A stretch of DNA of 64,000 bases, from positions 1 to 64,000 of the forward strand of contig CALEDJ010000051.1 in NCBI GenBank assembly GCA_937951485.1, read 5' to 3'. Within the stretch, counting starts at the first letter, position 1. Every line of letters starts with the position of its first letter. Made by a program: the position numbers and the translations under genes. Below, piece after piece: positions 1 to 64,000 of this stretch. Origin of the DNA: an uncultured bacterium. GTDB lineage: Bacteria > Hydrogenedentota > Hydrogenedentia > Hydrogenedentales > CAILVY01. The notes beneath the pieces are model-generated. The model was not told the DNA's origin. It was given only the letters and a program-made list of their open reading frames with translations, and ran no database searches.

Positions 1-896
1 CCGCAAATGACGGTCTCCACCACCCCCGTGCGCAATTCGGGACCCAGCAGGCGGAAGATGCCCTCGCCGGAGAGAATGACATCACCTTCTTCAGCGGGCG
101 GGACATCAACCACATAGGTAAAAGTATAGGGGAATGTCGGGATGGTGATCCACGCAAATTCCAGCAATCCCGTGGCCCCGGGGGCGGGCGTTATGAAGGG
201 CGCCGGCGTCCCCGAAGCGCTCACAAAGGACCACCCCGCCGGAAGCGTCTCTTCCAGCGCCAGCGCCGTGATGCTCGTGGTGCACGCGCTTTCAAAAATC
301 ACTTCGATCGTCAAAGGCGCGCCCGCCGCGTAGCACGTCGCAGGAATTGTGCGCCGTAAACTCAGGCAGGGAATTTCATCAAGACAGTCAATTACGCGGT
401 TGAAGGAATACAGTTCCTCGTCCTTCGCGTCGAAGAGCGCCACGCCGAAAACCGCCACGCCGTCCAGGCACTTTGGACCGCTGGAAGTAATGGATACCCT
501 GATCCTGTACTCTAATGTAAAAGGAAAGGTGGGAATTTCATACCAGGTGAATTCCAGCAGGCCACGGGCGCCGTCGCCGGGGGCCATATAGGGCATCGGG
601 TCGGACACAAGGCTGCCCTCCACGAAACTCCAGTCCTGGGGCAATAAATCCTGAAACGCGAACCACGTCAGGCGATCCGGGTCTGAGCAAGCAAAACTCA
701 GGGTCACCTCAATTTCAGCGCCAGGCTGATAATAGGCGCCACCGGGACCAACCGTGCCCGACAGTGCGCGCACAGCAGTCATGGTGGTTTCCGCCCCCAC
801 GGTCCCGGACCACAGCCACAAGCCCATTGTCATGCACAAGAGGAAACTACGCACTGTCCGGCACGTTCCCGCATATCCAAGCATTGGGTCCATCAT
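1..896 (-). CDS. Secreted protein with duplicated beta-rich modules (C-terminus cut by window edge)
   Basis: At least 298 codons are open to the left edge, so the C-terminus is missing. The start at 896 is chosen because AGGAAGG lies 5-6 bases before a double ATG. Residues about 15-38 form a signal peptide (FLLCMTMGLWLWSGTVGAET) with a likely cut after GAE. The rest holds two related modules of about 120 residues. Each contains an LLEF-x-W-x-x-IPTFP motif near its end and a paired-cysteine pattern, so the module is duplicated. The modules resemble the DUF11-like or cohesin-like extracellular beta domains of surface proteins, but I cannot name the family. Gene symbol and function are unknown; a surface or extracellular location is inferred. 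Confidence 0.7.
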   Translation of the reverse strand, partial: MMDPMLGYAGTCRTVRSFLLCMTMGLWLWSGTVGAETTMTAVRALSGTVGPGGAYYQPGAEIEVTLSFACSDPDRLTWFAFQDLLPQDWSFVEGSLVSDPMPYMAPGDGARGLLEFTWYEIPTFPFTLEYRIRVSITSSGPKCLDGVAVFGVALFDAKDEELYSFNRVIDCLDEIPCLSLRRTIPATCYAAGAPLTIEVIFESACTTSITALALEETLPAGWSFVSASGTPAPFITPAPGATGLLEFAWITIPTFPYTFTYVVDVPPAEEGDVILSGEGIFRLLGPELRTGVVETVIC

Positions 897-1142
897 CAAT
901 TCCTTCCTGCCGCAACGTCATACCCATCCATTGTCTCAGACCTATGATCAAGATTCTCTGCCCGTAGGCCACCGTCATCGCTCCGCCTTGGCCAGGCATT
1001 GCAGGAAACGCGCCAAAAAGAGAATTAAATTGACGATACCCTTCCTTGATCCCGAACCGGGGGCATTCACACCTCGATATAGAACCCCGCCCTTTTATTA
1101 TATCATGCGGATGCCAACTTGACCGGATTGTTTACCGCATTA
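897..1142. other. Intergenic region upstream of the secreted repeat protein
   Basis: I see no gene here. On the minus strand a TATAAT hexamer lies at 1102-1097, about 200 bases before the start of the leftward gene, but no good -35 box is spaced from it. It is only a weak promoter candidate. Confidence 0.3.
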
Positions 1143-1751
1143 CAGTGCTGTCCAGAATATTCTGAGTTTCGAGAAAAGCCTTTATCATCGCAATCTTTCC
1201 CCTCACCCCACCCCTCTCCCGGAGGGAGAGGGAGCAACGGCATTCCGCAGGTCGCACGGTAAACGCCCGCTCCCGGAGGGAGAGGGAGCAAAGGCATTCC
1301 GCAGGTCGCACGGTAAACGCCCGCTCCCGGAGGGAGAGGGAGCAACGGCATTCCGCAGGTCGCACGGTAAACGCCCCCTCCCGGTGGCAGAGGGAGCAAC
1401 GGCATTCCGCAGGTCGCACGGTAAACGCCCGCTCCCGGTGGCAGAGGGAGCAATGGCATTCCGCAGGTCGCACGGTAAACGCCCGCTCCCGGAGGGAGTG
1501 GGAGCAAAGGCATTCCGCAGGTCGCACGGTAAACGCCCCCTCCCGGTGGCAGAGGGAGCAACGGGCGCGACGGTCGCGGTGCCGACGCTGAATACCCCCT
1601 TTCCCGGAGGAAGAGGGGGCAACAGCATGCCTCTGGTTTCGCCATATACACCTGGCGATATAAGCCATAATTCACCTCTTGGGGACTAACAGCATACCTC
1701 AGGTTTATTCATATACACCCTCTCCCTCCGGGAGAGGGGTGGGGTGAGGGG
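1143..1751. repeat. 54-bp tandem repeat element bounded by inverted CCCCTCACCCCACCCC ends (copy 1)
   Basis: The core begins with CCCCTCACCCCACCCCTCTC at 1199 and ends with its reverse complement at 1751. Inside are six head-to-tail copies of a 54-bp unit (GGCATTCCGCAGGTCGCACG phased at 1239, 1293, 1347, 1401, 1455 and 1509). A diverged seventh unit and two relics of a second unit type (near 1629-1657 and 1692-1725) follow. Every unit carries a CTCCC-GGAGGGAGAGGG palindrome. The 56 bases left of the core (1143-1198) closely match the reverse complement of the right flank of the second copy at 49.6-49.87 kb, so the element extends beyond the array. Because 54 is divisible by three, long ORFs of 140-190 codons run through it; I treat them as artefacts. 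Confidence 0.85.
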
Positions 1752-1789
1752 AAACAACACGTTTTGAAGAACACTGATCGCACTTAACG

Positions 1790-1812
1790 CATTCGGGCAA
1801 TGAACCCGAATG
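1790..1812. promoter_or_regulatory. Perfect 8-bp inverted repeat upstream of the GHMP kinase promoter
   Basis: CATTCGGG at 1790-1797 pairs with CCCGAATG at 1805-1812 across a 7-base loop. It sits 10 bases before the putative -35 box, so it could be an operator. No regulator is assigned. Confidence 0.35.
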
Positions 1813-1822
1813 TGCGCGAATT

Positions 1823-1852
1823 TTGAACTTTCCGCCGATCTCGTCGTATGCT
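1823..1852 (+). promoter_or_regulatory. Putative sigma-70 promoter for the GHMP kinase-rsmI pair
   Basis: TTGAAC at 1823-1828 and TATGCT at 1847-1852 are separated by 18 bases. Transcription would start near 1859, shortly before the ribosome-binding site (AAAGGA, 1883-1888) and the ATG at 1896. Confidence 0.45.
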
Positions 1853-1895
1853 CGCGGCATTGTATGTGGCATTGCGTGCATCAAAGGATGGGACA

Positions 1896-2894
1896 ATGGC
1901 CTGTGAAGCGACGGTATATGCGCGGGCGGGGTTGATGGGCAACCCTTCGGACGGATACTACGGCAAGACGATCAGCGTGTTATTTCGGGATTTTGCGGCC
2001 AAAGTGAGCCTGTATGAAAGCCCGGAGGTCGAGATAGTCCCGAGCGTGCAGGACCGTTCCAAATACGCGTCGGTGCAGGATTTGACGGCGGATGTTAAGA
2101 AAAACGGGTATTACGGCGGCATTCGCCTGATGAAGGCGGCGATAAAGAAGTTCTCTGAGTATTGTGCGTCACAACGGATTCGCCTGCCCAAACGCAATTT
2201 TTCCATCCGGTACCGTTCCACCATTCCGCGGCGTCTGGGACTGGCCGGTTCGAGCGCGCTGGTCACGGCCACCATCCGCTGCCTGATGGAATACTACGAT
2301 GTGGACATCCCCCGGCATCTGCTGCCGAATCTTATTCTCAGCGTCGAAACGGAGGAATTGGGCATTGCGGCGGGGTTGCAAGACCGGGTTATCCAGGTCT
2401 ACGGCGGCTGCGTGTTCATGGACTTTGACAGGGAACTTATGGATCGGCAGGGCTACGGCCGCTATGAGGAAATAGATACCGCCCTGCTGCCGCCGCTGTT
2501 CATTGCGTATCGCGAGGACCTCGGCGAAGGATCCGAGACCTTCCACAACAACGTCCGCGAGCGCTGGCTGGCCGGCGACCCGGAAGTGCGGCAGGCGATG
2601 AAGGATTTCGCCGGGTATGCGCAGGAAGCGCGCGATCTGATTCTGGCGGGACGCGGTCGCGAGATCGGTCCGCTCATGGACAGGAACTTCGACCGCCGCC
2701 GGTCCATTTTCAAACTTGACCCCCGCAACGTGGACATGGTGGAACGCGCCCGGTCCGTGGGCGCGCACGCGAAATTCGCCGGCTCCGGCGGGGCAATCAT
2801 CGGCACCTATGCGGACGACGACATGTATGACGCGCTGATCCGCGTGATGCGGGACGGCGGTATCGCGGTCATCAAGCCGCAGGTGGATGGATAA
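1896..2894 (+). CDS. GHMP-family sugar kinase, glucuronokinase-like
   Basis: This 332-residue protein is a GHMP-superfamily small-molecule kinase. The N-terminus reads ARAGLMGNPSDGYYGKTISV, close to the conserved start of plant-type glucuronokinases as I recall it. The GHMP phosphate-binding loop is visible as PRRLGLAGSSALV near residue 110, and the C-terminal GHMP glycine motif is GSGGAIIG. Glucuronokinase makes glucuronate 1-phosphate for UDP-glucuronate synthesis; another hexose or heptose 1-kinase is possible. The start at 1896 is chosen over an upstream ATG at 1848 because AAAGGA lies 7 bases before it. The stop overlaps the start of rsmI by 8 bases, so the two are probably cotranscribed, although no functional link is obvious. 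Confidence 0.75.
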   Translation: MACEATVYARAGLMGNPSDGYYGKTISVLFRDFAAKVSLYESPEVEIVPSVQDRSKYASVQDLTADVKKNGYYGGIRLMKAAIKKFSEYCASQRIRLPKRNFSIRYRSTIPRRLGLAGSSALVTATIRCLMEYYDVDIPRHLLPNLILSVETEELGIAAGLQDRVIQVYGGCVFMDFDRELMDRQGYGRYEEIDTALLPPLFIAYREDLGEGSETFHNNVRERWLAGDPEVRQAMKDFAGYAQEARDLILAGRGREIGPLMDRNFDRRRSIFKLDPRNVDMVERARSVGAHAKFAGSGGAIIGTYADDDMYDALIRVMRDGGIAVIKPQVDG

Positions 2895-3642
2895 GGCCGA
2901 TTTCATGAACAGCGGGACCGAACAAAACACGGCGGGGGGAACCCTCTTCGTGATCGCCACGCCGATCGGCAACATGGAGGACATCACCCACCGCGCCGTG
3001 CGCATCCTGGGCGAACTCGACGCACTCGCCTGCGAAGACACCCGCATCACCCGCCGCATCTTCGAGCGCTATGCCATTTCCAGCCCCCGCACCATCTTCT
3101 CCTACCACGAGCACAACGAGGAAAGCGCAGGGCGGCGCATTCTGGGGCTGTTGCGGGAAGGGCTGCGCGTCGGCCTCTGCAGCGACGCCGGCCAGCCCGG
3201 CATCAGCGACCCCGGCTTCCGCATCATTGCCGCCGCCCACGAACAGGGCCACCGCATTGAAATTATCCCCGGCCCAAGCGCCGTCACCACCGCCCTCGCC
3301 GTCTCCGGGTTGCCCACCTCCAGTTTCACCTTCAAGGGCTTCCCGCCGCGCAAGCCCGGACCCCGCCGCCGCTTTCTCGAACTGGACCGCGATACCCCAC
3401 ACACCCTGGTCATGTACGAGTCACCCCACCGCATCGCGCAGTTGCTCAAGGATGCCCTTGAGGTCTTGGGCAACCGCCCCGCCGCCGTCTGCATCGAACT
3501 CACCAAGAAGTTCGAGCAGGTCCGACGCGGCCCCCTCGCCGACCTGGCCATCTTCTTCGATGGCGCGGAAGTCAAAGGGGAAATCACTGTGGTCATTGCA
3601 GGCGGCAATCCCCGCGCTGCACGGTTTTTCCGCGGAGAATAA
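2887..3642 (+). CDS. rsmI: 16S rRNA (cytidine1402-2'-O)-methyltransferase
   Basis: RsmI methylates the ribose of C1402 in the decoding centre of 16S rRNA, using SAM. At 251 residues the length is near normal for the family. The tetrapyrrole-methylase fold signatures are present: LFVIATPIGNMEDIT near the N-terminus, ACEDTR, SDAGQPGISDPG (usually SDAGTPGISDPG), IIPGPSAVTTALAVSGL and FTFKGFPPRK. An internal ATG at 2905 is a possible shorter start, but the one at 2887 overlaps the upstream stop and suggests translational coupling. A cytoplasmic rRNA-modification role follows from the family. Confidence 0.93.
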   Translation: MDKADFMNSGTEQNTAGGTLFVIATPIGNMEDITHRAVRILGELDALACEDTRITRRIFERYAISSPRTIFSYHEHNEESAGRRILGLLREGLRVGLCSDAGQPGISDPGFRIIAAAHEQGHRIEIIPGPSAVTTALAVSGLPTSSFTFKGFPPRKPGPRRRFLELDRDTPHTLVMYESPHRIAQLLKDALEVLGNRPAAVCIELTKKFEQVRRGPLADLAIFFDGAEVKGEITVVIAGGNPRAARFFRGE

Positions 3643-3830
3643 TTGTTTTTATTAAAATAACGATATTTTTCAATATCAGGACTTGAAAAACATCCAACAA
3701 TGTTTTACAGTTATCACCGATGCGGCGACCTATGAGACTGTCGCGGCTGACAATTCATAAATAAGATATGAACGTAGGATTTAATATGTAACTATCTGGG
3801 CCCAGGAAATAAATGGGAGGAGAACGTGTC
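3643..3830. promoter_or_regulatory. AT-rich leader of the GntR gene with a CTGGGCCCAG palindrome
   Basis: This 188-base gap is much more AT-rich than its neighbours. A perfect 10-bp palindrome, CTGGGCCCAG, lies at 3796-3805, about 25 bases before the start codon, where an autoregulatory operator could sit. No convincing -35/-10 pair was found. Confidence 0.3.
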
Positions 3831-4238
3831 ATGCCTGAAAATGATCACAAATTGGCGGTAAATCTGGACAGTCCCATTGCGGTGTATGTTCAAATCGAGA
3901 ACCTGATCCAATTCGAGATTGTGTCCGGCAGATACAAGGCCAAGGATTCACTGCCGTCGGTGCGGGAGATGTCGGAAACGCTTGGTCTCAACCCCAACAC
4001 CATCACCAAAGCCTACCGCGATCTTGAAATCATGGGCGTGGTGAGCACACGCCGGGGCGTCGGGGTGTCGGTTACGGACAAGGCGTTGAAGGTGTGCGAA
4101 GGCCGAATACGCGCCATGGTGACCGCGCACCTGCGCGAGGCGGTGTCGGAATGCCTTGCGACGGGGATGTCCGGGGCCGATATCCGCAAGATTGTGTCGG
4201 ATACGATTGAGTCCGGGCTGATGCCTTATCGTCCGTAG
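3831..4238 (+). CDS. GntR-family transcriptional regulator, YtrA-type
   Basis: This is a 135-residue DNA-binding regulator. The N-terminal winged helix-turn-helix spans roughly residues 15-80, with IAVYVQIENLIQFEIVSGRY, LPSVREMSETLGLNPNTITK and a wing RRGVGVSV. Only a short helical tail follows, which fits the YtrA subfamily of GntR and excludes a large FadR/HutC effector domain. The start at 3831 follows GGAGGAG by about 8 bases; the ATG at 3813 has no such site. YtrA-type genes usually precede an ABC transporter, but here the next gene is convergent, so the target is unknown. Self-regulation through the upstream palindrome is possible. Confidence 0.85.
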   Translation: MPENDHKLAVNLDSPIAVYVQIENLIQFEIVSGRYKAKDSLPSVREMSETLGLNPNTITKAYRDLEIMGVVSTRRGVGVSVTDKALKVCEGRIRAMVTAHLREAVSECLATGMSGADIRKIVSDTIESGLMPYRP

Positions 4239-4253
4239 GAGCGTCCGGGGGCG

Positions 4254-4922
4254 TCAGAGGTCCGTCTCCGGCCAGCCTTCGCGACCTATCAGCGGCACGA
4301 AGATGCAGGAAATGGATTCGGACTCTATGTAAATGTTCCCTTGGCGAACCACTTTCAGAAGTCGTTGGAGTTCCCGTCCGCCGATGGGACAGACGAGTCG
4401 TCCCCCCTCGGCGAGTTGCGCTTTCAAGGATGCCGGGAGGGACGGACTACCCGCCGTGACGAGTATGGCGTCATAGGGCGCGCCCTCGGGCCATCCGGCG
4501 CTGCCGTCGCCCGCGAGCACGGTGGCGTTGTCGTAACCCATCTCCGCGAGGCGCTGCTGCGCCCGATCCGCCAGCGCCTGGTGGCGTTCGATGGATATCA
4601 CCTCCCGCGCCAGGCGCGCGAGGATGGCTGTCTGATAGCCGGAACCGGTGCCGATTTCCAGGACGCGGTCCTCCGGGGCGAGGGCCAACAGTTCGGTCAT
4701 AATGGCCACCATGTAGGGCTGCGAGATGGTCTGGCCGCAGCCGATGCGGACGGGATGGTCTGCATAGGCTTCGCCCCACAAATCCGGTGACAGGAAGAGA
4801 TGCCGGGGAACGGTGCGCATCGCCTCCAGGACACGTGGGTCGCGGATGCCGCGCGCGGCGATCTGCTTGTCCACCATCTCCTGCCGCAACGCGGCGAATT
4901 TGATGTCATTGCCTGCGTTCAT
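4254..4922 (-). CDS. pcm: Protein-L-isoaspartate O-methyltransferase
   Basis: Pcm uses SAM to methylate isoaspartyl residues and so starts repair of aged proteins in the cytoplasm. The 222-residue length is typical. The Rossmann motif I is VLEIGTGSGYQTAILARL, preceded by the family signature IGCGQTISQPYMVA. Post motifs VLAGDGSAGWPEGAPYDAI and VCPIGG are also present. It is convergent with the GntR gene (15 bases between the stops). A 143-base gap separates it from yggT upstream, so it may have its own promoter. The ribosome-binding site is weak (GGGAAACGG). Confidence 0.93.
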   Translation of the reverse strand: MNAGNDIKFAALRQEMVDKQIAARGIRDPRVLEAMRTVPRHLFLSPDLWGEAYADHPVRIGCGQTISQPYMVAIMTELLALAPEDRVLEIGTGSGYQTAILARLAREVISIERHQALADRAQQRLAEMGYDNATVLAGDGSAGWPEGAPYDAILVTAGSPSLPASLKAQLAEGGRLVCPIGGRELQRLLKVVRQGNIYIESESISCIFVPLIGREGWPETDL

Positions 4923-5065
4923 GGCGCGCCGTTTCCCGGAGACCGGGGTTGTGTTTGCAGTTTTCGTAACGCTTCAGCGGAATGGCACAGATTGTCGGGA
5001 CGCACTATGTGGCCTCTGACATCCCCCGCTGCGCGCCATTACGCCTGAAGTGTTACCAATTTCAA

Positions 5066-5338
5066 TCAATACTGCAACAGGACGAGTCGAATAATCCACA
5101 CGGCCGTGACCGCCGCGACAGGTCCCCAATCCATCGGTCCGGCGGGCGGCAGGATACGTCGCATGAGATTGATCAGCGGGTCGGTGATTTGGGGAATCCA
5201 TCGCAGATGCCGTGCGCGCAGATCAAGTTCCAGCCAGGGGGCGGTCCAGCGCAGCAGAATCGCCAGCATATACAGCGTCAAGGCGCTGCCCAGCGCAGTC
5301 CGCAACGCCATTGTCAGGGTGCCGGTGGGCGTCAACAT
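5066..5338 (-). CDS. YggT family membrane protein
   Basis: This small integral membrane protein (about 90 residues) has two hydrophobic segments, near residues 10-35 and 70-90. They are separated by a polar loop with ITDPLINLMRRILPPAGPMD, the characteristic YggT/Ycf19 motif. Members have been linked to osmotic tolerance and cell-division or thylakoid organisation, but the biochemical role is unclear. The ATG at 5338 overlaps the thpR stop by 7 bases (AAATGTTGA), which indicates translational coupling and decides the start over an upstream ATG at 5359. Confidence 0.82.
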   Translation of the reverse strand: MLTPTGTLTMALRTALGSALTLYMLAILLRWTAPWLELDLRARHLRWIPQITDPLINLMRRILPPAGPMDWGPVAAVTAVWIIRLVLLQY

Positions 5339-5892
5339 TTCAGGCGAAACTCCCTCCATCGTCGGTAAATCGGGCCGCCGGGCCGCAATTCGCTTTCAAA
5401 TAATGACACAGCGTCCGCAGTGAATGCACCCCCGTCGAAGTGCTCTGCTGCCGCTATCAGTTCCGGCAACGCGCCGATGTGCCGCGCATCGCGGATGCGC
5501 GCCAGGGTGAGATGGGGGTGAAACGCCTTGGTATCGGGTGGAAGGCCGATGGTGCGCGCTGCGTCTTCTGCGCACTGCTGCACTGCGGCCAAATCGCCCG
5601 ACAATGCCTGCACGCCGACCCACAGCACGCCCGGCTTGCGCCGGTTGGGAAATGCGCCCGCCCCCCGCGCCGCCAAGGTCAGTGCGGGGATTGCCGCATA
5701 TGCCGCCGCCAGCATTTCGGCCATGTGTTGCATCTGTTCGCGTGTGACCTCGCCCAGGAAACGCAGGGTGAGATGCATGTTCTCCGGACGCACCCAGGAA
5801 GCGCGCGCCCCGGACTGCTTCCACTTATCGGACAACGACGTCAGGGCGTCCCGCACCTCCCGGGGAATCTCGATGGCCACAAACACGCGCAT
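5332..5892 (-). CDS. thpR: RNA 2',3'-cyclic phosphodiesterase
   Basis: ThpR/LigT-like 2H phosphoesterases open 2',3'-cyclic phosphate RNA ends to 2'-phosphates. Both catalytic H-x-T-x motifs are present: HLTL at residue 40 (MHLTLRFLGEV) and HLTL at residue 127 (FHPHLTLARI). The 186-residue length is typical. The start MRVFVAIEIP at 5892 follows GGAG by about 9 bases and replaces a longer ORF starting at 5928. Its beginning lies just outside the stop of nnrE at 5907, and its end overlaps yggT, so it sits inside a compact leftward operon. Confidence 0.9.
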   Translation of the reverse strand: MRVFVAIEIPREVRDALTSLSDKWKQSGARASWVRPENMHLTLRFLGEVTREQMQHMAEMLAAAYAAIPALTLAARGAGAFPNRRKPGVLWVGVQALSGDLAAVQQCAEDAARTIGLPPDTKAFHPHLTLARIRDARHIGALPELIAAAEHFDGGAFTADAVSLFESELRPGGPIYRRWREFRLKC

Positions 5893-5906
5893 GCCGCTTG
5901 TCTCCG

Positions 5907-6587
5907 TTACCCGCGCAGCCGCGCCCACGCGGCGTCATCGGCGCAAACCGGCGGAATCCCGATATCCGCAATCACAAGACGTCCGACATAGGGCTTTGCG
6001 GCGGGCATCAGCAGCCCCTGCTTGGCGAACTGAAAGGTGACCGTCACATCCGCACGGATGCAGCATCCACAAGGTTCACCCGTATCGGCGTTGAGACCGG
6101 AAGGCAGGTCAACGGCGACGGTGTAGCCGCGCGGCCATGCCTCAATGGCGGCGCGCTGCGCGCCGCGAACTTCGCCCTTCACCCCCGTGCCCAGCACCGC
6201 ATCCACCAGCGTCTCGCGCCCGGCCAACGCCGCCACCGCCGCAGCCGCGCCGTTTTCCGTGCTCGCCTCTGAAATCCGGCCGCCGAGATTCCGGTACGCC
6301 CGGAGGTACACCGCCGCATCGCCGGTGATTTCCTCCGGTCGCGCCACGAGCACCACCTGCGTATCCAATCCCGCCACCAATGCCAGCCGCGCCACGACAA
6401 AGCCGTCGCCGCCATTGTTCCCCTTCCCACAGACCACCCCCACCGGGCCGCGGCGCACTTCCTGAAACACGGCCGCCCCGGCGTTGTGCATGAGCACCAC
6501 GCCGGGAATGCCGATATCTTCGATGCAGCGGCGGTCCGCTTCGCGCATCTGCGCCGCCGTCAATACCGTCCTGGCCTTCTTTGTCAT
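5907..6587 (-). CDS. nnrE: NAD(P)H-hydrate epimerase
   Basis: This 226-residue YjeF_N-type enzyme interconverts the R and S epimers of hydrated NAD(P)H for repair. Signatures include AAQMREADRRCIEDIGIPGVVLM at the start, the glycine-rich VVCGKGNNGGDGFVVARLAL, and AVDLPSGLNADTG with the catalytic aspartate region. Only the epimerase domain is present; the dehydratase NnrD domain is not fused, and no nnrD lies in the window. It is 5 bases from the stop of the DUF4139 gene, so the two are cotranscribed. Confidence 0.9.
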   Translation of the reverse strand: MTKKARTVLTAAQMREADRRCIEDIGIPGVVLMHNAGAAVFQEVRRGPVGVVCGKGNNGGDGFVVARLALVAGLDTQVVLVARPEEITGDAAVYLRAYRNLGGRISEASTENGAAAAVAALAGRETLVDAVLGTGVKGEVRGAQRAAIEAWPRGYTVAVDLPSGLNADTGEPCGCCIRADVTVTFQFAKQGLLMPAAKPYVGRLVIADIGIPPVCADDAAWARLRG

Positions 6588-6592
6588 GGCCG

Positions 6593-8047
6593 TTAATATC
6601 TCACTTGTACGCGATAGGTCACTTTTGCTTCACCGTCCCTGCGTACAGGCACGCTGAACACCACCGTCTGCGCGTCTTTTTTCTTGTAGTCCATGGAGGC
6701 TTTCAGGATTTCCCAATCGCCCGCCATCGGTTCCACAACATCCACAACGATGTCCTGATCCTTGTGGTTGCGCAGGGTAATTTCGTATTCGCTCTGATGG
6801 ATATTCGGCCCGATGGACTTGTAATCCATCTGTTTCCGTTCCCCGACCACATCGAACGCATTGCCGAGGCGCAGGCGCACTTCTTCATCCTTGGGCGTGT
6901 GTTGAATGCGGTCCTCGCCGGAGAACTGCAGCATGCCCTCGCTGTCCTCCTGATAGACCCGCATCACGCCCGCCGGCAACGGCATGCCCATCTGGTTTTC
7001 CGTCTTGTTCCAGAAGGTCAGAAAAACCGCCACCCGCTCCTTCTCGAAGCGCGGAATGCGCTGGCTGTAATAGGAGGGATTGCCCCGGAATTCGTAAATC
7101 TTCTTCACCCCCACATCGTTGGCCGAGAGCATGCTGACCTGCTTTGACTGGTTCTGCTTGATGGTGGTCCGGCGGGGAAGGGAATAGAGATGGTACTCCG
7201 CGAAGGCCTCCTGAACCATCCCCGCCATGTCCGCCATCGGCGCTGCCATGGCGCGCATCGCCTTGATTCCGTCGAATTCCTGCTGGACCACATTGACATC
7301 GCCCGCCACCAGTTTAAGGCGCGCATTCTGGTAGGTCGCGCCGGAACGGTTATCGAGCGTCACCCAGCCCTCCACGTCCATCGCCGTTTCCGCCTTGTTC
7401 AGCGTGATTACGTAGTCCGCCTTCCAGGAAATCCCTCCGGTCAGATAGGTCGCCTCCACCTCGTGGTCCGTGCCTTCGTTGTTCAACAGCCAGATCAGGG
7501 ACGGCTTGGCGATGAGTTCTTCGGGAATCTCCGGCAGCACCACCTGACCGGGATGTCCCAGATAGATGTCTTTTCCGACCTGATAGACCGGTCCTTCGTT
7601 TACGCTCAGCAACGTTGCCGCGACTTCATGAAAGGTCGTCTCGGTGCTGTGACTGACCAGGCGCACCTCCCGGCCCACATATTTCTCCATCAGTTTCGAG
7701 GGACTCATCAGGTCGTATTCGTAATTCTGTTCCAGGATGTGCAGTGCGCCCGGCGCGGACAGCGATTTCAGGCTGACCGTCTCCGGGAGAATGCGCTCCG
7801 CAACATCCATAAACTTGAGCGATACCTGGCCGGGCAGCAGTTTCACTTCCCGCCGGTCGCGCACGAGCGCCCGGTCATTGTTGTAGACCGTCACCGCCAC
7901 GTCTTTCTGGTGCGACAGATTGCTCTCCAGAATATTGACGTTCTGGTGCAGCGTGTCCCGAAGCGCAGGGGTCGGTTGCGCCGAAGCGCCGGATACGGTC
8001 AGCATTGCGATCAAAACAATCATCAGCGGATGGCATATTCGGTTCAT
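6593..8047 (-). CDS. Secreted DUF4139 domain protein
   Basis: This 484-residue protein starts with a signal peptide (PLMIVLIAMLTVSGASAQ, cut near SAQ). The start at 8047 follows AAGGAG by 7 bases, so the 33 upstream residues of the longer ORF are rejected. The body matches DUF4139 (mucoidy-inhibitor-A-related) proteins as I know them: an N-terminal VAVTVYNNDRALVRDRREV strand motif, the central GGISWKADYVITLN, and a C-terminal beta domain with YEITLRNHKDQDIVVDVVEP. The molecular role is unknown; periplasmic location is inferred. It opens the leftward operon DUF4139-nnrE-thpR-yggT and is divergent from the FAH gene. Confidence 0.85.
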   Translation of the reverse strand: MNRICHPLMIVLIAMLTVSGASAQPTPALRDTLHQNVNILESNLSHQKDVAVTVYNNDRALVRDRREVKLLPGQVSLKFMDVAERILPETVSLKSLSAPGALHILEQNYEYDLMSPSKLMEKYVGREVRLVSHSTETTFHEVAATLLSVNEGPVYQVGKDIYLGHPGQVVLPEIPEELIAKPSLIWLLNNEGTDHEVEATYLTGGISWKADYVITLNKAETAMDVEGWVTLDNRSGATYQNARLKLVAGDVNVVQQEFDGIKAMRAMAAPMADMAGMVQEAFAEYHLYSLPRRTTIKQNQSKQVSMLSANDVGVKKIYEFRGNPSYYSQRIPRFEKERVAVFLTFWNKTENQMGMPLPAGVMRVYQEDSEGMLQFSGEDRIQHTPKDEEVRLRLGNAFDVVGERKQMDYKSIGPNIHQSEYEITLRNHKDQDIVVDVVEPMAGDWEILKASMDYKKKDAQTVVFSVPVRRDGEAKVTYRVQVRY

Positions 8048-8255
8048 GGTCTGGCTCCTTCTTGTGTATGGGTTGACAGGCTGCATCGCGTGTCTTGCGC
8101 GGTTCGCTTGCATAGACACCGTATTGCGCAAAAAGTTCGATGACATCTGGTATTATCTGCCGGTCGGGCTGACAGTTTCCTTTTGCCGCGTGCCGGATGC
8201 GGCCCGCGCCAGGCAGGAACGCCTTCAGATTTTCCCGTTGTGGAAAGGATACAGC

Positions 8256-9152
8256 ATGCACATTGCGCTTGTATATGTCGGCGGCGCGGAAGCGCTGGCG
8301 ATGTCGCTGGGGGAACGCTGGGTGAATCTCACCCGGGCGCATCAGGATTATGAGCGCCATGTGGAAGGCCGGGAGACCGTGCCGATTCGAGACATCATCT
8401 CTCTTGTCAATGCCGGCCTGTTTACCCGGTCCTTCTATCGCCGTATGACCGAATTCGTACAGCGCAATGACCGCTTGCGGGATTACCTGATTCCGCCCGA
8501 CACACGGTTTCTAGCGCCGCTTCGCCCGGGGAAAATCGTCGCCATAGGGCGAAATTACCGCGCCCATGTCGCGGAATTCGACAACCAGATGCCCACGGAG
8601 CCGATCTTCTTCGCCAAAGCGCCCTCGGCCTGCATCGGGCCGGAGGAGCCTATCGTGGTGCAGGAATGGCATGGGCGCGTGGATCATGAAGGGGAACTGG
8701 GGGTGGTCATCGGCAAGTCCGCCCGTCATGTTTCCATGGAACACGCCCGGGATTATATCGCGGGATTTACGGTAGTCAATGATGTGACGGCGCGCGACAT
8801 CCAGAAGAAGGACATCGGCGCGGGCAATCCGTGGTTTCGCTCGAAAAGCATTGATACGTTCTGCCCCCTCGGGCCGGTCGTGGCCATGGCCGATGCGCTT
8901 CCATGGCCGGTTGCGGTGGACATCGAGGTGCGCGTCAACGGTCAAGTCCGCCAGAAAAGCAATACGGAGAAGTTCATCTTCTCCATCCCGGAATTGATCG
9001 CTGCGGTCTCCCGCTTCATGACGCTCGATCCGGGGGATCTCGTCGCCACCGGCACACCGGCGGGCGTTTCACCCATCCACGCCGGGGATATTGTCGAGGT
9101 GACCATCCCGGAGATTGGGACGCTGAAGAATCCCGTGGTTTCAGGGGACTGA
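8256..9152 (+). CDS. Fumarylacetoacetate hydrolase family protein
   Basis: This 298-residue protein carries the FAH fold in its C-terminal two thirds. The hallmarks are GKIVAIGRNYRAHVAE, the metal-binding DHEGELGVVIGK, GFTVVNDVTARDIQ, KSIDTFCPLGP and LVATGTPAGVSP. Relatives hydrolyse or decarboxylate acyl-pyruvates, 2-oxo-hept-3-ene-dioate or similar beta-dicarbonyl substrates with Mg2+; the substrate here cannot be told from sequence. The ATG at 8256 follows AAAGGA by 6 bases; the ORF open from 7920 overlaps the divergent gene and is rejected. About 200 bases of divergent promoter region lie upstream. Confidence 0.88.
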   Translation: MHIALVYVGGAEALAMSLGERWVNLTRAHQDYERHVEGRETVPIRDIISLVNAGLFTRSFYRRMTEFVQRNDRLRDYLIPPDTRFLAPLRPGKIVAIGRNYRAHVAEFDNQMPTEPIFFAKAPSACIGPEEPIVVQEWHGRVDHEGELGVVIGKSARHVSMEHARDYIAGFTVVNDVTARDIQKKDIGAGNPWFRSKSIDTFCPLGPVVAMADALPWPVAVDIEVRVNGQVRQKSNTEKFIFSIPELIAAVSRFMTLDPGDLVATGTPAGVSPIHAGDIVEVTIPEIGTLKNPVVSGD

Positions 9153-9198
9153 CCGGGGGCGCTTCGGGTGGCGTCGAGGCAAGGGACCAGTTGTGCCG

Positions 9199-9243
9199 GT
9201 CGGACCGGTCGGACCAGCGGAACCTGTCGGACTTGTCGGATGG
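9199..9243. repeat. 9-bp minisatellite, GTCGGACNN family (five units)
   Basis: Five consecutive 9-bp units begin at 9199, 9208, 9217, 9226 and 9235, each based on GTCGGAC. The reverse complement is GTCCGAC, so this is the same family as the GTCC arrays at 12.3, 37.4 and 54.8 kb. It lies about 50 bases after the FAH stop. The rest of 9153-9333 shows nothing else. Confidence 0.75.
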
Positions 9244-9333
9244 AAATGGGAAAGCCGCCCGATGGAGGGGGCGCCTGGTTTGGATGGCACGATCGCACGC
9301 AATGCCTGGGCGTGGGCTGACCCGGCTCCGGGG

Positions 9334-11928
9334 CTATTTCCCGGGCCGATCACTTTCAAGCAACCCGGCAAACCACGAAGGCGGGGGTTCCGGCGCTTTG
9401 GCGATGACGCCGGGCGTGGGCGGTGCTTCCAAACGCATAAGCAAGGGATTTAGCGGTTTCAAGGAAAGGGGAAATTGGACGTCCCGGCCCTGAATAAGGT
9501 CGCGCCCCGCCTGGACCGGGCCGAGGAGGTGGCATATCACCGCTTCTTTGCGCAAATTGACGGCATACAGATAATGCTCGCCATCGAGTTCGACATATCT
9601 GGACCGAACGCCCTCAATGGGGTAGCCGTAGGGATTGATCAGACGGGGTATGGGGGGAAGCGCGCCAAGCACAATGGCGGCGTCCATCGCGTGCAGGTAT
9701 TCCGTGGGCAGGTTCATGCCGCGCACCAGCACGGTCTTGGCGGTGTTGCGCAGCACATTGTGCCGGGAGACGCCGCGTTCGTCATAGGGGATCGGCGGCC
9801 CGACCCGCGCCACCACGCCGTCTCTCTCCACGTAATCCGCAAGCGCATCGAACGCCTCGGCCGTCACGGCAGGCGTGGCGGGCAGCACGAGCACTCGGGC
9901 GTCGCCCAGGCCGCTCTCAATCAACTGCCGCTCCGTGACAAAACGCACGTTGTAGCCCGCGAAGGAACAGCCTTCATAGGCGTAGCGCGCGGACTGCAAA
10001 TGCGGCACGCCGTCATCGAGAATTTTGGACGAGTCACTGTACAGAATAGCGACCTCGGCAGGGGCCTGCTGAAATGCCACAATGATCGGGGCCAACCGAT
10101 TCACATGCAGCGCGGTTTCCGCGAAGGCTTCCAGCGCTTCCGGAATCCTGAATACAGGGGATTCCAGGGGGATGGCCATGCCGCTCAGTCCTGAAATCAC
10201 CGATTCCCACAGCGCCGCAGCAATATAATCATGCACCTGGTCCGGCGGCATCTCCTCGACCAGTCCGATGCCGCCGGCCGTGTTCAGCACGGGCTTGTGC
10301 GGCTGAAACGAGTGCAGCAGTGCGTAGAAGACCATGGGGTCGGGATAGTGAAACGCATAATGGAGATTATCGGACCGCAGCGCCGCTTCGCACCCCATAA
10401 TGTCGCCCAATCGCGCCACGGCCTCCCGGTCCACGCCGAAACGGGTCTCTCCCGGCTCAAAAGCCGCTTCCGACATGTCGAACTGGAGCAACATGTCCGG
10501 GGCCAGGCGTCTGGAAAGGTTTTGGAGCGATTGCAGGTATTCCAACCCCATGCCCCGGTGGAAGTCCTGCCATTCAAATTGATACGCCCGGCGATTCTGG
10601 TACTCGTGGGGCTGGGCGGACTCGTCCCAGATGGTGATTTCGTCAAAACTCGCCAGGTGCGCGTGCCAGGCCTGATTCAGCGTCGGGCGGTCGGGATAGC
10701 GGGCACGCACCCGTTCCAGAAAAGCCTGCCGTACCGCTTCGGTATCAAACTTGAAGCGCGGATTGTTGGCAAGGCTTGCGGCCTTCACCATGCGCTGCGC
10801 GGCCAGATACGGCAAGACCGCCTCAAAATGCCGGTGGATGGTCTCGCGCACGCCGGGCAGCGTCCAATCCACGAAACCTTTGTCGGTCAACCCCGGCCAA
10901 CGTTCATACGCCCATTCCCCCAACAGACACGGCTCAAGCCGGGCCGCCAGTCCGACATTGTGTTCCCGGGCAGCGGCGAAGAACGAGTCAAAGCGCGCGG
11001 CGAAAGCGGCGGGCTGGTCCGGCCCTGACAACGTATCGGCGGGCGTTATGGGAAAGACCGCGAGGTTCAGTCCGTATCGGCGCAATCGCGCCAGTTCCTC
11101 CGGGCGCGGACGCGCGACATAGGCGCCAAAGAGAAACACCGGGCGGCCTTCAGCGTAGAATGCTCCCCCTGAAGTCTGGATGACCCCCACATCCGGTCGC
11201 GGCGGCGCTTCGAGCAGTTCCGGCGACACTTCGCCGAATACCAGGCGCGCGCCGATGGTCTCGATGGTGCGCCGCATGTAATGGAGTTTCGCATCCAAAT
11301 CGCGCCAGGCGCGCCGCGCCGCCGCATCGCGCGCTTCGGCTGCGACGTCCAAAGCGATGTGATGCCGCGCATGGAGGGGGGTGACGGACGCCTCTGATCC
11401 TCCGGAATTATCCAGAACGCCGCGCAGATCGGCCAGACGCTGCGTCAGCGTCTCCAAATCGGCAAGGAGTTGCGCGTCGGTCACTTTTCGGATGGGCACT
11501 TCCAGCCGCGCCGGCGGTTCCGGAACACTGTGCCGCGTTTCGAAGACCGCGGTATATGCGCCCAGCGGCAAATCGGCCGTATCCCAATGAAACAAGCAGG
11601 TGGTGACGCCTTTCGGGGCGTGAACGACAGCCTCGCCCACGCTCCGCACCGTCTTGTCCTCATCCAGCACCCGCATGGTCACCACAACGTTCCTTATGCG
11701 GCGCTTCGCCTGGATTTGACATTCAAAGGTCAGGACATCCGCGTCATAGACTTCTATCGGCGTCAGGGAAAGCGATATGGTTCCGGAGGGGCGAACCGTG
11801 GGCGGCAATGTCCACAGCCCGCGCAGCGAAGCATCCGCCGCTTCCATGCCTGTTGTCATCTCCGCCGAAACCGCCGCCGCCAAAAGACATATCCAGGCCA
11901 TACCCCATGCAAACGCTGAAAACCTCAT
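9334..11928 (-). CDS. Secreted GH42-like (beta-galactosidase superfamily) protein, probable loss of catalytic glutamates
   Basis: This protein of about 864 residues has a signal peptide (FAWGMAWICLLAAAVSAE). The start at 11928 follows GGAAGG by 9 bases. After an N-terminal beta region (about 30-250), a GH42-type TIM barrel begins at FGAYVARPRPEELARLRRYG and runs to about residue 660. An A-type beta-galactosidase trimerisation-like domain with VLVLPATPAVTAEAFDAL follows, then a small C-terminal beta domain. In GH42 the acid/base glutamate normally sits in a N-E-P context, but here the site reads LANNPRF. The nucleophile site, normally N-[ST]-E, reads LNTAGG. Both catalytic positions therefore look substituted, suggesting a binding protein or an altered mechanism. 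Family assignment is by motif reading only. Confidence 0.72.
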   Translation of the reverse strand: MRFSAFAWGMAWICLLAAAVSAEMTTGMEAADASLRGLWTLPPTVRPSGTISLSLTPIEVYDADVLTFECQIQAKRRIRNVVVTMRVLDEDKTVRSVGEAVVHAPKGVTTCLFHWDTADLPLGAYTAVFETRHSVPEPPARLEVPIRKVTDAQLLADLETLTQRLADLRGVLDNSGGSEASVTPLHARHHIALDVAAEARDAAARRAWRDLDAKLHYMRRTIETIGARLVFGEVSPELLEAPPRPDVGVIQTSGGAFYAEGRPVFLFGAYVARPRPEELARLRRYGLNLAVFPITPADTLSGPDQPAAFAARFDSFFAAAREHNVGLAARLEPCLLGEWAYERWPGLTDKGFVDWTLPGVRETIHRHFEAVLPYLAAQRMVKAASLANNPRFKFDTEAVRQAFLERVRARYPDRPTLNQAWHAHLASFDEITIWDESAQPHEYQNRRAYQFEWQDFHRGMGLEYLQSLQNLSRRLAPDMLLQFDMSEAAFEPGETRFGVDREAVARLGDIMGCEAALRSDNLHYAFHYPDPMVFYALLHSFQPHKPVLNTAGGIGLVEEMPPDQVHDYIAAALWESVISGLSGMAIPLESPVFRIPEALEAFAETALHVNRLAPIIVAFQQAPAEVAILYSDSSKILDDGVPHLQSARYAYEGCSFAGYNVRFVTERQLIESGLGDARVLVLPATPAVTAEAFDALADYVERDGVVARVGPPIPYDERGVSRHNVLRNTAKTVLVRGMNLPTEYLHAMDAAIVLGALPPIPRLINPYGYPIEGVRSRYVELDGEHYLYAVNLRKEAVICHLLGPVQAGRDLIQGRDVQFPLSLKPLNPLLMRLEAPPTPGVIAKAPEPPPSWFAGLLESDRPGK

Positions 11929-12078
11929 GCACCGCATCCTTCCATTATTGGCGTGTGTTAATGACCCTTGACCAAAACGGGACCGTCTGACCGCCCACAT
12001 GAGACATTCTATGCCAGATGCACCCCACAATCAAAGAGTTAACGGGGGCGTCCGGTCATGCGTTGACGCCACGGTGCG

Positions 12079-12400
12079 GGAAAGGACGCTAAACGCCGGG
12101 GACAGCGGGACAAGAGGGAGGGATAAGGACGTAAAGGACGGGCAAGGACAGAAAAGGCGGCAGGGATGGGAAAAAGGCCGATCAGTCGGTTGCACGAACG
12201 AGAAGTCTTGCTTTTCCCGATTCAAACCAGGCTGCATTCTTTGTCTCCATTGTACGGTCATTCACTTCCTGCTCCTGCTGTCTCTCTTGTCCCTCTGTCC
12301 CCATTTTCCCGTCCCTGCTGTCCCTCGTGCCCCTGCTGTCCCATCGGTCCCATTCGCCTGCAGTCGCCCCGTCTGTGCGGTCCATGCGGTCCATTCTCCC
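12079..12400. repeat. Oppositely oriented GGAC and GTCC 9-bp minisatellites in a long intergenic region
   Basis: From about 12083 to 12175 GGAC recurs every 8-10 bases. From about 12253 to 12400 the complementary GTCC recurs, with exact 9-base phasing at 12311, 12320, 12329, 12338 and 12347. The two halves are inverted relative to each other and could pair. The 12031-12711 region has no supported gene; ORFs through the repeat translate as low-complexity MDR tripeptides and are rejected. Confidence 0.7.
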
Positions 12401-12711
12401 CATCCTCTGACCCCATTTACAGGGGCCTCTTCAAGGGTCCATACCACCCCTTGTATATGACATTTTCAGGGTGCGCGGCAGAATAAAACAAGGACCGTGG
12501 GCGTCTGTATCAGCAGTACGGCATGAAAATTTTCTGGAACTTTTGCCCCCGGGAAAGGATGTAGATGGTAGTATGGGTGCACAGCACCGACCGAAAATTG
12601 AAACCTAAGTTATTGATAAACAAGGGTTTGTGTTTGGATATCCTGTGATATCCGCACATGGCGTCAAAGCAGTTGCGACTGCATTGTCGGTTCCGGTGCG
12701 CGGGGAATATC

Positions 12712-12740
12712 TTGACATGGCACTTCAGGAATCGTACAAT
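12712..12740 (+). promoter_or_regulatory. Strong sigma-70-type promoter of the secretin operon
   Basis: TTGACA at 12712-12717 is a perfect -35 box, followed by exactly 17 bases and TACAAT at 12735-12740. Transcription should start near 12747, about 77 bases upstream of the first gene. Confidence 0.7.
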
Positions 12741-12777
12741 TAACAACTGACGCCTGAGCATGTGAAAGTCCCAGGAA

Positions 12778-12797
12778 GGCCTGCCTGCGGGCAGGCC
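12778..12797. repeat. Perfect hairpin GGCCTGCC-TGCG-GGCAGGCC in the operon leader
   Basis: An 8-bp GC-rich stem with a 4-base loop lies in the 5' leader between the promoter and the ATG at 12824. It resembles small dispersed palindromes seen in many genomes and could also affect translation. Confidence 0.5.
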
Positions 12798-12823
12798 GGG
12801 GGGGATGAGTAAAGGCGGCTACT

Positions 12824-13228
12824 ATGCGAAAGCGAGTGACAATGGCATTTGGGATCGCCCTGTGGATGGTTTTTGGTTCGGTCGTGGCCGAGACCTATTC
12901 GATTCCGCCGGACAAGGTGGATGTGAAAAAGGTCTATTGGGGTTCGGCGGCCAGTTTTGAAAAGCCGGCGTGTGTGGACTACGAACGGGTGGTGCGCGCA
13001 ACGCCGGAATATGAATCCATTCGGAAGAACAAGATCGAAACAGGCACGGCGCGGTATTGGATTCTGATGAGCCAGGCGAGCGACCATGCCATTCGGCTTA
13101 TCAACGAACTCGGCAAAGAGACGGACTACGATTTCATTGCCGCAAGCGCCTTCATGGCGAGTCTCGACCCCCCCATCGAGGCGGACGATGTGACGGAACT
13201 CGTAATCAAGAAACTTGAAAAGGCGTAG
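12824..13228 (+). CDS. Small secreted protein, first gene of the secretin operon
   Basis: This 134-residue protein has an N-terminal signal peptide (VTMAFGIALWMVFGSVVAET). The mature part is about 110 residues with no cysteine pair or domain I recognise. It contains a helical stretch near DHAIRLINELGKETDYDFIA, and its length and charge suggest a small periplasmic factor. A near-consensus promoter lies 84 bases upstream, and the next three genes follow within tens of bases or overlap, so it probably works with the lipoprotein and secretins. Function unknown; a periplasmic chaperone or pilotin-like role is only a guess from context. Confidence 0.65.
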   Translation: MRKRVTMAFGIALWMVFGSVVAETYSIPPDKVDVKKVYWGSAASFEKPACVDYERVVRATPEYESIRKNKIETGTARYWILMSQASDHAIRLINELGKETDYDFIAASAFMASLDPPIEADDVTELVIKKLEKA

Positions 13229-13244
13229 GGCAAGAAATCAACTC

Positions 13245-14288
13245 ATGACCTTATCCGAAATGTGGCGTAAGGCCGGCGTAACGGAGAATTTCCTTTTTTG
13301 CGGGCTATTGGGTGTAGCGCTCATCCTGGCAGGGTGCGCGACGACGCCTGAGGGAATGACCTCTCCGGTCGGCACGAATCCGAATCCGGACCACGGAACG
13401 CTGAACGGCAGCGCCGCGCAGAGCGGGTTGGCCGCGGCGCAACGGATGATCCGGGCGGGCGACTATTCGCTGGCCATTCCAAGACTGATGCATATCATAT
13501 CGAAGCACCCGAAATCGGCCGCAGGCGTGGAGGCGCGGTATTTTCTGGGGTTGACCTATTACCATCTCGGCGGCTATCGCGACGCTCTGGACCATTTCAC
13601 CGAGTATCTTGCGCTGGCTCCGGAGGGCAAATACGCCGGCATCACGCGGGAATATGTGGCCAAATTGACGGATGAGGTGAGCCAGCGCTACCGGACACAG
13701 GAACAGTTGCAAGCGCGCATCGTGGAAGTGGTTGCACTGGCCCGCCTCGAGCCGGAAGTGTTGGCGCACCAGTTGGAATTGGCGGATTTGTATTGGAAAA
13801 CGAGCCAATACGACAAGGCCGGCGAGATTTACGGAGAACTGTTGCGCCATTGGCCGCAATTGGAGACGGATTCCACCATCCGCCGGCGCATGGAGCGCAA
13901 TCCGGACGGAACCTACACGGTCCTGACCCCGGCAGAAGTGGAACGGCGCTACGCAGAAACGGAGCCGTTGGTGATTTACAACACCCATTCATTCCGCAGC
14001 GGCAGCGGCCAGGGAACGCAATACTATCCGCGTCAGGGCATCCGCTATCGCACGCCGGACCAGTATCATGTCACGGGACAGGTGCTGAATCGCGGCAGCG
14101 ATACGCTCAACGATGTGCAGGTGATGGTGACCATTTACGGCTTTGGCAGCATGATCTACGACACCCAAGTCTTCAGAATCGGCCGGATGCGCCCGGGCGA
14201 CAAGCGCGCCTTCAGCGTGCGCTTCTCTGATTTCGATTCTATTGAAAACATCACGCGCTACGAGTGCGTGGCCACTTTTGAACGGTAG
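13245..14288 (+). CDS. Outer-membrane-type lipoprotein with TPR repeats and FxLYD-like domain
   Basis: This protein of about 347 residues has a lipobox, LILAGC, with the acylated cysteine at residue 31, so it should be a lipoprotein matured by Lgt/LspA/Lnt (lnt is three genes downstream). TPR-like helices follow, with AQRMIRAGDYSLAIPRLMHI and YFLGLTYYHLGGYRDALDHF. The last 100 residues form a beta domain reading VTGQVLNRGSDTLNDVQVMV, matching the FxLYD type. The ATG at 13245 is preferred; a TTG at 13215 is possible. Placement before two secretin-domain genes suggests a pilotin or assembly factor for them; that role is inferred. Confidence 0.75.
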   Translation: MTLSEMWRKAGVTENFLFCGLLGVALILAGCATTPEGMTSPVGTNPNPDHGTLNGSAAQSGLAAAQRMIRAGDYSLAIPRLMHIISKHPKSAAGVEARYFLGLTYYHLGGYRDALDHFTEYLALAPEGKYAGITREYVAKLTDEVSQRYRTQEQLQARIVEVVALARLEPEVLAHQLELADLYWKTSQYDKAGEIYGELLRHWPQLETDSTIRRRMERNPDGTYTVLTPAEVERRYAETEPLVIYNTHSFRSGSGQGTQYYPRQGIRYRTPDQYHVTGQVLNRGSDTLNDVQVMVTIYGFGSMIYDTQVFRIGRMRPGDKRAFSVRFSDFDSIENITRYECVATFER

Positions 14289-14294
14289 GGAATC

Positions 14295-15398
14295 ATGAAC
14301 GGAACCCGACGACACCTGCTTATCGTGACATTGTTGTGCTGTGCCGTGGCCGCCGGAAACCAGGACCAGCAGCAGGTCAATGTTTCAGTTAAAGTGGTGG
14401 AATTCCAGACCAATCACCTCCTGGAAACCGGATTGAGCGCCTATTTCAAACACCGGGACCGTCCGCGCCCCTACGGACGGGTCGCGAGCCGCAACGGCAC
14501 CCTGGAAAGCGCCGATTTCACCTTTCCAATCACCGACAGCGCCATTACCGTCATTCTGGACCGCATCAGCACTTCCTATGGCGACATGGAACTGGCGCTC
14601 CAGGCGCTGGTGACCCAGGGCCGCGCCTCCATCCTTTCCCGGCCCAAGGCCATGGTGCAGGTCGGTCAGGAGACGCCCACCATCATTGAAACCACCCGCG
14701 ACATCCCCTATGAGGATACGGTGGTCGTGGGAGCGACGGCGGCGCGTGTGACCAATTTCCGCCCGACCGGCGTATCGTTGAGCGTGCTGGCGAACCAGGT
14801 CGTGGATGATGACGGCGATCCGCATACCACCGATGACACGTTCATTCAACTGAGCCTTACGGCGATGGTGAGCGAGAAGGGCAGCCCGGTCAGCGTGGCG
14901 CTGGACGAAATCATCGGCGGCGAAACCATCGAAGTGCCGGAATTCATCTCGCGCAGCGTCACCACGACCGTGTGGGTGCGGCACGGCGAGGTGCTCATTC
15001 TGGGCGGCCTGTATCTCAAGAAGAAATCCAAGGACCTCTCCACGCTGCCCTGGCTGGCGCAGGGAGAGGATTTCGCCAATAATCTGGTGCAACGCGCCAT
15101 TCCATTCTCCCTGCCGCAGGTGCCCGTGTCGGCCACCATGGGCAAGCAGAATACGCAGGAAGTGCGCCGCGAACTCGTCTTTCTTATCAAGGCGGAGATG
15201 TGGCGTCCTGCCTTCACTGTCGCCGACGATTTCGGATTCATCGAGGAAGAACGGGACAGCAGGAGACGCAAATCTCCCACGGATGTCATCACCGGGGTGA
15301 TCGGCGGCATCGCCGACATCCCGCAGGGCATCGTGCATGGGATTACCGGCGGTACGGACGGGGGCGTGTCGTCCAGCCTTGGGGCCGACAAAAAATGA
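14295..15398 (+). CDS. Type II/III secretin-domain protein (first of a tandem pair)
   Basis: This 367-residue protein has a short signal peptide (LLIVTLLCCAVAAGN) followed directly by a secretin C-domain. The start of the beta-barrel domain is VNVSVKVVEFQTNHLLETGL, then ILSRPKAMVQVGQETPTI and VTTTVWVRHGEVLILGGLYL, the typical secretin sequence order ending in an outer-membrane-inserting segment. No N0-N3 periplasmic domains are present, unlike GspD or PilQ, so the protein is unusually short. About 70 residues at the C-terminus are charged and then glycine-rich. The stop overlaps the next gene by 4 bases (ATGA). It probably forms an outer-membrane pore or ring. Confidence 0.78.
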   Translation: MNGTRRHLLIVTLLCCAVAAGNQDQQQVNVSVKVVEFQTNHLLETGLSAYFKHRDRPRPYGRVASRNGTLESADFTFPITDSAITVILDRISTSYGDMELALQALVTQGRASILSRPKAMVQVGQETPTIIETTRDIPYEDTVVVGATAARVTNFRPTGVSLSVLANQVVDDDGDPHTTDDTFIQLSLTAMVSEKGSPVSVALDEIIGGETIEVPEFISRSVTTTVWVRHGEVLILGGLYLKKKSKDLSTLPWLAQGEDFANNLVQRAIPFSLPQVPVSATMGKQNTQEVRRELVFLIKAEMWRPAFTVADDFGFIEEERDSRRRKSPTDVITGVIGGIADIPQGIVHGITGGTDGGVSSSLGADKK

Positions 15399-16522
15399 AG
15401 TACGGATTGATTCGATCTATCAGTGTCCTGGCATTGCTGGCAATGGCGGGCGGGATGGCAAGTGTTGCGGCGGAAGAGGCTGCGGCGCAAGACGCCGCGG
15501 CGGAAGCCCCCCCGCTCGAGGCGCCCGCGCCGGAGCCGGTCCCCGAAGCGCCGCCGGCGCAAACGCAGGAACCCCTGTCTGACATTCGGCAGGTGCAGGT
15601 GCAGGTATGGATCAGTGAGGCCAGCGAGTCCGGTTTGCGGAAATTGGGCGCCAATCTCAGTTACACGCGCTTTACGCCCTCCGAGTTTCTCGGCGAACCG
15701 CCGGTGGAGCAATCCGGGTCTTTACGCCAGATCAGCACGAATGTGTTTTCGCCTGCCGTTGATTTTGGGACGGTCACCCTGCCCAGTCCCATTGTGCCGC
15801 CGGGCGTGACGAATCCAACCATGCCCCTCAGGCAGGGGCCGCAACCTTCCGGCTTCGGCTTGGAGGCGAACATCATCGCAACCAGCACAGGCACGCTCGA
15901 AGGCGCCTTCCGCGCCATCGAAAACAAGTCGGATTTGGACCTCATCTCCAAGCCGGAATTGATGGTCATCAACGGCGGCGTCGCCGAAATCAAGGCCGGT
16001 CAGCAGGTGCCGTATCAGACCGTGTCCTATCCCAAAGGCGAACCGGTTCTGAGCGTGCAATGGCGCGATGTGGGCGTCAACATGAAATTGCAGCCCACCA
16101 TCATGCCCAACGATTTCGTGCAACTGCATCTCCAGCAACTGGAGGTGAGCGAAAACATCCCGGAAAAGGTCAAGAATCTGGACCTGCCGGTCTTTTCCAA
16201 GCGGTCCCAGACCGGCTTCGTGCTCGTGCCCAACGGCCAGACCCTCGTCATCGGAGGACTCTCAAGCCGCGTCGTCACCCGCGCCGAACGCCGCGTACCC
16301 CTCCTGGGGCGCGCCCCTGTCGTCGGCATGCCCTTCCGCCGGCGCAGCAACGAGGCTTCCGTGACCCATCTCCTCATCTTCGTCTCTCCGACCGTTGTGG
16401 ACCTCCGCAGCCTTTCCAGAGAGGCGATCGGCGCCATGGAATTCTGGCGCGACCGCGGCACCGAGTGGAAATTCGCCGACGAAGTCAGCAAAGAAATTGA
16501 GGTCATGGCCGACGAACTGTAG
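15395..16522 (+). CDS. Type II/III secretin-domain protein (second of a tandem pair)
   Basis: This 375-residue protein begins with a signal peptide (ISVLALLAMAGGMASVAAEE) and an alanine/proline/glutamate-rich linker to about residue 60. It then has a secretin C-domain: VQVQVWISEASESGLRKLGA, ISKPELMVINGGVAEIKAGQ, GFVLVPNGQTLVIGGLSS and a C-terminal VPLLGRAPVVGMPFRRR followed by HLLIFVSPTVVD. The domain order parallels the preceding protein, so the two are paralogues. The start at 15395 overlaps the upstream stop; a longer ORF from 15200 is rejected. No secretion ATPase, inner-membrane platform or pseudopilin is nearby. Confidence 0.8.
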   Translation: MKYGLIRSISVLALLAMAGGMASVAAEEAAAQDAAAEAPPLEAPAPEPVPEAPPAQTQEPLSDIRQVQVQVWISEASESGLRKLGANLSYTRFTPSEFLGEPPVEQSGSLRQISTNVFSPAVDFGTVTLPSPIVPPGVTNPTMPLRQGPQPSGFGLEANIIATSTGTLEGAFRAIENKSDLDLISKPELMVINGGVAEIKAGQQVPYQTVSYPKGEPVLSVQWRDVGVNMKLQPTIMPNDFVQLHLQQLEVSENIPEKVKNLDLPVFSKRSQTGFVLVPNGQTLVIGGLSSRVVTRAERRVPLLGRAPVVGMPFRRRSNEASVTHLLIFVSPTVVDLRSLSREAIGAMEFWRDRGTEWKFADEVSKEIEVMADEL

Positions 16523-16658
16523 GCCGCCCGGCCGGCGTACCCCGCGCGACCGCGCAAGGCAAACCACAAGATTTCATCGGAAGGACAGACGCGGACGGAT
16601 CGGTCCGATTCAATTTCAATTTGATCTCCTCCTTCCGGCTGCCGCATGATTCCCGCGC

Positions 16659-18221
16659 ATGTATCGCAAATACGCACATATCGTCTTGCCAATCGCATCC
16701 GGCGTGGTGCTGGCGTATTGTTTCCCCACCTTTCACTGGTATCCCCTTGCGTGGGTGGCTCTGATTCCGTTGCTTTTTCTTGTGGCGAACGCCCCGCCCG
16801 CCGGCGGCGCGGCGCGTTTTTTTCTTGCAGGGTGGGCATTCCATAGTTTCCTTCTCCAGTGGTTGATCACCAACATCTTCTGGGCGGGCGGCTGGGCAAT
16901 TATCGGCTACCAGTTGCTTTGCATTGCGCTGGCCCTGTTCTGGGCGGCCCTTGGCGGGGTGTGGTGTTGGACGCGCGGGCGCGCGCCGCAATGGGCGGGG
17001 GCGCTGCTGCTGGCGGTGCTCTGGGCGGTGATGGAGTGGGGTCACGCGAGCCTGTTCACGGGCTTCGGCTGGAGCGCCCTGGGCTATAGCCAAGGCCCCG
17101 ATCTGCCCCTGTTGCAATGGGCGGCGGTGGGCGGCGTGTCCCTCATATCGTTCTTGCTCGTGCTGGTGAACGGAAACCTCGCGTTGGCGTTGGCGGAGCG
17201 GCGGCATCGGGGGGCGCGTATTGCGGCGGCGGCGTTGGTGATTGTTGCGGCACATGCGGGCGGATGGCTGTTGCTGGATGCGCCGGATTATGCCTCAAAG
17301 CCGTTTACGGCGGGACTGGTTCAGCCCAATTTCCCCCAGGAGATGAAATGGGACTGGGAATATTCAGGCGAAATGGTGCGCAAGACGGCGCGCATGTCGG
17401 CGATGCTGGCCAGGCATGAATCGGTGGACTGTTTCTTCTGGCCCGAAGCCCTGCTGATGCGTCATTTCGAGGCACCGGAAATGCTCGATCCGATGGTCGC
17501 ATTGGCCAGAGAGACCGGGGCCGCGGTGTTCACCGGCGCGGTGCGCGACGACCCGTCCGCCGGAAAAAGTTACAACTCCAGTGTCCTGGTGCTCCCGGAC
17601 GGCGTCGTGGCGGGCTACTACGATAAAGTGCGCCTTGCGCCTTTCGGCGAGTACATGCCCTTCACCAGCATTTTTCCATTCCTGCGGCAGATTGTGCCGA
17701 TGGACGTGGACGCGGGCGAGGAACACCGCGTGTTCGACTTGGGCGACCGGCGGATGGGGCCGATGATCTGCTTCGAGGTGCTGTTTCGCCCGGTCAGCGA
17801 AACCCTGCGGCGACAGGGCGCCGACATGCTGGTTGTGGTCACGAACCTGGCGTGGTTCGGTTCGAGCAACGCCATTCCTCAGGAGTTGGAACTGGCGCGC
17901 CTGCGTGCGGTGGAGATGCGCATGCCGCTGGTGCACAGCGCCAACACCGGCATCTCCGGCGTATTCGATCCCTGGGGGCGCTTCACACCGGTCAACGCCT
18001 TTCTCGGTCCTCAGGAGCAATACTACAAGGCGCCGCCCGGACACGTACAGCCGCATATGCTTCAAATGCGCCGATGCCTGGGCGCGCTGCCGGTGGCCGC
18101 GCCCGGCGCGCGACCGGTTCCCGCCGGCCCGACTGTCTTTCCCTGGGTCGCCGCCGCAGGCGGGGCGTTGGGGCTTGTGGCAGCGGTATGGCGTCGGACC
18201 GGCCATACGAAGAGCAAATAA
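16659..18221 (+). CDS. lnt: Apolipoprotein N-acyltransferase
   Basis: Lnt adds the third acyl chain to lipoproteins at the inner membrane. At 520 residues it has the usual length. The N-terminal half holds six or more membrane segments, and the C-terminal half is a nitrilase-type domain with the catalytic triad E263 (FFWPEALLM), K323 (YYDKVRLAPFGEYMP) and C371 (GPMICFEVLF). A last membrane segment lies near the C-terminus. It shares direction with the lipoprotein/secretin operon, 136 bases downstream, and the cell needs it to mature that lipoprotein. The ribosome-binding site is weak, so the start is less sure. The 205-base gap after it shows nothing clear. Confidence 0.93.
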   Translation: MYRKYAHIVLPIASGVVLAYCFPTFHWYPLAWVALIPLLFLVANAPPAGGAARFFLAGWAFHSFLLQWLITNIFWAGGWAIIGYQLLCIALALFWAALGGVWCWTRGRAPQWAGALLLAVLWAVMEWGHASLFTGFGWSALGYSQGPDLPLLQWAAVGGVSLISFLLVLVNGNLALALAERRHRGARIAAAALVIVAAHAGGWLLLDAPDYASKPFTAGLVQPNFPQEMKWDWEYSGEMVRKTARMSAMLARHESVDCFFWPEALLMRHFEAPEMLDPMVALARETGAAVFTGAVRDDPSAGKSYNSSVLVLPDGVVAGYYDKVRLAPFGEYMPFTSIFPFLRQIVPMDVDAGEEHRVFDLGDRRMGPMICFEVLFRPVSETLRRQGADMLVVVTNLAWFGSSNAIPQELELARLRAVEMRMPLVHSANTGISGVFDPWGRFTPVNAFLGPQEQYYKAPPGHVQPHMLQMRRCLGALPVAAPGARPVPAGPTVFPWVAAAGGALGLVAAVWRRTGHTKSK

Positions 18222-18426
18222 GCAAGATACATTCGTGTCCGGCCGGCGCATGACGTTGCTTTGCTGGATTCCCGCCTGCGGATCTGTTGCACATTCATGT
18301 CTGTCACAGCATCGGGAATCCGGAACAATTTGTCCAATAATCACATGATCTGCAAGTATTGGGCATAGACGCACGACAATCTTCTTTGACCGACCATGAA
18401 GGGAAGGCATGAAGGATTCCTGGATC

Positions 18427-19923
18427 ATGAATTTTCCGCGGCGTGATTTTCTGAAACAGGCGGGCCTTGGCGTGGCCGCCTTGGCGGGGCTGCCGTGGCC
18501 GGCCCAATCCACGGAAGGTGAAAGGATGAATTTCATTTTCTTTCTTGCCGATGACCTGGGTTGGCGCGATTTGGGCTGCTGCGGCAGCACTTTCTACGAG
18601 ACGCCGCATCTGGACCGCCTCGCGCGCGAAGGCATGAGGTTCACCGAAGCCTACGCGGCGTGCCCGGTCTGCAGTCCCACGCGGGTCAGCATCATGACCG
18701 GAAAATACCCCGTGCGCCTGGCAACGACGGATTGGTTCGGCGCGCCGCAGCCGGAAAACGCGCATAAGCATCCCACCGGCACGAAGCCCCTCCTGCCCGC
18801 GCCGTATCTGGACCGGTTGCCCCTGGAGGAGACCACCTTCGCCGAGGTGTTTCGTGAAGCGGGATACCGCACCTTTTTCGCGGGCAAGTGGCACCTGGGC
18901 GGAGAAGGTTTCCATCCTGAAGACCAGGGATTCGAGGTCAACAAGGGCGGTTACGAGAAAGGAAGTCCGCCGTCGTATTTCTCTCCTTATGACAACCCGA
19001 AACTGTCCGATGGCCCGGAGGGCGAATACCTGCCGGAACGGCTCGCGCGGGAATCGGCGGCGTTTCTCGAAAATGTCGGTGACGCGCCGTTCCTGCTGTT
19101 CCATTCGCTGTATCTGGTGCACACCCCGCTGAGGGCGCGGGAAGACCTGATTCGCAAGTACGAGGAGAAGGCAAGGCAGATGTCCGCGGAGGGGCCGGAA
19201 TTTCTTCCTGAAGGCGATCGCATGGCGCGGCAGGTGCAGAACCATGCCGTGTTCGCCGCGATGGTGGAGGCGATGGACGAGGCGGTGGGCACAGTGCTCG
19301 ATGCACTCGAGCGAAGCGGGCTGGCGCAGAACACGGCGGTCATCTTTACGTCGGATAATGGCGGCCTGTCCACTTCCGAGGGCGCGCCCACGAGCAACGT
19401 GCCGTTGCGCGCGGGCAAGGGATGGCTCTACGAAGGCGGCATCCGCGTGCCGATGCTGGTGAAATGGCCCGGCGTGGCCGCGCCCGGCAGCGTTTGCGAA
19501 CGGCCGGTGACCAGCACCGACTTTTACCCCACGATGCTCGCAATCGCGGGGTTGCCGCTGATACCCGAACAACATTGCGACGGCATGAGTTTCGCCCCCC
19601 TGTTGCGCGGCGATACGAATGCGCCGGACCGCGGGCCGATGTTCTGGCATTATCCGCACTACGGCAACCAGGGCGCATTCCCCGGCGCGGCGGTGCGCCT
19701 CGGCGATTACAAACTCATCGAATTCTTCGAGGACAATCACGTCGAGTTGTACAACCTGAAGCGGGATTTGGGCGAGCGGCACAATCTCGCCGAGGCCATG
19801 CCGGAAAAGACCGCAGAACTCCGCGCCTTGCTTCACGCCTGGCAGCGGGAATGCGGCGCGCGTTTTCCAACTCCCAACCCCAACGGCGCGCAGAAGAAGC
19901 AGAAAGCGGCTGGCACATCCTGA
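18427..19923 (+). CDS. Tat-exported sulfatase (family S1)
   Basis: This protein of about 498 residues has a Tat-type start, NFPRRDFLKQAGLGVAALAG. The ATG at 18427 follows AAGGA by 10 bases, whereas the ATG at 18409 has its purine stretch only one base away. The formylglycine motif is C82-S-P-T-R (CPVCSPTRVSIMTGKYP). Metal-binding DDLGWRDLGCCG and the downstream FTSDNGG and FAGKWHLGG motifs are all present. It should hydrolyse sulfate esters of glycans, but needs a formylglycine-generating enzyme that is not in this window. It is convergent with the large PQQ protein. Confidence 0.9.
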   Translation: MNFPRRDFLKQAGLGVAALAGLPWPAQSTEGERMNFIFFLADDLGWRDLGCCGSTFYETPHLDRLAREGMRFTEAYAACPVCSPTRVSIMTGKYPVRLATTDWFGAPQPENAHKHPTGTKPLLPAPYLDRLPLEETTFAEVFREAGYRTFFAGKWHLGGEGFHPEDQGFEVNKGGYEKGSPPSYFSPYDNPKLSDGPEGEYLPERLARESAAFLENVGDAPFLLFHSLYLVHTPLRAREDLIRKYEEKARQMSAEGPEFLPEGDRMARQVQNHAVFAAMVEAMDEAVGTVLDALERSGLAQNTAVIFTSDNGGLSTSEGAPTSNVPLRAGKGWLYEGGIRVPMLVKWPGVAAPGSVCERPVTSTDFYPTMLAIAGLPLIPEQHCDGMSFAPLLRGDTNAPDRGPMFWHYPHYGNQGAFPGAAVRLGDYKLIEFFEDNHVELYNLKRDLGERHNLAEAMPEKTAELRALLHAWQRECGARFPTPNPNGAQKKQKAAGTS

Positions 19924-20053
19924 ATGTTGCATCGCAGGCAGGAAATGCAAGCCCTGAAAATGGCACGATGTTGACGGACGGCAAAGATGCCGAGCGATGC
20001 CGTCCGAGATATACGTGCCCCAAACGAATCCCTTGTGCTTGGGGCGGGCGCGT

Positions 20054-23000
20054 TTATCGCCGGAGTATGCCGCCGGAGAGGGCGGCGGGCGCCAGCGCGA
20101 AGGACGTCTGCAGGGGATAGGCGCAGGTACATCCGGAACTGGATTCGGGAATCATGACAATGCCGCCGGCGGGGATGATGTTGAGCCAGCATCCGGGCCG
20201 CGACACGCGTGTCAGCGGGATGCCTTCCGTGCTCTCCACGTCAAGGGGATACATTCGGGGGTTGTCGCCCCGCCCGTAGAGGTAATACTTGGAGCCGGTC
20301 AGGCCGCCGCAGCCGTGCCCGCCGCGATAGGCGATGTAATCCAGTTTTTCGCCGGTGTGCAGCGAAAAGGCGAAGGGCCGCGCGTAGATGGTGTCGCCGT
20401 TCAGGACGGGATGCTGCCATTGCTCGCCGTGGGTGCCGCCGGTTTCCGAGAAATCCGTGCAGCGGATGTTCATCGCGCGAAAACGGGTGCGCCACTTGTC
20501 CGTGCCTGTGGCCATGTCGAAGGCCAGCAGGTCATAGAAGACTTGGTCGCCGTCGTTGTACGACCCCGACGCAAGCAGCACGCCGTCCTTGCCGTTCAGA
20601 TGTGCGATGTGATGGAACGGGAATTCCACGGGCCGTTCCCAGACCTTTTTCCCGCGCTTGAGGTCCAGCGCCACCAGCCAGGCGTTCCCGCGGCAGAAGT
20701 GGTCCACGCGCATGCGCCCGCGCTGCGCGCTTTCGCTCATCGCGCGTTCGTTGCGGCTTTCCAGGAAATAAACCCGGCCCTCGGCCACGGTAACCATGCT
20801 GTTCATGATGGCGCCGCGCTGCCACACCCACTGCTTTCCGCCGGTATGGCGGTCCACGGCGAAAAGGCAGCGGCTGACGACCACGGGGCGGAAGTCGCCC
20901 TCCAGCATGTTTACGGTGGCAAGCGCCAGTTCATCGAATGACGCGCCGCTGATCTGTCCCGTCCCAATCAGCAGTTCATCCGCGCTGTTCAGGTAGCCCC
21001 ATTCGTTGACCGTTTCTTCGACGCGGGGCATGGCGATGACGCCCAACTGATTTCCCGTGGCCGGATCGTACACCCGGCATTCCCCCTCCACGGCCACGTA
21101 TAGCGCATCGTCGGTGAGGAGTCGTTCTCCGGCGTTTTTCATCGTGCCGACGCGCCGCGCCCCGGGCACATCCACCTCCCAGAGGGGGAATCCGTTGTAG
21201 GCGTCCACGGTGATGATTTTGTCGTCGGCGGTGATGTGCAGGCGTCCGTTCTTGAACAGCGATGCCATGGGCCGGTGGTGGCGGTCCACCATATCGCGTG
21301 GACCGGGATTGCCGAACCACTGGATGGCCATCGGGCCGCGGAGTTGGTCATTGCTGCATGCCGTATGCCCGGCGTCGGCATAGAGTTGCGTCCATTCGCC
21401 CGCGCCCGGCACCGCGCCGCGCCGCGCCGTCAGCCACAGGCCGCCTTCTGCGTCAATGACCGCGCCCTGCACATCCCCCTGGACCGCCCATGCCTCCAGC
21501 GCCGACGCGGCCAGTCCCGCGCCCGGGATTTCCGGATGCCCGATGCACATCGTTCCGCCATACGGGCGCAGCACGCGCCATACTTCCTTCGCGCTCCAGG
21601 CGGGGACCGCGCCGCGCAGGGTTTCCTCCGAGAGCACGAGGTTCGCCATATAGGTCGTGTAGGGGAGCGTATCATCCTCGACGTGATGCACCGTCGCACG
21701 CACGCCGTAAAGCCCCGCGTCATCGAGGCGCTTGCGCGCATCCGCCGCGCGCGCCGCGTCGCGCTCCACGCATACGATGCGCAAGGCGCTGCGCTGCGCC
21801 AATGCGTGGGCGAGGCGGCCGTCGCCCGCGCCCAGTATCAGGCAGTATCCCTGCGTGATGCCCGATTTCGCCAGAATGGCCTCCGCCGCCTTGGCGTATA
21901 TGGCGCTCGACGCATCCTGCGGCCATGGGGCATTGGACACATCGAAACGCACCATCCGCGGAGACGTTTCCGGCGTTTCTGCGGGAGAAAAGCAATAAAT
22001 GGGGCCCAGGTGACTGCTGACATAAAGACGGCCGTTGGCGGCGCTCAGCCCATAGATTCTACCCTCGACTTCGCCGCGCCAGACGTGCTCGCCGTCCGCC
22101 GCGCGCAAGGCGACCACCTGGTTCTCACCTCCCAGAAACAACGCGTCCCCTGCGAGAATCATGGCGTAGGGGTCCCGCATCGGCTTGCGCCAGAGATAGC
22201 AGGCTTCCTGCTGTTCCCGCAGACCGGCGATCACCGTTTCCTGTGCGGCCATTTCCGCTTCAAGCCGTTCGCGTTCCCCGGCCTGGTCCCTCGTCAAGGC
22301 TTTGCGCTGCTTTACGATTTCATTCAAAGCGGCGATTTGCCGGTTCAATTCGCGTGTCACTTCAAGAAAGCGGGGCCGGTCCATCGCCGATACTTCCTCT
22401 TTCGACTGTAAATAGGCGATGTCGCCATTCACCAGCATGCGGATGCCGGGGAACGATGCAACGTTCTCGCCGGTGTTCGGGTCGGCATAGTCCAATTGGC
22501 TGCCCGTCCGACGTCCCGGGCCGCTTACCACCGCCTCGCCCGCAAGAATGGCATAAGCGCCGCCCGGCCCCGGCAGCGCGCCCAACGGCGCGAGCGTTTC
22601 GCGGTCGAACATCACCGGCGCGGTCCGACCCGTCGGCACGAACAACCGTTTCGGCGTCGCGAGCAGATAGCCCTGCGGCGAGGCGTCCGTGTCGCCCGAG
22701 GCATACAACACCGCGCCGGTCGCGGCGTCCAGCGCGCAGCGATAGACGCCATCCGGCGGGAACAGCCCCGCGAAGAAATACGCAACGCCGTTGTCCACCA
22801 GCACGCCGGTGCGCGCAGGCGCGTGGGAAATCACCCGGCCGTTGCCGGGAATGCGCCGGTCCAGTTCCGCCGGGCAATGCTTCCACAGCAACGCGCCGTC
22901 CGCGGCGTTTACGCAATAGGCCCAGCCGTCATCGGAACTGAAATAGACCCTGCCGGCGGCAATCGTCGGCGCGAGCCGCACCGGCCCCTCGGCAAAAAAG

Positions 23001-23377
23001 GTCCAGCGAATCTCGCCTGTTCTCGCGTCCAGACAGTACACCTGGTCATCCGCGGAAGAGGCATAGTATGCGGCGTCGCCCGCGACAACAACATGAAAGG
23101 CCCGGTCATAGATGACGACCGGGCTTAAGTCGCGCAGTTCATGCCAGATGTCCTGCTTCGCCGGCGCGGGCCATGCCGGCTCCGGCGCATGGCGCGGCAC
23201 ATGCACCCAGGTCTTGTGCAGGGGCAGTCCCAACGTTTCGTTGGTGATGCCGCTTCGCGCATTGTCCCGCAGGTAGGTCGGCCAATCCCCGGCAAAGGCG
23301 CACGCGCCGCCCAGCGCCGTGATCGCCGCAATACCGGCCAGAAGAATCAGTTGTGCAAGGAGCAAAGTCCGCCGCAT
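20054..23377 (-). CDS. Large secreted PQQ-type beta-propeller protein with an internal methyltransferase-like domain
   Basis: The protein has about 1107 residues. The start at 23377 follows GGGAGG by 8 bases and gives a signal peptide (LLLAQLILLAGIAAITALGG). Residues about 35-500 form PQQ-like propeller blades (DWPTYLRDNARSGIT, VYCLDARTGEIRW, VYFSSDDGWAYCVNAADGAL), interrupted by a coiled coil near 333-396 (LNRQIAALNEIVKQRKALTR). Residues about 505-620 look like a Rossmann SAM-methyltransferase: LILGAGDGRLAHAL (motif I), IVCVERD (acidic end of beta 2), and a later VWRVLRPYGGTMCIG. Propeller blades resume to the end. A SAM-dependent domain on an exported protein is odd; it may be degenerate or bind another ligand. 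Confidence 0.8.
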   Translation of the reverse strand: MRRTLLLAQLILLAGIAAITALGGACAFAGDWPTYLRDNARSGITNETLGLPLHKTWVHVPRHAPEPAWPAPAKQDIWHELRDLSPVVIYDRAFHVVVAGDAAYYASSADDQVYCLDARTGEIRWTFFAEGPVRLAPTIAAGRVYFSSDDGWAYCVNAADGALLWKHCPAELDRRIPGNGRVISHAPARTGVLVDNGVAYFFAGLFPPDGVYRCALDAATGAVLYASGDTDASPQGYLLATPKRLFVPTGRTAPVMFDRETLAPLGALPGPGGAYAILAGEAVVSGPGRRTGSQLDYADPNTGENVASFPGIRMLVNGDIAYLQSKEEVSAMDRPRFLEVTRELNRQIAALNEIVKQRKALTRDQAGERERLEAEMAAQETVIAGLREQQEACYLWRKPMRDPYAMILAGDALFLGGENQVVALRAADGEHVWRGEVEGRIYGLSAANGRLYVSSHLGPIYCFSPAETPETSPRMVRFDVSNAPWPQDASSAIYAKAAEAILAKSGITQGYCLILGAGDGRLAHALAQRSALRIVCVERDAARAADARKRLDDAGLYGVRATVHHVEDDTLPYTTYMANLVLSEETLRGAVPAWSAKEVWRVLRPYGGTMCIGHPEIPGAGLAASALEAWAVQGDVQGAVIDAEGGLWLTARRGAVPGAGEWTQLYADAGHTACSNDQLRGPMAIQWFGNPGPRDMVDRHHRPMASLFKNGRLHITADDKIITVDAYNGFPLWEVDVPGARRVGTMKNAGERLLTDDALYVAVEGECRVYDPATGNQLGVIAMPRVEETVNEWGYLNSADELLIGTGQISGASFDELALATVNMLEGDFRPVVVSRCLFAVDRHTGGKQWVWQRGAIMNSMVTVAEGRVYFLESRNERAMSESAQRGRMRVDHFCRGNAWLVALDLKRGKKVWERPVEFPFHHIAHLNGKDGVLLASGSYNDGDQVFYDLLAFDMATGTDKWRTRFRAMNIRCTDFSETGGTHGEQWQHPVLNGDTIYARPFAFSLHTGEKLDYIAYRGGHGCGGLTGSKYYLYGRGDNPRMYPLDVESTEGIPLTRVSRPGCWLNIIPAGGIVMIPESSSGCTCAYPLQTSFALAPAALSGGILRR

Positions 23378-23582
23378 GAATGCATCCTCCCGTGTGACAA
23401 AACACTTCCGCATGGTGACCGCCCCAGTGTGCCACGCTTCGCCTCTTGCAGACAAATTGCGCCACCCTCTTCAAAGGGGGACTTTCAGGGCGGCCTTGTG
23501 CAATGATTATGGCCTGTCCGCCGAAAGTTGTACCAATTTGAATGAGAGAAACCGTAATCTTTAGAGCTTAGGAGGGTCTCTC

Positions 23583-23849
23583 ATGAAGGGTAAGCGATTC
23601 AAGGAAGAGCAGATCATTCGGATTCTGCAGGAGGTGGAGGACGGCAAGCCTGTTGCGCAGGTTTGCCGTGAGCAAGGCGTGTCGGAGCAATCGGTCTACC
23701 GCTGGCGTCAGCGGTATGGCGGGATGGACATCGGTGAACTGCGCCGTCTCAAGCAGCTGGAGGATGAGAATCGCCGGCTACGCAGCATTGTGGCCGAGCA
23801 GGCGGTGGACATCCAAATTCTGAAGGAGGTGAACTCAAAAAAGTGGTAG
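23583..23849 (+). CDS. IS3-family transposase OrfA
   Basis: This 88-residue DNA-binding subunit of the IS carries an N-terminal helix-turn-helix (FKEEQIIRILQEVEDGKPVA, CREQGVSEQSVYRWRQRYGG) and a C-terminal leucine-zipper-like helix (LKQLEDENRRLRSIVAEQAV). This order is typical of OrfA in the IS407/IS51 branch. The ribosome-binding site AGGAGG lies a few bases before the start. The protein ends in NSKKW at a TAG just after the slippery sequence, so full-length OrfAB depends on frameshifting. Confidence 0.93.
   Translation: MKGKRFKEEQIIRILQEVEDGKPVAQVCREQGVSEQSVYRWRQRYGGMDIGELRRLKQLEDENRRLRSIVAEQAVDIQILKEVNSKKW
23823..23843 (+). promoter_or_regulatory. Programmed -1 frameshift site with upstream Shine-Dalgarno-like stimulator
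   Basis: A-AAA-AAG at 23837-23843 lies exactly in the orfA zero frame as a canonical slippery heptamer. AAGGAGGT at 23823-23830 is placed as a stimulator 6 bases upstream. A -1 shift continues into orfB at 23843. The same AGGAGG could also start orfB at GTG 23843. Confidence 0.8.
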
Positions 23850-24769
23850 GCCCCGCTGCGCAACGCGCCGTGGTCAAGGATCTGGTGCAGCGGGGTGTGT
23901 GCAGTGAACGGCGGGCGTGTGAGGTGCTCGACGCGCCACGAATGACGGTCCGGTACAGGCGCCGCGTCCGCCCCGAAGAAGAGGCGTTGCGCAAGCGTCT
24001 TCGGGCGTTGGCTGCGAAGCACAAGCGATACGGGTTTCGGAGGGTATTGGCGCTGCTACGGCGCGAAGGCTGGCGGGTAAACAAGAAACGGGTTCACCGG
24101 CTTTGGAAGGAGGAAGGATTGCAGCGCAAGCGAAAAACCAAGAGAAAACGCGGGTATGGCCCGTCGCCCGAGCTTCCGGTGCGGGCCGAGTACCCAAATC
24201 ACGTGTGGAGTTACGATTTCATCGAAGACCGCACCGAACGAGGCGGCAAGCTTCGGATGTTGGGCATCGTGGATGAATACACGCGGGAGAGCCTGCAGAT
24301 TCGCGTGGGCCGATCGATCGGGGCGGCGAAAGCAATTGCCTCCCTGGAATGGTTGTTCATGTTGCATGGCCGGCCCGAGTACATCCGTTCAGACAACGGC
24401 CCTGAACTCATCGCCAAGGCGCTACAGTCCTGGCTGGCGCAACACCACGCAAAGACGCTTTACATCACGCCCGGCAGTCCGTGGGAGAATCCGTTCATCG
24501 AGAGTTTCAACGACAAGTTTCGCGATGAGTGTCTGAACATGCACGTCTTCGTCGATGGCCGCCATGCCCAGACGGTGGTGGAAGCCTGGCGCAGAGAGTA
24601 CAATGAAGAACGACCGCACAGCAGTCTGAACTACATGACCCCGGCGGAATTCGCCGCGCATTGCCGGAACTCCGGTCGGCCTACGGCCTCCCTCCGTTCC
24701 GGCAATGCCAGCACCCCAGGGCCACAACCCATAACCAAGGCAAATACTCTCATTCAGGTTGGTACATAA
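23843..24769 (+). CDS. IS3-family transposase OrfB (rve integrase core)
   Basis: OrfB is 308 residues. It has a short N-terminal HTH_21-like region (YRRRVRPEEEALRKRLRALA, KRYGFRRVLALLRREG) and the DDE integrase core: first D in VWSYDFIEDR, second D in IRSDNGPEL, E in NPFIESFNDKFRDEC. It is expressed as an OrfAB fusion by -1 frameshift or from GTG 23843. Its stop codon TAA (24767-24769) lies just outside the right inverted repeat, so termination is supplied by flanking DNA here; the C-terminal residues could differ at other insertion sites. Confidence 0.92.
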   Translation: MVGPAAQRAVVKDLVQRGVCSERRACEVLDAPRMTVRYRRRVRPEEEALRKRLRALAAKHKRYGFRRVLALLRREGWRVNKKRVHRLWKEEGLQRKRKTKRKRGYGPSPELPVRAEYPNHVWSYDFIEDRTERGGKLRMLGIVDEYTRESLQIRVGRSIGAAKAIASLEWLFMLHGRPEYIRSDNGPELIAKALQSWLAQHHAKTLYITPGSPWENPFIESFNDKFRDECLNMHVFVDGRHAQTVVEAWRREYNEERPHSSLNYMTPAEFAAHCRNSGRPTASLRSGNASTPGPQPITKANTLIQVGT

Positions 24770-24770
24770 A

Positions 24771-25283
24771 ATGGGGGCAGGTCATCATCACGAAAGAATA
24801 GTGGCAAAGTGTCAGATTCCAGAAAACGAAACGGATATACCCATCATGGATCAGCATGTTCGTGTTGAAATTCAGGCCGAGACACTTCTGGAAGCGTTGG
24901 AGCAAGTTGAAAAGGCATATAACGATCTCTATCGCGATGTGCCGCTTATCGTTAAACCGATATTTGTTCGATTAGTCCTTCAAAGATGGCCAACGGATGG
25001 AACAACAACAGGCAAATTTGGGATGAAGGCAACAGGTACGCTTCGTGAGGTGATTTTGACGGTGTTGGATGAAATGCGTGATCCTGCGATCTGCTACAGC
25101 CTCACTTCGGCGTATGACGCAAGAGGCCGGCGTTATTTTATTCTGGACTTGCGAAAGGACGACGCGCCGGACCTGCATTTTTATGCCGACGGAGATGAGA
25201 TGATGCAACATCTGCAACTATCAGAAAGATCGCTTCAACGTCTCGAAACGTACTTTGACCAGCCAATTCAGACAGAACTATAG
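24771..25283 (+). pseudogene. Truncated paralogue of the following secreted protein, cut by the IS element
   Basis: About 170 codons remain open. From VRVEIQAETLLEALEQVEKA onward it aligns to the C-terminal half of the next gene (VHIDADLLEEALEQVETA), including shared LREV-LDEMRDPA-CY. The N-terminal half, with the signal peptide, is missing. The IS3 right end lies 4 bases upstream of the first ATG. The sequence just left of the IS shows no matching half, so an insertion with deletion is likely. An ATG at 24846 could still give a cytoplasmic fragment. Confidence 0.75.
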
Positions 25284-25375
25284 AAAATGTTCTTAATGGT
25301 TGACATTACACAAAAGCATGATGGTGTGGTCCCGCGTTGGGGCGGGCAAATGACAACGCAAAAGGGAGGTCCGCC

Positions 25376-26284
25376 ATGAATCTGCGAGCCGCTGTGACAG
25401 GTGTGATCATCATTGCCGGATGTGGGCTGACGTGCAATCTTGCCGCCGAGTCTGTTGTGCTCTCGGGCAAGCAGATCATTCCGGTAACGGCGGAAACCCT
25501 GATAGAACTTCGTGCTGCAGAGCATGTCCCGGTATTTGATTACCAGTTGGTGGAAACGGAGATCGGTGCTGTCCCTGTTACGGACAATCTGGCTACACGG
25601 CTGGGGGCGACTGTCGCGCTGAAGAAAGCCTATCCAGTACCGATGTGTCTCGAATTTGCGTATCTTTCCGGCCCTGGGGATGCATTTCGCTTTCCGTTCG
25701 CCATTGAGGCCAACGAACGGCTTGTAGATGCATTGGACAAACTGGAAGAGCGTAGTGAGGGCAGTGTGAAGTGGTTGCTGCTTCGCGGGCGCATCGTCAT
25801 GTATGACGATGATCAAAATCGGGCCGGAAAAGTAGAACCATATATCATGGAGCGGCCCATTCGCGTGCATATTGATGCGGACCTGCTTGAGGAGGCGCTT
25901 GAACAGGTGGAAACCGCCTATGACACGCAGCATGGCGACATTCCGTTCGTTGTGCAACCACCGTTGCCTTGGTTGCTGTTGCAGTCGCGACCGACGGATA
26001 CGGGCGAAAGGGGCAGGTTCACGGGAGAAATGGCGGGATCACTTCGCGAGGTTGTGTTGGCGTTGCTGGATGAGATGCGCGACCCGGCGCTGTGTTATGG
26101 CTTGTCCGAGAGGGTGGATGGAATGCGGCGACGGTTCTATACGCTCACCGTAAAGAAGGATTATGGCAAGAACACTGACCCCCACGGGGATACCGACCAG
26201 GGCCTTCAGTACAAGCGGTTGCACGACGCCTCCCAGCAGCGGCTTGCGGAATACCTGTCGCGATTGGAAGAAGCGCCAGAATAG
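25376..26284 (+). CDS. Secreted protein of unknown function (full-length member of a tandem pair)
   Basis: The protein has 302 residues with a signal peptide (GVIIIAGCGLTCNLAAES). GGGAGG lies 6 bases before the ATG at 25376, which rejects the longer ORF from 25337. Two internal halves share a short motif: NERLVDALDKLEERSEG (about 105) and ADLLEEALEQVETAYD (about 170). Each is followed by hydrophobic strands, so the protein may itself contain a repeated module resembling secretin N-type or STN-like domains (short, with VDALDKL helices). I do not recognise the family. The truncated copy just upstream shows the gene was duplicated locally. Confidence 0.65.
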   Translation: MNLRAAVTGVIIIAGCGLTCNLAAESVVLSGKQIIPVTAETLIELRAAEHVPVFDYQLVETEIGAVPVTDNLATRLGATVALKKAYPVPMCLEFAYLSGPGDAFRFPFAIEANERLVDALDKLEERSEGSVKWLLLRGRIVMYDDDQNRAGKVEPYIMERPIRVHIDADLLEEALEQVETAYDTQHGDIPFVVQPPLPWLLLQSRPTDTGERGRFTGEMAGSLREVVLALLDEMRDPALCYGLSERVDGMRRRFYTLTVKKDYGKNTDPHGDTDQGLQYKRLHDASQQRLAEYLSRLEEAPE

Positions 26285-26510
26285 TCCTGCATCTCGATCG
26301 GTGAATAAATGTAATAAACAATAAACGGGGACAGCAACCATTTATTTCACACCCGAAAAGGGCACTTTTTGGGGCAAGAAGCGTTCTAAGATTTCCCCCC
26401 TTGTACCAATGGCAAATGCGGACTGCGCTGTTGGTCTACCTCGTGCAGCGCTTCCTGGCCTGGCGCAGCCAATGGCCCCACCGGTGTTCTGCAGATTGTT
26501 CCCGCGGGGG
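26285..26510. other. Intergenic region with a GGGGACAGCAACC motif
   Basis: No gene is supported. GGGGACAGCAACCATTTATT at 26326-26345 resembles a short motif often found beside REP-associated transposase genes. No such transposase is nearby, so this may be a relic. The rest is unremarkable. Confidence 0.3.
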
Positions 26511-26539
26511 TTGCACGTTGGGAAGGGGGCCGGTAGAAT
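26511..26539 (+). promoter_or_regulatory. Putative sigma-70 promoter for the glycosyltransferase-Wzz pair
   Basis: TTGCAC at 26511-26516, a 17-base spacer, and TAGAAT at 26534-26539. The likely start point near 26546 gives a leader of about 92 bases before the ATG at 26638, and argues against the earlier in-frame ATG at 26545. Confidence 0.5.
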
Positions 26540-26637
26540 AGCGCATGGATGGGCCGCGATGGGGCGGCCGGTTTTGTTATGGCGTGTCAGCGGTGCGGCC
26601 CAGTGCGTGCGCAAATAACGGGGTTGCGGCGGGGTTC

Positions 26638-27888
26638 ATGAGAATTCTACATATCACGCGATATTTCCAGCCCGGCATGGGCTACCAGGAGAACGGCCTG
26701 CTCGCGGCGCAGATGCGTCTCGGGCACCAGGTGCGGCTTATCACTTCGGACCGGTATCATCCCCACCCCAATTACAAGGAAACCATGAAAATGGACGATT
26801 CGCAGCGGATCGTCGGGGTGAGCCATCAGGAGGAGGACGGGCTGGACGTGGTGCGGCTGAAGGTGGTGTGGGAATGGCGGGCGCACTGGTGGGTGCTGTG
26901 GCGGGGACTGTGGCAAGCGGTGCGGGATTTTCAGCCCGACATCATCCACACGCACTGCGCGGTGATTGCCGGGTCCACGTTCCAGATTCTCTGGGGCAAC
27001 CTGTTCCGGCGCTATCCGATTGTCGTGGACGATCACAACAACTATTTCAACATTCAGCCCTATACCCCGGCCAAGCGGCTGCTGTATCGTTTCATTTTTC
27101 GGCGGCTCATGCGGCCTGTGCTGATGCGGAGCGTGGGCCGGGTGCTGGGGATCACGCACGAAGTGCGGGATTATCTGCACCGGGAACTGGGCATTGACCC
27201 CGCAATGGTGGCCATCAACACGCTCGGCACAAAGCCGGAGGTCTTCTACCGTATGCCGGAGGCGGGCCGCGCTTTCCGGGAGCGGCATGGCATCGCGCCG
27301 GACAAGGTGCTCCTGGTGAATGCCGGCAAGATCACGCGCGTGAAGGACAACCATGTGCTGCTGGAGGCGATGGCGTTGCTTGCGCAGCGGTCGGACCGCG
27401 CACATCTGCTGATGATCGGCAACGCCCCCGCGGAGTACAAAGCGGAACTGGAGAACATCATTGAAGCGCGCAACCTTGGCGATCGCGTCACCTGGCTGGA
27501 TTTCATGCCCAACAGCGAATTGCCGGCGGCCTATTCCGCTTCCGATATCGGGGTGTGGCCCGGCGACGCGAGCATCACCTACTTGGAATGCGCCAGTTGC
27601 GGGGTGCCGCTGGTGCTGCCGGATTGCGGCTATTCGCATTACGCGCTGACCAACGACAACGGCCTGCGTTTCCCCCGGGGCGACGCCGCCGCGCTTGCGG
27701 ACGCCCTGCACCGCCTGGTGGCGGACGACGCGCTGCGCGCGCGCATGGGCCGCAATGCGCGCGAGTTGATCGAGCGGGACCTGAATTGGGATGCTTTGGC
27801 GCGGCAGACCATTCAAATATACCAGGAAGTGATTGACGCGCATCGTGGCCGCAGCCAGGCGCAACACAGGAGTACAGCCGTCACATGA
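26638..27888 (+). CDS. Group 1 (GT4-type) glycosyltransferase
   Basis: The protein has about 416 residues with a GT-B fold. The N-terminal domain shows RILHITRYFQPGMGYQENGL and DIIHTHCAVIAGSTFQ. The C-terminal nucleotide-sugar domain shows KVLLVNAGKITRVKDNHVLL, HLLMIGNAPAEYKAELENII and a modified E-x7-E region, DASITYLECASCGVPLVLPD. Donor and acceptor are unknown. It overlaps the Wzz-like gene by 4 bases (ATGA), pointing to synthesis of an exported polysaccharide or lipopolysaccharide. The start follows a weak GGGG site; the longer ORF from 26545 would begin at the promoter itself and is unlikely. Confidence 0.87.
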   Translation: MRILHITRYFQPGMGYQENGLLAAQMRLGHQVRLITSDRYHPHPNYKETMKMDDSQRIVGVSHQEEDGLDVVRLKVVWEWRAHWWVLWRGLWQAVRDFQPDIIHTHCAVIAGSTFQILWGNLFRRYPIVVDDHNNYFNIQPYTPAKRLLYRFIFRRLMRPVLMRSVGRVLGITHEVRDYLHRELGIDPAMVAINTLGTKPEVFYRMPEAGRAFRERHGIAPDKVLLVNAGKITRVKDNHVLLEAMALLAQRSDRAHLLMIGNAPAEYKAELENIIEARNLGDRVTWLDFMPNSELPAAYSASDIGVWPGDASITYLECASCGVPLVLPDCGYSHYALTNDNGLRFPRGDAAALADALHRLVADDALRARMGRNARELIERDLNWDALARQTIQIYQEVIDAHRGRSQAQHRSTAVT

Positions 27889-29228
27889 GCCATCATGAAT
27901 CATCCCCGGAAACCGCCATGCCGCGCAACGGCGCGATGGTCATGCCTGTCCACGTTACCCCGTCGCTGCTCGCGCTCTGGGCGGGACGTCATTTGATTGC
28001 GGGCGGCACGCTGGCCGCTTTTGCCGCGGCCACCCTGGTCGCTTTCCTGCTCCCGAAAACCTTCGAGTCCAGTGTGTCGCTGATTCTATTGCCCACGCCG
28101 ATTAAACAGGCGGGGGACCCCGTCAGTGCGTTGATCCCGCGAGTGCTTTCGGTCACCGACTATGAAATCCTGCTCATGAGCGACGGCGTGCTGAAAGAGG
28201 TGGCGGACAAAGTAAGACAGTTGGGCACGTGGCCCGAAAAGGACCTGGAATCGCTGGACGAAATCAGCCGGTTGCGCCGCCGGATGCGCGTCCAAGTCGA
28301 GATTACGGAAAAGACCGCCTATGGCGTGGCGCGTTCGCCGGTGATGCTCCTGAAAGCGCACGCGCGCACCCCGGAACAGGCGCGCGATCTGGCGCAGGCC
28401 TGGGCGCAGGTGGCCGAGGACCTCGCCAATCGTCTGTATCAAAAGGGCAAAACGGGCTTGAAAGAATTTGTTGAGACGCGCTTTGCAGACACCCGGCAGG
28501 ACCTGCTGTCCGTCCGCGCGCAAATCCGCGACCTGGAAATCGAGTGGAACGATGAACTGGAACACGAACGCATGGCGAAAAAGCATTCCCGCCTGCTGGA
28601 TTACGAAGAAAAATCCATTGACCTCGCCATGAAGATCGAAGCGACCAGGACCGAACTTGCAGAATTGCGCGCACAACTAGCCGAGGAACCGGAGAAAAAA
28701 GTGCTCTGGAAGTCTCCGCCGATGACAGCGGTGTTTCTCCAGGAACAGATGGGCATGGAGAAGATGGACCTCACGCCCGAAGAAGGAAAACAACCAGGCT
28801 ATCGGGATGAAGTCTTGAATGAAACGTATCTCTATCTCAAACATAAAGTGACGCTGATGGAGAGTGAATTGGCGGGTATGGAAAAGCATCTGAAAATGCT
28901 GCTGGATTCCATGGAAACCCTCGAAGGGGAATTGCAGGCGCTCCGCGAGGAAGCCGCACACCGGGCATTTGAACGCAAGCAACTCGACCAGGAGGAAAGC
29001 CCCCTCAAGCACAGTTATGACCTGCTTGCCGGGAAACTGGAACAGGCCAAGATCGCCGAAACGGAAGAAGCGGAAATGGCCGACATCAAAATCGTGTCCG
29101 ATGCCGTGGCGCCGGACCGCAAAATAAGCCCAATACGCAGCCTGATCATGGCCATGGGCCTCATGGTGGGCTTTCTGGTCTCCGCCTGCTGTGTCTGGCT
29201 GCGCGCCCTTTTCACGGGGCTGCTGTAG
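27885..29228 (+). CDS. Wzz/GumC-type polysaccharide chain-length determinant protein
   Basis: This 447-residue inner-membrane protein has a membrane segment near residues 36-58 (LIAGGTLAAFAAATLVAFLL) and a C-terminal one (IMAMGLMVGFLVSACCVWL). A long periplasmic stretch of coiled coil lies between them (FADTRQDLLSVRAQIRDLEI, MESELAGMEKHLKMLLDSME). This is the standard layout of polysaccharide co-polymerases. No Wzc-like kinase domain is fused. Translation is coupled to the preceding glycosyltransferase. It likely sets polymer length; no Wza or Wzx/Wzy is in the window. Confidence 0.82.
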   Translation: MSHHESSPETAMPRNGAMVMPVHVTPSLLALWAGRHLIAGGTLAAFAAATLVAFLLPKTFESSVSLILLPTPIKQAGDPVSALIPRVLSVTDYEILLMSDGVLKEVADKVRQLGTWPEKDLESLDEISRLRRRMRVQVEITEKTAYGVARSPVMLLKAHARTPEQARDLAQAWAQVAEDLANRLYQKGKTGLKEFVETRFADTRQDLLSVRAQIRDLEIEWNDELEHERMAKKHSRLLDYEEKSIDLAMKIEATRTELAELRAQLAEEPEKKVLWKSPPMTAVFLQEQMGMEKMDLTPEEGKQPGYRDEVLNETYLYLKHKVTLMESELAGMEKHLKMLLDSMETLEGELQALREEAAHRAFERKQLDQEESPLKHSYDLLAGKLEQAKIAETEEAEMADIKIVSDAVAPDRKISPIRSLIMAMGLMVGFLVSACCVWLRALFTGLL

Positions 29229-29296
29229 AGACATTTCCGCACACGCTGCGTACAACCGAACACAAATAAGTTTACATGCAACGCGTGATGGCAGCA

Positions 29297-29311
29297 TGGC
29301 CGTCTCGGCCA
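29297..29311. terminator. Small hairpin between convergent Wzz and coaD genes
   Basis: TGGCCG-TCT-CGGCCA forms a perfect 6-bp stem with a 3-base loop in the 189-base convergent gap. The following GGGTTTC is not a real T tract, so termination is only possible. Confidence 0.3.
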
Positions 29312-29417
29312 GGGTTTCGGCTGAGCACCTGCAGAAGGTCGGCAGTGCGTCATTTGCTGCCTTTATTGTGTCGGGAAGTACGGCGGCTGTCTTCTTCTTC
29401 TCGGGGGCGAAAACATT

Positions 29418-29918
29418 TCAGGATTGATCGCTCTGCTGCGCGAAACGTTCACGAATCCGGCGTTCAATTTCCGGGGTGACGTAGTGGGAAATTTTCCCGC
29501 CGAAACCGGCGATTTCCTTTACCTGCCGGGAACTCAGAAAGAGATACGGCTCACTGGGCATCAGGAGCACGGTGTCCATTTCGGGGTTCAGTTTGTGATT
29601 GTTGATGGCAAGGCCCAGTTCAAACTCGAAATCGGAAATGGCGCGCAGTCCCCGGATAAGAGCGATGGCGCCGCATTCGCGGGCATAGTCCACCGTCAAG
29701 CCCTTGAAACTGCTTACTTCAACATTCGCAATCGCCGCCGTCAGTTCACGCAGCATCTCCACGCGTTCATCAACCGTAAACATGGCGCTCTTGGCGTGGT
29801 TGCGCGCCACCGCCACGATGACGCGGTCGAAAATGCGCGAAGCGCGGCTGATGAGGTCCAGGTGGCCCAGGGTGGGCGGGTCGAAACTTCCGGGATAGAC
29901 GGCGATTCGTTCAGGCAT
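29418..29918 (-). CDS. coaD: Phosphopantetheine adenylyltransferase
   Basis: CoaD transfers AMP to 4'-phosphopantetheine, the fourth step of coenzyme A synthesis. The 166-residue length is normal. The nucleotidyltransferase motif is YPGSFDPPTLGHLDLI, followed by KGLTVDYA, LIRGLRAISDFEFELGLA and the C-terminal FLSSRQVKEIAGFGG, which closes over ATP. The ATG at 29918 follows AAGGAG by 9 bases and overlaps the larC stop by 8 bases, so it is probably the last gene of a larB-larC-coaD transcript. Confidence 0.96.
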   Translation of the reverse strand: MPERIAVYPGSFDPPTLGHLDLISRASRIFDRVIVAVARNHAKSAMFTVDERVEMLRELTAAIANVEVSSFKGLTVDYARECGAIALIRGLRAISDFEFELGLAINNHKLNPEMDTVLLMPSEPYLFLSSRQVKEIAGFGGKISHYVTPEIERRIRERFAQQSDQS

Positions 29919-31101
29919 GTTCAAATTCTCCTTTGATGGCGGCGGCGAGCGCCGCGTCATAGACTACGCGCACCGGCACGCCGGCCTGTTCCGCCAGCGT
30001 GCGGCAATCCTCGAATTCCGGAGCGGCATTACGAACGGCGCCGTCGAGCACGCCGATCTTCGCGCGCACCGCGCCCCACGGCGTGCGCACCCGCTCCCAG
30101 CGGCGCTCCAGCACGATGCGTTCCTCGCGGCGCATGCGCAGGCCGAGCGTGGTCGAGTGGGCGAAGAGGGCCTGCGCCACCCGGTGCAGGGACGCATCAT
30201 CGCAGAGCGCCGTCACGCAATGGGCGGGACGTCCCTTCTTGGCGATAACGGGCGTCAAAAACGCGTCGCGCGCGCCCGCATCCATCAGCGCCGCGATCAG
30301 CGGCGGCAGCAATTCCGGGTTCATGTCGTCAATGTTCGCCTCGACCGCCAGCACCGACTCCCGCGCCGCGACCGGCGCGTCCGATTCGCCGACAAACACC
30401 CGCAGCAGGTTGGGGCGGTCGGGCAGGTCGCGTGTGCCCGCGCCGTAACCGACGCGTTCCACGCGCATCAGCGGCGCATCGCCGAAGGACCGCGCCCATT
30501 GCGCGACGAGCGCCGCGCCGGTCGGCGTGACGAGTTCGCACTGCGCCCCGCCGCCGTAGGTCGGCTTGCCCTTCAAAATCAGCGCGGTGGCGGGCGCGGG
30601 TACGGGGAATACGCCGTGTGCGCACTTCACGGTACCGCCGCCCACGGGCAGCGCCGACGCGTACACCGCCTCGATGCCGAGCAGGTGCAGCGCATGCTGC
30701 GCGGCGACGATGTCCACAATCGAGTCCAGCGCGCCGACTTCGTGAAAATGGACCTTGTCCACGGTCGTGCCATGCACGGCGGCCTCGGCTTCGGCAATGA
30801 TTCGGAACGTGGCCACGGCGGCCTGTTGTACCGGTGGGGGCAGGTTGCCGCGCATGATGATGTCGGTTACATGATGCAGGTGGCGGTGGGGATGCTCCGC
30901 GTGCGCGTCCTGGATGACGCGGAACTGCGTGGCCATGATGCCGCTTTTGTTGACCTTTTCGGCGGCGACGCGGAACCCGGCCACGCCGAGTGAATGCAGC
31001 GCGTCGCGGATGGTCGCGAAATCGGCTCCGGCGTCCAGAAGCGCGCCCACGCTCATGTCGCCGCTGATGCCGCTGAAACAATCCAGATAAAGCGTCTTCA
31101 T
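29911..31101 (-). CDS. larC: Nickel-pincer cofactor nickel-insertion protein LarC
   Basis: LarC inserts nickel into the pyridinium-dithiocarboxylic acid mononucleotide cofactor used by lactate racemase and related enzymes, consuming CTP. This protein of about 396 residues matches the family: TLYLDCFSGISGDMSVGALL at the start, HHVTDIIMRG, VHFHEVGALDSIVDIV and ELVTPTGAALVAQWARSF. It is a single continuous ORF, unlike lactobacilli, where LarC1/LarC2 need a frameshift. The start at ATG 31101 lies just past the larB stop at 31107. No larA or larE is in the window, so the target enzyme is elsewhere. Confidence 0.92.
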   Translation of the reverse strand: MKTLYLDCFSGISGDMSVGALLDAGADFATIRDALHSLGVAGFRVAAEKVNKSGIMATQFRVIQDAHAEHPHRHLHHVTDIIMRGNLPPPVQQAAVATFRIIAEAEAAVHGTTVDKVHFHEVGALDSIVDIVAAQHALHLLGIEAVYASALPVGGGTVKCAHGVFPVPAPATALILKGKPTYGGGAQCELVTPTGAALVAQWARSFGDAPLMRVERVGYGAGTRDLPDRPNLLRVFVGESDAPVAARESVLAVEANIDDMNPELLPPLIAALMDAGARDAFLTPVIAKKGRPAHCVTALCDDASLHRVAQALFAHSTTLGLRMRREERIVLERRWERVRTPWGAVRAKIGVLDGAVRNAAPEFEDCRTLAEQAGVPVRVVYDAALAAAIKGEFEHA

Positions 31102-31106
31102 CGTCG

Positions 31107-31865
31107 TCACTTGGCGTTGATGGCCCGGTTGATGGTGGCGGCGGCCACCGCCGCGCCGAAGCCGTTGTCAATGTTAACAACGGTCAGCCCCGCGGCGCAT
31201 GAATTCAACATGCCAAGCAAGGCGGAAACGCCGCCGAAATTCGCCCCGTACCCGATGCTTGTGGGCACGGCGATCACAGGACGATGCACCAGCCCGCCCA
31301 CCACGCTGGGCAACGCGCCTTCCATGCCCGCGCAGACGATGACGACATTCGCGCCTTCCAGCCGCTCGCGCTGGTCAAAGAGCCGATGAATGCCGGCGAC
31401 GCCCACATCATAGACCCGCTCCACCCTGTTGCCGAAAATCTCGCAGGTCACCACCGCTTCCTCCGCCACCGGTATGTCGCCGGTGCCCGCGCACACCACC
31501 GCAATATAGCCGGAGAGCAATTCCGGCGGGTCCACCGTAATGGTGAAAGCGCGCGCCGCTTCGTGGTGTGTCGCGTCGGGATGCGCGGCCAGCACCGCCG
31601 CGATCACCTCCGGCACACAGCGGGTGCCGAAGACATTGCTCCCGTGGGCGCGCATGCGATCCACAATGCCCACCACCTGTTCCGGGGTTTTCCCCGCGCA
31701 GAAAATTGTCTCCGGGTAGCCCTTGCGCAGATGGCGGTGATGATCGATCTTGGCGAAACCCAAATCCTCATAGGGCAACGCCCGCAGCCGCTCCGCGGCC
31801 TCCGCCGCAGACAATTGCCCCGCCGCCACCGCTTCAAACAAGGCTGTCACTCGCGATTGGTCCAT
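31107..31865 (-). CDS. larB: Nickel-pincer cofactor biosynthesis protein LarB
   Basis: LarB carboxylates and hydrolyses nicotinic acid adenine dinucleotide, the first step in making the nickel-pincer cofactor. The 252-residue protein has a C-terminal PurE-like domain with AVVCAGTGDIPVAEEA, VGVAGIHRLF, IVCAGMEGALPSVVGGLV and PTSIGYGANFGG. The start MDQSRVTALF at 31865 has AGAGG upstream; the longer ORF to 31946 is unsupported. It is directly upstream of larC. The NaAD it uses is also an intermediate of the NAD operon at 50-54.7 kb. Confidence 0.92.
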   Translation of the reverse strand: MDQSRVTALFEAVAAGQLSAAEAAERLRALPYEDLGFAKIDHHRHLRKGYPETIFCAGKTPEQVVGIVDRMRAHGSNVFGTRCVPEVIAAVLAAHPDATHHEAARAFTITVDPPELLSGYIAVVCAGTGDIPVAEEAVVTCEIFGNRVERVYDVGVAGIHRLFDQRERLEGANVVIVCAGMEGALPSVVGGLVHRPVIAVPTSIGYGANFGGVSALLGMLNSCAAGLTVVNIDNGFGAAVAAATINRAINAK

Positions 31866-31981
31866 AATGCGCCGCGCCTCTTTGCCAGAATACACAACGG
31901 ATGACCTTAGTGTACGGCATCCGCCCGGAAAATTGAAAACAGGCAATATTTCGACCGACTGAAGTAATCATTGCTTATAGC

Positions 31982-32029
31982 CCCGTCATTACGAGCGGTG
32001 CGGCGCACTGCGCCGCTCGCAATGACGGG
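31982..32029. repeat. Near-perfect GTCATTGCGAGCGG-type palindromic repeat
   Basis: CCCGTCATTACGAGCGG at 31982-31998 pairs with CCGCTCGCAATGACGGG at 32013-32029 with one mismatch. It resembles a widespread small palindromic intergenic repeat. It lies between larB and the nucleoside hydrolase. Confidence 0.7.
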
Positions 32030-32056
32030 CAGAAAAACGATGCGATATCGAACGCA

Positions 32057-32091
32057 TTTTTTATACTATACGATTGAAACAGTATAAAAAA
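32057..32091. terminator. AT-rich inverted repeat, possible bidirectional terminator
   Basis: TTTTTTATACT at 32057-32067 is the exact complement of AGTATAAAAAA at 32081-32091, with a 13-base loop. It lies just past the end of the leftward nucleoside hydrolase gene, whose transcript would read the stem followed by U-rich sequence. Confidence 0.5.
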
Positions 32092-32117
32092 CACAATCTT
32101 GTGATGTATTAGCAGTT

Positions 32118-33146
32118 TCATCGGTCGGCCAGGCGTTTTTTGGGCGGCCGGGTCATCAACGCCTCGATGACGGCTGCGACTTCTTCGTTGGACGCCTTGG
32201 GTATCAGATGGCGATGCGGCCCTGCCGGATCTGGATCGAATCGGGTCAGCGCATCGGGGAAACGGACCCGTCCCGGCGGACTGAGTTCCCACAGCGTCAA
32301 TTCCCCGGCCTGCACGCCGCGCACGGCGTAATACGCGGCGGTCTGGTCGTAACTGGACGAGGACGCGATGGTCCCGACGCCGCCTGCGGGATACAGTTCG
32401 TAGGCTTTGGCGACGGGGTTTTTCTCCGGGGCGGTCATCGCGCCGCCCGTCAGCACGGGCCGCCCAATCTCATAGCCGGAATACACAATCGGCGTCGGCC
32501 ATTCGTCGGCGACCGTTTGCGCCGCCTTCTGGTCCAGGTTGATGTTGTGTTCACGATGATCGGGGTCGGCGAAGTTGCCGCCCATGATGACCAGCAGCCG
32601 CACCTTGGCCGCGATGAGGTCCCGGCCGCTTCGGCCGATGGACCCATCGCCCTCATGGTCGGCATCCGAATTCAGGAGGAGGTGAATGCACGTTTGCCCG
32701 CCGATCACCACGATGACGACGCTTTTGTCCGCAGCCTGATGCAGCAGCCGGCGGTAGAGGGTGGTGCTGTCCGGCGCGGTGGCGGTCGTCTGGGTGCTGG
32801 GAAAATGGTCGGGATTGCCGATGAATGGCGCGTAGTGATCCGGGAAACGCTGGTCATCTACGGGACTCAGTCCGATGGGCGCGTCGCCCCGCCCGTACCA
32901 CGTGTTCACGGCGTTGATCGCGCCGACCACATACGGTCCCGTCTGGCTGGCGATGACGCCCGGCAGCGCGCATTCCCCGTTGTCCGCAAGCGCATTCAGC
33001 ACCGCCAATGCGCCGACGTCATCCACATCGGACCGGAAATCCGTGTCGAGGATGACGCCCGGCGGCGTGTCTTCGCTTTCCGCGCACGCGCCCATCGAAA
33101 CCGCCATCAGAAAAAATCCCGTCAGTATCGTTCCGTGCTGTCTCAT
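32118..33146 (-). CDS. Secreted nucleoside hydrolase family protein
   Basis: The protein has about 342 residues. The start at 33146 follows GGAGG by 8 bases. A signal peptide (TILTGFFLMAVSMGACAES) precedes the aspartate cluster DTDFRSDVDDVGAL, the metal/ribose-binding signature of inosine-uridine nucleoside hydrolases. The usual glycine after DTD is replaced (DTD-F-R-S-D), and a second region reads VVIVVIGGQTCIHLLLNS. Export suggests scavenging of nucleosides or glycosides outside the cytoplasm. Relatives in planctomycete-like genomes are often annotated only by fold, so the exact substrate is open. Confidence 0.82.
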   Translation of the reverse strand: MRQHGTILTGFFLMAVSMGACAESEDTPPGVILDTDFRSDVDDVGALAVLNALADNGECALPGVIASQTGPYVVGAINAVNTWYGRGDAPIGLSPVDDQRFPDHYAPFIGNPDHFPSTQTTATAPDSTTLYRRLLHQAADKSVVIVVIGGQTCIHLLLNSDADHEGDGSIGRSGRDLIAAKVRLLVIMGGNFADPDHREHNINLDQKAAQTVADEWPTPIVYSGYEIGRPVLTGGAMTAPEKNPVAKAYELYPAGGVGTIASSSSYDQTAAYYAVRGVQAGELTLWELSPPGRVRFPDALTRFDPDPAGPHRHLIPKASNEEVAAVIEALMTRPPKKRLADR

Positions 33147-33273
33147 TGCTTTTCCTCCAAGGGGCGCCCCCGCCACGCATGCATCTTAACACATTGCGTC
33201 CGAACACATTCACCCCCGCAAGGGCTGACGTTCAGCAACGGCGTGGCATAGGCGCAAATCGCTTCCGAGGGAT

Positions 33274-33297
33274 GGGTGCAGTGAAGCGGAATCCACC
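33274..33297. repeat. Dispersed GCGGAATCCACC repeat (copy 1)
   Basis: The sequence AGCGGAATCCACCAT here (core 33274-33297) matches the stretch at 50101-50127 at about 20 of 22 positions. It is a short imperfect palindrome with GGGTGCA opposed to ATCCACC, probably a small dispersed repeat. Confidence 0.45.
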
Positions 33298-33349
33298 ATG
33301 CTGCGGGCCGAAGCGCTCTTGCGTTGCGCAACTTGTACATGAAAAAGGT

Positions 33350-33355
33350 TATAAT
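33350..33355 (+). promoter_or_regulatory. TATAAT box upstream of the hybrid histidine kinase
   Basis: A perfect -10 hexamer lies in an AT-rich stretch about 80 bases before the kinase start. The best -35 candidate (TTGCGC, 33324-33329) is 20 bases away, which is too far, so this is tentative. Confidence 0.35.
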
Positions 33356-33434
33356 GATAAATAATAAGAAAGGGTGGCCTTGACGTCTTGACCGTCCAAG
33401 GGAGAGGATGCAGGCAAGGCAAAGGATCGAAGCC

Positions 33435-35834
33435 ATGGGAGAACAGGGAAATCCGGATCAGGCAGTTCCCGAAAATGATTCACGGGGCGTGGAAGAGGCG
33501 TCATTGCGCACCGTTCAAGGGGGACAGGAAGACATGTTTCGCCAACTCTGCGAAAACAGCGCGGATTGCATCATGCGCTATGACACCGCGGGCCGCTTCC
33601 TCTATGTCAACAGTGCTTGCGCGGCCAACGCGGGCTTTCCCCCGCAGGACATGATCGGCAAGACTTACCGGGAATTGGGATTTCCGTCGGACTTATGCGA
33701 TGTGCTGGAGCGCGCCATCGAAAAAGTCGTGGAAACCGGCGCGCCTCAACGGGAACAGTTTTCGTTTCATGGCCCGTTGGGCCGGGTCATCATGGACTGG
33801 CGCGGCGTGCCGGAGTTCGCGCCGGATGGCCGCTGTATTTCCGTGCTGGGCATGAACCGCGACATCACGGCGCTGAAGGAAGTCGAGCGGCGGCTGCGGG
33901 AAAGCCGTCGCATTCTGGAAATGCTCCTGAGCAACCTGCCGGGCATGGCCTACCGCTGCCGAAACGATGCGGACTGGTCCATGGAATTCGTCAGCGAGGG
34001 CTGTCTGGAACTGACCGGCTATCCCCCCGAAGCGATCATTGACAATCGCGACATCAGTTATGCGCAGATGATCTTGCCTGAAGACCGGGCCGCCGTTTGG
34101 GGCGCCGTCCAGAAAGGCATCAACACAAAACGCCCGTTCGTGATGGATTACCGCATCCGCACGGCGCAGGGCGAGGAGAAATGGGTCTGGGAGAAGGGCC
34201 GGGGCGTCTATGACGAGTCCGGACGCCTCGTCGCGCTGGAAGGATTTATCACAGACATCACTGAACTGAAGCGCACTGAAATGGCGTTGCGCGAAAGCGA
34301 AGACCGGCTCATGATGGCGCTGGATGGCGGCAAACTCAGTGTCTGGGATTGGGATTTGGCGTCCGGCAAGGTGATTTGGGAGGGGTGGCATGAGCGGCTC
34401 TTCGGGGTGGAGATTGGCGCGTTTGAGGATACTTTCGACCGGTTGGTTCTGGCAGTGCATTCAGAGGATCGGGCTGCGCTTCTGGAAAAGATGGAACAGG
34501 CCAGGGCGGTTGGAGAGCCTTTTCAACAGGAGTGCCGCGTGATATGGCCCGACGGCACCATCCATTGGCTGGGCTTGACAGGTGTTTTCCGGCGTGACGC
34601 CGCCGGCACGCCTGTGCGGATGGTCGGCGTGGCCATGGATATCACGGAACGCAAAGAGGCCGAGGCAGAACGGAGGATGCTGGAGGAGAAGATGCAGCAT
34701 GCGCAGAAACTGGAATCGCTCGGCTTGATGGCCGGCGGCATTGCCCACGATTTCAACAACCTGCTCATGGGCATCCTCGGCAATGCCGACATTGCCCTGG
34801 ATGAACTGCCTCCCAGTTCGCCTGCGCGCAACAGCATCCTTGAAATCGAGACAGCAGCCAGGCGCGCCGCCGAACTGACCCGCCAGATGCTGGCCTACTC
34901 CGGCAAAGGCCGATTCGTCATTGAACCCCTGTCATTGAACAGCCTGATCGAGGAGATGGCGCACCTGCTCGAAATCTCCATTTCCAAGAAAGTGGCGATG
35001 AAATGTCATTTCGCGCAGGATATGCCGATGGTGCGCGGCGATGCCTCACAACTTCGCCAGATCGTCATGAACCTTATCACCAACGCCTCCGAATCCATCG
35101 GCGACAAAAGCGGCGTCATCTCTGTTCGCACCGGCGTGATGCACTGCGACCGCGCCTATCTCGCGGGCACCTACCTGACCGACGAATTGTCGGATGGGAC
35201 CTACGCCTATTTTGAGGTTTCGGACACCGGCAGCGGCATGACCGCGGATACCGTCGCCAAGATTTTCGATCCCTTCTTCACCACCAAATTCACCGGGCGC
35301 GGCCTGGGCCTCGCCGCCGTTCTGGGCATCGTCCGCAGCCACAAGGGCGCTATCAAGGTGTACAGCGAACCGGGACGCGGCACCACGTTCAAAGTGTTGT
35401 TGCCCGCAATGGAACAACCAGTGCCCGCACCGCGCACCGAATCACCAGTCGGCAACCAGTTGTCGCACGGCAGCGGCGCCATTCTCCTGGTGGACGACGA
35501 GGAGGTGGTTCGCAACGTGGGCCGCCGCATGCTCGAGCGCGCGGGATTCGAGGTCATAACGGCCGAAGACGGGGAAGAGGCCATCCAGGTCTTCCGCGCC
35601 CATGCCGATGAAATCCGTTGCATCATTCTAGATCTCACCATGCCGCATATGGACGGCGCTCAGGCCTTCAGCGAACTGCGACGCATCCGAAAGGACACGC
35701 CCATTATCCTCTCCAGCGGATACGATGAGCAGGAGGTGATGGAAGGCTTCGCCGGGAAAAACGTCGCCGGATTCATCCAGAAACCATATCAGGCCGCGCG
35801 GCTGCTCTCCAAGATCAAAGAGGTGCTGGGATAG
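33435..35834 (+). CDS. Hybrid sensor histidine kinase with three PAS domains and a receiver
   Basis: The protein has about 799 residues and no membrane segment, so it is a cytoplasmic sensor. Three PAS/PAC units lie near residues 30-150, 155-285 and 290-415 (NRDITALKEVE, ITDITELKRTE, AMDITERKEAE mark their ends). The HisKA domain has phospho-accepting H438 in MAGGIAHDFNNLLMG. The ATPase N box is QIVMNLITNASESIG, followed by DTGSGM and GRGLGLAAVLG. The receiver's phosphorylatable D733 is in CIILDLTMPHMDG. This domain order is common in environmental bacteria, but the signal is unknown and no partner regulator is adjacent. ATG 33435 has AAAGGA 8 bases upstream; ATG 33408 is a possible alternative. 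Confidence 0.92.
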   Translation: MGEQGNPDQAVPENDSRGVEEASLRTVQGGQEDMFRQLCENSADCIMRYDTAGRFLYVNSACAANAGFPPQDMIGKTYRELGFPSDLCDVLERAIEKVVETGAPQREQFSFHGPLGRVIMDWRGVPEFAPDGRCISVLGMNRDITALKEVERRLRESRRILEMLLSNLPGMAYRCRNDADWSMEFVSEGCLELTGYPPEAIIDNRDISYAQMILPEDRAAVWGAVQKGINTKRPFVMDYRIRTAQGEEKWVWEKGRGVYDESGRLVALEGFITDITELKRTEMALRESEDRLMMALDGGKLSVWDWDLASGKVIWEGWHERLFGVEIGAFEDTFDRLVLAVHSEDRAALLEKMEQARAVGEPFQQECRVIWPDGTIHWLGLTGVFRRDAAGTPVRMVGVAMDITERKEAEAERRMLEEKMQHAQKLESLGLMAGGIAHDFNNLLMGILGNADIALDELPPSSPARNSILEIETAARRAAELTRQMLAYSGKGRFVIEPLSLNSLIEEMAHLLEISISKKVAMKCHFAQDMPMVRGDASQLRQIVMNLITNASESIGDKSGVISVRTGVMHCDRAYLAGTYLTDELSDGTYAYFEVSDTGSGMTADTVAKIFDPFFTTKFTGRGLGLAAVLGIVRSHKGAIKVYSEPGRGTTFKVLLPAMEQPVPAPRTESPVGNQLSHGSGAILLVDDEEVVRNVGRRMLERAGFEVITAEDGEEAIQVFRAHADEIRCIILDLTMPHMDGAQAFSELRRIRKDTPIILSSGYDEQEVMEGFAGKNVAGFIQKPYQAARLLSKIKEVLG

Positions 35835-35950
35835 CGCATTTTTCAACGGTTTAACGGAATGGCGTGAATTGTCGGGAGCAGTGTCTGTTTTACCGATGTG
35901 CGTCGCACCGGGCGCATCGCGATGGGGGAACCGCCACTGTGCCCGGATGG

Positions 35951-37306
35951 TTACGCCGGCCGACGCGCATAGGGCAGCGTCCATGGGGCGCGGTAATGCG
36001 CGCCCACGAGACGGTCCGCCTCAGGATTGCCCCCAGCCCGCTCGTTCTCCACGTCCCAGTGGACCTCGCTGCGGGAGCGGAAGGCGAGGTTGCCAAGATG
36101 CGCGATGGTGGAGACGTAGTGTCCGATTTCCAGATTCTCGACCGGCTGCTCGCGCGACTTCACGCACTCCAGGAAATTGCGCACATGCGCGGGCCGCGCA
36201 TCGCGGCCCGGCGCGCCCTTGATAGCCTCCAGGGTCTTCTTCTTCGGTTCCGGGGTGAGTTCCCATCCGCCCTCATCCACGATCAAGGTGCCTTCGCTGC
36301 CGCTGAAGAGCATACCGTGGGGCTTGTTCCCCGGCCCGATGCCGCCAAGGGTCTGGTGCTCGAAAATCAGGGTATATTCCGGAAAGTCATACACGGTCGC
36401 CTGGGTATCCGGCGTTTCACTGTTGTCGTCCGTAACCCGCTTGCCGCCCATGGAACTGACGCGCACCGGCGGTTCCGTGCCCATTGCCCACAGACAAATG
36501 TTGAGCAGATGCACGCCCCAGTCCGTCATCAGGCCGCCGGCATAATCCCAGAACCATCTGAAATTGAAATGGAAACGGTTGGGATTGAAGGGACGCTTTG
36601 GCGCGGGGCCGAGCCACATGTCGTAATCCACGCCCGGGGGCGGGTCGCTGTCGGGCGGATTGCCGATGCCGCCGACCCAGTCGAGGTAAGCCCACGCGCG
36701 GACCATGCGCACCTTCCCCAATTTTCCGGACCGCACGAACTCCACTGCTTCGCGGTAGTGTGTCCCGCTGCGCCACTGGGTGCCCATCTGGACGATGCGC
36801 TGGTTGGCGCGGGCCGCTTCGAGCATGGCGCGGCCTTCGTCAATGCACATGCCCAGCGGCTTCTCGACGTACACGTCCTTGCCCGCCTGGCAGGCGTAGA
36901 TCGTGGGCAGCGCATGCCAGTGATCGGGCGTCGCCACCAGCACCACATCCACGTCGCTGCGGTCAATGACCCGCCGGAAGTCCTTTACGGTGTCCGGCGC
37001 GTGGCCGCGCTGGGCTTCAACCAGTCTGGCAACCTGCGCGATCATCGCGTCGTCAATGTCGCAGATCACCGGGCAGTCCACTTCGGGATTCAAGAAGAAG
37101 GTGGACAGGTCCGCCTTGGAGATGCCGCCGCATCCGATGAGGCCGACGCGGACCTTCTCGCTGGGCGGGGTCTGCGCCGCCGCGCGGCGCGCCTGTGCGA
37201 GCGTCGCGGCGCTCAAGACCGGCCCGGCCGCCATCGCCAGCGCGGAATGTTGCAGAAAAAACCGGCGCGAAATCGGCGCTTTACCCTGCTTCTCTTCTGT
37301 ATCCAT
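35951..37306 (-). CDS. Tat-exported Gfo/Idh/MocA family oxidoreductase
   Basis: The 451-residue protein has a Tat-type leader, SRRFFLQHSALAMAAG. The NAD-binding N-terminal half shows VRVGLIGCGGISKADL and ends with the conserved DVYVEKPLGMCIDEG, including the E-K-P lysine. The C-terminal half (WDYAGGLMTDWGVHLLNICL) has the D-W-G-x-H motif of planctomycete-type members. Such exported enzymes are thought to act on sugars or glycosides with a carried cofactor. A GTCC repeat lies between its start and the CoA-transferase gene. GAGAGG precedes the ATG by 8 bases. The substrate is unknown. Confidence 0.88.
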   Translation of the reverse strand: MDTEEKQGKAPISRRFFLQHSALAMAAGPVLSAATLAQARRAAAQTPPSEKVRVGLIGCGGISKADLSTFFLNPEVDCPVICDIDDAMIAQVARLVEAQRGHAPDTVKDFRRVIDRSDVDVVLVATPDHWHALPTIYACQAGKDVYVEKPLGMCIDEGRAMLEAARANQRIVQMGTQWRSGTHYREAVEFVRSGKLGKVRMVRAWAYLDWVGGIGNPPDSDPPPGVDYDMWLGPAPKRPFNPNRFHFNFRWFWDYAGGLMTDWGVHLLNICLWAMGTEPPVRVSSMGGKRVTDDNSETPDTQATVYDFPEYTLIFEHQTLGGIGPGNKPHGMLFSGSEGTLIVDEGGWELTPEPKKKTLEAIKGAPGRDARPAHVRNFLECVKSREQPVENLEIGHYVSTIAHLGNLAFRSRSEVHWDVENERAGGNPEADRLVGAHYRAPWTLPYARRPA

Positions 37307-37403
37307 GGGTTAATCCTCTCTTTTTCAGGCCCCGGCTGCCATGTCCGCCAACCCGCAGCATTGGGAACTCTTCCACACCAGGTCCGTTGTTGATTCTCCG
37401 GCC

Positions 37404-37449
37404 GTCCGCCCCGTCCGACTTGTCCGACCTGTCCGCCCCGTCCAACTTC
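37404..37449. repeat. 9-bp GTCC minisatellite upstream of the Gfo/Idh gene
   Basis: GTCC recurs at 37404, 37413, 37422, 37431 and 37440, exactly nine bases apart (GTCCGCCCC, GTCCGACTT, GTCCGACCT and so on). It sits about 100 bases before the leftward Gfo/Idh start and just past the CoA-transferase stop. Confidence 0.8.
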
Positions 37450-37457
37450 TCCCTTGG

Positions 37458-39158
37458 TCACTCAGGAAACGTCAATTTGAAATTCTCACCCGTGATGACA
37501 GACCGGTCCACCACGGGGACATCGCCGCTTTCCGGCAGCACGACCTTCATGGGGACGGCGTCCACAATGTCGTGGCGCACGTCAACGCCGGGCATCACGC
37601 GGATCAGTTCCATGCCTCGCGGTGTGAGTTGGAACGCGCCCACATGGGTCACGTAGAAGACCTTCTTGCCGCGGCGCAGGGCTTCCTGCCCGTTGAAGGT
37701 GATCTCGTCCACCCGATCCACGAATTTCGGCTTGCCGGGATTGACCACGCGCATCCTGCCGTTCTCCAGCACGATCTCCGCGCGGTCTCCCCAGGAACCG
37801 ACGAAGAAGCAGTTTTGCGCGCAGGTGGTGATGTCAATGAAGCCGCCGGGGCCGACATAGTTGATCGGGCCATCGCCCCGCTTGGACACGTTGATGTTGC
37901 CCGCACTGTCCGCCTGCAGAATGCCGAGGATGGCGCCGTCCAGATGCTGGTACATGCGGCGGAAAACCTCGGCGGAAGAGACGATCTCCGTGGGATTGAT
38001 CGCCGCGCCGAAGAAGATGCCCGGCGCGGCCAGCCCGCCAAGGACACCGCTTTCGGTGATCAGGGTGATATGCTCCATGGCGCCGCTTTCGTGCAGGAGC
38101 CGGGAGACTTCCTCAGGCAATCCGACGCCGATGTCCACCACCCCGCCTTTCGGAAAGTTTTCCACGAAAATGGCGGCGGCCAGGCGCGCCAGCGCGAAAT
38201 CCACCGGCGAGCGTTTCGGCGTTACCCCCACCAGGCGGTTGATGAAGCGCACCCGCTCGATTCCCTCCTCAATGCTCATGTCGCTTTCGAGCGTCATAAA
38301 GCGCCACGGCTTGTGGTGATACACGCCGCCCGTCTGCTCGGTCCATTTGTAGTAGACCACCGCATCCACGTCTTCGGCGGGAATCCAGATGTCATCGTAG
38401 CCTTCCTCGACGATTTTGCCGACATTGGCAATAACCACGCCGTTGTTGCGGCGGGCGGCCCGCACCAATTCACGGCTTTCGGCCACCATGATGCAGCCGC
38501 GCCGGTAGATGTTGCCCTTGCGGTCGGCGGCGGGCATGTTGAAGATGGCCACATCCACCTTGGGGATGGTATAGCGCAGTTTGCCGTCCTCCACCGTCAC
38601 CAGTTGGGGCGCGCCGGCACCGGCTACCGGCGATCCGCGCCCGGTGCGCGGATCCACAAAAGTGCCGATGCCTGTTTCCGTTATAATGCTGTTTTCGCCT
38701 TCGCCCATTGCGGCAAAAAGCAGCGCGATAATGCCCTGTGGGATACATTGCAGTTCCAGTTTGCCCGCGTCCGCGAGTCGCAGCATCGCTTTGAAGGTTT
38801 CGGTATGGCCGGTGATCAGGCGCGTGCACAGGCCGTCCTGCCCCAGTTCCTCCAAGGTGCCCGGGACCCTGCCGCGCCCGCCAATGCCGCCCAACGTCAC
38901 GAGGGTCAAATCGCGCGGGGCGCCTGTTTCTTCAAAAAGTTCCCGGATGGCCCAGTAAATGATGGACGGCCGATGATTGGCCGCCAGACCCGACAGGCCC
39001 ACCACGGACCCGTTCTTGATCAGTTTCACGGCGTCGCGCGGCCCCATGAACCTGGGGTTGCCCGGCACCGTGTAGCGGTAATGCGTGTCGCGCTTGTCCC
39101 AAGTCAGCCGCCACTTGATGAAATTGTAGAACAGGTTCGCCTTGGTGAACAGATTCAT
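37458..39158 (-). CDS. Family I acyl-CoA:carboxylate CoA-transferase (YdiF/propionate CoA-transferase type)
   Basis: This 566-residue protein fuses the alpha and beta subunit domains, as in YdiF and propionate CoA-transferase. The alpha half has SVVGLSGLAANHRPS, GGIGGRGRVPGTLEELG and PVAGAGAPQLVTV. The beta half carries the catalytic glutamate E369 in the ITESGVLGG motif, then GGFIDITTCAQNCFFVG. It likely moves CoA between short-chain acids such as acetate, propionate or 3-oxoacids. GGGAG lies 7 bases before the start. It stands alone between unrelated genes, so the pathway is not fixed by context. Confidence 0.9.
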   Translation of the reverse strand: MNLFTKANLFYNFIKWRLTWDKRDTHYRYTVPGNPRFMGPRDAVKLIKNGSVVGLSGLAANHRPSIIYWAIRELFEETGAPRDLTLVTLGGIGGRGRVPGTLEELGQDGLCTRLITGHTETFKAMLRLADAGKLELQCIPQGIIALLFAAMGEGENSIITETGIGTFVDPRTGRGSPVAGAGAPQLVTVEDGKLRYTIPKVDVAIFNMPAADRKGNIYRRGCIMVAESRELVRAARRNNGVVIANVGKIVEEGYDDIWIPAEDVDAVVYYKWTEQTGGVYHHKPWRFMTLESDMSIEEGIERVRFINRLVGVTPKRSPVDFALARLAAAIFVENFPKGGVVDIGVGLPEEVSRLLHESGAMEHITLITESGVLGGLAAPGIFFGAAINPTEIVSSAEVFRRMYQHLDGAILGILQADSAGNINVSKRGDGPINYVGPGGFIDITTCAQNCFFVGSWGDRAEIVLENGRMRVVNPGKPKFVDRVDEITFNGQEALRRGKKVFYVTHVGAFQLTPRGMELIRVMPGVDVRHDIVDAVPMKVVLPESGDVPVVDRSVITGENFKLTFPE

Positions 39159-39467
39159 GACAGACTCCCTCTTTCTTCTTGTCGCATTTATCGCCCTTCA
39201 CACCGCCGGCATCGGGCGCTGTTACAGCACACCACAAAACCTTCCTGTTGCTGCATACGCCGTCCCCGCCACGGCTTCCAGTATAACGGCAATCCGCCCG
39301 CGATTTCCCGCGCGTGCCGGGGGACTTTCTCCCGCATATTCTTTTCTCTCCATGCCCCACAGCGAATCCTGTGACTTGGCGTTGATTTCGTTTCCACCGG
39401 TATCAATCAAAGACATTTATGAGGTTTCAGTCCGGCCCTGCGCAACCTGAGGGGGCCGCATATCGCG
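39159..39467. other. Intergenic region without a recognisable gene
   Basis: I saw no supported gene, repeat or RNA here. It should hold the promoter of the leftward CoA-transferase gene, but no convincing hexamers were found. Confidence 0.4.
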
Positions 39468-40841
39468 TTATTCGCGGTCCCATTTAAGTATCCAGGGGTC
39501 CTTCGTGCGCTCCTGGAAGGCGCGCAATTTCTGCTGAAGTTCGGCGAGAAGTTCAGCGTGTGCCGGGTCATCCGCGAGATTGACGACTTCATCGGGGTCG
39601 GCATCGAGGTCATAGAGTTCAAAGCGGGGCCGGTGGATGTAGGCATCCACGCTGCGTTTGCCGTAGTGGCTCAAGCCGCGCTGCATGACGGCCTGCCAGG
39701 TTTTCGAGTTCCAGAGGTCTGACGCAAAGGGATAGGGCAGCCCGTGGGCGATATTCCAGATGAGTTTATGGCGTCGCGTACGCACCATGCGCATGGGGTA
39801 GTACATGGTCACTTCATGGAAGATGTGCGAGGCATAGATTTCGTCCCAATCCTCCGCGGGGTCCGCACCCTGGAGGATGCTCCGGAACGAACGCCCCTGG
39901 AATTGCGGATTCCCGGGCGTCGCCCCGGCGCAGTCGATCAGCGTCGGCGTGATGTCGGCAAAGGAAATCATCGCATCGCTTGTGACGCCATGCAGCGCGC
40001 TTGCCGGGTCGCGCACGACACAGGGCAGGCGCAATCCCGGTTCATAGACCGTCGTTTTTGCGCCGGGGAACGGGGCGCCGTTGTCGGAGACATACACCAT
40101 CACGGTGTTGTCCCAGCGTCCCGTCTCTTTCAGGATTTCGATCAGTCGCAGCAGTCCCTGATCCGCCCGCTCGATGGAGGCGAGATACTCCGCCAGTTCC
40201 TCGCGGCATTCGGGGATATCCGGCAGGTAATCCGGCACCGGCACGGCCTCCGGCGAGACGGGCGACGCGCCGTCGCGGTGGAAGGGACGGTGCGGCTCGA
40301 CGGTGTTGAAGTTGAGGAAGAAGGGCCGGTCATCGTTCGCCGCGATGAACGGGCGCACGGCCTCCGCCATCTTGTCGGGCGCCATCACCTTGATATATTC
40401 ATCGAAATGGTAGGCCGGTTCCGGGCGCACATGGTATTTCCCGGCGCAGAGGCTGCGGTAGCCCGCATCCCGCAGAAGATTGGGCAGGCTCCGCACATTC
40501 TCGAAGGAGGCGAAGTTGTGTTTGGCGTGCGCGAGACCATACTGTCCGTTGGCGTGCGTGTGCATGCCGGTCAACAGCACCGACCGACTGGGACTGCACG
40601 ACGCGCAGACGCAACAGGCGCTGGTAAAGCGCACGCCTTCGGCGGCCAGCGTGTCGAGGCCCGGCGTGCGCGCCAATGGATGCCCGTAGCACCCCGCGTC
40701 GTTCGTTCCCTGATCATCGGTGATGTAGAGAACAATGTTGGGTCGCTTTTCGCCTGCATCGGCGGCGGCGGTATTCGACCGGGCCGCCATCGTCAACGCC
40801 CCGGCCACGCCCGCCGTCTTGAGAAAAGTTCTGCGTTCCAT
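39468..40841 (-). CDS. Tat-exported sulfatase (family S1)
   Basis: The protein has about 457 residues. The true start is MERRTFLKTAGVAGALTMAA at 40841, a Tat-type leader; the longer ORF to 41252 overlaps the DUF1080 gene in another frame. The formylglycine motif is C82-S-P-S-R (CASCSPSRSVLLTG). Metal-binding YITDDQGTNDAGCYG, LCAGKYH and VYVSDNGAPFPGAKT follow. It starts 12 bases after the DUF1080 stop, so the two are cotranscribed. An exported sulfatase next to a putative glycan hydrolase suggests breakdown of sulfated glycans. A formylglycine-generating enzyme must be supplied elsewhere. Confidence 0.88.
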   Translation of the reverse strand: MERRTFLKTAGVAGALTMAARSNTAAADAGEKRPNIVLYITDDQGTNDAGCYGHPLARTPGLDTLAAEGVRFTSACCVCASCSPSRSVLLTGMHTHANGQYGLAHAKHNFASFENVRSLPNLLRDAGYRSLCAGKYHVRPEPAYHFDEYIKVMAPDKMAEAVRPFIAANDDRPFFLNFNTVEPHRPFHRDGASPVSPEAVPVPDYLPDIPECREELAEYLASIERADQGLLRLIEILKETGRWDNTVMVYVSDNGAPFPGAKTTVYEPGLRLPCVVRDPASALHGVTSDAMISFADITPTLIDCAGATPGNPQFQGRSFRSILQGADPAEDWDEIYASHIFHEVTMYYPMRMVRTRRHKLIWNIAHGLPYPFASDLWNSKTWQAVMQRGLSHYGKRSVDAYIHRPRFELYDLDADPDEVVNLADDPAHAELLAELQQKLRAFQERTKDPWILKWDRE

Positions 40842-40852
40842 GCTTCGCTCTT

Positions 40853-41506
40853 CTATGTCGCCGGCGGATCGTCCTCCAGCGGTTCCAGCACAATATTGCG
40901 GAATTCGATGGGTGCGCCTTCGCTTTGCAGGCCGATGGCCCCTTTCGTCACCGTGCATTCCGTCGCCTGATTCTGCAGCACCCCGTTCACATACAGCGTG
41001 ATGCTGTCGTCCCGGCAGATGATTTCGTACTGGTTCCATTCGCCCGGCGGCTTCTCGCTCGATTTTTCCTTCTTCAGCACGCGGCGGTTGCTTTTGTCCG
41101 TGTGCTCCTTGAAAGTGGTCCCGCCGATCACCCAGATGTCGCCCGCGTGCTCGTGCTGCAACTGGGCCTCGATGGACTTCGGCCACACCACGTCTTCGCC
41201 CTGCACATGAAGAAGCACGCCGCTGTTGCCCGGTGCGCCGGGGAAGCGCCATTCCACGCGCAGGCGGTAGTTCTCGTACTCCTTCTCCGTGCGCATGTAG
41301 CCGACGGGCGTTCCGGTGCAGTGGATCACGCCGTCCTTGACCGACCAGGTGTCGGCGGGGTCCGCGTTCTCATCCGGCAGGAACAGTTTCCAGCCCGTGA
41401 AATCCTCTCCATTGAACAGCGCAACGGACTTCGAATCCGCCGCAACACCCGTCAACACGACGGCGATCAACGCGGCCGGCAACACGATTGTCAACATGCG
41501 TTTCAT
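40853..41506 (-). CDS. Secreted DUF1080 (3-keto-glycoside hydrolase type) protein
   Basis: The protein has 217 residues with a signal peptide (MLTIVLPAALIAVVLTGVAAD). AAGGAGG lies 7 bases before the ATG. The jelly-roll fold is shown by ALFNGEDFTGWKLF at the start, YENYRLRVEWRFPGAPGNSG, ECTVTKGAIGLQSEGAPIEF and a final FRNIVLEPL. DUF1080 members include 3-keto-disaccharide hydrolases. The adjoining sulfatase suggests a shared glycan substrate, but the enzymatic activity is inferred from family only. Confidence 0.88.
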   Translation of the reverse strand: MKRMLTIVLPAALIAVVLTGVAADSKSVALFNGEDFTGWKLFLPDENADPADTWSVKDGVIHCTGTPVGYMRTEKEYENYRLRVEWRFPGAPGNSGVLLHVQGEDVVWPKSIEAQLQHEHAGDIWVIGGTTFKEHTDKSNRRVLKKEKSSEKPPGEWNQYEIICRDDSITLYVNGVLQNQATECTVTKGAIGLQSEGAPIEFRNIVLEPLEDDPPAT

Positions 41507-41612
41507 TAACAGCCTCCTTCATGCCGCGCACGACGGCGATTGCGCATTCGAGCAAGAACCGCTTTTACGGCCGCCATCATGCCCGATTGCCCTGAATCCG
41601 CGCAAGCCATCC

Positions 41613-42773
41613 TTAATCAAGAGGCATTTGGGAAATGGGCATTCCTGACGCCAGCACCGTCCCTTCCCGGGCCAGGCGCCCGAAGGCGAGGACGCGTTCG
41701 TCGGGGGTTTCGGCATCAATATCGGCCATGACGACATCGCAGGGCGCAAGATCGCGGCGGATACGCAGCAGGTCTTCGCGGATGGCGTCGAGGGATTTGT
41801 TGTTCAGGTCAGTGGGTGTGTACATGACGGCGCGGCGGGCGCCGGGGCACAGGCGTCGCGCGCGGGCGAGGTCGGATTCGAGGCCCATGTCTATGTAGCC
41901 GAGAGGTTGAACGCCGGCATAGTCGTCAATATAGGGGTCAACATTCCACGCGCAGTTGTGGATGCCGAAGTGGTCGAAAGCGGCGGCGATGCGCCGGTCA
42001 AAGGGGAGCAGACGCTCGCGGTAAATCTCCGGCGATACCATGTTCACGAGGCAGTTGCTGACGGTGGCGTGGCGGACCAGGACGCCGGAGGCGCGCTGGC
42101 GTTCATAGACCAGCCGCATCCCGTCAATCATGGTCTGCGTGACCGCATCGAAGAGCTGGTGCGCCAATTCCGGATTGACAAGCACATCCGAGAGGATTTC
42201 CGGCCCCCGGATGCGGTAGGCATTGTTGAGCACACCCTGCCAGTTGATGTAGCCCTCGATGCGCCCGAAGCGCCGCTCGATGACATCCATCTGTTCCATA
42301 AGTTGCGCCATTACCGGCGCATTTGACAAAGAAGGCGGCGTGATTGCGGCAATCTGCTTTTCGGACAGATACGCATGTTTTGCGGCGGGCCAATTGTCGG
42401 GGTAATACTCGGCGGGGATGCCGTAGAGCATCGCCACTGTCAGCGCGCCATGCACGCCGTCCAGGGTGGCGCGGGCCGCGTCCGGGTCGCCGCCCAGACG
42501 CAACGCCGGGAAACGACGGTTGAGTTCCCGGCGCATGGACACGACGCATTCATGGCGATATATCGGATCGAGATGCCATCGTTCGGAAAAATCCACGCCG
42601 ATCCGGTCATGATACCAGCGCGGCGTGAAGCCGAATTCCACGCGCAGTTCGGGTTCCGTGCCATCGCAGGGGGTGCGCGTCGCCGGCGCGCCCGGCGCAA
42701 TGTAACTGCGCAGCTGCCCCGACAACGACGCTTTTCGATGCTCTTCTTCAGTTCCGGCTTTATTGTCGTTCAT
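41613..42773 (-). CDS. Uroporphyrinogen decarboxylase (URO-D) family protein
   Basis: The 386-residue protein has the URO-D fold signatures used by both HemE and corrinoid methyltransferases. MLYGIPAEYYPDN, EGYINWQGVLNNAYRIRG, a FDHFGIHNCAWNVDPYIDD strand-loop and DVVMADIDAETP lie in order. Residues for HemE substrate binding are not clear, and the lineage resembles the MtaA/CmuA-like relatives common in secondary metabolism of methyl groups. It overlaps the GT9 gene by 4 bases (ATGA), so they are coupled, an odd pairing. A role in heme synthesis is unlikely without partner genes; function is uncertain. Confidence 0.7.
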   Translation of the reverse strand: MNDNKAGTEEEHRKASLSGQLRSYIAPGAPATRTPCDGTEPELRVEFGFTPRWYHDRIGVDFSERWHLDPIYRHECVVSMRRELNRRFPALRLGGDPDAARATLDGVHGALTVAMLYGIPAEYYPDNWPAAKHAYLSEKQIAAITPPSLSNAPVMAQLMEQMDVIERRFGRIEGYINWQGVLNNAYRIRGPEILSDVLVNPELAHQLFDAVTQTMIDGMRLVYERQRASGVLVRHATVSNCLVNMVSPEIYRERLLPFDRRIAAAFDHFGIHNCAWNVDPYIDDYAGVQPLGYIDMGLESDLARARRLCPGARRAVMYTPTDLNNKSLDAIREDLLRIRRDLAPCDVVMADIDAETPDERVLAFGRLAREGTVLASGMPISQMPLD

Positions 42774-43633
42774 TCTTGTGCCCTGTCCGTCTTGACCATA
42801 TGGCGCGCTGCCGCTATTACGGCTTCCGTATCGGGCCAGCGGGGATCATGCGCCACGCGGACGTGCGGGCCACGCGGCGCCCAGACACGCGGATTGGTGG
42901 GGCCGAAGACAGCCACCGTGGGGCGTCCGAGTGCGGCGGCGAGATGGGTGATGCCGCTGTCGTTGCCGATGAAAAGTGCCGCGCCTGCGATTGATTCGGC
43001 CAAGGCCATGAGGGACAGCGGCGGGAGCCGTTCGCCGATGGCGGGCGCGGCCAGCGACTCCTCCGCGGGTCCCACGCACCAGGCGACGCGCATGCCGTCG
43101 CGCATCAACGCTTCCGCCACGGCGGCGAACCGGTCCAGCGGCCAGTTTTTGCGCGGACTGCCGCTGCCGGGATGCAGGATGCAGTCCACGCCGCAGGCGC
43201 GCGCCGGTATTTGAAGACGGCATGGAACATCCTGTGGCGCCCCCAGGCGGTCGAGGTAATATTCCGAAGCGTGGCGGGACCAGTCTTCGGGCGGCAGTCC
43301 GGGATGGCACTGCGTATCGCGCAGGCCGCAAGCGGCGAAAGCGCGGGCGATGATGTCATCATCGCGCATCCAGACCACGGCGCGGTCGAAATTGCCGAGA
43401 AAGGCGCGCAGGCGCGGACTTGCTTCACCGAAGACGGAGGCAAAATCCACGGCGTCGGCGTCGTGCGCGGCGGCGGCAATGCCGCCGGCCACAGCCAGTT
43501 GCAGGCGGTCCCGGTTGCCCAGCAGCGTCACCGGCCCGCTGCGCGCCAGCCATGCGATGGCGGGACACGCCAGCAGGAAATCGCCGATGCCCCCCGTGTG
43601 CATCATCAACGTGCGTATGTTGTCGGCGTTCAT
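42770..43633 (-). CDS. Glycosyltransferase family 9 (heptosyltransferase-like)
   Basis: The protein has about 287 residues. The start MNADNIRTLMMHTGGIGDFL at 43633 is preferred over the longer ORF to 43723. GT9 signatures: N-terminal MMHTGGIGDFLLACPA; C-terminal ILHPGSGSPRKNWPLDRFAA, AGAALFIGNDSGITHLAAAL and TVAVFGPTNPRVWAP. Relatives add heptose or another sugar to lipopolysaccharide core. The stop overlaps the UroD-family gene. A diderm outer membrane is consistent with this gene and the secretins. Confidence 0.85.
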   Translation of the reverse strand: MNADNIRTLMMHTGGIGDFLLACPAIAWLARSGPVTLLGNRDRLQLAVAGGIAAAAHDADAVDFASVFGEASPRLRAFLGNFDRAVVWMRDDDIIARAFAACGLRDTQCHPGLPPEDWSRHASEYYLDRLGAPQDVPCRLQIPARACGVDCILHPGSGSPRKNWPLDRFAAVAEALMRDGMRVAWCVGPAEESLAAPAIGERLPPLSLMALAESIAGAALFIGNDSGITHLAAALGRPTVAVFGPTNPRVWAPRGPHVRVAHDPRWPDTEAVIAAARHMVKTDRAQE

Positions 43634-43779
43634 GGTAACGGCGTGAAACACGCCACACCCCATATGCTTTCCGGCATTCACAACACCTTTCGACGACTGA
43701 GTGGGGCGCTCTGCAACAACCATCCCGCTTCCTGGTCAGAAGGACGTCAGGGGAGATGCGGGATATCTCGGGGGAGCGC

Positions 43780-43968
43780 CTAGCGCCAAGCCTCGATGAA
43801 TGCCCGGAAAGACCTGTCGTAAGTCTTTTCCACTTTCGGGGGAAAGCAGCACCCCGGGAGTTGGTTGTTCTTCAGGTGATAATGCAGGCACTCGCAGCAC
43901 TTGCCGTGTCGGGGGCATCCCGGATAGGTGCAGGTGCACTCCAATTTGTTGTCACATTCCTTGGCCAT
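43780..43968 (-). CDS. Small cysteine-rich DUF6485-type protein
   Basis: The protein has 62 residues and nine cysteines. It contains the pattern C-x-C-x-YPGCPRHGKCCECLHYH (about residues 11-30) and PGCCFPP, the DUF6485 layout as I recall it. These are probably metal-binding or redox-active sites. Members occur in anaerobic and environmental bacteria; the function is unknown. It is translated leftward, just upstream of the GT9 gene, with about 150 bases between them. Confidence 0.8.
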   Translation of the reverse strand: MAKECDNKLECTCTYPGCPRHGKCCECLHYHLKNNQLPGCCFPPKVEKTYDRSFRAFIEAWR

Positions 43969-44134
43969 GGCCCGTCCCCTCCATGTATGTGCGTTGTTTC
44001 TGGCAAAAAGTCCCTTCCGCGGACGCCTCGACGCGCGCGGGCTGGTCAGGCCCGACGCGCACGATGGACGCTATCATACTTCGGCCGGCGGTGCGCGTCC
44101 AAACAGGCGGCGCGGGAGCGCCGCTATGGCGCCG

Positions 44135-44154
44135 TACACCGCACGAGCGGTGTA
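44135..44154 (-). terminator. Perfect 8-bp hairpin downstream of the Gfo/Idh gene
   Basis: TACACCGC-ACGA-GCGGTGTA forms a perfect stem 16 bases after the leftward Gfo/Idh stop at 44171. There is no T run, so it may end or protect the transcript rather than act as a classic terminator. Confidence 0.4.
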
Positions 44155-44170
44155 ACGAGATGTCAAACCT

Positions 44171-45571
44171 TCAGCCCTTCTCTATTTCTCGGGGCAGATC
44201 ATAGCCTTCGCGCCGGGGGCGCGCCAGCATGGCGTTGGCTTCGTCGCAGTTGGTGAAGCGTTCCGCGGCGGGGTCCCATTGCAGCGTTTCGCCAACGTGG
44301 CCCACATCGCGGACGATGTTGACGAGATAGCACAGCGTAGTGCTTCGCTGGCCGAATTCAATATCCGCCGTGCATTTTTCACGCGTTTTGATGCACCGGA
44401 TCCAATCGGCGATATGCGGCTGGGTCTCGGGGACCTGCAGGTATGGCGGTCGCGCAGACCCCTGCACCAGTTCAGGCGGGTCGGCCGAGACCCTGTCGCG
44501 GTTGATCTCAATCTTGCCCTTGTCCCCCACGAAGATGCAGCCCAGCCCCGGCCCCCAGTCGGCGTCGAGTTCCAAACGCAGTTCCGCGCCGTCGGCGTAT
44601 TTCATGCGGACCTTCGCGCGCGGGCCAACCGTGTTGCGCGGCATCTGGTAGTACGGTGCGCCGGTCTCGTCTTCGGAAATGACCCGTTCCTCATACTTGC
44701 CGGTGGGCAGGTCGCGGACCGGTTCTTCGAGCACGATTTCGACCGGCCCGGTTTCGTCCGTGCCGAGGCCGCGTTGAATCTGGTCATAACTGTGCGTGCC
44801 CCATCCGGTGACGCCGAAGGACAAACCGCCGCCGTCATAGTCCCACCACGTCGCCCAGCCCCGGTGGATATCGCGGTGATAGGGGCGCAGCGGCGCCTGA
44901 TTGGTCCAGACATCCCACCAGCCGGGATCGCCGCCCTTGGGCATTTCCTCTTCTGGTTTCGGTTCCCAGCGCAGCGGACCGATGAAGTTCGGCGCAAGGA
45001 CGGTATGCACCTTGCCGATGGCGCCGTTTTTCACGAGGTCGCTCGCCCAGTTGTTCAGCGCGATGGAGCGCTGTTGCGTGCCGACCTGCGTCACCCGTTT
45101 GTATTTGCGGGCGACTTCCACCATTTGCCGCCCTTCGGCAATGCTCAGGCTCATCGGCTTTTCGATGTATACGTCCAGCCCGGCCATCATGGCATGGCAG
45201 GTTACCCAGGCGCGGGCGTGGGTGGTCGTCTCGACCATGACGCCGTCGAGTTTTTCCTTGTCAATCATCTCGCGGAGGTCCACATAGCCGCGCCAGCCCG
45301 CTTCCTGGCCCATGGCGCGCATGAATGCGTCCACGCGGGGCCGGAAGCAATCGCAGATCGCCGCGATGCGCAGGTCGTGCAGCCCTTCACTGTCTTCAAT
45401 CATGTTTCTGCAGCGTCCGCCCAAGCCGATCAGGCCGATGGTCACCGTTTCATTCGGGGAGATTTTTCCGGGCACGACTTTCGCCGTGTTCGCCCTGGCG
45501 GCGTATCCGCCCGCGACGGATGCTGCGGCCGACGCCAGAAACGTCCGGCGGGTGAGGGAAGTCTTTTTCAT
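44171..45571 (-). CDS. Tat-exported Gfo/Idh/MocA family oxidoreductase
   Basis: The 466-residue protein has a Tat-type leader (LTRRTFLASAAASVAGGYAA). The NAD-binding half starts VTIGLIGLGGRCRNMIED and contains the conserved DVYIEKPMSLSIAEG with the E-K-P lysine. The second half has WWDYDGGGLSFGVTGWGTHS, a variant of the D-W-G-x-H signature. The upstream DUF1080 gene, 135 bases away on the same strand, suggests a pathway that first oxidises a sugar to a 3-keto form and then cleaves it. GGAG lies 8 bases before the ATG. The substrate is unknown. Confidence 0.88.
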   Translation of the reverse strand: MKKTSLTRRTFLASAAASVAGGYAARANTAKVVPGKISPNETVTIGLIGLGGRCRNMIEDSEGLHDLRIAAICDCFRPRVDAFMRAMGQEAGWRGYVDLREMIDKEKLDGVMVETTTHARAWVTCHAMMAGLDVYIEKPMSLSIAEGRQMVEVARKYKRVTQVGTQQRSIALNNWASDLVKNGAIGKVHTVLAPNFIGPLRWEPKPEEEMPKGGDPGWWDVWTNQAPLRPYHRDIHRGWATWWDYDGGGLSFGVTGWGTHSYDQIQRGLGTDETGPVEIVLEEPVRDLPTGKYEERVISEDETGAPYYQMPRNTVGPRAKVRMKYADGAELRLELDADWGPGLGCIFVGDKGKIEINRDRVSADPPELVQGSARPPYLQVPETQPHIADWIRCIKTREKCTADIEFGQRSTTLCYLVNIVRDVGHVGETLQWDPAAERFTNCDEANAMLARPRREGYDLPREIEKG

Positions 45572-45706
45572 TGGGAGTCACTCCGGGTGGACAGGCGCGG
45601 CGGTTTGCGTCCACGCCATCCATGTTTGGGGGTCATTTTCGTACATTGTCGCGCTGTTTCCCGGCGCATCAATCTGGTCCATCTCGTCCATGAAGTCCGC
45701 AAACAC

Positions 45707-46405
45707 CTACGGTTTCAACGGCTGAATCAGCATTTCGCGCACCATCAGTTTCATGTTCTTGAATTCATCGCCGGCGTGAATCTGGAAGCCGATCCTGCCG
45801 GTGCGCATGGCGTCGTCGCGCACATCGGCCACTTCTGTGCCGTTGAGTTTTATCCTGAGTCGGTCGCCTTTGGCCAGGATGATCATCGTGTTCCAGTCGT
45901 CCCGCTTGACGAGGGCCGGGTCCGTGTTCATCGCAAGGAACATGCGGCCGGGGCAATAGAGCGTGCCGGTGTAGCATTCGGGGTTCTTGTACTCGAGGAT
46001 ATCGGCCTGATACGCCTTGTCCGGCCCCTGGTAGCGGAACCAGACCCCGCTGTTGGCGGGCCATTCCATCTTGAACGTCACCTTGAGCCGGAAATCATCG
46101 TAGTCCTTCTCGGTGAAGAGGTCGCCCGCCGCGCCGCCGGGACCTTGCACGCCGATGAGGAGGCCGTCCTCCACCTTCCAGACGGCATTGCCTTCCGGCT
46201 TCCAGCCCGTCAAATCCTTGCCGTTGAACAGCGGCGTCCACCCCCGCTTTTCTCTGTCTTTTTGCTTGTCGCCCTTGGCTTCCTTCACAGCGTCATCATC
46301 CGCCGCGACGGCTGCGCCGGCGGTGAGCATGATCGCCGTCATAACCAGGACGGCCATTGTCAGGCTTTTGCCCAAAGGGGTTCGCTGAATGCTCTTCATT
46401 TTCAT
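45707..46405 (-). CDS. Secreted DUF1080 (3-keto-glycoside hydrolase type) protein
   Basis: The protein has 232 residues. The start MKMKSIQRTPLGKSLTMAVL at 46405 has AGGAG just upstream; the ORF to 46594 is rejected. A signal peptide ends near AGAAVAAD. A lysine-rich linker precedes the fold: WTPLFNGKDLTGWKPEGN, YDDFRLKVTFKMEWPANSG, LDYKN-like ILEYKNPECYTGTLY and GRIGFQIHAGDEFKNM. It reads into the Gfo/Idh gene downstream. It should be periplasmic or surface-exposed. Confidence 0.88.
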   Translation of the reverse strand: MKMKSIQRTPLGKSLTMAVLVMTAIMLTAGAAVAADDDAVKEAKGDKQKDREKRGWTPLFNGKDLTGWKPEGNAVWKVEDGLLIGVQGPGGAAGDLFTEKDYDDFRLKVTFKMEWPANSGVWFRYQGPDKAYQADILEYKNPECYTGTLYCPGRMFLAMNTDPALVKRDDWNTMIILAKGDRLRIKLNGTEVADVRDDAMRTGRIGFQIHAGDEFKNMKLMVREMLIQPLKP

Positions 46406-46753
46406 AATGCTCCTCTCCCTGTCCAGTGACTGTTGCTGCTGCGCGGGGCGATGCGCCGCCTGCGTGTCATGCGATCCACTATGGCAGACCGCCATTGCGG
46501 CGTCAAGAAGCCCACCCGTCCGGATATTTGCGAGTTCCGCACCTCCTTTGATTCGTGACAGCGTTCTTGCGCCTTCACGAAGCACAGGAGGCACGGGTGT
46601 TACGCTCCGCGTTACCTGCCTGCAAGACTCCGCTTCGATGCAGCACCAGGAAAGTACGTCGTGCCGTGGCCGATTGAAATTGAATCCGATTGTTCTTTCC
46701 TATTCTCCCGCTGCCAACGGGAAACTTCCGGCAAACTCAATATTCCGCGCTCC
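46406..46753. other. Intergenic region without a recognisable gene
   Basis: The 348 bases hold no supported ORF, repeat or RNA. They separate two leftward transcripts and should include the promoter of the DUF1080 gene. Confidence 0.35.
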
Positions 46754-48070
46754 CTACAGCGGCGAAAAGGCGAAATAACGGAGATAGATGTATACGCTGG
46801 ACAGGGCAAGCGTCGCCAGCATGACCGATGCGCCCCAACGCAGAAAATCCCGGAATGAAAGGGTGTAGCCGTTGCGCCGGGCCACCTGGGCCACGACGAT
46901 GTTCGCCGCAGCGCCGAAGAGGGTGCCGTTGCCGCCCAGGCAGGCGCCCAGCGCCAGCGACCACCACAGCGGATGCGCGACGTAGTGCGCAAACAATTCG
47001 GACTGCTGCTCCAGTCCAAGTTCCATCCGGGTCGTCTCGATAAGCGTCTGCACCAGCGGAATCATTGCAATGGTCACCGGGATGTTTCCGAAGAAAGCGG
47101 ACAACAGCGCCGAACTCCACAGCACCACCAGGGCGGTCGCGAACAAATGACCCTCTGTTGCGCTGAATATACCCCTTGCGACGAGCGCGAACAGCCCATT
47201 GTGTTCCAGCGCGCCGACCAGCATGAACAGGCCCATGAGAAAAACTATGGTTTCCCATTCGACCTTTTCCATGGCCGCGCGCAGATTGCTGCGGGTGAAG
47301 GTGATCATCACAAACGCGCCTGTCAGGGCGATGATACCGGGCTGCAACCCCAGGTAATGACCGCCCATGAACCCAATCAGGATCAACACGAATACCACAG
47401 CGCCGCGTTTCAGCCGCCACGGGTCCAGGATGGCCCTGGAAGGCCTGGCTTTCATGATCCGCGCGCGCAATTCCGGCGTGGTGCGCAACGTGCCGCGCAT
47501 CAACAATAGAACACCGAGAAAAATAAGAGCGACACACATTGCCACAACGGGGGTCAGATTCATGATAAAGGCATTGAACGATAGTCTTCCTTGCGCGCCG
47601 ATGAGAATGTTGGGCGGATCCCCCACAAGCGTCGCCGTGCCGCCGATATTTGAGAACAATGCCTGAAGAATGAGAAAAGGCACTGTGGGCAATTCGAGAA
47701 TCTGCGTGATCAGAATGGTAATTGGCGCCATAAGGACCACCGTGGTAACGTTGTCCAGAAATGCGGACAATATCCCTGTGGCGGTGAGCAATCCGAGCAG
47801 AATAAACATCGGATTTCCGCGGGCACCCTGGGCGATGGCAATCGCCACCCACTCGAACAGCCCTGTCCGCGCCAGGATGTCCACGACGATCATCATGCCG
47901 ATCAGCAGAAATGCGACGTCGAGGTCAATGGTTTGCAAAGCGACGTCATAGGGAATCAGGCGCAGAAGCAGCACAGCCGTAGCGCCAAACACGGCGGCCG
48001 CCGTGCGGTTCAGTCTTTCGCTGACCATCAGCGCGTAGGCGATCAGAAATATCACGAGTGAAGGCAGCAT
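46754..48070 (-). CDS. ArsB/NhaD-type ion transporter (SLC13/IT superfamily)
   Basis: This 438-residue membrane protein has about ten hydrophobic segments and two re-entrant signatures of the family: GILSAFLDNVTTVVLMAPIT in the first half, followed by GGTATLVGDPPNILIG, and a matching SAFFGNIPVTIAMIPLVQ and ACLGGNGTLFGAAANIVV in the second half. Related proteins move Na+/H+, arsenite or dicarboxylates; the substrate is not clear. It lies 39 bases downstream of the PTS/CBS gene, so the latter may control it. The ribosome-binding site is weak. Confidence 0.9.
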   Translation of the reverse strand: MLPSLVIFLIAYALMVSERLNRTAAAVFGATAVLLLRLIPYDVALQTIDLDVAFLLIGMMIVVDILARTGLFEWVAIAIAQGARGNPMFILLGLLTATGILSAFLDNVTTVVLMAPITILITQILELPTVPFLILQALFSNIGGTATLVGDPPNILIGAQGRLSFNAFIMNLTPVVAMCVALIFLGVLLLMRGTLRTTPELRARIMKARPSRAILDPWRLKRGAVVFVLILIGFMGGHYLGLQPGIIALTGAFVMITFTRSNLRAAMEKVEWETIVFLMGLFMLVGALEHNGLFALVARGIFSATEGHLFATALVVLWSSALLSAFFGNIPVTIAMIPLVQTLIETTRMELGLEQQSELFAHYVAHPLWWSLALGACLGGNGTLFGAAANIVVAQVARRNGYTLSFRDFLRWGASVMLATLALSSVYIYLRYFAFSPL

Positions 48071-48109
48071 GAATTCTTTTCACCCGCCATTGGTCAAAAC
48101 TTGGATGCG

Positions 48110-49033
48110 CTATACATTGATCACACGGTCCAGTACAAGTATCCGATCTATCACACCAACACATTTTCCGTCCCGAACGACATACACTATGGGGCGCTGA
48201 TGGACGGCCAGTTCAAAAACGATTTCGAGCAGCGTCGCATCCTCGGTCACGGGCGTGAAATCATGGCTCATGACATCGCGCGCCAACGCGCGGCTTTCAC
48301 CCGCAAAATACTTCTCGAACGGGTCAAACTCGCTGATGAAGGCGATGCTTTTCAATTGCGTGAAGAAATGCGGCATGCCCAGTTTGAAAAGATTGTCGCA
48401 GGTGATTTCACCCGCCAATGTGCCGTCCGCTTCCACAACCATGATGGTATCCATCATATGGTCATTCATAATCCGGGTGACTTCCCTGAGCGGGGTGTCC
48501 GGATGCACCACCGCGACGGGAGCGCGCATGATATCGCGCGCCGTGACCGGGGTATTGTTTGCAAGCACCTTCCGGCAGATGTATTCGTAGAGGCCGGATA
48601 CGGTGTCCAGGCGCATGAAGGCCGCACGTTCCACCGGATCGGAAAACACCCTGGCGAACTGCGCCATAAGTTGCAGTGCGATCTGCGGCTGATCTTCCGG
48701 CACAAGCATCATGGCCGCCACAGAGGCGAATTTTCTGTAAGGCGCATCAAAGTCCACCGGTTCCCTGGGCAATGCGACACAAAGAACAGCGCGGCGCAAT
48801 CCAGGGATGCGCGCATGGGGGAAGGCGACGCCGTTGCCCAGGGCGGTGCTGCGTTCCTTCTCGCGCGCCGTGACCGCTTCCAGCAGCATGGCGCGGGAAA
48901 TACAGTCCCGCTGCGCCTGCACCGGCGCACTGGCCGCAAGCGCATCCACCATCTGCGCTATCAACGACCATTTGTCGCCCGCGGCAACCTGATACAAAAC
49001 GAGGCTCTCGTTAAAATGTGCCAGTTTCTTCAT
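48110..49033 (-). CDS. PTS EIIA-type domain fused to two CBS domains
   Basis: The 307-residue protein has an N-terminal PTS_EIIA_2 fold to about residue 150. ALGNGVAFPHARIPGLRRAV contains the histidine that EIIA would phosphorylate. CBS domains follow near 165-225 (DIMRAPVAVVHPDTPLREV) and 250-307 (DVMSHDFTPVTEDATLLEI), which usually bind adenine nucleotides. No sugar permease is nearby. The gene is directly upstream of the ion transporter, and this arrangement suggests phosphorylation- and nucleotide-linked regulation of transport. That link is inference from operon position. Confidence 0.87.
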   Translation of the reverse strand: MKKLAHFNESLVLYQVAAGDKWSLIAQMVDALAASAPVQAQRDCISRAMLLEAVTAREKERSTALGNGVAFPHARIPGLRRAVLCVALPREPVDFDAPYRKFASVAAMMLVPEDQPQIALQLMAQFARVFSDPVERAAFMRLDTVSGLYEYICRKVLANNTPVTARDIMRAPVAVVHPDTPLREVTRIMNDHMMDTIMVVEADGTLAGEITCDNLFKLGMPHFFTQLKSIAFISEFDPFEKYFAGESRALARDVMSHDFTPVTEDATLLEIVFELAVHQRPIVYVVRDGKCVGVIDRILVLDRVINV

Positions 49034-49085
49034 GGTGAATGTCCGGAATCACACCGGCAGCGTGTAAAATCAAACGGGGAATACA

Positions 49086-49304
49086 TCAAGCGTAGCACAT
49101 CGCCGGTCGGATTGTCGAAGCACCTGAAGAATTGTGCATCGCCGGATTCACAAGGCCATCGTTAACACACAATCCGTGTCCGGCATCTTCCGGCGCCTCG
49201 TTGTGCAAAAACGACCCGAATACCACAACCTTGCGAACCTCCTGCGCCTGCGCAAGCCGCCGGCCCAACTCATTTTTGAGCGCGTTTTTCAGTAGAGTAT
49301 CCAT
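49086..49304 (-). pseudogene. Remnant of a minimal nucleotidyltransferase (MNT) gene
   Basis: The first 40 codons read like the start of an MNT domain: helix LKNELGRRLAQAQEVRK, then VVVFGSFLHNEAPEDA, which matches the V-x-L-F-G-S motif. The following D-x-D acidic pair is lost, and the frame runs into unrelated sequence. No HEPN partner remains. It may be a decayed toxin-antitoxin module. Confidence 0.5.
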
Positions 49305-49595
49305 GACTTCAGTGTTTCCATAACTTCATCATTTCCGTGTGAAGTCGCTTTGACCGAGTACTGTTTTGCCGGATTCCAAAGCATGTGCGCAAACGAGGAT
49401 CATCCAATCTGACATTTTGAATTTGCCTCAGTGTTGTCCAGAACAGGTTATTGAGGAAATGAAAAGATATGGCCGGAACTCTTTGAGAAACCTGTGGAAT
49501 CAAGATGATGTGGCGGCCTTGTCCTGTGCGCAAACCTCTCCCCGACTATTCCTGAGATATCATTGCCCCCTTCACCGAGGTGTCCCGTCTTATTT
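49305..49595. other. Intergenic region without a recognisable gene
   Basis: No supported ORF or RNA was seen. It lies between the nucleotidyltransferase remnant and a repeat element and may be gene debris. Confidence 0.35.
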
Positions 49596-49868
49596 CCCCT
49601 CACCCCACCCCTCTCCCGGAGGGAGAGGGTGTATATGGCGAAACCTGGGGCATGCCGTCGCTCCCTCTCCCGGAGGGAGAGGGTGTATATGGCGAAACCT
49701 GTGGCATGCCGTCGCTCCCTCTCCCGGAGGGAGAGGGGTGGGGATGGTCGTCATGGACCAGAATCTCCCCGACGACTCCCTCTCCCTCCGGGAGAGGGGT
49801 GGGGTGAGGGGAAAGGTTAATATGATACAAGGCTTTTCTCCGATCTCAGAATATTTTGGACCGCACTG
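49596..49868. repeat. 54-bp-unit repeat element with inverted CCCCTCACCCCACCCC ends (copy 2, reversed)
   Basis: The core runs from CCCCTCACCCCACCCCTCTC at 49596 to its inverted copy at 49811. Two units (TGTATATGGCGAAACCTG at 49630 and 49684) are exactly 54 bases apart, and a shortened module follows. The 57 bases to the right (49812-49868) match the left flank of copy 1 in reverse complement. Alignable blocks are AATATTCTGAG, GAGAAAAGCCTT, TATCAT and CTTTCCCCTCACC. The element is therefore inverted relative to copy 1. Confidence 0.85.
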
Positions 49869-50212
49869 AATTTATCTCTCATGCCATCTTCTGATTTTAT
49901 CTATCGGCTTCAGTTCAAATACAACGTGATATAACATTAGCCGTTCACCGGCTGATATACCGCAAATACCTGGTCTCGGGCCGCATCCATTTCCTGGAAA
50001 GCCGACGATTTGGCCCGGCAACAGGCAAACAGTCTGCGGAGTTCTTCCAAAGCCGCCGCGCAGGTCCTCGCGCTCATGGTTCAAATCTTCCCTGATGAAG
50101 GGTAGATGCAGCGCAGCGGAATCCACCATTCTCCAACAAAAACATCTTGAGATGGTGGGTTCCATTTCGTTTCGCTTCCCTGTACCCACCCACCCTGCGG
50201 CTCAAATTTTCA
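49869..50212. repeat. Intergenic region with small imperfect palindromes
   Basis: GGTAGATGCAGCGCAGCGGA at 50101-50120, followed by ATCCACC, repeats the stretch at 33274-33297. A second related palindrome, GGTGGGT opposed to ACCCACC, lies at 50154-50194. No coding gene is supported; the ORF at 49872-50189 is unconvincing. Confidence 0.5.
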
Positions 50213-52141
50213 TTATTCCCAGTCCGCCTGTTTGAGGGCGTCGAGTTCGTGTTGGATGCTTTGCATGACGGGGAAGCGGAAACCGGTTTTGGGGTCGAGG
50301 TCGAGTTCCATGACTTTCATGGAGACGGGGTGCTGGTCGCGTTTCCACTGGTTGGCGGCGAATCGGACGGCAAAGTTGGCGGTCCATTCCCGGAGTTGTT
50401 CGGGGGGATGTTGCGGATGGCGGCGGCAGAGAATGCGCCAGCAGTCGGCGAGGGCGAGCCGCCGTCGGGCGTAGAGGTACAGGAGGTCGTCCAGGACGGC
50501 GTATGGCATGAGGTCGGTTTCGTCGAGTTGGTCGGGGGCGAGTTCTGCGCTTGGGGGGATGGCGAGGATTTTTTCGATGGCGCGGATGCCGTCGCGGCGT
50601 GCGAGGTAGCCGAGCAGGCGCGAGATGATGGTCTTGGGGATGTTGGCGATGGGCGAGTAGCCGCCTTCGTTGTCGCCGCCGGTGGTGGTGTAGCCGACGG
50701 CGGCCTCGCTGAGGTTGGAGGTGACGAGAAGGAGTCCGCCGACGCTGTTGGCCCAGTTGAGCATCATTGCGCCCCGGACGCGCGCCTGGAGATTCTGCCT
50801 GGCCGTGGGCGCGACCAGGTCCTCGCCGCCCGCCATCTCGGCGGCTTTCCGCAGGGCGATGTCGGCCTCTTCGTGGATGGAGATGACTCGGAAGGGGACT
50901 CCCAGTTCCCTGGCGAGGCCGCGCGCGGCGGACTCGGTGGCCTTGCTGCTGTAAGCCCTGTTGGGCAGATAGACGGCGTTGACGCGATCGGCATAGCGGT
51001 CGGCGTCCTGCCCTTCGTTCAGGGCCTTGGCGGCTTCGACGGCCATGAGCAGGCACAGGGCGCTGTCGCGCCCGCCGGAAAGCGCGACAAGAAAGCGCTT
51101 GAATGCGCCCACTTTCTCGAAATAGTCGCGCAGGCCGATCACAAGCGCATCGAAAAGTTCATCGAGCCAGGGGTCACGGTCGGCCTTACGGGGTTTCAAG
51201 TCGCCGATATAGAAACTCGACGGCATCTGCGCGGCATACAGGTCAACGGGCGCGGGAACAAAGGGCGGGTCGGCGGCGTCAATGGTCTGCGTTTTGCCGA
51301 TGCCGTTTCGGGCGGCGGCGTCAAGCCGCCAGGTGGTGTTTTCCGCGCGGACGCGGGCGATTTCGTCGAGGTCCACGATGGCCGAGGCGAGCGTCCAGGA
51401 TTTCTTTGAGAGGATATGTCCCTCGCAGACCAGTTCGTCGGGCATGGCGATGAGGCCGCCGCCGTCAAAGACGAGGCGGCTGCTGTCGCAGCCGAGGAGG
51501 TTGGCGTAGGCATAGGCGCATTTGAGGCTTGCGGCTGCGCCGCACACGAGGCGTTTGCGTTCCTCGTTCTTGCGCGGCGTGAAGGGCGACGCGCTCAGGT
51601 TGCAGATGACTTCCGCGCCGGCGAGCACGCGCTCGCGCGCAGGTGAAGAAGTGGACCACAGGTCCTCGCAAATCTCCGCAGTGACGGCGCCGTAGGGCGC
51701 GCGGAAAACGAGGTCGCCGGCGGGCGCGCCATGGACCTGTGTGACGCCGCCCGCCCAGGCGGTCCAGTTGCGGCCTTCATAGAAAATGCTGTAGGTGGGC
51801 AGGTGGCGCTTGAGCACCAGCCCGCAAAGGCGGCCGTTGTGGATGAACGCCGCTGCATTGTACATCATCGCTTCTATGCGGACGGGCAGGCCGACAAAGA
51901 CGCTGATGCCGTCGCATGCCTTGGCGAGGTGCTCGAGTTCCGTCCAACTCCGTGCAGCGATTTCCGGCCAGAAGATGCGGTCTTCCAGACTGTAACCGGA
52001 AACGGCCAGTTCCGGCGTGACCAGCAGATGGACGCCCTGTTCCTTCGCCGCCTCGATGACCACGCGAAGCCGCCCCGTGTTCCACGCGAAATCGCCCACC
52101 TTCACCGACACCGCAGCGGTTCCGATACGCACCAGTCGCAT
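50213..52141 (-). CDS. nadE: Glutamine-dependent NAD+ synthetase
   Basis: NadE converts nicotinic acid adenine dinucleotide to NAD using ATP and ammonia from glutamine. At 642 residues this is the two-domain, glutamine-dependent form. The nitrilase-type glutaminase domain (1-300) has the triad E44 (TPELAVSGY), K111 (LVLKRHLPTYS) and C158 (AEICEDLW). The synthetase domain has the P-loop VALSGGRDSALC at about 352-363, and YTTTGGDNEGGYSPIAN follows. It is 50 bases downstream of pncB and ends the NAD salvage operon. Confidence 0.96.
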   Translation of the reverse strand: MRLVRIGTAAVSVKVGDFAWNTGRLRVVIEAAKEQGVHLLVTPELAVSGYSLEDRIFWPEIAARSWTELEHLAKACDGISVFVGLPVRIEAMMYNAAAFIHNGRLCGLVLKRHLPTYSIFYEGRNWTAWAGGVTQVHGAPAGDLVFRAPYGAVTAEICEDLWSTSSPARERVLAGAEVICNLSASPFTPRKNEERKRLVCGAAASLKCAYAYANLLGCDSSRLVFDGGGLIAMPDELVCEGHILSKKSWTLASAIVDLDEIARVRAENTTWRLDAAARNGIGKTQTIDAADPPFVPAPVDLYAAQMPSSFYIGDLKPRKADRDPWLDELFDALVIGLRDYFEKVGAFKRFLVALSGGRDSALCLLMAVEAAKALNEGQDADRYADRVNAVYLPNRAYSSKATESAARGLARELGVPFRVISIHEEADIALRKAAEMAGGEDLVAPTARQNLQARVRGAMMLNWANSVGGLLLVTSNLSEAAVGYTTTGGDNEGGYSPIANIPKTIISRLLGYLARRDGIRAIEKILAIPPSAELAPDQLDETDLMPYAVLDDLLYLYARRRLALADCWRILCRRHPQHPPEQLREWTANFAVRFAANQWKRDQHPVSMKVMELDLDPKTGFRFPVMQSIQHELDALKQADWE

Positions 52142-52191
52142 TGTTGCATTTCCTCCCCCGGCGCGGCGTTCGCGGCGCGCGCCGCGTATGT

Positions 52192-53658
52192 TCAGGTGAC
52201 GCCCGTGGTGAGGGCCAGCATCTGGTCCTTGATTTCCCCGATACGATTGGACAGGAAGACCTGGTAAATCTCCGGATTTCTCAGGCGCTTGTATTCATCG
52301 GGCAGCGCGGCGATTTGCGCGCGGGCGTAGTCGCGTATCTCCGCAATCGGACGGCGCGGAGCGGTGCGGCGGCCTTCGAGAAAGACCGGCTGGAGAAGCG
52401 CCTCGGCGCGGGTCGCGCCCTCGATACGGATTCTGTGGTGGGGGCGGGTGCGCACGCGCCCTTCAATCACGCCGGATTCCGGCCACGACTCCTCCGCCAG
52501 GCACATCATGTCGCAGAGGGGGTGTCCCTCCGCCTCGAAGTAGCGGACCACCTGTTTGCGACCCGGATCGGTCGCCTTCTCGATATTGGAAGTCAATTTC
52601 ATGCGAGGCGCCCAGGCGTTGCCGTCGTAAAGCGCCACCAGTTTATAGACCCCGTTCAGCGCGGGGCTGTCATAGGCGGTGATGAGATGCGTGCCGACGC
52701 CCCAGGCGTTGATCTTCGCTCCCTGGCGCTTCAGGTCGGCGATGAGGTCTTCGTCGAGGTCGTTCGAGGCGACGATGAGCGGGTCTTGCAAGCCCGCCTC
52801 CTGCATCATGCGCCAGGCGATTTTGCTGAGTTTGGCGAGGTCGCCGGAATCGAGGCGTATGGCCGGCCGTATGGACCGCCCGTCTGCGCGCATTTCCTGA
52901 AAGACCTTGATCGCGTTCGGGATGCCGCTCTTTACGGTGTCGTAGGTATCCACCAGCAGCACACAGCGCTGGGGATAATGCCGGGCGAAGGCGCGGAACG
53001 CTTCGAGTTCATTCTCGAAACTCATCACCCAACTGTGCGCATGGGTGCCCGCGATGGGGATGCCGTAGGCTTTTCCGGCAAGCACGTTCGAGGTGGAGGC
53101 GCAGCCCCCGATGTGGGCCGCGCGTGACCCGCTCAGGCCGCCGTCGGGGCCATGGGCGCGGCGCAGGCCGAACTCCATGACCGGTTCGCCATTGGCCGCC
53201 AGGCATATGCGCGCCGCCTTCGTGGCGATGAGCGTCTGGTAATTCATGAAATTGAGGAGGGCGGTTTCCACCAGTTGCGTTTCGAAGAGCGTGCCTTCAA
53301 TGCGGACGATGGGTTCAAAGGGGAAAACCAGGGAGCCTTCGGGTATGGCATAGACGGTGATCTTCGGGCGGAAATCACGCAGGAATGCGAGGAACGCCTC
53401 GTCGAAGAGGTCCAGGGTCCGCAGGTAATCCGTGTCATCCTCCTCGAAGCGCAGGTTTTCCAGGTAATCCAGGAAAGGGTCCAATCCGGCGGTGACGGCG
53501 AAGCCGGCATGCGGCGGCAACGTGCGGAAGAAGTATTCGAAACTGGCGGCCTGGTTCGTGCGGCCATCCTTCCAGTGCCCGGCCATCATGGTGAGTTCAT
53601 AGAGGTCGGTGAGCAGGGCCAGACCTTCGCGCCGAAACCACGGCCGCCCGCTACTCAT
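52192..53658 (-). CDS. pncB: Nicotinate phosphoribosyltransferase
   Basis: PncB joins nicotinate to PRPP to give nicotinate mononucleotide, using ATP. The 488-residue protein has the family order: LLTDLYELTMMAGHWKDGRT, EFGLRRAHGPDGGLSGSRAA, GIPIAGTHAHSWVMSFENEL with the phosphorylatable histidine region, then RLDSGDLAKLSKIAWRMM and the substrate-binding YKLVALYDGNAW. It overlaps pncA by 8 bases, so translation is coupled. Confidence 0.95.
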   Translation of the reverse strand: MSSGRPWFRREGLALLTDLYELTMMAGHWKDGRTNQAASFEYFFRTLPPHAGFAVTAGLDPFLDYLENLRFEEDDTDYLRTLDLFDEAFLAFLRDFRPKITVYAIPEGSLVFPFEPIVRIEGTLFETQLVETALLNFMNYQTLIATKAARICLAANGEPVMEFGLRRAHGPDGGLSGSRAAHIGGCASTSNVLAGKAYGIPIAGTHAHSWVMSFENELEAFRAFARHYPQRCVLLVDTYDTVKSGIPNAIKVFQEMRADGRSIRPAIRLDSGDLAKLSKIAWRMMQEAGLQDPLIVASNDLDEDLIADLKRQGAKINAWGVGTHLITAYDSPALNGVYKLVALYDGNAWAPRMKLTSNIEKATDPGRKQVVRYFEAEGHPLCDMMCLAEESWPESGVIEGRVRTRPHHRIRIEGATRAEALLQPVFLEGRRTAPRRPIAEIRDYARAQIAALPDEYKRLRNPEIYQVFLSNRIGEIKDQMLALTTGVT

Positions 53659-54226
53659 AAAGCAAATCCCCTGTCTGGCAGATGAAAACGCCGGCCGCCT
53701 TCATTTCTTCGATTGCGGCCTCGGTGCTTTCCGGCGCCACGCCCCGGCACGCATCCAGCAGCAGCACGGTTTCAAAACCCGCCCGCACGGCGTCCAGTGC
53801 GGTGAATTTGACACAATAATCGGTGGCCAGCCCGGCGATGAAGACCCGTTTCACCCCGCGAGCGCGTAACGTCTCCGCCAGGGTCCCCTCGCTGAAAGCG
53901 CTGTAGGCCTCCTTCTCCGGCGCTTCGCCTTTATTTATGAAAATGGCGTCGAGCGGCACACGCAGACTCCCGTGAAACTCCGCGCCGGGCGAATTCTGCA
54001 CGCAATGCTGAGGCCAACTGCCATCACGGAACTCGGGCATCTGACTGAAACTGCAATGGTCGCGGGGATGCCAGTCGCGTGAAAACACGAGGAGGGAGAA
54101 CTGCTCCATGATCCGGTTGATCGGCGATACGACCGCATCGCCGTTGGGCACGGCCAGCGCCCCGCCCGGGCAGAAGTCGTTCTGCACATCCACGACGATC
54201 AACGCGTCCGTTTCAGCGATTTTCAT
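53651..54226 (-). CDS. pncA: Nicotinamidase
   Basis: PncA hydrolyses nicotinamide to nicotinate. The 191-residue protein keeps the catalytic triad D13 (VVDVQNDFCPGG), K99 (FINKGEAPEKEAYSAF) and C138 (AGLATDYCVKFT), and the metal site D51-x-H53-x3-H57 (DWHPRDHCSF). WPQHCVQNSPG is also characteristic. The start overlaps the NUDIX stop (ATGA). Nicotinate feeds directly to PncB, the next enzyme. Confidence 0.96.
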   Translation of the reverse strand: MKIAETDALIVVDVQNDFCPGGALAVPNGDAVVSPINRIMEQFSLLVFSRDWHPRDHCSFSQMPEFRDGSWPQHCVQNSPGAEFHGSLRVPLDAIFINKGEAPEKEAYSAFSEGTLAETLRARGVKRVFIAGLATDYCVKFTALDAVRAGFETVLLLDACRGVAPESTEAAIEEMKAAGVFICQTGDLLYE

Positions 54227-54687
54227 GGCTGCGTATCCTTGCGTCTCCTGGCTACAGCGTACTCCACAATGTCGCGGTGATCAAACGCCAGCGGCGGCAG
54301 GGCGTCCACGGGAAACCAGCGCGCGTCGGCGGCGTCGTCCGCGCCGCGCGGGGCATGGACACGCCAATCCGTCTCGCCCACAAACGCAATGGCGATACTG
54401 CGCCCGCGCGGATCGCGGCCCGGATCCCCAAAAGCGCGCAATTGCTTCAGCGTCACACCGCACACGCCCGTCTCCTCCTCCAGTTCGCGGCGTGCCGCCG
54501 CATCCAGCGTTTCGTCCATCTCCACAAAACCGCCGGGCAGCGCCCAGCGCCCCGCGAAGGGATCACGCCCTCGTTGGATGAGCAACACTTCAAGTCGCCC
54601 ATCGCGTTCCGTGAACACCACGGCGTCCACGGTAACCATGGGTCGGGGATAATCGTAGGTGTATTTCGTTTTCCTGGGTGTTTTCAT
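54223..54687 (-). CDS. NUDIX hydrolase of the NAD operon
   Basis: The protein has 154 residues, starting MKTPRKTKYTYDYPRPMVTV at 54687. The longer ORF to 54744 is rejected. The Nudix box is complete: GGFVEMDETLDAAARRELEE followed by ETG, fitting G-x5-E-x7-R-E-x2-E-E-x-G. The N-terminus YDYPRPMVTVDAVVFTERDG resembles the NrtR/ADP-ribose pyrophosphatase group of Nudix proteins, but no winged-helix domain follows. It probably hydrolyses an NAD-related metabolite such as ADP-ribose. It is the first gene of the operon and overlaps pncA by 4 bases. GTCC repeats lie upstream. Confidence 0.87.
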   Translation of the reverse strand: MKTPRKTKYTYDYPRPMVTVDAVVFTERDGRLEVLLIQRGRDPFAGRWALPGGFVEMDETLDAAARRELEEETGVCGVTLKQLRAFGDPGRDPRGRSIAIAFVGETDWRVHAPRGADDAADARWFPVDALPPLAFDHRDIVEYAVARRRKDTQP

Positions 54688-54765
54688 TGGAAGACCTGCA
54701 CAAAAAGGACCAATAAGGCCCATACGAAAGGTCCTGTTCGCCAAGGCGAAGCCCCGCTTTCTCCT

Positions 54766-54834
54766 GTCCTGTCCGGTTGTCCCTGTCGTCCTTGCCGTCC
54801 TTTGTGTCGTTTCAGTCCTTTTTGTCCCTTGTCT
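54766..54834. repeat. 9-bp GTCC minisatellite upstream of the NAD salvage operon
   Basis: GTCC or GTCG occurs at 54779, 54788, 54797, 54806, 54815 and 54824, exactly nine bases apart, with looser copies before and after. It lies 80-150 bases before the NUDIX start, where the operon's leader or promoter would be. The remaining intergenic bases to 54936 hold nothing else. Confidence 0.78.
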
Positions 54835-54936
54835 CGTTTTTTCTCATCAACCTCGCGGTGAATTTCCGGGATATTCGCCCGACATTTCCATGTTAGCGGA
54901 AACACCCGGGTTTCCGGCAACATTGCACATCGCGCA

Positions 54937-55563
54937 TCACGTCGCATCCGACAGCGGCTTGACCATCACTTCATACCCTGAAACCCCTTCCGCCCAGCGC
55001 AAGAAGGGGTTCCTCCCGCGATACAGGGTGCGGAATCCTGCGGATTCGTAGAGATGTTTGGCGGCATGATTGTTTTCGACCACTCCAAGCCGAAGCCGAC
55101 GTTTGCCCAGGCGGCGCGCTTCCTCTTCCGCATGTTGCAATAACAGGCGTCCGATGCCGCGCCCCCTCCAGGATGCGTCCACGCCGATCATGAAAATATA
55201 GAGGTCTTCTTCTGTGTAGCGGTGTCCCCACTCCGTGACCCAGAACTGCATGAGACGCTTCAGGCCGCCCGCCAGACCAAAATGTTGAAAAAGGAGCCGG
55301 CACAGGACACCCACCCTTGCGCGGCGTTTGCGCTCGGTCATCTCGATCTGAATATAGCCGATGGGTTTCCCGTCAAACACGGCCAGCGTGGTGTTGTCGT
55401 AAAGGCGCGGGTCCTGCGCGAGCCAGGCTTCCAGAAACGGGCGTTGCCGGTCGCCCAGGATGAACCCCAGTGTCGCGCCAAAGGCGTCCACCCACAGCCG
55501 GGCCATTGCCGCGCTGTCTTCCGGGCGCGCAGGGGCGAGAATGATTCCGCGAATCTGCTGCAT
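54937..55563 (-). CDS. GNAT-family N-acetyltransferase
   Basis: The 208-residue protein has a GNAT fold. The acetyl-CoA-binding motif A is FMIGVDASWRGRGIGRLLLQ, followed by RRLRLGVVENNHAAKHLYES and GFRTLYRG, the usual motif B. The first 90 residues have the typical strand pattern (PEDSAAMARLWVDAF). The acceptor substrate cannot be told. It lies 28 bases downstream of the aminotransferase stop, so the two may form an operon. Confidence 0.87.
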   Translation of the reverse strand: MQQIRGIILAPARPEDSAAMARLWVDAFGATLGFILGDRQRPFLEAWLAQDPRLYDNTTLAVFDGKPIGYIQIEMTERKRRARVGVLCRLLFQHFGLAGGLKRLMQFWVTEWGHRYTEEDLYIFMIGVDASWRGRGIGRLLLQHAEEEARRLGKRRLRLGVVENNHAAKHLYESAGFRTLYRGRNPFLRWAEGVSGYEVMVKPLSDAT

Positions 55564-55591
55564 CTTATGCGGGTTTCCGAAAAATCGTCAA

Positions 55592-56932
55592 TCAGCCTGC
55601 GACTTCCTGAAAACAGGCCTCCAGGATATCCATCGCTGCATCCATTTCCGCCTGAGTGATGCACAGCGCAGGGGTCAGTGTCAGAATATTCCCCATGCTG
55701 ACCTTGAAACTCAGCCCTTTGCGCAGCGCACAATAGAGAATCTGTTCTGCCTCATCCACCGCGCGCGTCCCGGAATCCGGACGGATCAGTTCGACGCCGA
55801 TCAGCAAACCGAGGCCGCGCACATCGCCGATGAGGGGATGCCGCTCGTGCAGCGCCCGGAGCCGCTGCAGCGCATAGTCGCCAATGCGCCGGGCGTTTTC
55901 CAGCAGTCCCGCCGATTCGATGTATTCGATGGCCGCCAGCCCCGCTGCGCAGGCGACCGGGTTCTTTTCGTGGGTGTAATGCCCGAGGGCGCGATCGGGT
56001 GCGGCGCGGTTGAGTTCCTCGCGGGCGATGATTGCGGCCAGGGGAAAGATGCCGCCGCCAAGCCCCTTCCCGATGACAAGGATATCCGGCACGATGCCAT
56101 AGTGTTCACAGGCGAACATTTTGCCCGTGCGGCCCAGGCAGGTGGGGATTTCATCGAGAATGAGCAGCGCGCCGTGGCGGTCACAGGCGGCGCGAATGCG
56201 CCGCCAGTATTCCGGTGGTGGAATACAGGGCGTACTGCGGACCGTCTCCGCAATCACCGCGCACACATCTCCTTCCTTTTCCAGAACATATTCGACATAA
56301 TCCGCGCAACGCAGGGTGCAGACCCTCTCGCAAAACGGGCACCCAGTGGGGTCGGGCGGCGGTACATGCTCTGTGCCCGGCAGCAAAGGCCCTGCATCCC
56401 TGCGAAATATCGCCTCGCCGCCGATGGAGATTGCGTCCAGCGACGCACCGTGAAATGAATCCCACATGGAGATGGTTTTGAAGCGGCCTGTGGCGGCGCG
56501 CGCCAGTTTGACGGCCATGCCGATGGCCAGCGACCCGCCCGGCGCGAAGAGCACGCGGTTCAAATCGCCCGGGGCCAGCGCGGCCAGTTTCCCGGCGAGC
56601 CGGACTGCCGGCAGATTGGTGTAACGGCGCGGACAGAAAGCCAGCGCATGCATCTGCTCGGTGACGGCGCGGATCACCTGCGGATTGGCAAATCCCACCT
56701 GATGCACATTGTTGCCGTGGAAGTCGAGAATGCGGCGGCCCCGCAAATCCTCGATGTAAACCCCATCGCAACGCCGTAATACGTTCAGGCACGGCGTGGA
56801 CAACGACTGATGCAGGAAGACCGCTGCATCCTTATCCAGCCATTGCCGCGTTTCCGCATCCAAATGCTCCGCGGCCCACGTCGTCCGTCGCGGCGACAGA
56901 TTCAAATCCCCTTCTGATCGCAGGTCGGTCAT
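55592..56932 (-). CDS. Class III PLP-dependent aminotransferase-family enzyme
   Basis: The protein has 446 residues. The start at 56932 follows AAAGGA by 8 bases; the ATG at 57007 is rejected. Fold type I motifs: FAPGGSLAIGMAVKLARAAT, ISMWDSFHGASLDAISIGGE, LLILDEIPTCLGRTGKMFAC (with the PLP-binding aspartate) and DILVIGKGLGGGIFPLAAII with the Schiff-base lysine in VIGKGLGGG. The closely packed LNRVLFAPGG and SFHGASLDAISIGGEAIFRR resemble my memory of the PbfA-type (R)-1-hydroxy-2-aminoethylphosphonate ammonia-lyases; a plain omega-aminotransferase is equally possible. Confidence 0.82.
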   Translation of the reverse strand: MTDLRSEGDLNLSPRRTTWAAEHLDAETRQWLDKDAAVFLHQSLSTPCLNVLRRCDGVYIEDLRGRRILDFHGNNVHQVGFANPQVIRAVTEQMHALAFCPRRYTNLPAVRLAGKLAALAPGDLNRVLFAPGGSLAIGMAVKLARAATGRFKTISMWDSFHGASLDAISIGGEAIFRRDAGPLLPGTEHVPPPDPTGCPFCERVCTLRCADYVEYVLEKEGDVCAVIAETVRSTPCIPPPEYWRRIRAACDRHGALLILDEIPTCLGRTGKMFACEHYGIVPDILVIGKGLGGGIFPLAAIIAREELNRAAPDRALGHYTHEKNPVACAAGLAAIEYIESAGLLENARRIGDYALQRLRALHERHPLIGDVRGLGLLIGVELIRPDSGTRAVDEAEQILYCALRKGLSFKVSMGNILTLTPALCITQAEMDAAMDILEACFQEVAG

Positions 56933-57200
56933 CGGCCCAATCCTTTGGTGACATCCGGCCCCATGATAAGGCAACAATGTACTGAAAAACGACTTGAAAA
57001 AAGGCATTCAAATAGAAATGGAGTTCCAGGCGATGATACCCTGTCCCAAGTATCAATCAACATTGTCTTTGGAGAATCATTGCGGGTCCACTGCCAGCCG
57101 GGGAGCGCAGGTGGTGCCGGCGGCGGTTATTTGCCCTGTGCGCCGGCGCATGGCCGCTGCGGCAAGGAATACGCCGTCGCGCGCGCCGATGAAGGATTTT
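56933..57200. other. Intergenic region between divergent genes
   Basis: No gene is well supported. Short ORFs here lack conserved features. It must hold the promoter of the leftward aminotransferase. Confidence 0.35.
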
Positions 57201-57229
57201 TTGGAATCGCTCCCTGGTTTCCGTGATAT
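57201..57229 (+). promoter_or_regulatory. Putative promoter for the gene at 57341
   Basis: TTGGAA at 57201-57206, a 17-base spacer and TGATAT at 57224-57229. The leader would be about 105 bases. A moderate match only. Confidence 0.35.
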
Positions 57230-57340
57230 GGTATGGCACGAAAGCGGAATCCGGGAGAGTGACCCCAACAAGATGCTCCCCGTGCAATCCTGAAAACGCC
57301 GGGGGATGCAGCAGACAGGGCCTTTCCCGAAGGATAGACG

Positions 57341-58000
57341 ATGAGCGATCTCAATACGCAATTGGTGCGCGAGTTTTTTGAACTCAACGAGTTCCGGGTG
57401 CTGACGCACTGGCAGCACCAGAAACTGCCGCGCATCGCCGATCCGGGCGCAATGCTCTTCATCGAGCGTATCCACCCCGACACGGCGGAGGAGATAGACT
57501 TCCTGTTGCGCGCGGCGCAGGCGCCGCTCATCCATCGGGCGGTGGTCGAGGTGCGCGCGTGGCATGCGGATCGGTTCTACCCTTCCGTGATCGAGTCCAG
57601 CCCGGTGCTGGCGCATGTGGCGGGGGAGGAGGCGCATGCATTGGGGCTGTCGGTCTTCGGCGGCGCTGGTTTCACTACCATTCTCGTCATTTCCGAGTTG
57701 CCGACTTCGCTCAAACCGCGCGCCCGGGCGCTCGAACTGCTCCGGGAAATGGGCATCGGCCACGTCATTGAATTTCCCACCATTCTGCAGGCGATCCTCG
57801 AACGCATCAGCGCCCACGGCAACTACGCGCCGTCCCAGACACTCCAGACCCTGCGCCTGCTCAAGAGATACAATCTCATCCGCCGCCAGCAACTGGAGTT
57901 TTCCTTTCCCACCGAAGCGCTGGCCGCCGGCGCGCAGCCGTTTCTGGAATCCGACGAACCAGACGACACCGGCTATGGCGCCGGGGAGGAGGAAGAATAG
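57341..58000 (+). CDS. Conserved-looking cytoplasmic protein of unknown function
   Basis: The 219-residue protein has no signal peptide or membrane segment. AAGGA lies 7 bases before the ATG. Recognisable features are few: a FELNEFRVLTHWQHQKLPRI start, VVEVRAWHADRFYPSVIESS in the middle, an FPTILQAILERISAHGNYAP helix, then QTLRLLKRYNLIRRQQLEFS and an acidic tail (ESDEPDDTGYGAGEEEE). Its order resembles a small DNA/RNA-associated alpha-beta protein, but I do not recognise it. It ends 6 bases from the convergent gene at 58007. Confidence 0.6.
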   Translation: MSDLNTQLVREFFELNEFRVLTHWQHQKLPRIADPGAMLFIERIHPDTAEEIDFLLRAAQAPLIHRAVVEVRAWHADRFYPSVIESSPVLAHVAGEEAHALGLSVFGGAGFTTILVISELPTSLKPRARALELLREMGIGHVIEFPTILQAILERISAHGNYAPSQTLQTLRLLKRYNLIRRQQLEFSFPTEALAAGAQPFLESDEPDDTGYGAGEEEE

Positions 58001-58006
58001 CGCCGG

Positions 58007-58330
58007 TCATACCAGCGCAGCGAAGACCAGGACAGCCCGCAAGTACACCATTGCGCTGACCAGGGCGGGAATGCAGCAGAGGACAATGAAGGGGGTGGCG
58101 ACGCGAAGACGGGATCGGGTCAGGAGACCGTAAACAGCGCCGTTCGCCAAGGCAATGCCCATCAGCGCGCACAGCGCCAATCCCACCAGCGATACAGGGC
58201 ACACCCATGATTCCGGCATCCAGGGGGATTCCCCATAGGCCATCCGCGCGGCCAACCGGATGAAGAGGATCGGGATAACCTGGAACAACAGCGCCCCAAC
58301 CGCAACAAAGATGTGCCGGTAACGTGTCAT
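58007..58330 (-). CDS. Small hydrophobic membrane protein, partner of the 58.3 kb gene
   Basis: The 107-residue protein has about three membrane segments: IFVAVGALLFQVIPILFIRL, VSLVGLALCALMGIALANGA and TPFIVLCCIPALVSAMVYLR. No domain is recognised. It overlaps the preceding gene by 4 bases (ATGA), so the two proteins are made together, and it could anchor or regulate its partner. Confidence 0.65.
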   Translation of the reverse strand: MTRYRHIFVAVGALLFQVIPILFIRLAARMAYGESPWMPESWVCPVSLVGLALCALMGIALANGAVYGLLTRSRLRVATPFIVLCCIPALVSAMVYLRAVLVFAALV

Positions 58331-59025
58331 TGCGGAAGTCCTCCAATACGGAGTTGATCATCGCCGTGGTATGACGCGATGCTTTCGCGCATGAAATGCG
58401 CGGCATTGACCTTCCCAAAAGACAGTCGATCCCACATCTTGAAAGCCCGTTCCATCAGGCGGTTGGATTCCAGCGTTGCTTCCTGGATGGTGTGGCCGCG
58501 TGTCCAGCGCCGGAGAAAGTAATAGTAGAAGAACGGCGACAATGAATAACCCGGATGCCCGACGTAGGCGTCCGCGCCCAGCCTGATCCAGCGCGGTCCC
58601 TGGGGCTGGTTGTGGCAGCCGGTGTTATAGACAAATCGGAGATGTTCGCGGCGTTCGGCGGGCAGGGTGGCCACCCAGTTGAGATAGCGGTTGTCATGCG
58701 CCAGCAGAAAAACGTCCACATGGGGATAGCGTTGCAGCGCCAGGTCGAGAGAGGCGAGAAACGACTCTTTTTGATCGTTTTCGTGCGACTGCGTGAAATA
58801 CCATGCCGCATCATAATTTCGCCGCAGATACGCCCAGGTGAAAACCTTTGTGCCCCATTTCTGAAACGGCGTCACATCGTCACGGATCGCCACCGCTCCA
58901 CGCAATGCCCCGCCCGGCGTGGCGTACGCCGACCGAAGCATTCCATCCCCCACCGTCAGCGTCACCAAGGCATAGGCCGACAACGTCAGAACTATGGCAA
59001 TCAGAAATGCGTTTCGTTTCTTCAT
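58327..59025 (-). CDS. Membrane-anchored protein with a possible caspase-like (clan CD) fold
   Basis: The 232-residue protein has a signal anchor at residues 6-26. After it, the strand-loop pattern is VDVFLLAHDNRYLN (H110), then HLRFVYNTGCHNQ (C137), and then LGADAYVGHPGYSLSPFFYY and TRGHTIQEATLESN. This order (a hydrophobic strand ending in H, another ending in a C, then a G-A-x-A-x-x-G-H segment and a late helix) resembles caspase-like or CHAT-like peptidases, with H110/C137 as the dyad. The typical H-G after the histidine is absent (H-D). It could also be a non-catalytic relative. It is the first gene of a pair with the membrane protein at 58007. Confidence 0.6.
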   Translation of the reverse strand: MKKRNAFLIAIVLTLSAYALVTLTVGDGMLRSAYATPGGALRGAVAIRDDVTPFQKWGTKVFTWAYLRRNYDAAWYFTQSHENDQKESFLASLDLALQRYPHVDVFLLAHDNRYLNWVATLPAERREHLRFVYNTGCHNQPQGPRWIRLGADAYVGHPGYSLSPFFYYYFLRRWTRGHTIQEATLESNRLMERAFKMWDRLSFGKVNAAHFMRESIASYHGDDQLRIGGLPQ

Positions 59026-59108
59026 GTCAGCCTATTCATGAGTTGCGGCATTGTTCGACCCCTGCGCCCGCGCGGAAGGTTGCGGGGGCCACGGGAAAAA
59101 CGGAACAG

Positions 59109-60323
59109 TCACAGAGAATACTGGGGTATCTTCATCAATTCGCCGTCTTTCAGGGCGCTTTGGTGGGCCACCACGCCGGATACCGTCATGTTTAACGCCG
59201 CGATGATATCCACATAGGGCTTTCGGTTTTCCAGCAGGGCGGACACAAACTCTTCGCACAGGTGCCCATGTGAGCCGCCATGACCGCCTGCGGCCACTCC
59301 CGGCGGCAGCGGCGGTTTTTCGAGGGTAATCCCGGATATATCCGAGATGCCCTGAAAGTCCATGCCCGTCATGCTGCCCTTCTCGCCGCGGACCCGACCC
59401 ATCTCCCCGTGATGGCCGGGCGTGTCCCAACTGACGGCCATGCGCGCCATGCCGCCCTCGCTGGTGCGGAACAGGGCGATCTCCGTGCCGAACGGGTTCT
59501 GATAGCGGTTGTTCTCGGGACGCAAATGCGGGATGATGCTGGGCATGCCCATGCACGAGACCTCGGTGAAACTGCCGTCGGTGATGCAGGTGTGATAGGC
59601 ATTGGAATGCGTGGGGTACCATTGCGGCGGCAACCCAATCCGCCATCCCCGGAACGAATCAATCGGCGTATCCATGTAGTGATAATATTCGCCCTCGGCA
59701 TAGACCAGTTCGCCCATCGCCCCGGCCTTGTATAATTGCCGCATGGCATACGCCTCGTTGTGATAGGCCGAAGTCTCGAACATCATGTAGGTCAATCCGG
59801 TCTCCTTGACGGCGGCGAGCAGTTGGTCCGCTTCTTCCAGCGACCCGAACACGGCGGGCACGGCGCAGGCAACATGTTTTCCGTGCCGCAGCGTCTGGAT
59901 GCAGTGCCAGGCATGGGCTGGCGCATCGGTGGCGACAAACACCGCCTCGATCTTGTCGTCCGTGATCAGTTCCTCCAGAGAAGGGTACGTCTTTTCACAA
60001 CGACAAGCCCTTGCCAACGCCGCGCACCGGTCGGGGATCAGATCGCTGACGGCGACGATCTCGACGTTGGGATGATCCTGAAAATAAAAGGACGCGCCGA
60101 AGCGGCATACGCCGTAACCGACAATGCCCATGCGGATTTTCCGGTCGGATTTGGGGACCCACACGGCATCCTTCTGGATCGTGCTTTCCGTTTCCTCGAA
60201 TCCCTGAATGACCTTTTCCTCGGCATTCGCAACGGAGTGCACACCCGCAAGCCCGGCCGCTGCCGCGGCGACCCGCAGGAAGGAACGACGGGAAACTTCG
60301 AAGGCTTCACGTTCTTTGTTCAT
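59109..60323 (-). CDS. Tat-exported Gfo/Idh/MocA family protein lacking the E-K-P motif
   Basis: The protein has about 404 residues. The start MNKEREAFEVSRRSFLRVAA at 60323 follows GGGAG by 8 bases; the ORF to 60458 is rejected. The Tat motif is SRRSFLR. The NAD-binding half shows RKIRMGIVGYGVCRFGASFY and AVFVATDAPAHAWHCIQTL. Where other members have the catalytic E-K-P, this one reads HVACAVPAVFGSLEEADQLL (A-V-P). The second half has EGEYYHYMD and PTHSNAYHTCITDGSFTEVS. The family's usual lysine is missing, so activity may differ. It is about 83 bases upstream of the membrane-anchored gene. Confidence 0.82.
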   Translation of the reverse strand: MNKEREAFEVSRRSFLRVAAAAAGLAGVHSVANAEEKVIQGFEETESTIQKDAVWVPKSDRKIRMGIVGYGVCRFGASFYFQDHPNVEIVAVSDLIPDRCAALARACRCEKTYPSLEELITDDKIEAVFVATDAPAHAWHCIQTLRHGKHVACAVPAVFGSLEEADQLLAAVKETGLTYMMFETSAYHNEAYAMRQLYKAGAMGELVYAEGEYYHYMDTPIDSFRGWRIGLPPQWYPTHSNAYHTCITDGSFTEVSCMGMPSIIPHLRPENNRYQNPFGTEIALFRTSEGGMARMAVSWDTPGHHGEMGRVRGEKGSMTGMDFQGISDISGITLEKPPLPPGVAAGGHGGSHGHLCEEFVSALLENRKPYVDIIAALNMTVSGVVAHQSALKDGELMKIPQYSL

Positions 60324-60730
60324 CTCGATTTCTCCCTGACGACGCTTTGGCGACGGCACACGCCGTCGAAACAAGGGTTTTCCCCGTTCATCCGGGGAAT
60401 GATCCCGGGTTACAGGTAAGTGTGGCCGATTTGCGAAATATGGATCAAATTGAAGCATTCTTGCTTTGCATGCATACGATTACTGTTCGCATGAGGTCAA
60501 CTGTCCAAGGCACGAACGCGGGAAGCCATATGCCCGCAATCGCCCAGGCACTCCACGACGTCGTCCCAAAATACAACGGGAAATTTTCCCCGTCAATCGT
60601 ATACATGCAAAGTAGAAATGCCGTGTTGCGTTCATACGATCGCCTGAACTTTCCCTGCTGCGACGCCCTTCATGGAACATTCATGTCTTCCTTTTTGGTG
60701 GGGAAAAAGGTATGATGGCGGCGTTTTGCC

Positions 60731-60750
60731 GCGCCCCCTCAAGGGGGCGC
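60731..60750. promoter_or_regulatory. Perfect hairpin in the hisF-like leader (GCGCCCCC-TCAA-GGGGGCGC)
   Basis: An 8-bp all-GC stem with a TCAA loop lies 6 bases before the AAGGAAGGAG ribosome-binding region of the gene at 60768. A TATGAT box at 60711-60716 may be its -10 element, though no good -35 is seen. The rest of 60324-60710 holds no supported gene. Confidence 0.5.
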
Positions 60751-60767
60751 ACAAGGAAGGAGACCCA

Positions 60768-61532
60768 ATGATGAACAGGGCTGTGCGTATCATGCCGTGC
60801 CTGGATATGCAGCAGGGGCGCGTGGTAAAGGGCGTGCATTTTGTGGACATCCGCGACGCGGGCGATCCCGTCGAGTGCGCTGGAGCCTACTGCGCGGCGG
60901 GCGCGGACGAACTCGCGCTGCTCGATATCACGGCAACCGTGGAGAACCGCCCCACCATGCTGGATGTCGTCCGCCGCGTGGCAGCGGAGACCACCATCCC
61001 CTTCACTGTAGGCGGCGGTATCGCGGGCATGGACATTGCCCAAGCCGTGCTGGACGCCGGCGCAGACAAGGTCTCGGTGAGCAGCGCCGCGTTCCGCAAT
61101 CCAGACCTGATCAGCGAGATGGTCGCCCGATTCGGGTCCGACCGGGTAACGGTCGCGATAGACGTGGACCGGAATCCCGCGATGCCGTCCGGCTACGAGG
61201 TATACATTGATGGCGGACGCACCGCCACGGGGAGCGATGCCGTTGCCTTCGCGCGAACGATGGCGGACTGCGGCGCGGGCTGCATCCTGCCGACCAGCAA
61301 GGCGGGTGACGGCGCGCGCACCGGCTATGACCTGCCCATCATCCGGAAAATCTGCGAAGTCGTCTCCGTGCCGGTGGTCGCGTCAGGCGGCGCGGGGACC
61401 CTCGAACATTTCTACGAAGCCGTACAGGCGGGCGCCGCCATTCTATTGGCCGCTTCCGTATTCCACTTTCACCTGATTGACATCCCGGAACTCAAAGCCT
61501 ATCTGCGATCCAAGGGTGTCATGGTGTTGTAA
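60768..61532 (+). CDS. HisF-like imidazole glycerol phosphate synthase cyclase subunit, atypical active site
   Basis: The protein has 254 residues. The double ATG at 60768/60771 follows GGAAGGAG. HisF makes imidazole glycerol phosphate and AICAR with HisH in histidine synthesis. The barrel start PCLDMQQGRVVKGVHFVDIR has the catalytic D13 (family D11), and VPFTVGGGIA and ASGGAGTLEHF are standard phosphate-binding loops. The second catalytic position, usually the D in T-S-x-D-x-D-G, here reads T176-S-K-A-G-D-G, so an alanine (A179) sits where D130 of Thermotoga HisF would be. HisH or other histidine genes are not nearby, so it may be a paralogue with another role. Confidence 0.8.
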   Translation: MMNRAVRIMPCLDMQQGRVVKGVHFVDIRDAGDPVECAGAYCAAGADELALLDITATVENRPTMLDVVRRVAAETTIPFTVGGGIAGMDIAQAVLDAGADKVSVSSAAFRNPDLISEMVARFGSDRVTVAIDVDRNPAMPSGYEVYIDGGRTATGSDAVAFARTMADCGAGCILPTSKAGDGARTGYDLPIIRKICEVVSVPVVASGGAGTLEHFYEAVQAGAAILLAASVFHFHLIDIPELKAYLRSKGVMVL

Positions 61533-61613
61533 GGATCCCGCACGCGGGCCGGCAACGGCAGTTCAAACGCGTGAGGCATGCTCCCCGCGATTTATCGCCG
61601 TTTTTGTCTCGCC

Positions 61614-64000
61614 TCAGCGCTGTCTTCGGCGCATCCGCAGCAGAAGATGCGCACCGCAGGCGGCGCATCCCAATGTCAGAAGCGCGATGCCGCCCAGGCC
61701 GGCCGCGGGCACGCCGATACCCACCATCAGATACGCGGGTTCGGAAGTGACCAGGCTGCGGCTGTCGGCAACATTGACATAGTAGATACCGGCGTCGGCT
61801 TCGGTGACATCTTCGAGCACCAGCACCGGGCTGTTCTCTCCTATGGATTTCAGATACTTGCCGTTGTAGAACGGCTCAAAAATCCATTCGTAACTGAGCA
61901 TCCGCAGGCCGCCGGAAACTTCCACTTCAAATGTCCAGGAGCCGCCAGGCGCGACCGCGCCGCTTTCGGGCTGGCGATCAAAGGCCATGCGCGGCCCAAA
62001 GATCATTTCTGCCATGTCGGACACAATCTGCTGGTCTTCCGAGTCGGCGACCACACAGAAATAGATGCCGGAGTCCGCCTCCGTGGGATTGCCGATAACC
62101 AGCAGCGGCCCGGAGCCGACGTGCAGCGGCCCGCCGCCTTCGGCGGGGTCGAAATACCAGTCATATAGAATGGGGGCGGTCCCGCCTTGGGCGAGGATGC
62201 TCAGGGCATAGTCGCCTTCGTCCACATACCGGTCTGCGCCCACGGGTTGCTCGACGATGACCAGGCGTTCTCGGAAAATCACCTCGGCCGCGTTTGACGC
62301 GACCACACCGATACTGAAGTCCGCCGCTTCGCTCGCTTCACACCAGTAGAAACCGGACAGTTCCACCGCCGGGGCACTGATTTCATAGGTCGGGCTGTCC
62401 CCACCCACAGTCAGCGGTCCGGCGCCATGGTCAAAGCGCCAGCGGTAATGAATCGGGCCGTCGCCGCCTTCCGCGAGTGCCGTCAATGTGTATGGCCCTT
62501 CATCAATGAATCGCTCCGTGCCCTCCGGATGCAATGTAAACACCAGTGGATTGACGCGCACCGTCAATGAAGCCGGGTATGTCGTTTCTTCGTCCGTGCC
62601 GCTATCCGCAACGACAAGATCATAGTTCCCTGTGTCCGCCCCGGACACCGCGCCAAGCACGAGTTCCGGGCCGCCGGGCTGTTGGGCAGGGGGCAAGGCG
62701 TCGCCATCTTTGCGCCAGGTATATACCAGCGGCGGGATACCGCCTTCCACCACTGCCGCGAAGGTCACCGTAGCGCCGGGATTCGCCAGCACGTCGGCCG
62801 GGTGTTCGGTGATGGCGAGATGCGGATGCACAGTCAGCCGGCCCTCACCGGATTCGACTTGCGTCGGCGGCGTATCGCTGTCCACCACGACACACCGATA
62901 CAGCCCTTCGCGCAGCGGCGGCGACAGCGGCAGGGTTGGGGCGTCAGGCTGCGGAATCGGCGGGTTCAACAGATCGACCGCCACACCGTCTTTATACCAG
63001 GTGTAGGCATAGGGAGGGATGCCACCGGAGGCCGTGACCGTGAATGGAACGACCGGCGTATCATCATAGACCGATGCATCATTGGGACCCGTCACATGCA
63101 AGGGTTCACTGACGCCGATGTTCGCCGGGGCTGAAACCACCCAACCATAGGGGGGATTGCCCAGACCATCAGTGACAACTACATCATAAGTGCCTGCATC
63201 CACGGGGGTTACCGGGCCGATCGCCAGGAACGGCGCGCTTGGCGCGCCAAGGCTCAGGCCGTTTTTCCGCCAGTCGTAGTTGAGGGCGCCCTTTCCGCCT
63301 TCCGCCGCCACCGTCAATACATGGGTGTCGCCCCTGATGAGTATCGCACTTGCGGGTTGGCTTGTAATGGTCACCGGCGGGTCCACGGTCACCACCGCCA
63401 CATTGTCGCCAGGCTCGGAATGGGTCTGGTCAGTGACATAAACCTCATAGGTGCCCGCATCGTCGAGCGTTACCGGATTGACGAGATACATGTTCGGCCC
63501 AAAAAGCACGACCTGTGTGTCGCGCAGCCAGAGATACACTTTACTTCCGCGTCCGCCGACGACCGTCGCCGTCAACATCAGGGGTTCCCCAACGTACAGG
63601 TCCGCCGTCGCCGGGCTGACCGTAATGTCCATCCCCACATCCACGAAATACTCCACGCCGTCGGGGATGCAGGTGGTCCAGATGTTCCCATTCCACACCG
63701 TTCCTATGACATAACTGGGGGACCCCTGCACGCGAAGAACCACATCAAAGGCGTCGCCCTGGCCTGTGTTGACCAGGAATATCTGCCGGAAACCCGCGAA
63801 CGGCGTCGAAAGCCCCAGGTCAACCACCTCCAGCATGTCCACGCCCGGCGTAATCACCGATGATTGGTTCCAGAAGGAAGCCTCGCAGAAGCCGCCGGTC
63901 GCCACGCCGCCCTGCAACTGCGGAATGAGCGGGGTATTGACGGCGGCATTATATGGGGCCGGCGCGCGCAGGACCGGAGCGTTCGTGGTTGTGCCGGTCA
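61614..64000 (-). CDS. Surface protein with seven Ig-like domains and a sorting-signal-like C-terminus (N-terminus outside window)
   Basis: The gene is open to the right edge, so the start is not in the window; at least 795 codons are present. Seven repeats of about 90 residues follow one another. Each has the Ig-type pattern x-GG-x-x-x-YxWxxDGxxL and a DxGxYxxxVxD end, for example YTWRKDGDALPPAQQPGG and ADTGNYDLVVADSG. The C-terminus reads VPAAGLGGIALLTLGCAACG followed by RMRRRQR, that is, a VP-x-x-G motif, a hydrophobic segment and an arginine tail, like PEP-CTERM-type or IPTL-type sorting signals. The protein is therefore probably sorted to the cell surface. No matching sortase or exosortase is in the window. 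Confidence 0.82.
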   Translation of the reverse strand, partial: TGTTTNAPVLRAPAPYNAAVNTPLIPQLQGGVATGGFCEASFWNQSSVITPGVDMLEVVDLGLSTPFAGFRQIFLVNTGQGDAFDVVLRVQGSPSYVIGTVWNGNIWTTCIPDGVEYFVDVGMDITVSPATADLYVGEPLMLTATVVGGRGSKVYLWLRDTQVVLFGPNMYLVNPVTLDDAGTYEVYVTDQTHSEPGDNVAVVTVDPPVTITSQPASAILIRGDTHVLTVAAEGGKGALNYDWRKNGLSLGAPSAPFLAIGPVTPVDAGTYDVVVTDGLGNPPYGWVVSAPANIGVSEPLHVTGPNDASVYDDTPVVPFTVTASGGIPPYAYTWYKDGVAVDLLNPPIPQPDAPTLPLSPPLREGLYRCVVVDSDTPPTQVESGEGRLTVHPHLAITEHPADVLANPGATVTFAAVVEGGIPPLVYTWRKDGDALPPAQQPGGPELVLGAVSGADTGNYDLVVADSGTDEETTYPASLTVRVNPLVFTLHPEGTERFIDEGPYTLTALAEGGDGPIHYRWRFDHGAGPLTVGGDSPTYEISAPAVELSGFYWCEASEAADFSIGVVASNAAEVIFRERLVIVEQPVGADRYVDEGDYALSILAQGGTAPILYDWYFDPAEGGGPLHVGSGPLLVIGNPTEADSGIYFCVVADSEDQQIVSDMAEMIFGPRMAFDRQPESGAVAPGGSWTFEVEVSGGLRMLSYEWIFEPFYNGKYLKSIGENSPVLVLEDVTEADAGIYYVNVADSRSLVTSEPAYLMVGIGVPAAGLGGIALLTLGCAACGAHLLLRMRRRQR

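Follow-up and report, generated by a model that had tools for sequence, protein, structure and literature searches.

We analyzed a window of 64,000 nucleotides (contig C51 of a 77-contig, 4.55-Mb assembly), which carries two repeat elements in opposite orientation, element 1 at 1143-1776 and element 2 at 49429-49868 (Table 1). A preliminary description had treated them as two inverted copies with a common 54-bp unit length, the same inverted boundary and a shared outer end in opposite orientation, and all of this is borne out: the unit length is common to both arrays (1212-1564 and 49609-49737), the boundaries match their inverted counterparts at 100% in element 1 (1196-1232 with 1718-1754) and 98% in element 2 (49593-49632 with 49775-49814), and the outer ends (1143-1182 versus 49829-49868) are 88% complementary over 40 bp. 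The start of the first copy and the end of the second are real, but the inner limits of 1751 and 49596 left both elements slightly too short (1776 and 49429 are the true ones), since the second terminal repeat of each element had been overlooked. The two unit types distinguished at that stage are, on the other hand, one spacer on opposite strands, with an alignment score of 13 for the opposite strand versus 5 for the same strand (2,000 shuffles reached a maximum of 12). The spacers look different because the elements are in opposite orientation (copy 1, AGCAACGGCATTCCGCAGGT...; copy 2 reversed, AGCGACGGCATGCCCCAGGT...), and what had been read as relics of a second type in copy 1 is indeed an older diverged unit, at 1592-1652, but one of the same type. 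The long open reading frames noted across the arrays exist (190, 178, and 167 amino acids) and match no Pfam family; the window has no Rfam matches.

Table 1. Coordinates and parts of the two elements in the window
Feature	Position	Strand	Remarks
Element 1, left target-site duplication ACCGCATTA	1134-1142		6/9 bases identical to right flank ATCGCACTT
Element 1, entire MITE, L end to shortened R end, 634 bp	1143-1776	+	
Element 1, L end with terminal inverted repeat CAGTGCTGTCCAGAATA	1143-1198	+	at least 44 L-end matches in own genome
Element 1, outer boundary, intrastrand triplex motif; tail outside, hairpin CCCTCTCCC/GGGAGAGGG inside	1196-1232	-	inverted match at 1718-1754, 100%; E. coli TMECO list
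Element 1, array of 6.5 tandem 54-bp units (hairpin plus ~33-bp spacer)	1212-1564		Tandem Repeats Finder, 94% match
Element 1, older diverged unit, type as in array	1592-1652		82% complementary to copy 2
Element 1, inner boundary, intrastrand triplex motif, inverted	1718-1754	+	
Element 1, R end with internal deletion, terminal CAGTGTT..TCAAAAC retained	1755-1776	-	3 mismatches to terminal inverted repeat
Element 1, right target-site duplication ATCGCACTT	1777-1785		
Element 2, left target-site duplication AATTTGCCT	49420-49428		7/9 bases identical to AATTTATCT
Element 2, entire MITE, 440 bp, L to R on minus strand	49429-49868	-	
Element 2, R end, 165 bp, terminal inverted repeat CAGTGTTGTCCAGAACA	49429-49593	+	at least 40 matches in own genome, 0 in 99 relatives
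Element 2, intrastrand triplex motif, R side	49593-49632	-	
Element 2, array of 2.4 tandem 54-bp units	49609-49737		Tandem Repeats Finder, 98% match
Element 2, intrastrand triplex motif, L side	49775-49814	+	
Element 2, L end with terminal repeat CAGTGCGGTCCAAAATA	49812-49868	-	
Element 2, right target-site duplication AATTTATCT	49869-49877		

With respect to the rest of the assembly, we mapped L and/or R ends at about 73 loci (counted by hand over the fetched loci; a few pairs of contig-end halves may represent one element), which rules out that the window holds the only two copies. The 16-mer CCCCTCACCCCACCCC occurs 121 times in the genome and 0 times in the reversed-read control, which, together with the L-end matches, indicates that the repeats are not due to chance. 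At nearly all loci, in either orientation, a 57-bp L end is followed by a triplex motif (+), the core, a triplex motif (-), and a 165-bp R end. Apart from the terminal repeat CAGTGYTGTCCAAAAYA, the two ends have little in common, and the sequence outside them is unrelated between loci, so that the shared flank is the end of an element and not an unrelated conserved gene end. Complete elements are mostly 216 to 634 bp long, with one of 985 bp, and contain no transposase gene. Copies are diverged and often internally deleted, and mean pairwise identities of 77% for L ends and 81% for R ends indicate that the family is not very young. A search of 99 relatives, the nearest of which belong to other genera, gave no match to the R end, so that within this set of genomes the family appears to be confined to this species; a 20-mer of the R end had no match in viral contigs. 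Of the 154 contig ends, about 32 fall inside an element or no more than a few hundred bases away from one (for example C13:1-204 and C25:1-390), with C36 and C53 having an element in or near both ends, which makes the MITE family a main cause of assembly breaks.

The terminal inverted repeat is imperfect and 17 bp long, and it stands at both ends of 29 to 47 bounded elements; its pattern is found at 121 places with at most two mismatches, against 1 + 1 in the control. Among 47 candidate elements, whose ends were placed automatically and in some cases poorly, 22 are flanked by 9-bp duplications matching at 7 or more of 9 bases (6 perfectly), whereas shuffling the flank partners 2,000 times gave on average 0.6 such elements and never more than 5. 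Flank identity is 24 to 32 of 47 at each of the nine positions and then falls to 7, 13, and 10 of 47 beyond them. A clear target duplication is missing in half of the elements, and that of element 1 (6/9) is weak alone and significant across the family. Taken together, 9-bp duplications and terminal inverted repeats are the signature of DDE-type insertion with a 9-bp stagger, indicating that the copies were placed by transposition. The earlier suggestion that the element is dispersed or mobile and grows internally in tandem thus holds, given the ~73 loci, the terminal repeats, the duplications and the many cores stepped by 54 bp. We consider it probable, at roughly 85%, that both window repeats are members of a non-autonomous transposon (MITE) family served by an IS4-type helper in trans.

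A helper transposase linked by the same ends, as had been proposed, was not found in the own assembly: there is no match to DDE_Tnp_1 (PF01609), and a protein search with an IS4 transposase recovered just two short C-terminal relics. These relics (G000:C58:75381-75515 and C18:52640-52759) are related, decayed IS4-type C-termini that do not have MITE ends nearby. With no complete source of this enzyme present, a dormant family is one possibility, and loss of the helper from the assembly is another. Three complete IS4-family elements of 1,323 to 1,328 bp (L148, L149, and L150) are present in the same order, with ends CACTACTGTCC, CACTGCTGTCC, and CAGTGCTGTCC and exact 9-bp duplications CCCGGCAAT, AATATCTAT, and TTGTCAAGT. 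Their transposases match NF033592 (IS4), PF14294 (DUF4372), and PF01609 and show a YREK-type motif (Y..R...E......K), with K replacing R in L150 only outside the defining YREK residues. The IS4Sa subgroup has ends of the form CA------T, sizes of 1,150 to 1,750 bp and duplications of 8 to 10 bp (PMC2266710, Table 1); L148 to L150 fit this subgroup and serve as a model of the missing helper. The MITE ends (CAGTGYTGT) and 9-bp duplications agree with IS4Sa in the same two respects, whereas the window family has no transposase, spans 216 to 985 bp and carries extra repeat cargo. MITE and same-order IS4 ends have CAGTGCTGTCC in common and differ in the next bases. An L-end block, GAAAAGCCTTT, also found in L150, is at most suggestive of a possible remnant of a transposase 3' end. 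An IS4Sa-like DDE transposase of the IS4 family, supplied in trans, would bind the terminal repeats, excise the element and reinsert it with a 9-bp stagger.

Among GTDB genomes, the terminal repeat pattern is widespread in several phyla, and an intact parent with CAGTGYTGTCCAAAAYA was not recovered, since contigs mostly stop inside the element. Chitinivibrionales bacterium Bin_432 has two small elements (294 and 231 bp; L175:1135 and L211) with CAGTGYTGTCCAAAATA-type ends and perfect 9-bp duplications (GCTGCAGCT and AGAATGCAT), apparently MITEs of this end type in another phylum. The several phyla and these two loci indicate that MITEs with such ends are not unique to the own genome. The many sphingomonad matches to the terminal repeat (L157, L162, L164, and others) are united by a conserved flank, gcgtggggt, and seem to belong to a different element; here, the strongly conserved block gcgtggggtCAGTGTTGTCCAAAACAGACTTCTGTTCAA recurs in many Sphingomonas, Novosphingobium, and Sphingobium genomes and resembles the terminus of some other mobile element.

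Inside the ends, an inverted pair of hairpin motifs, with G-rich third-strand tails pointing outward, surrounds 54-bp units of hairpin plus spacer. Judged by its sequence, the boundary block is a motif already described by Holder et al. 2015 (PMC4666352), the G/C-rich intrastrand triplex motif (TM). The window motif CCCTCTCCCTCCGGGAGAGGGGTGGGGTGAGGGG and E. coli no. 1 CCCTCTCCCTGTGGGAGAGGGCCGGGGTGAGGGC are identical at 29 of 34 positions, with differences confined to the loops and the last base; the stem CCCTCTCCC/GGGAGAGGG and the third strand GGGGTGAGGG are identical to TMECO no. 1, and the layout is that of a pyrimidine-purine hairpin followed by a matching purine third strand (Table 1 of PMC4666352). 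As the E. coli motif forms a triplex by CD and NMR (PMC4666352), triplex folding of the window motif is predicted from the literature. Stem, third strand, and inverted pairs are thus common to both systems, but in the own genome the motif is nearly always inside the MITE (118 of 125 copies in the fetched loci, by hand count), its hairpin is amplified as a 54-bp minisatellite, and its tails point outward, whereas those of E. coli pairs point inward by their listed coordinates and strands.

Such a hairpin pair also brings to mind REP, REPIN, and BIME elements with their RAYT enzymes (PMC3733652), which are likewise short palindromes in inverted pairs at high copy number. A RAYT, that is, an IS200/IS605-type tyrosine transposase, might then act on the hairpins and carry the outer ends as passengers; we regard this as improbable, although the core is a REPIN-like inverted hairpin pair with tails and similar tails-outside pairs lacking MITE ends occur at G096 and G268 loci. 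The window family has no GTAG/CGTC tag, the own genome has no Y1_Tnp (PF01797) gene in an assembly that is 94% complete, and the TM-rich genomes G205, G165, G162, and G192 are without Y1_Tnp, which TM-free genomes often have. There was no clear pattern between motif abundance and RAYT genes across 32 genomes. The 9-bp duplications with terminal inverted repeats are a DDE signature, and nearly all own motif copies lie inside such repeats.

Slightly less probable still is that the host maintains the element, for example as a nucleoid, terminator, or recombination site, and that selection, not selfish transposition, has spread it. The hairpin motifs lie between genes in the window and occur widely among bacteria, and triplex motifs are associated with genome instability (PMC4666352), as a host function might lead one to expect; the target duplications and terminal repeats nevertheless show placement by transposition, and the copies are diverged and often internally deleted.

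Returning to the MITE reading, core lengths include a ladder of 97 + 54n bp, with 43 (a single palindrome), 97 (8 copies), 151, 205 (5 copies), 259 (2 copies), and 313 bp. Many cores fall off this ladder (163, 217, 280, 394, and 549 bp, for example) through unit sizes of 52, 53, 56, 61, 65, or 120 to 127 bp or through extra pieces. Unit number would shift by replication slippage or unequal recombination between hairpins, giving 97 + 54n, and gain or loss of units would be independent of transposition, taking place after or between transposition events. That the whole is an ordinary minisatellite, grown by slippage at several places with flanks alike by chance or gene conversion, is very hard to credit, as the slippage-like ladder is accompanied by L and R ends that are conserved (77% and 81%) at ~73 loci and beyond which the sequence is unrelated; the 9-bp duplications bordering the elements refute it.

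More than 260 bacterial genomes are known to carry the triplex motif. A looser motif pattern was found in 61 of 291 genomes across the tree, and matches in the reversed-read control were nearly absent. In most of the other genomes that were sampled, the motif lies outside any such MITE, indicating that it is an independent repeat; loci from G012, G127, G210, and G065 have mostly unrelated flanks and no MITE ends, so that the idea of a generally MITE-borne motif was rejected. Some copies in G250 and G188 are inside other repeated sequence. We observe very patchy abundance, with 46 copies in G012 versus 0 in G004 of the same genus and about 150 in the 2.6-Mb genome G188, where, at loci L353 to L357, the motifs adjoin another dispersed repeat, GATGACGTAGGGGCGGG...GCCCGCC, possibly as a composite repeat. 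We can only speculate that IS4-type MITEs load, amplify, and spread the triplex motif, that its capture by DDE transposons accounts in part for how patchily it is distributed over the bacterial tree, and that the hairpin array may help the element, for example through stalled forks exposing its ends to the transposase.

Each of the ingredients is known, and the combination of a MITE with a triplex-hairpin minisatellite appears to be new. A minisatellite in a bacterial MITE has a precedent in BrickBuilt of Porphyromonas gingivalis (PMC4596501). That MITE, as here, has a leader and a tail end, small terminal inverted repeats, and an internal minisatellite whose copy number varies; it is also intergenic, with a narrow host range and no identified autonomous parent. 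The likeness is one of layout; BrickBuilt differs in its 23-bp unit without a triplex hairpin and in its 19 copies. A full-text search of openly accessible papers, as opposed to subscription journals, returned no description of a triplex motif borne by a MITE. One lineage thus carries nearly all of its triplex motifs within a transposon that is datable and bordered by target duplications, and their hairpin has also turned into a minisatellite with a clean length ladder, which provides a natural series of repeat expansion beside transposition. As a practical effect, the MITE family breaks assemblies.
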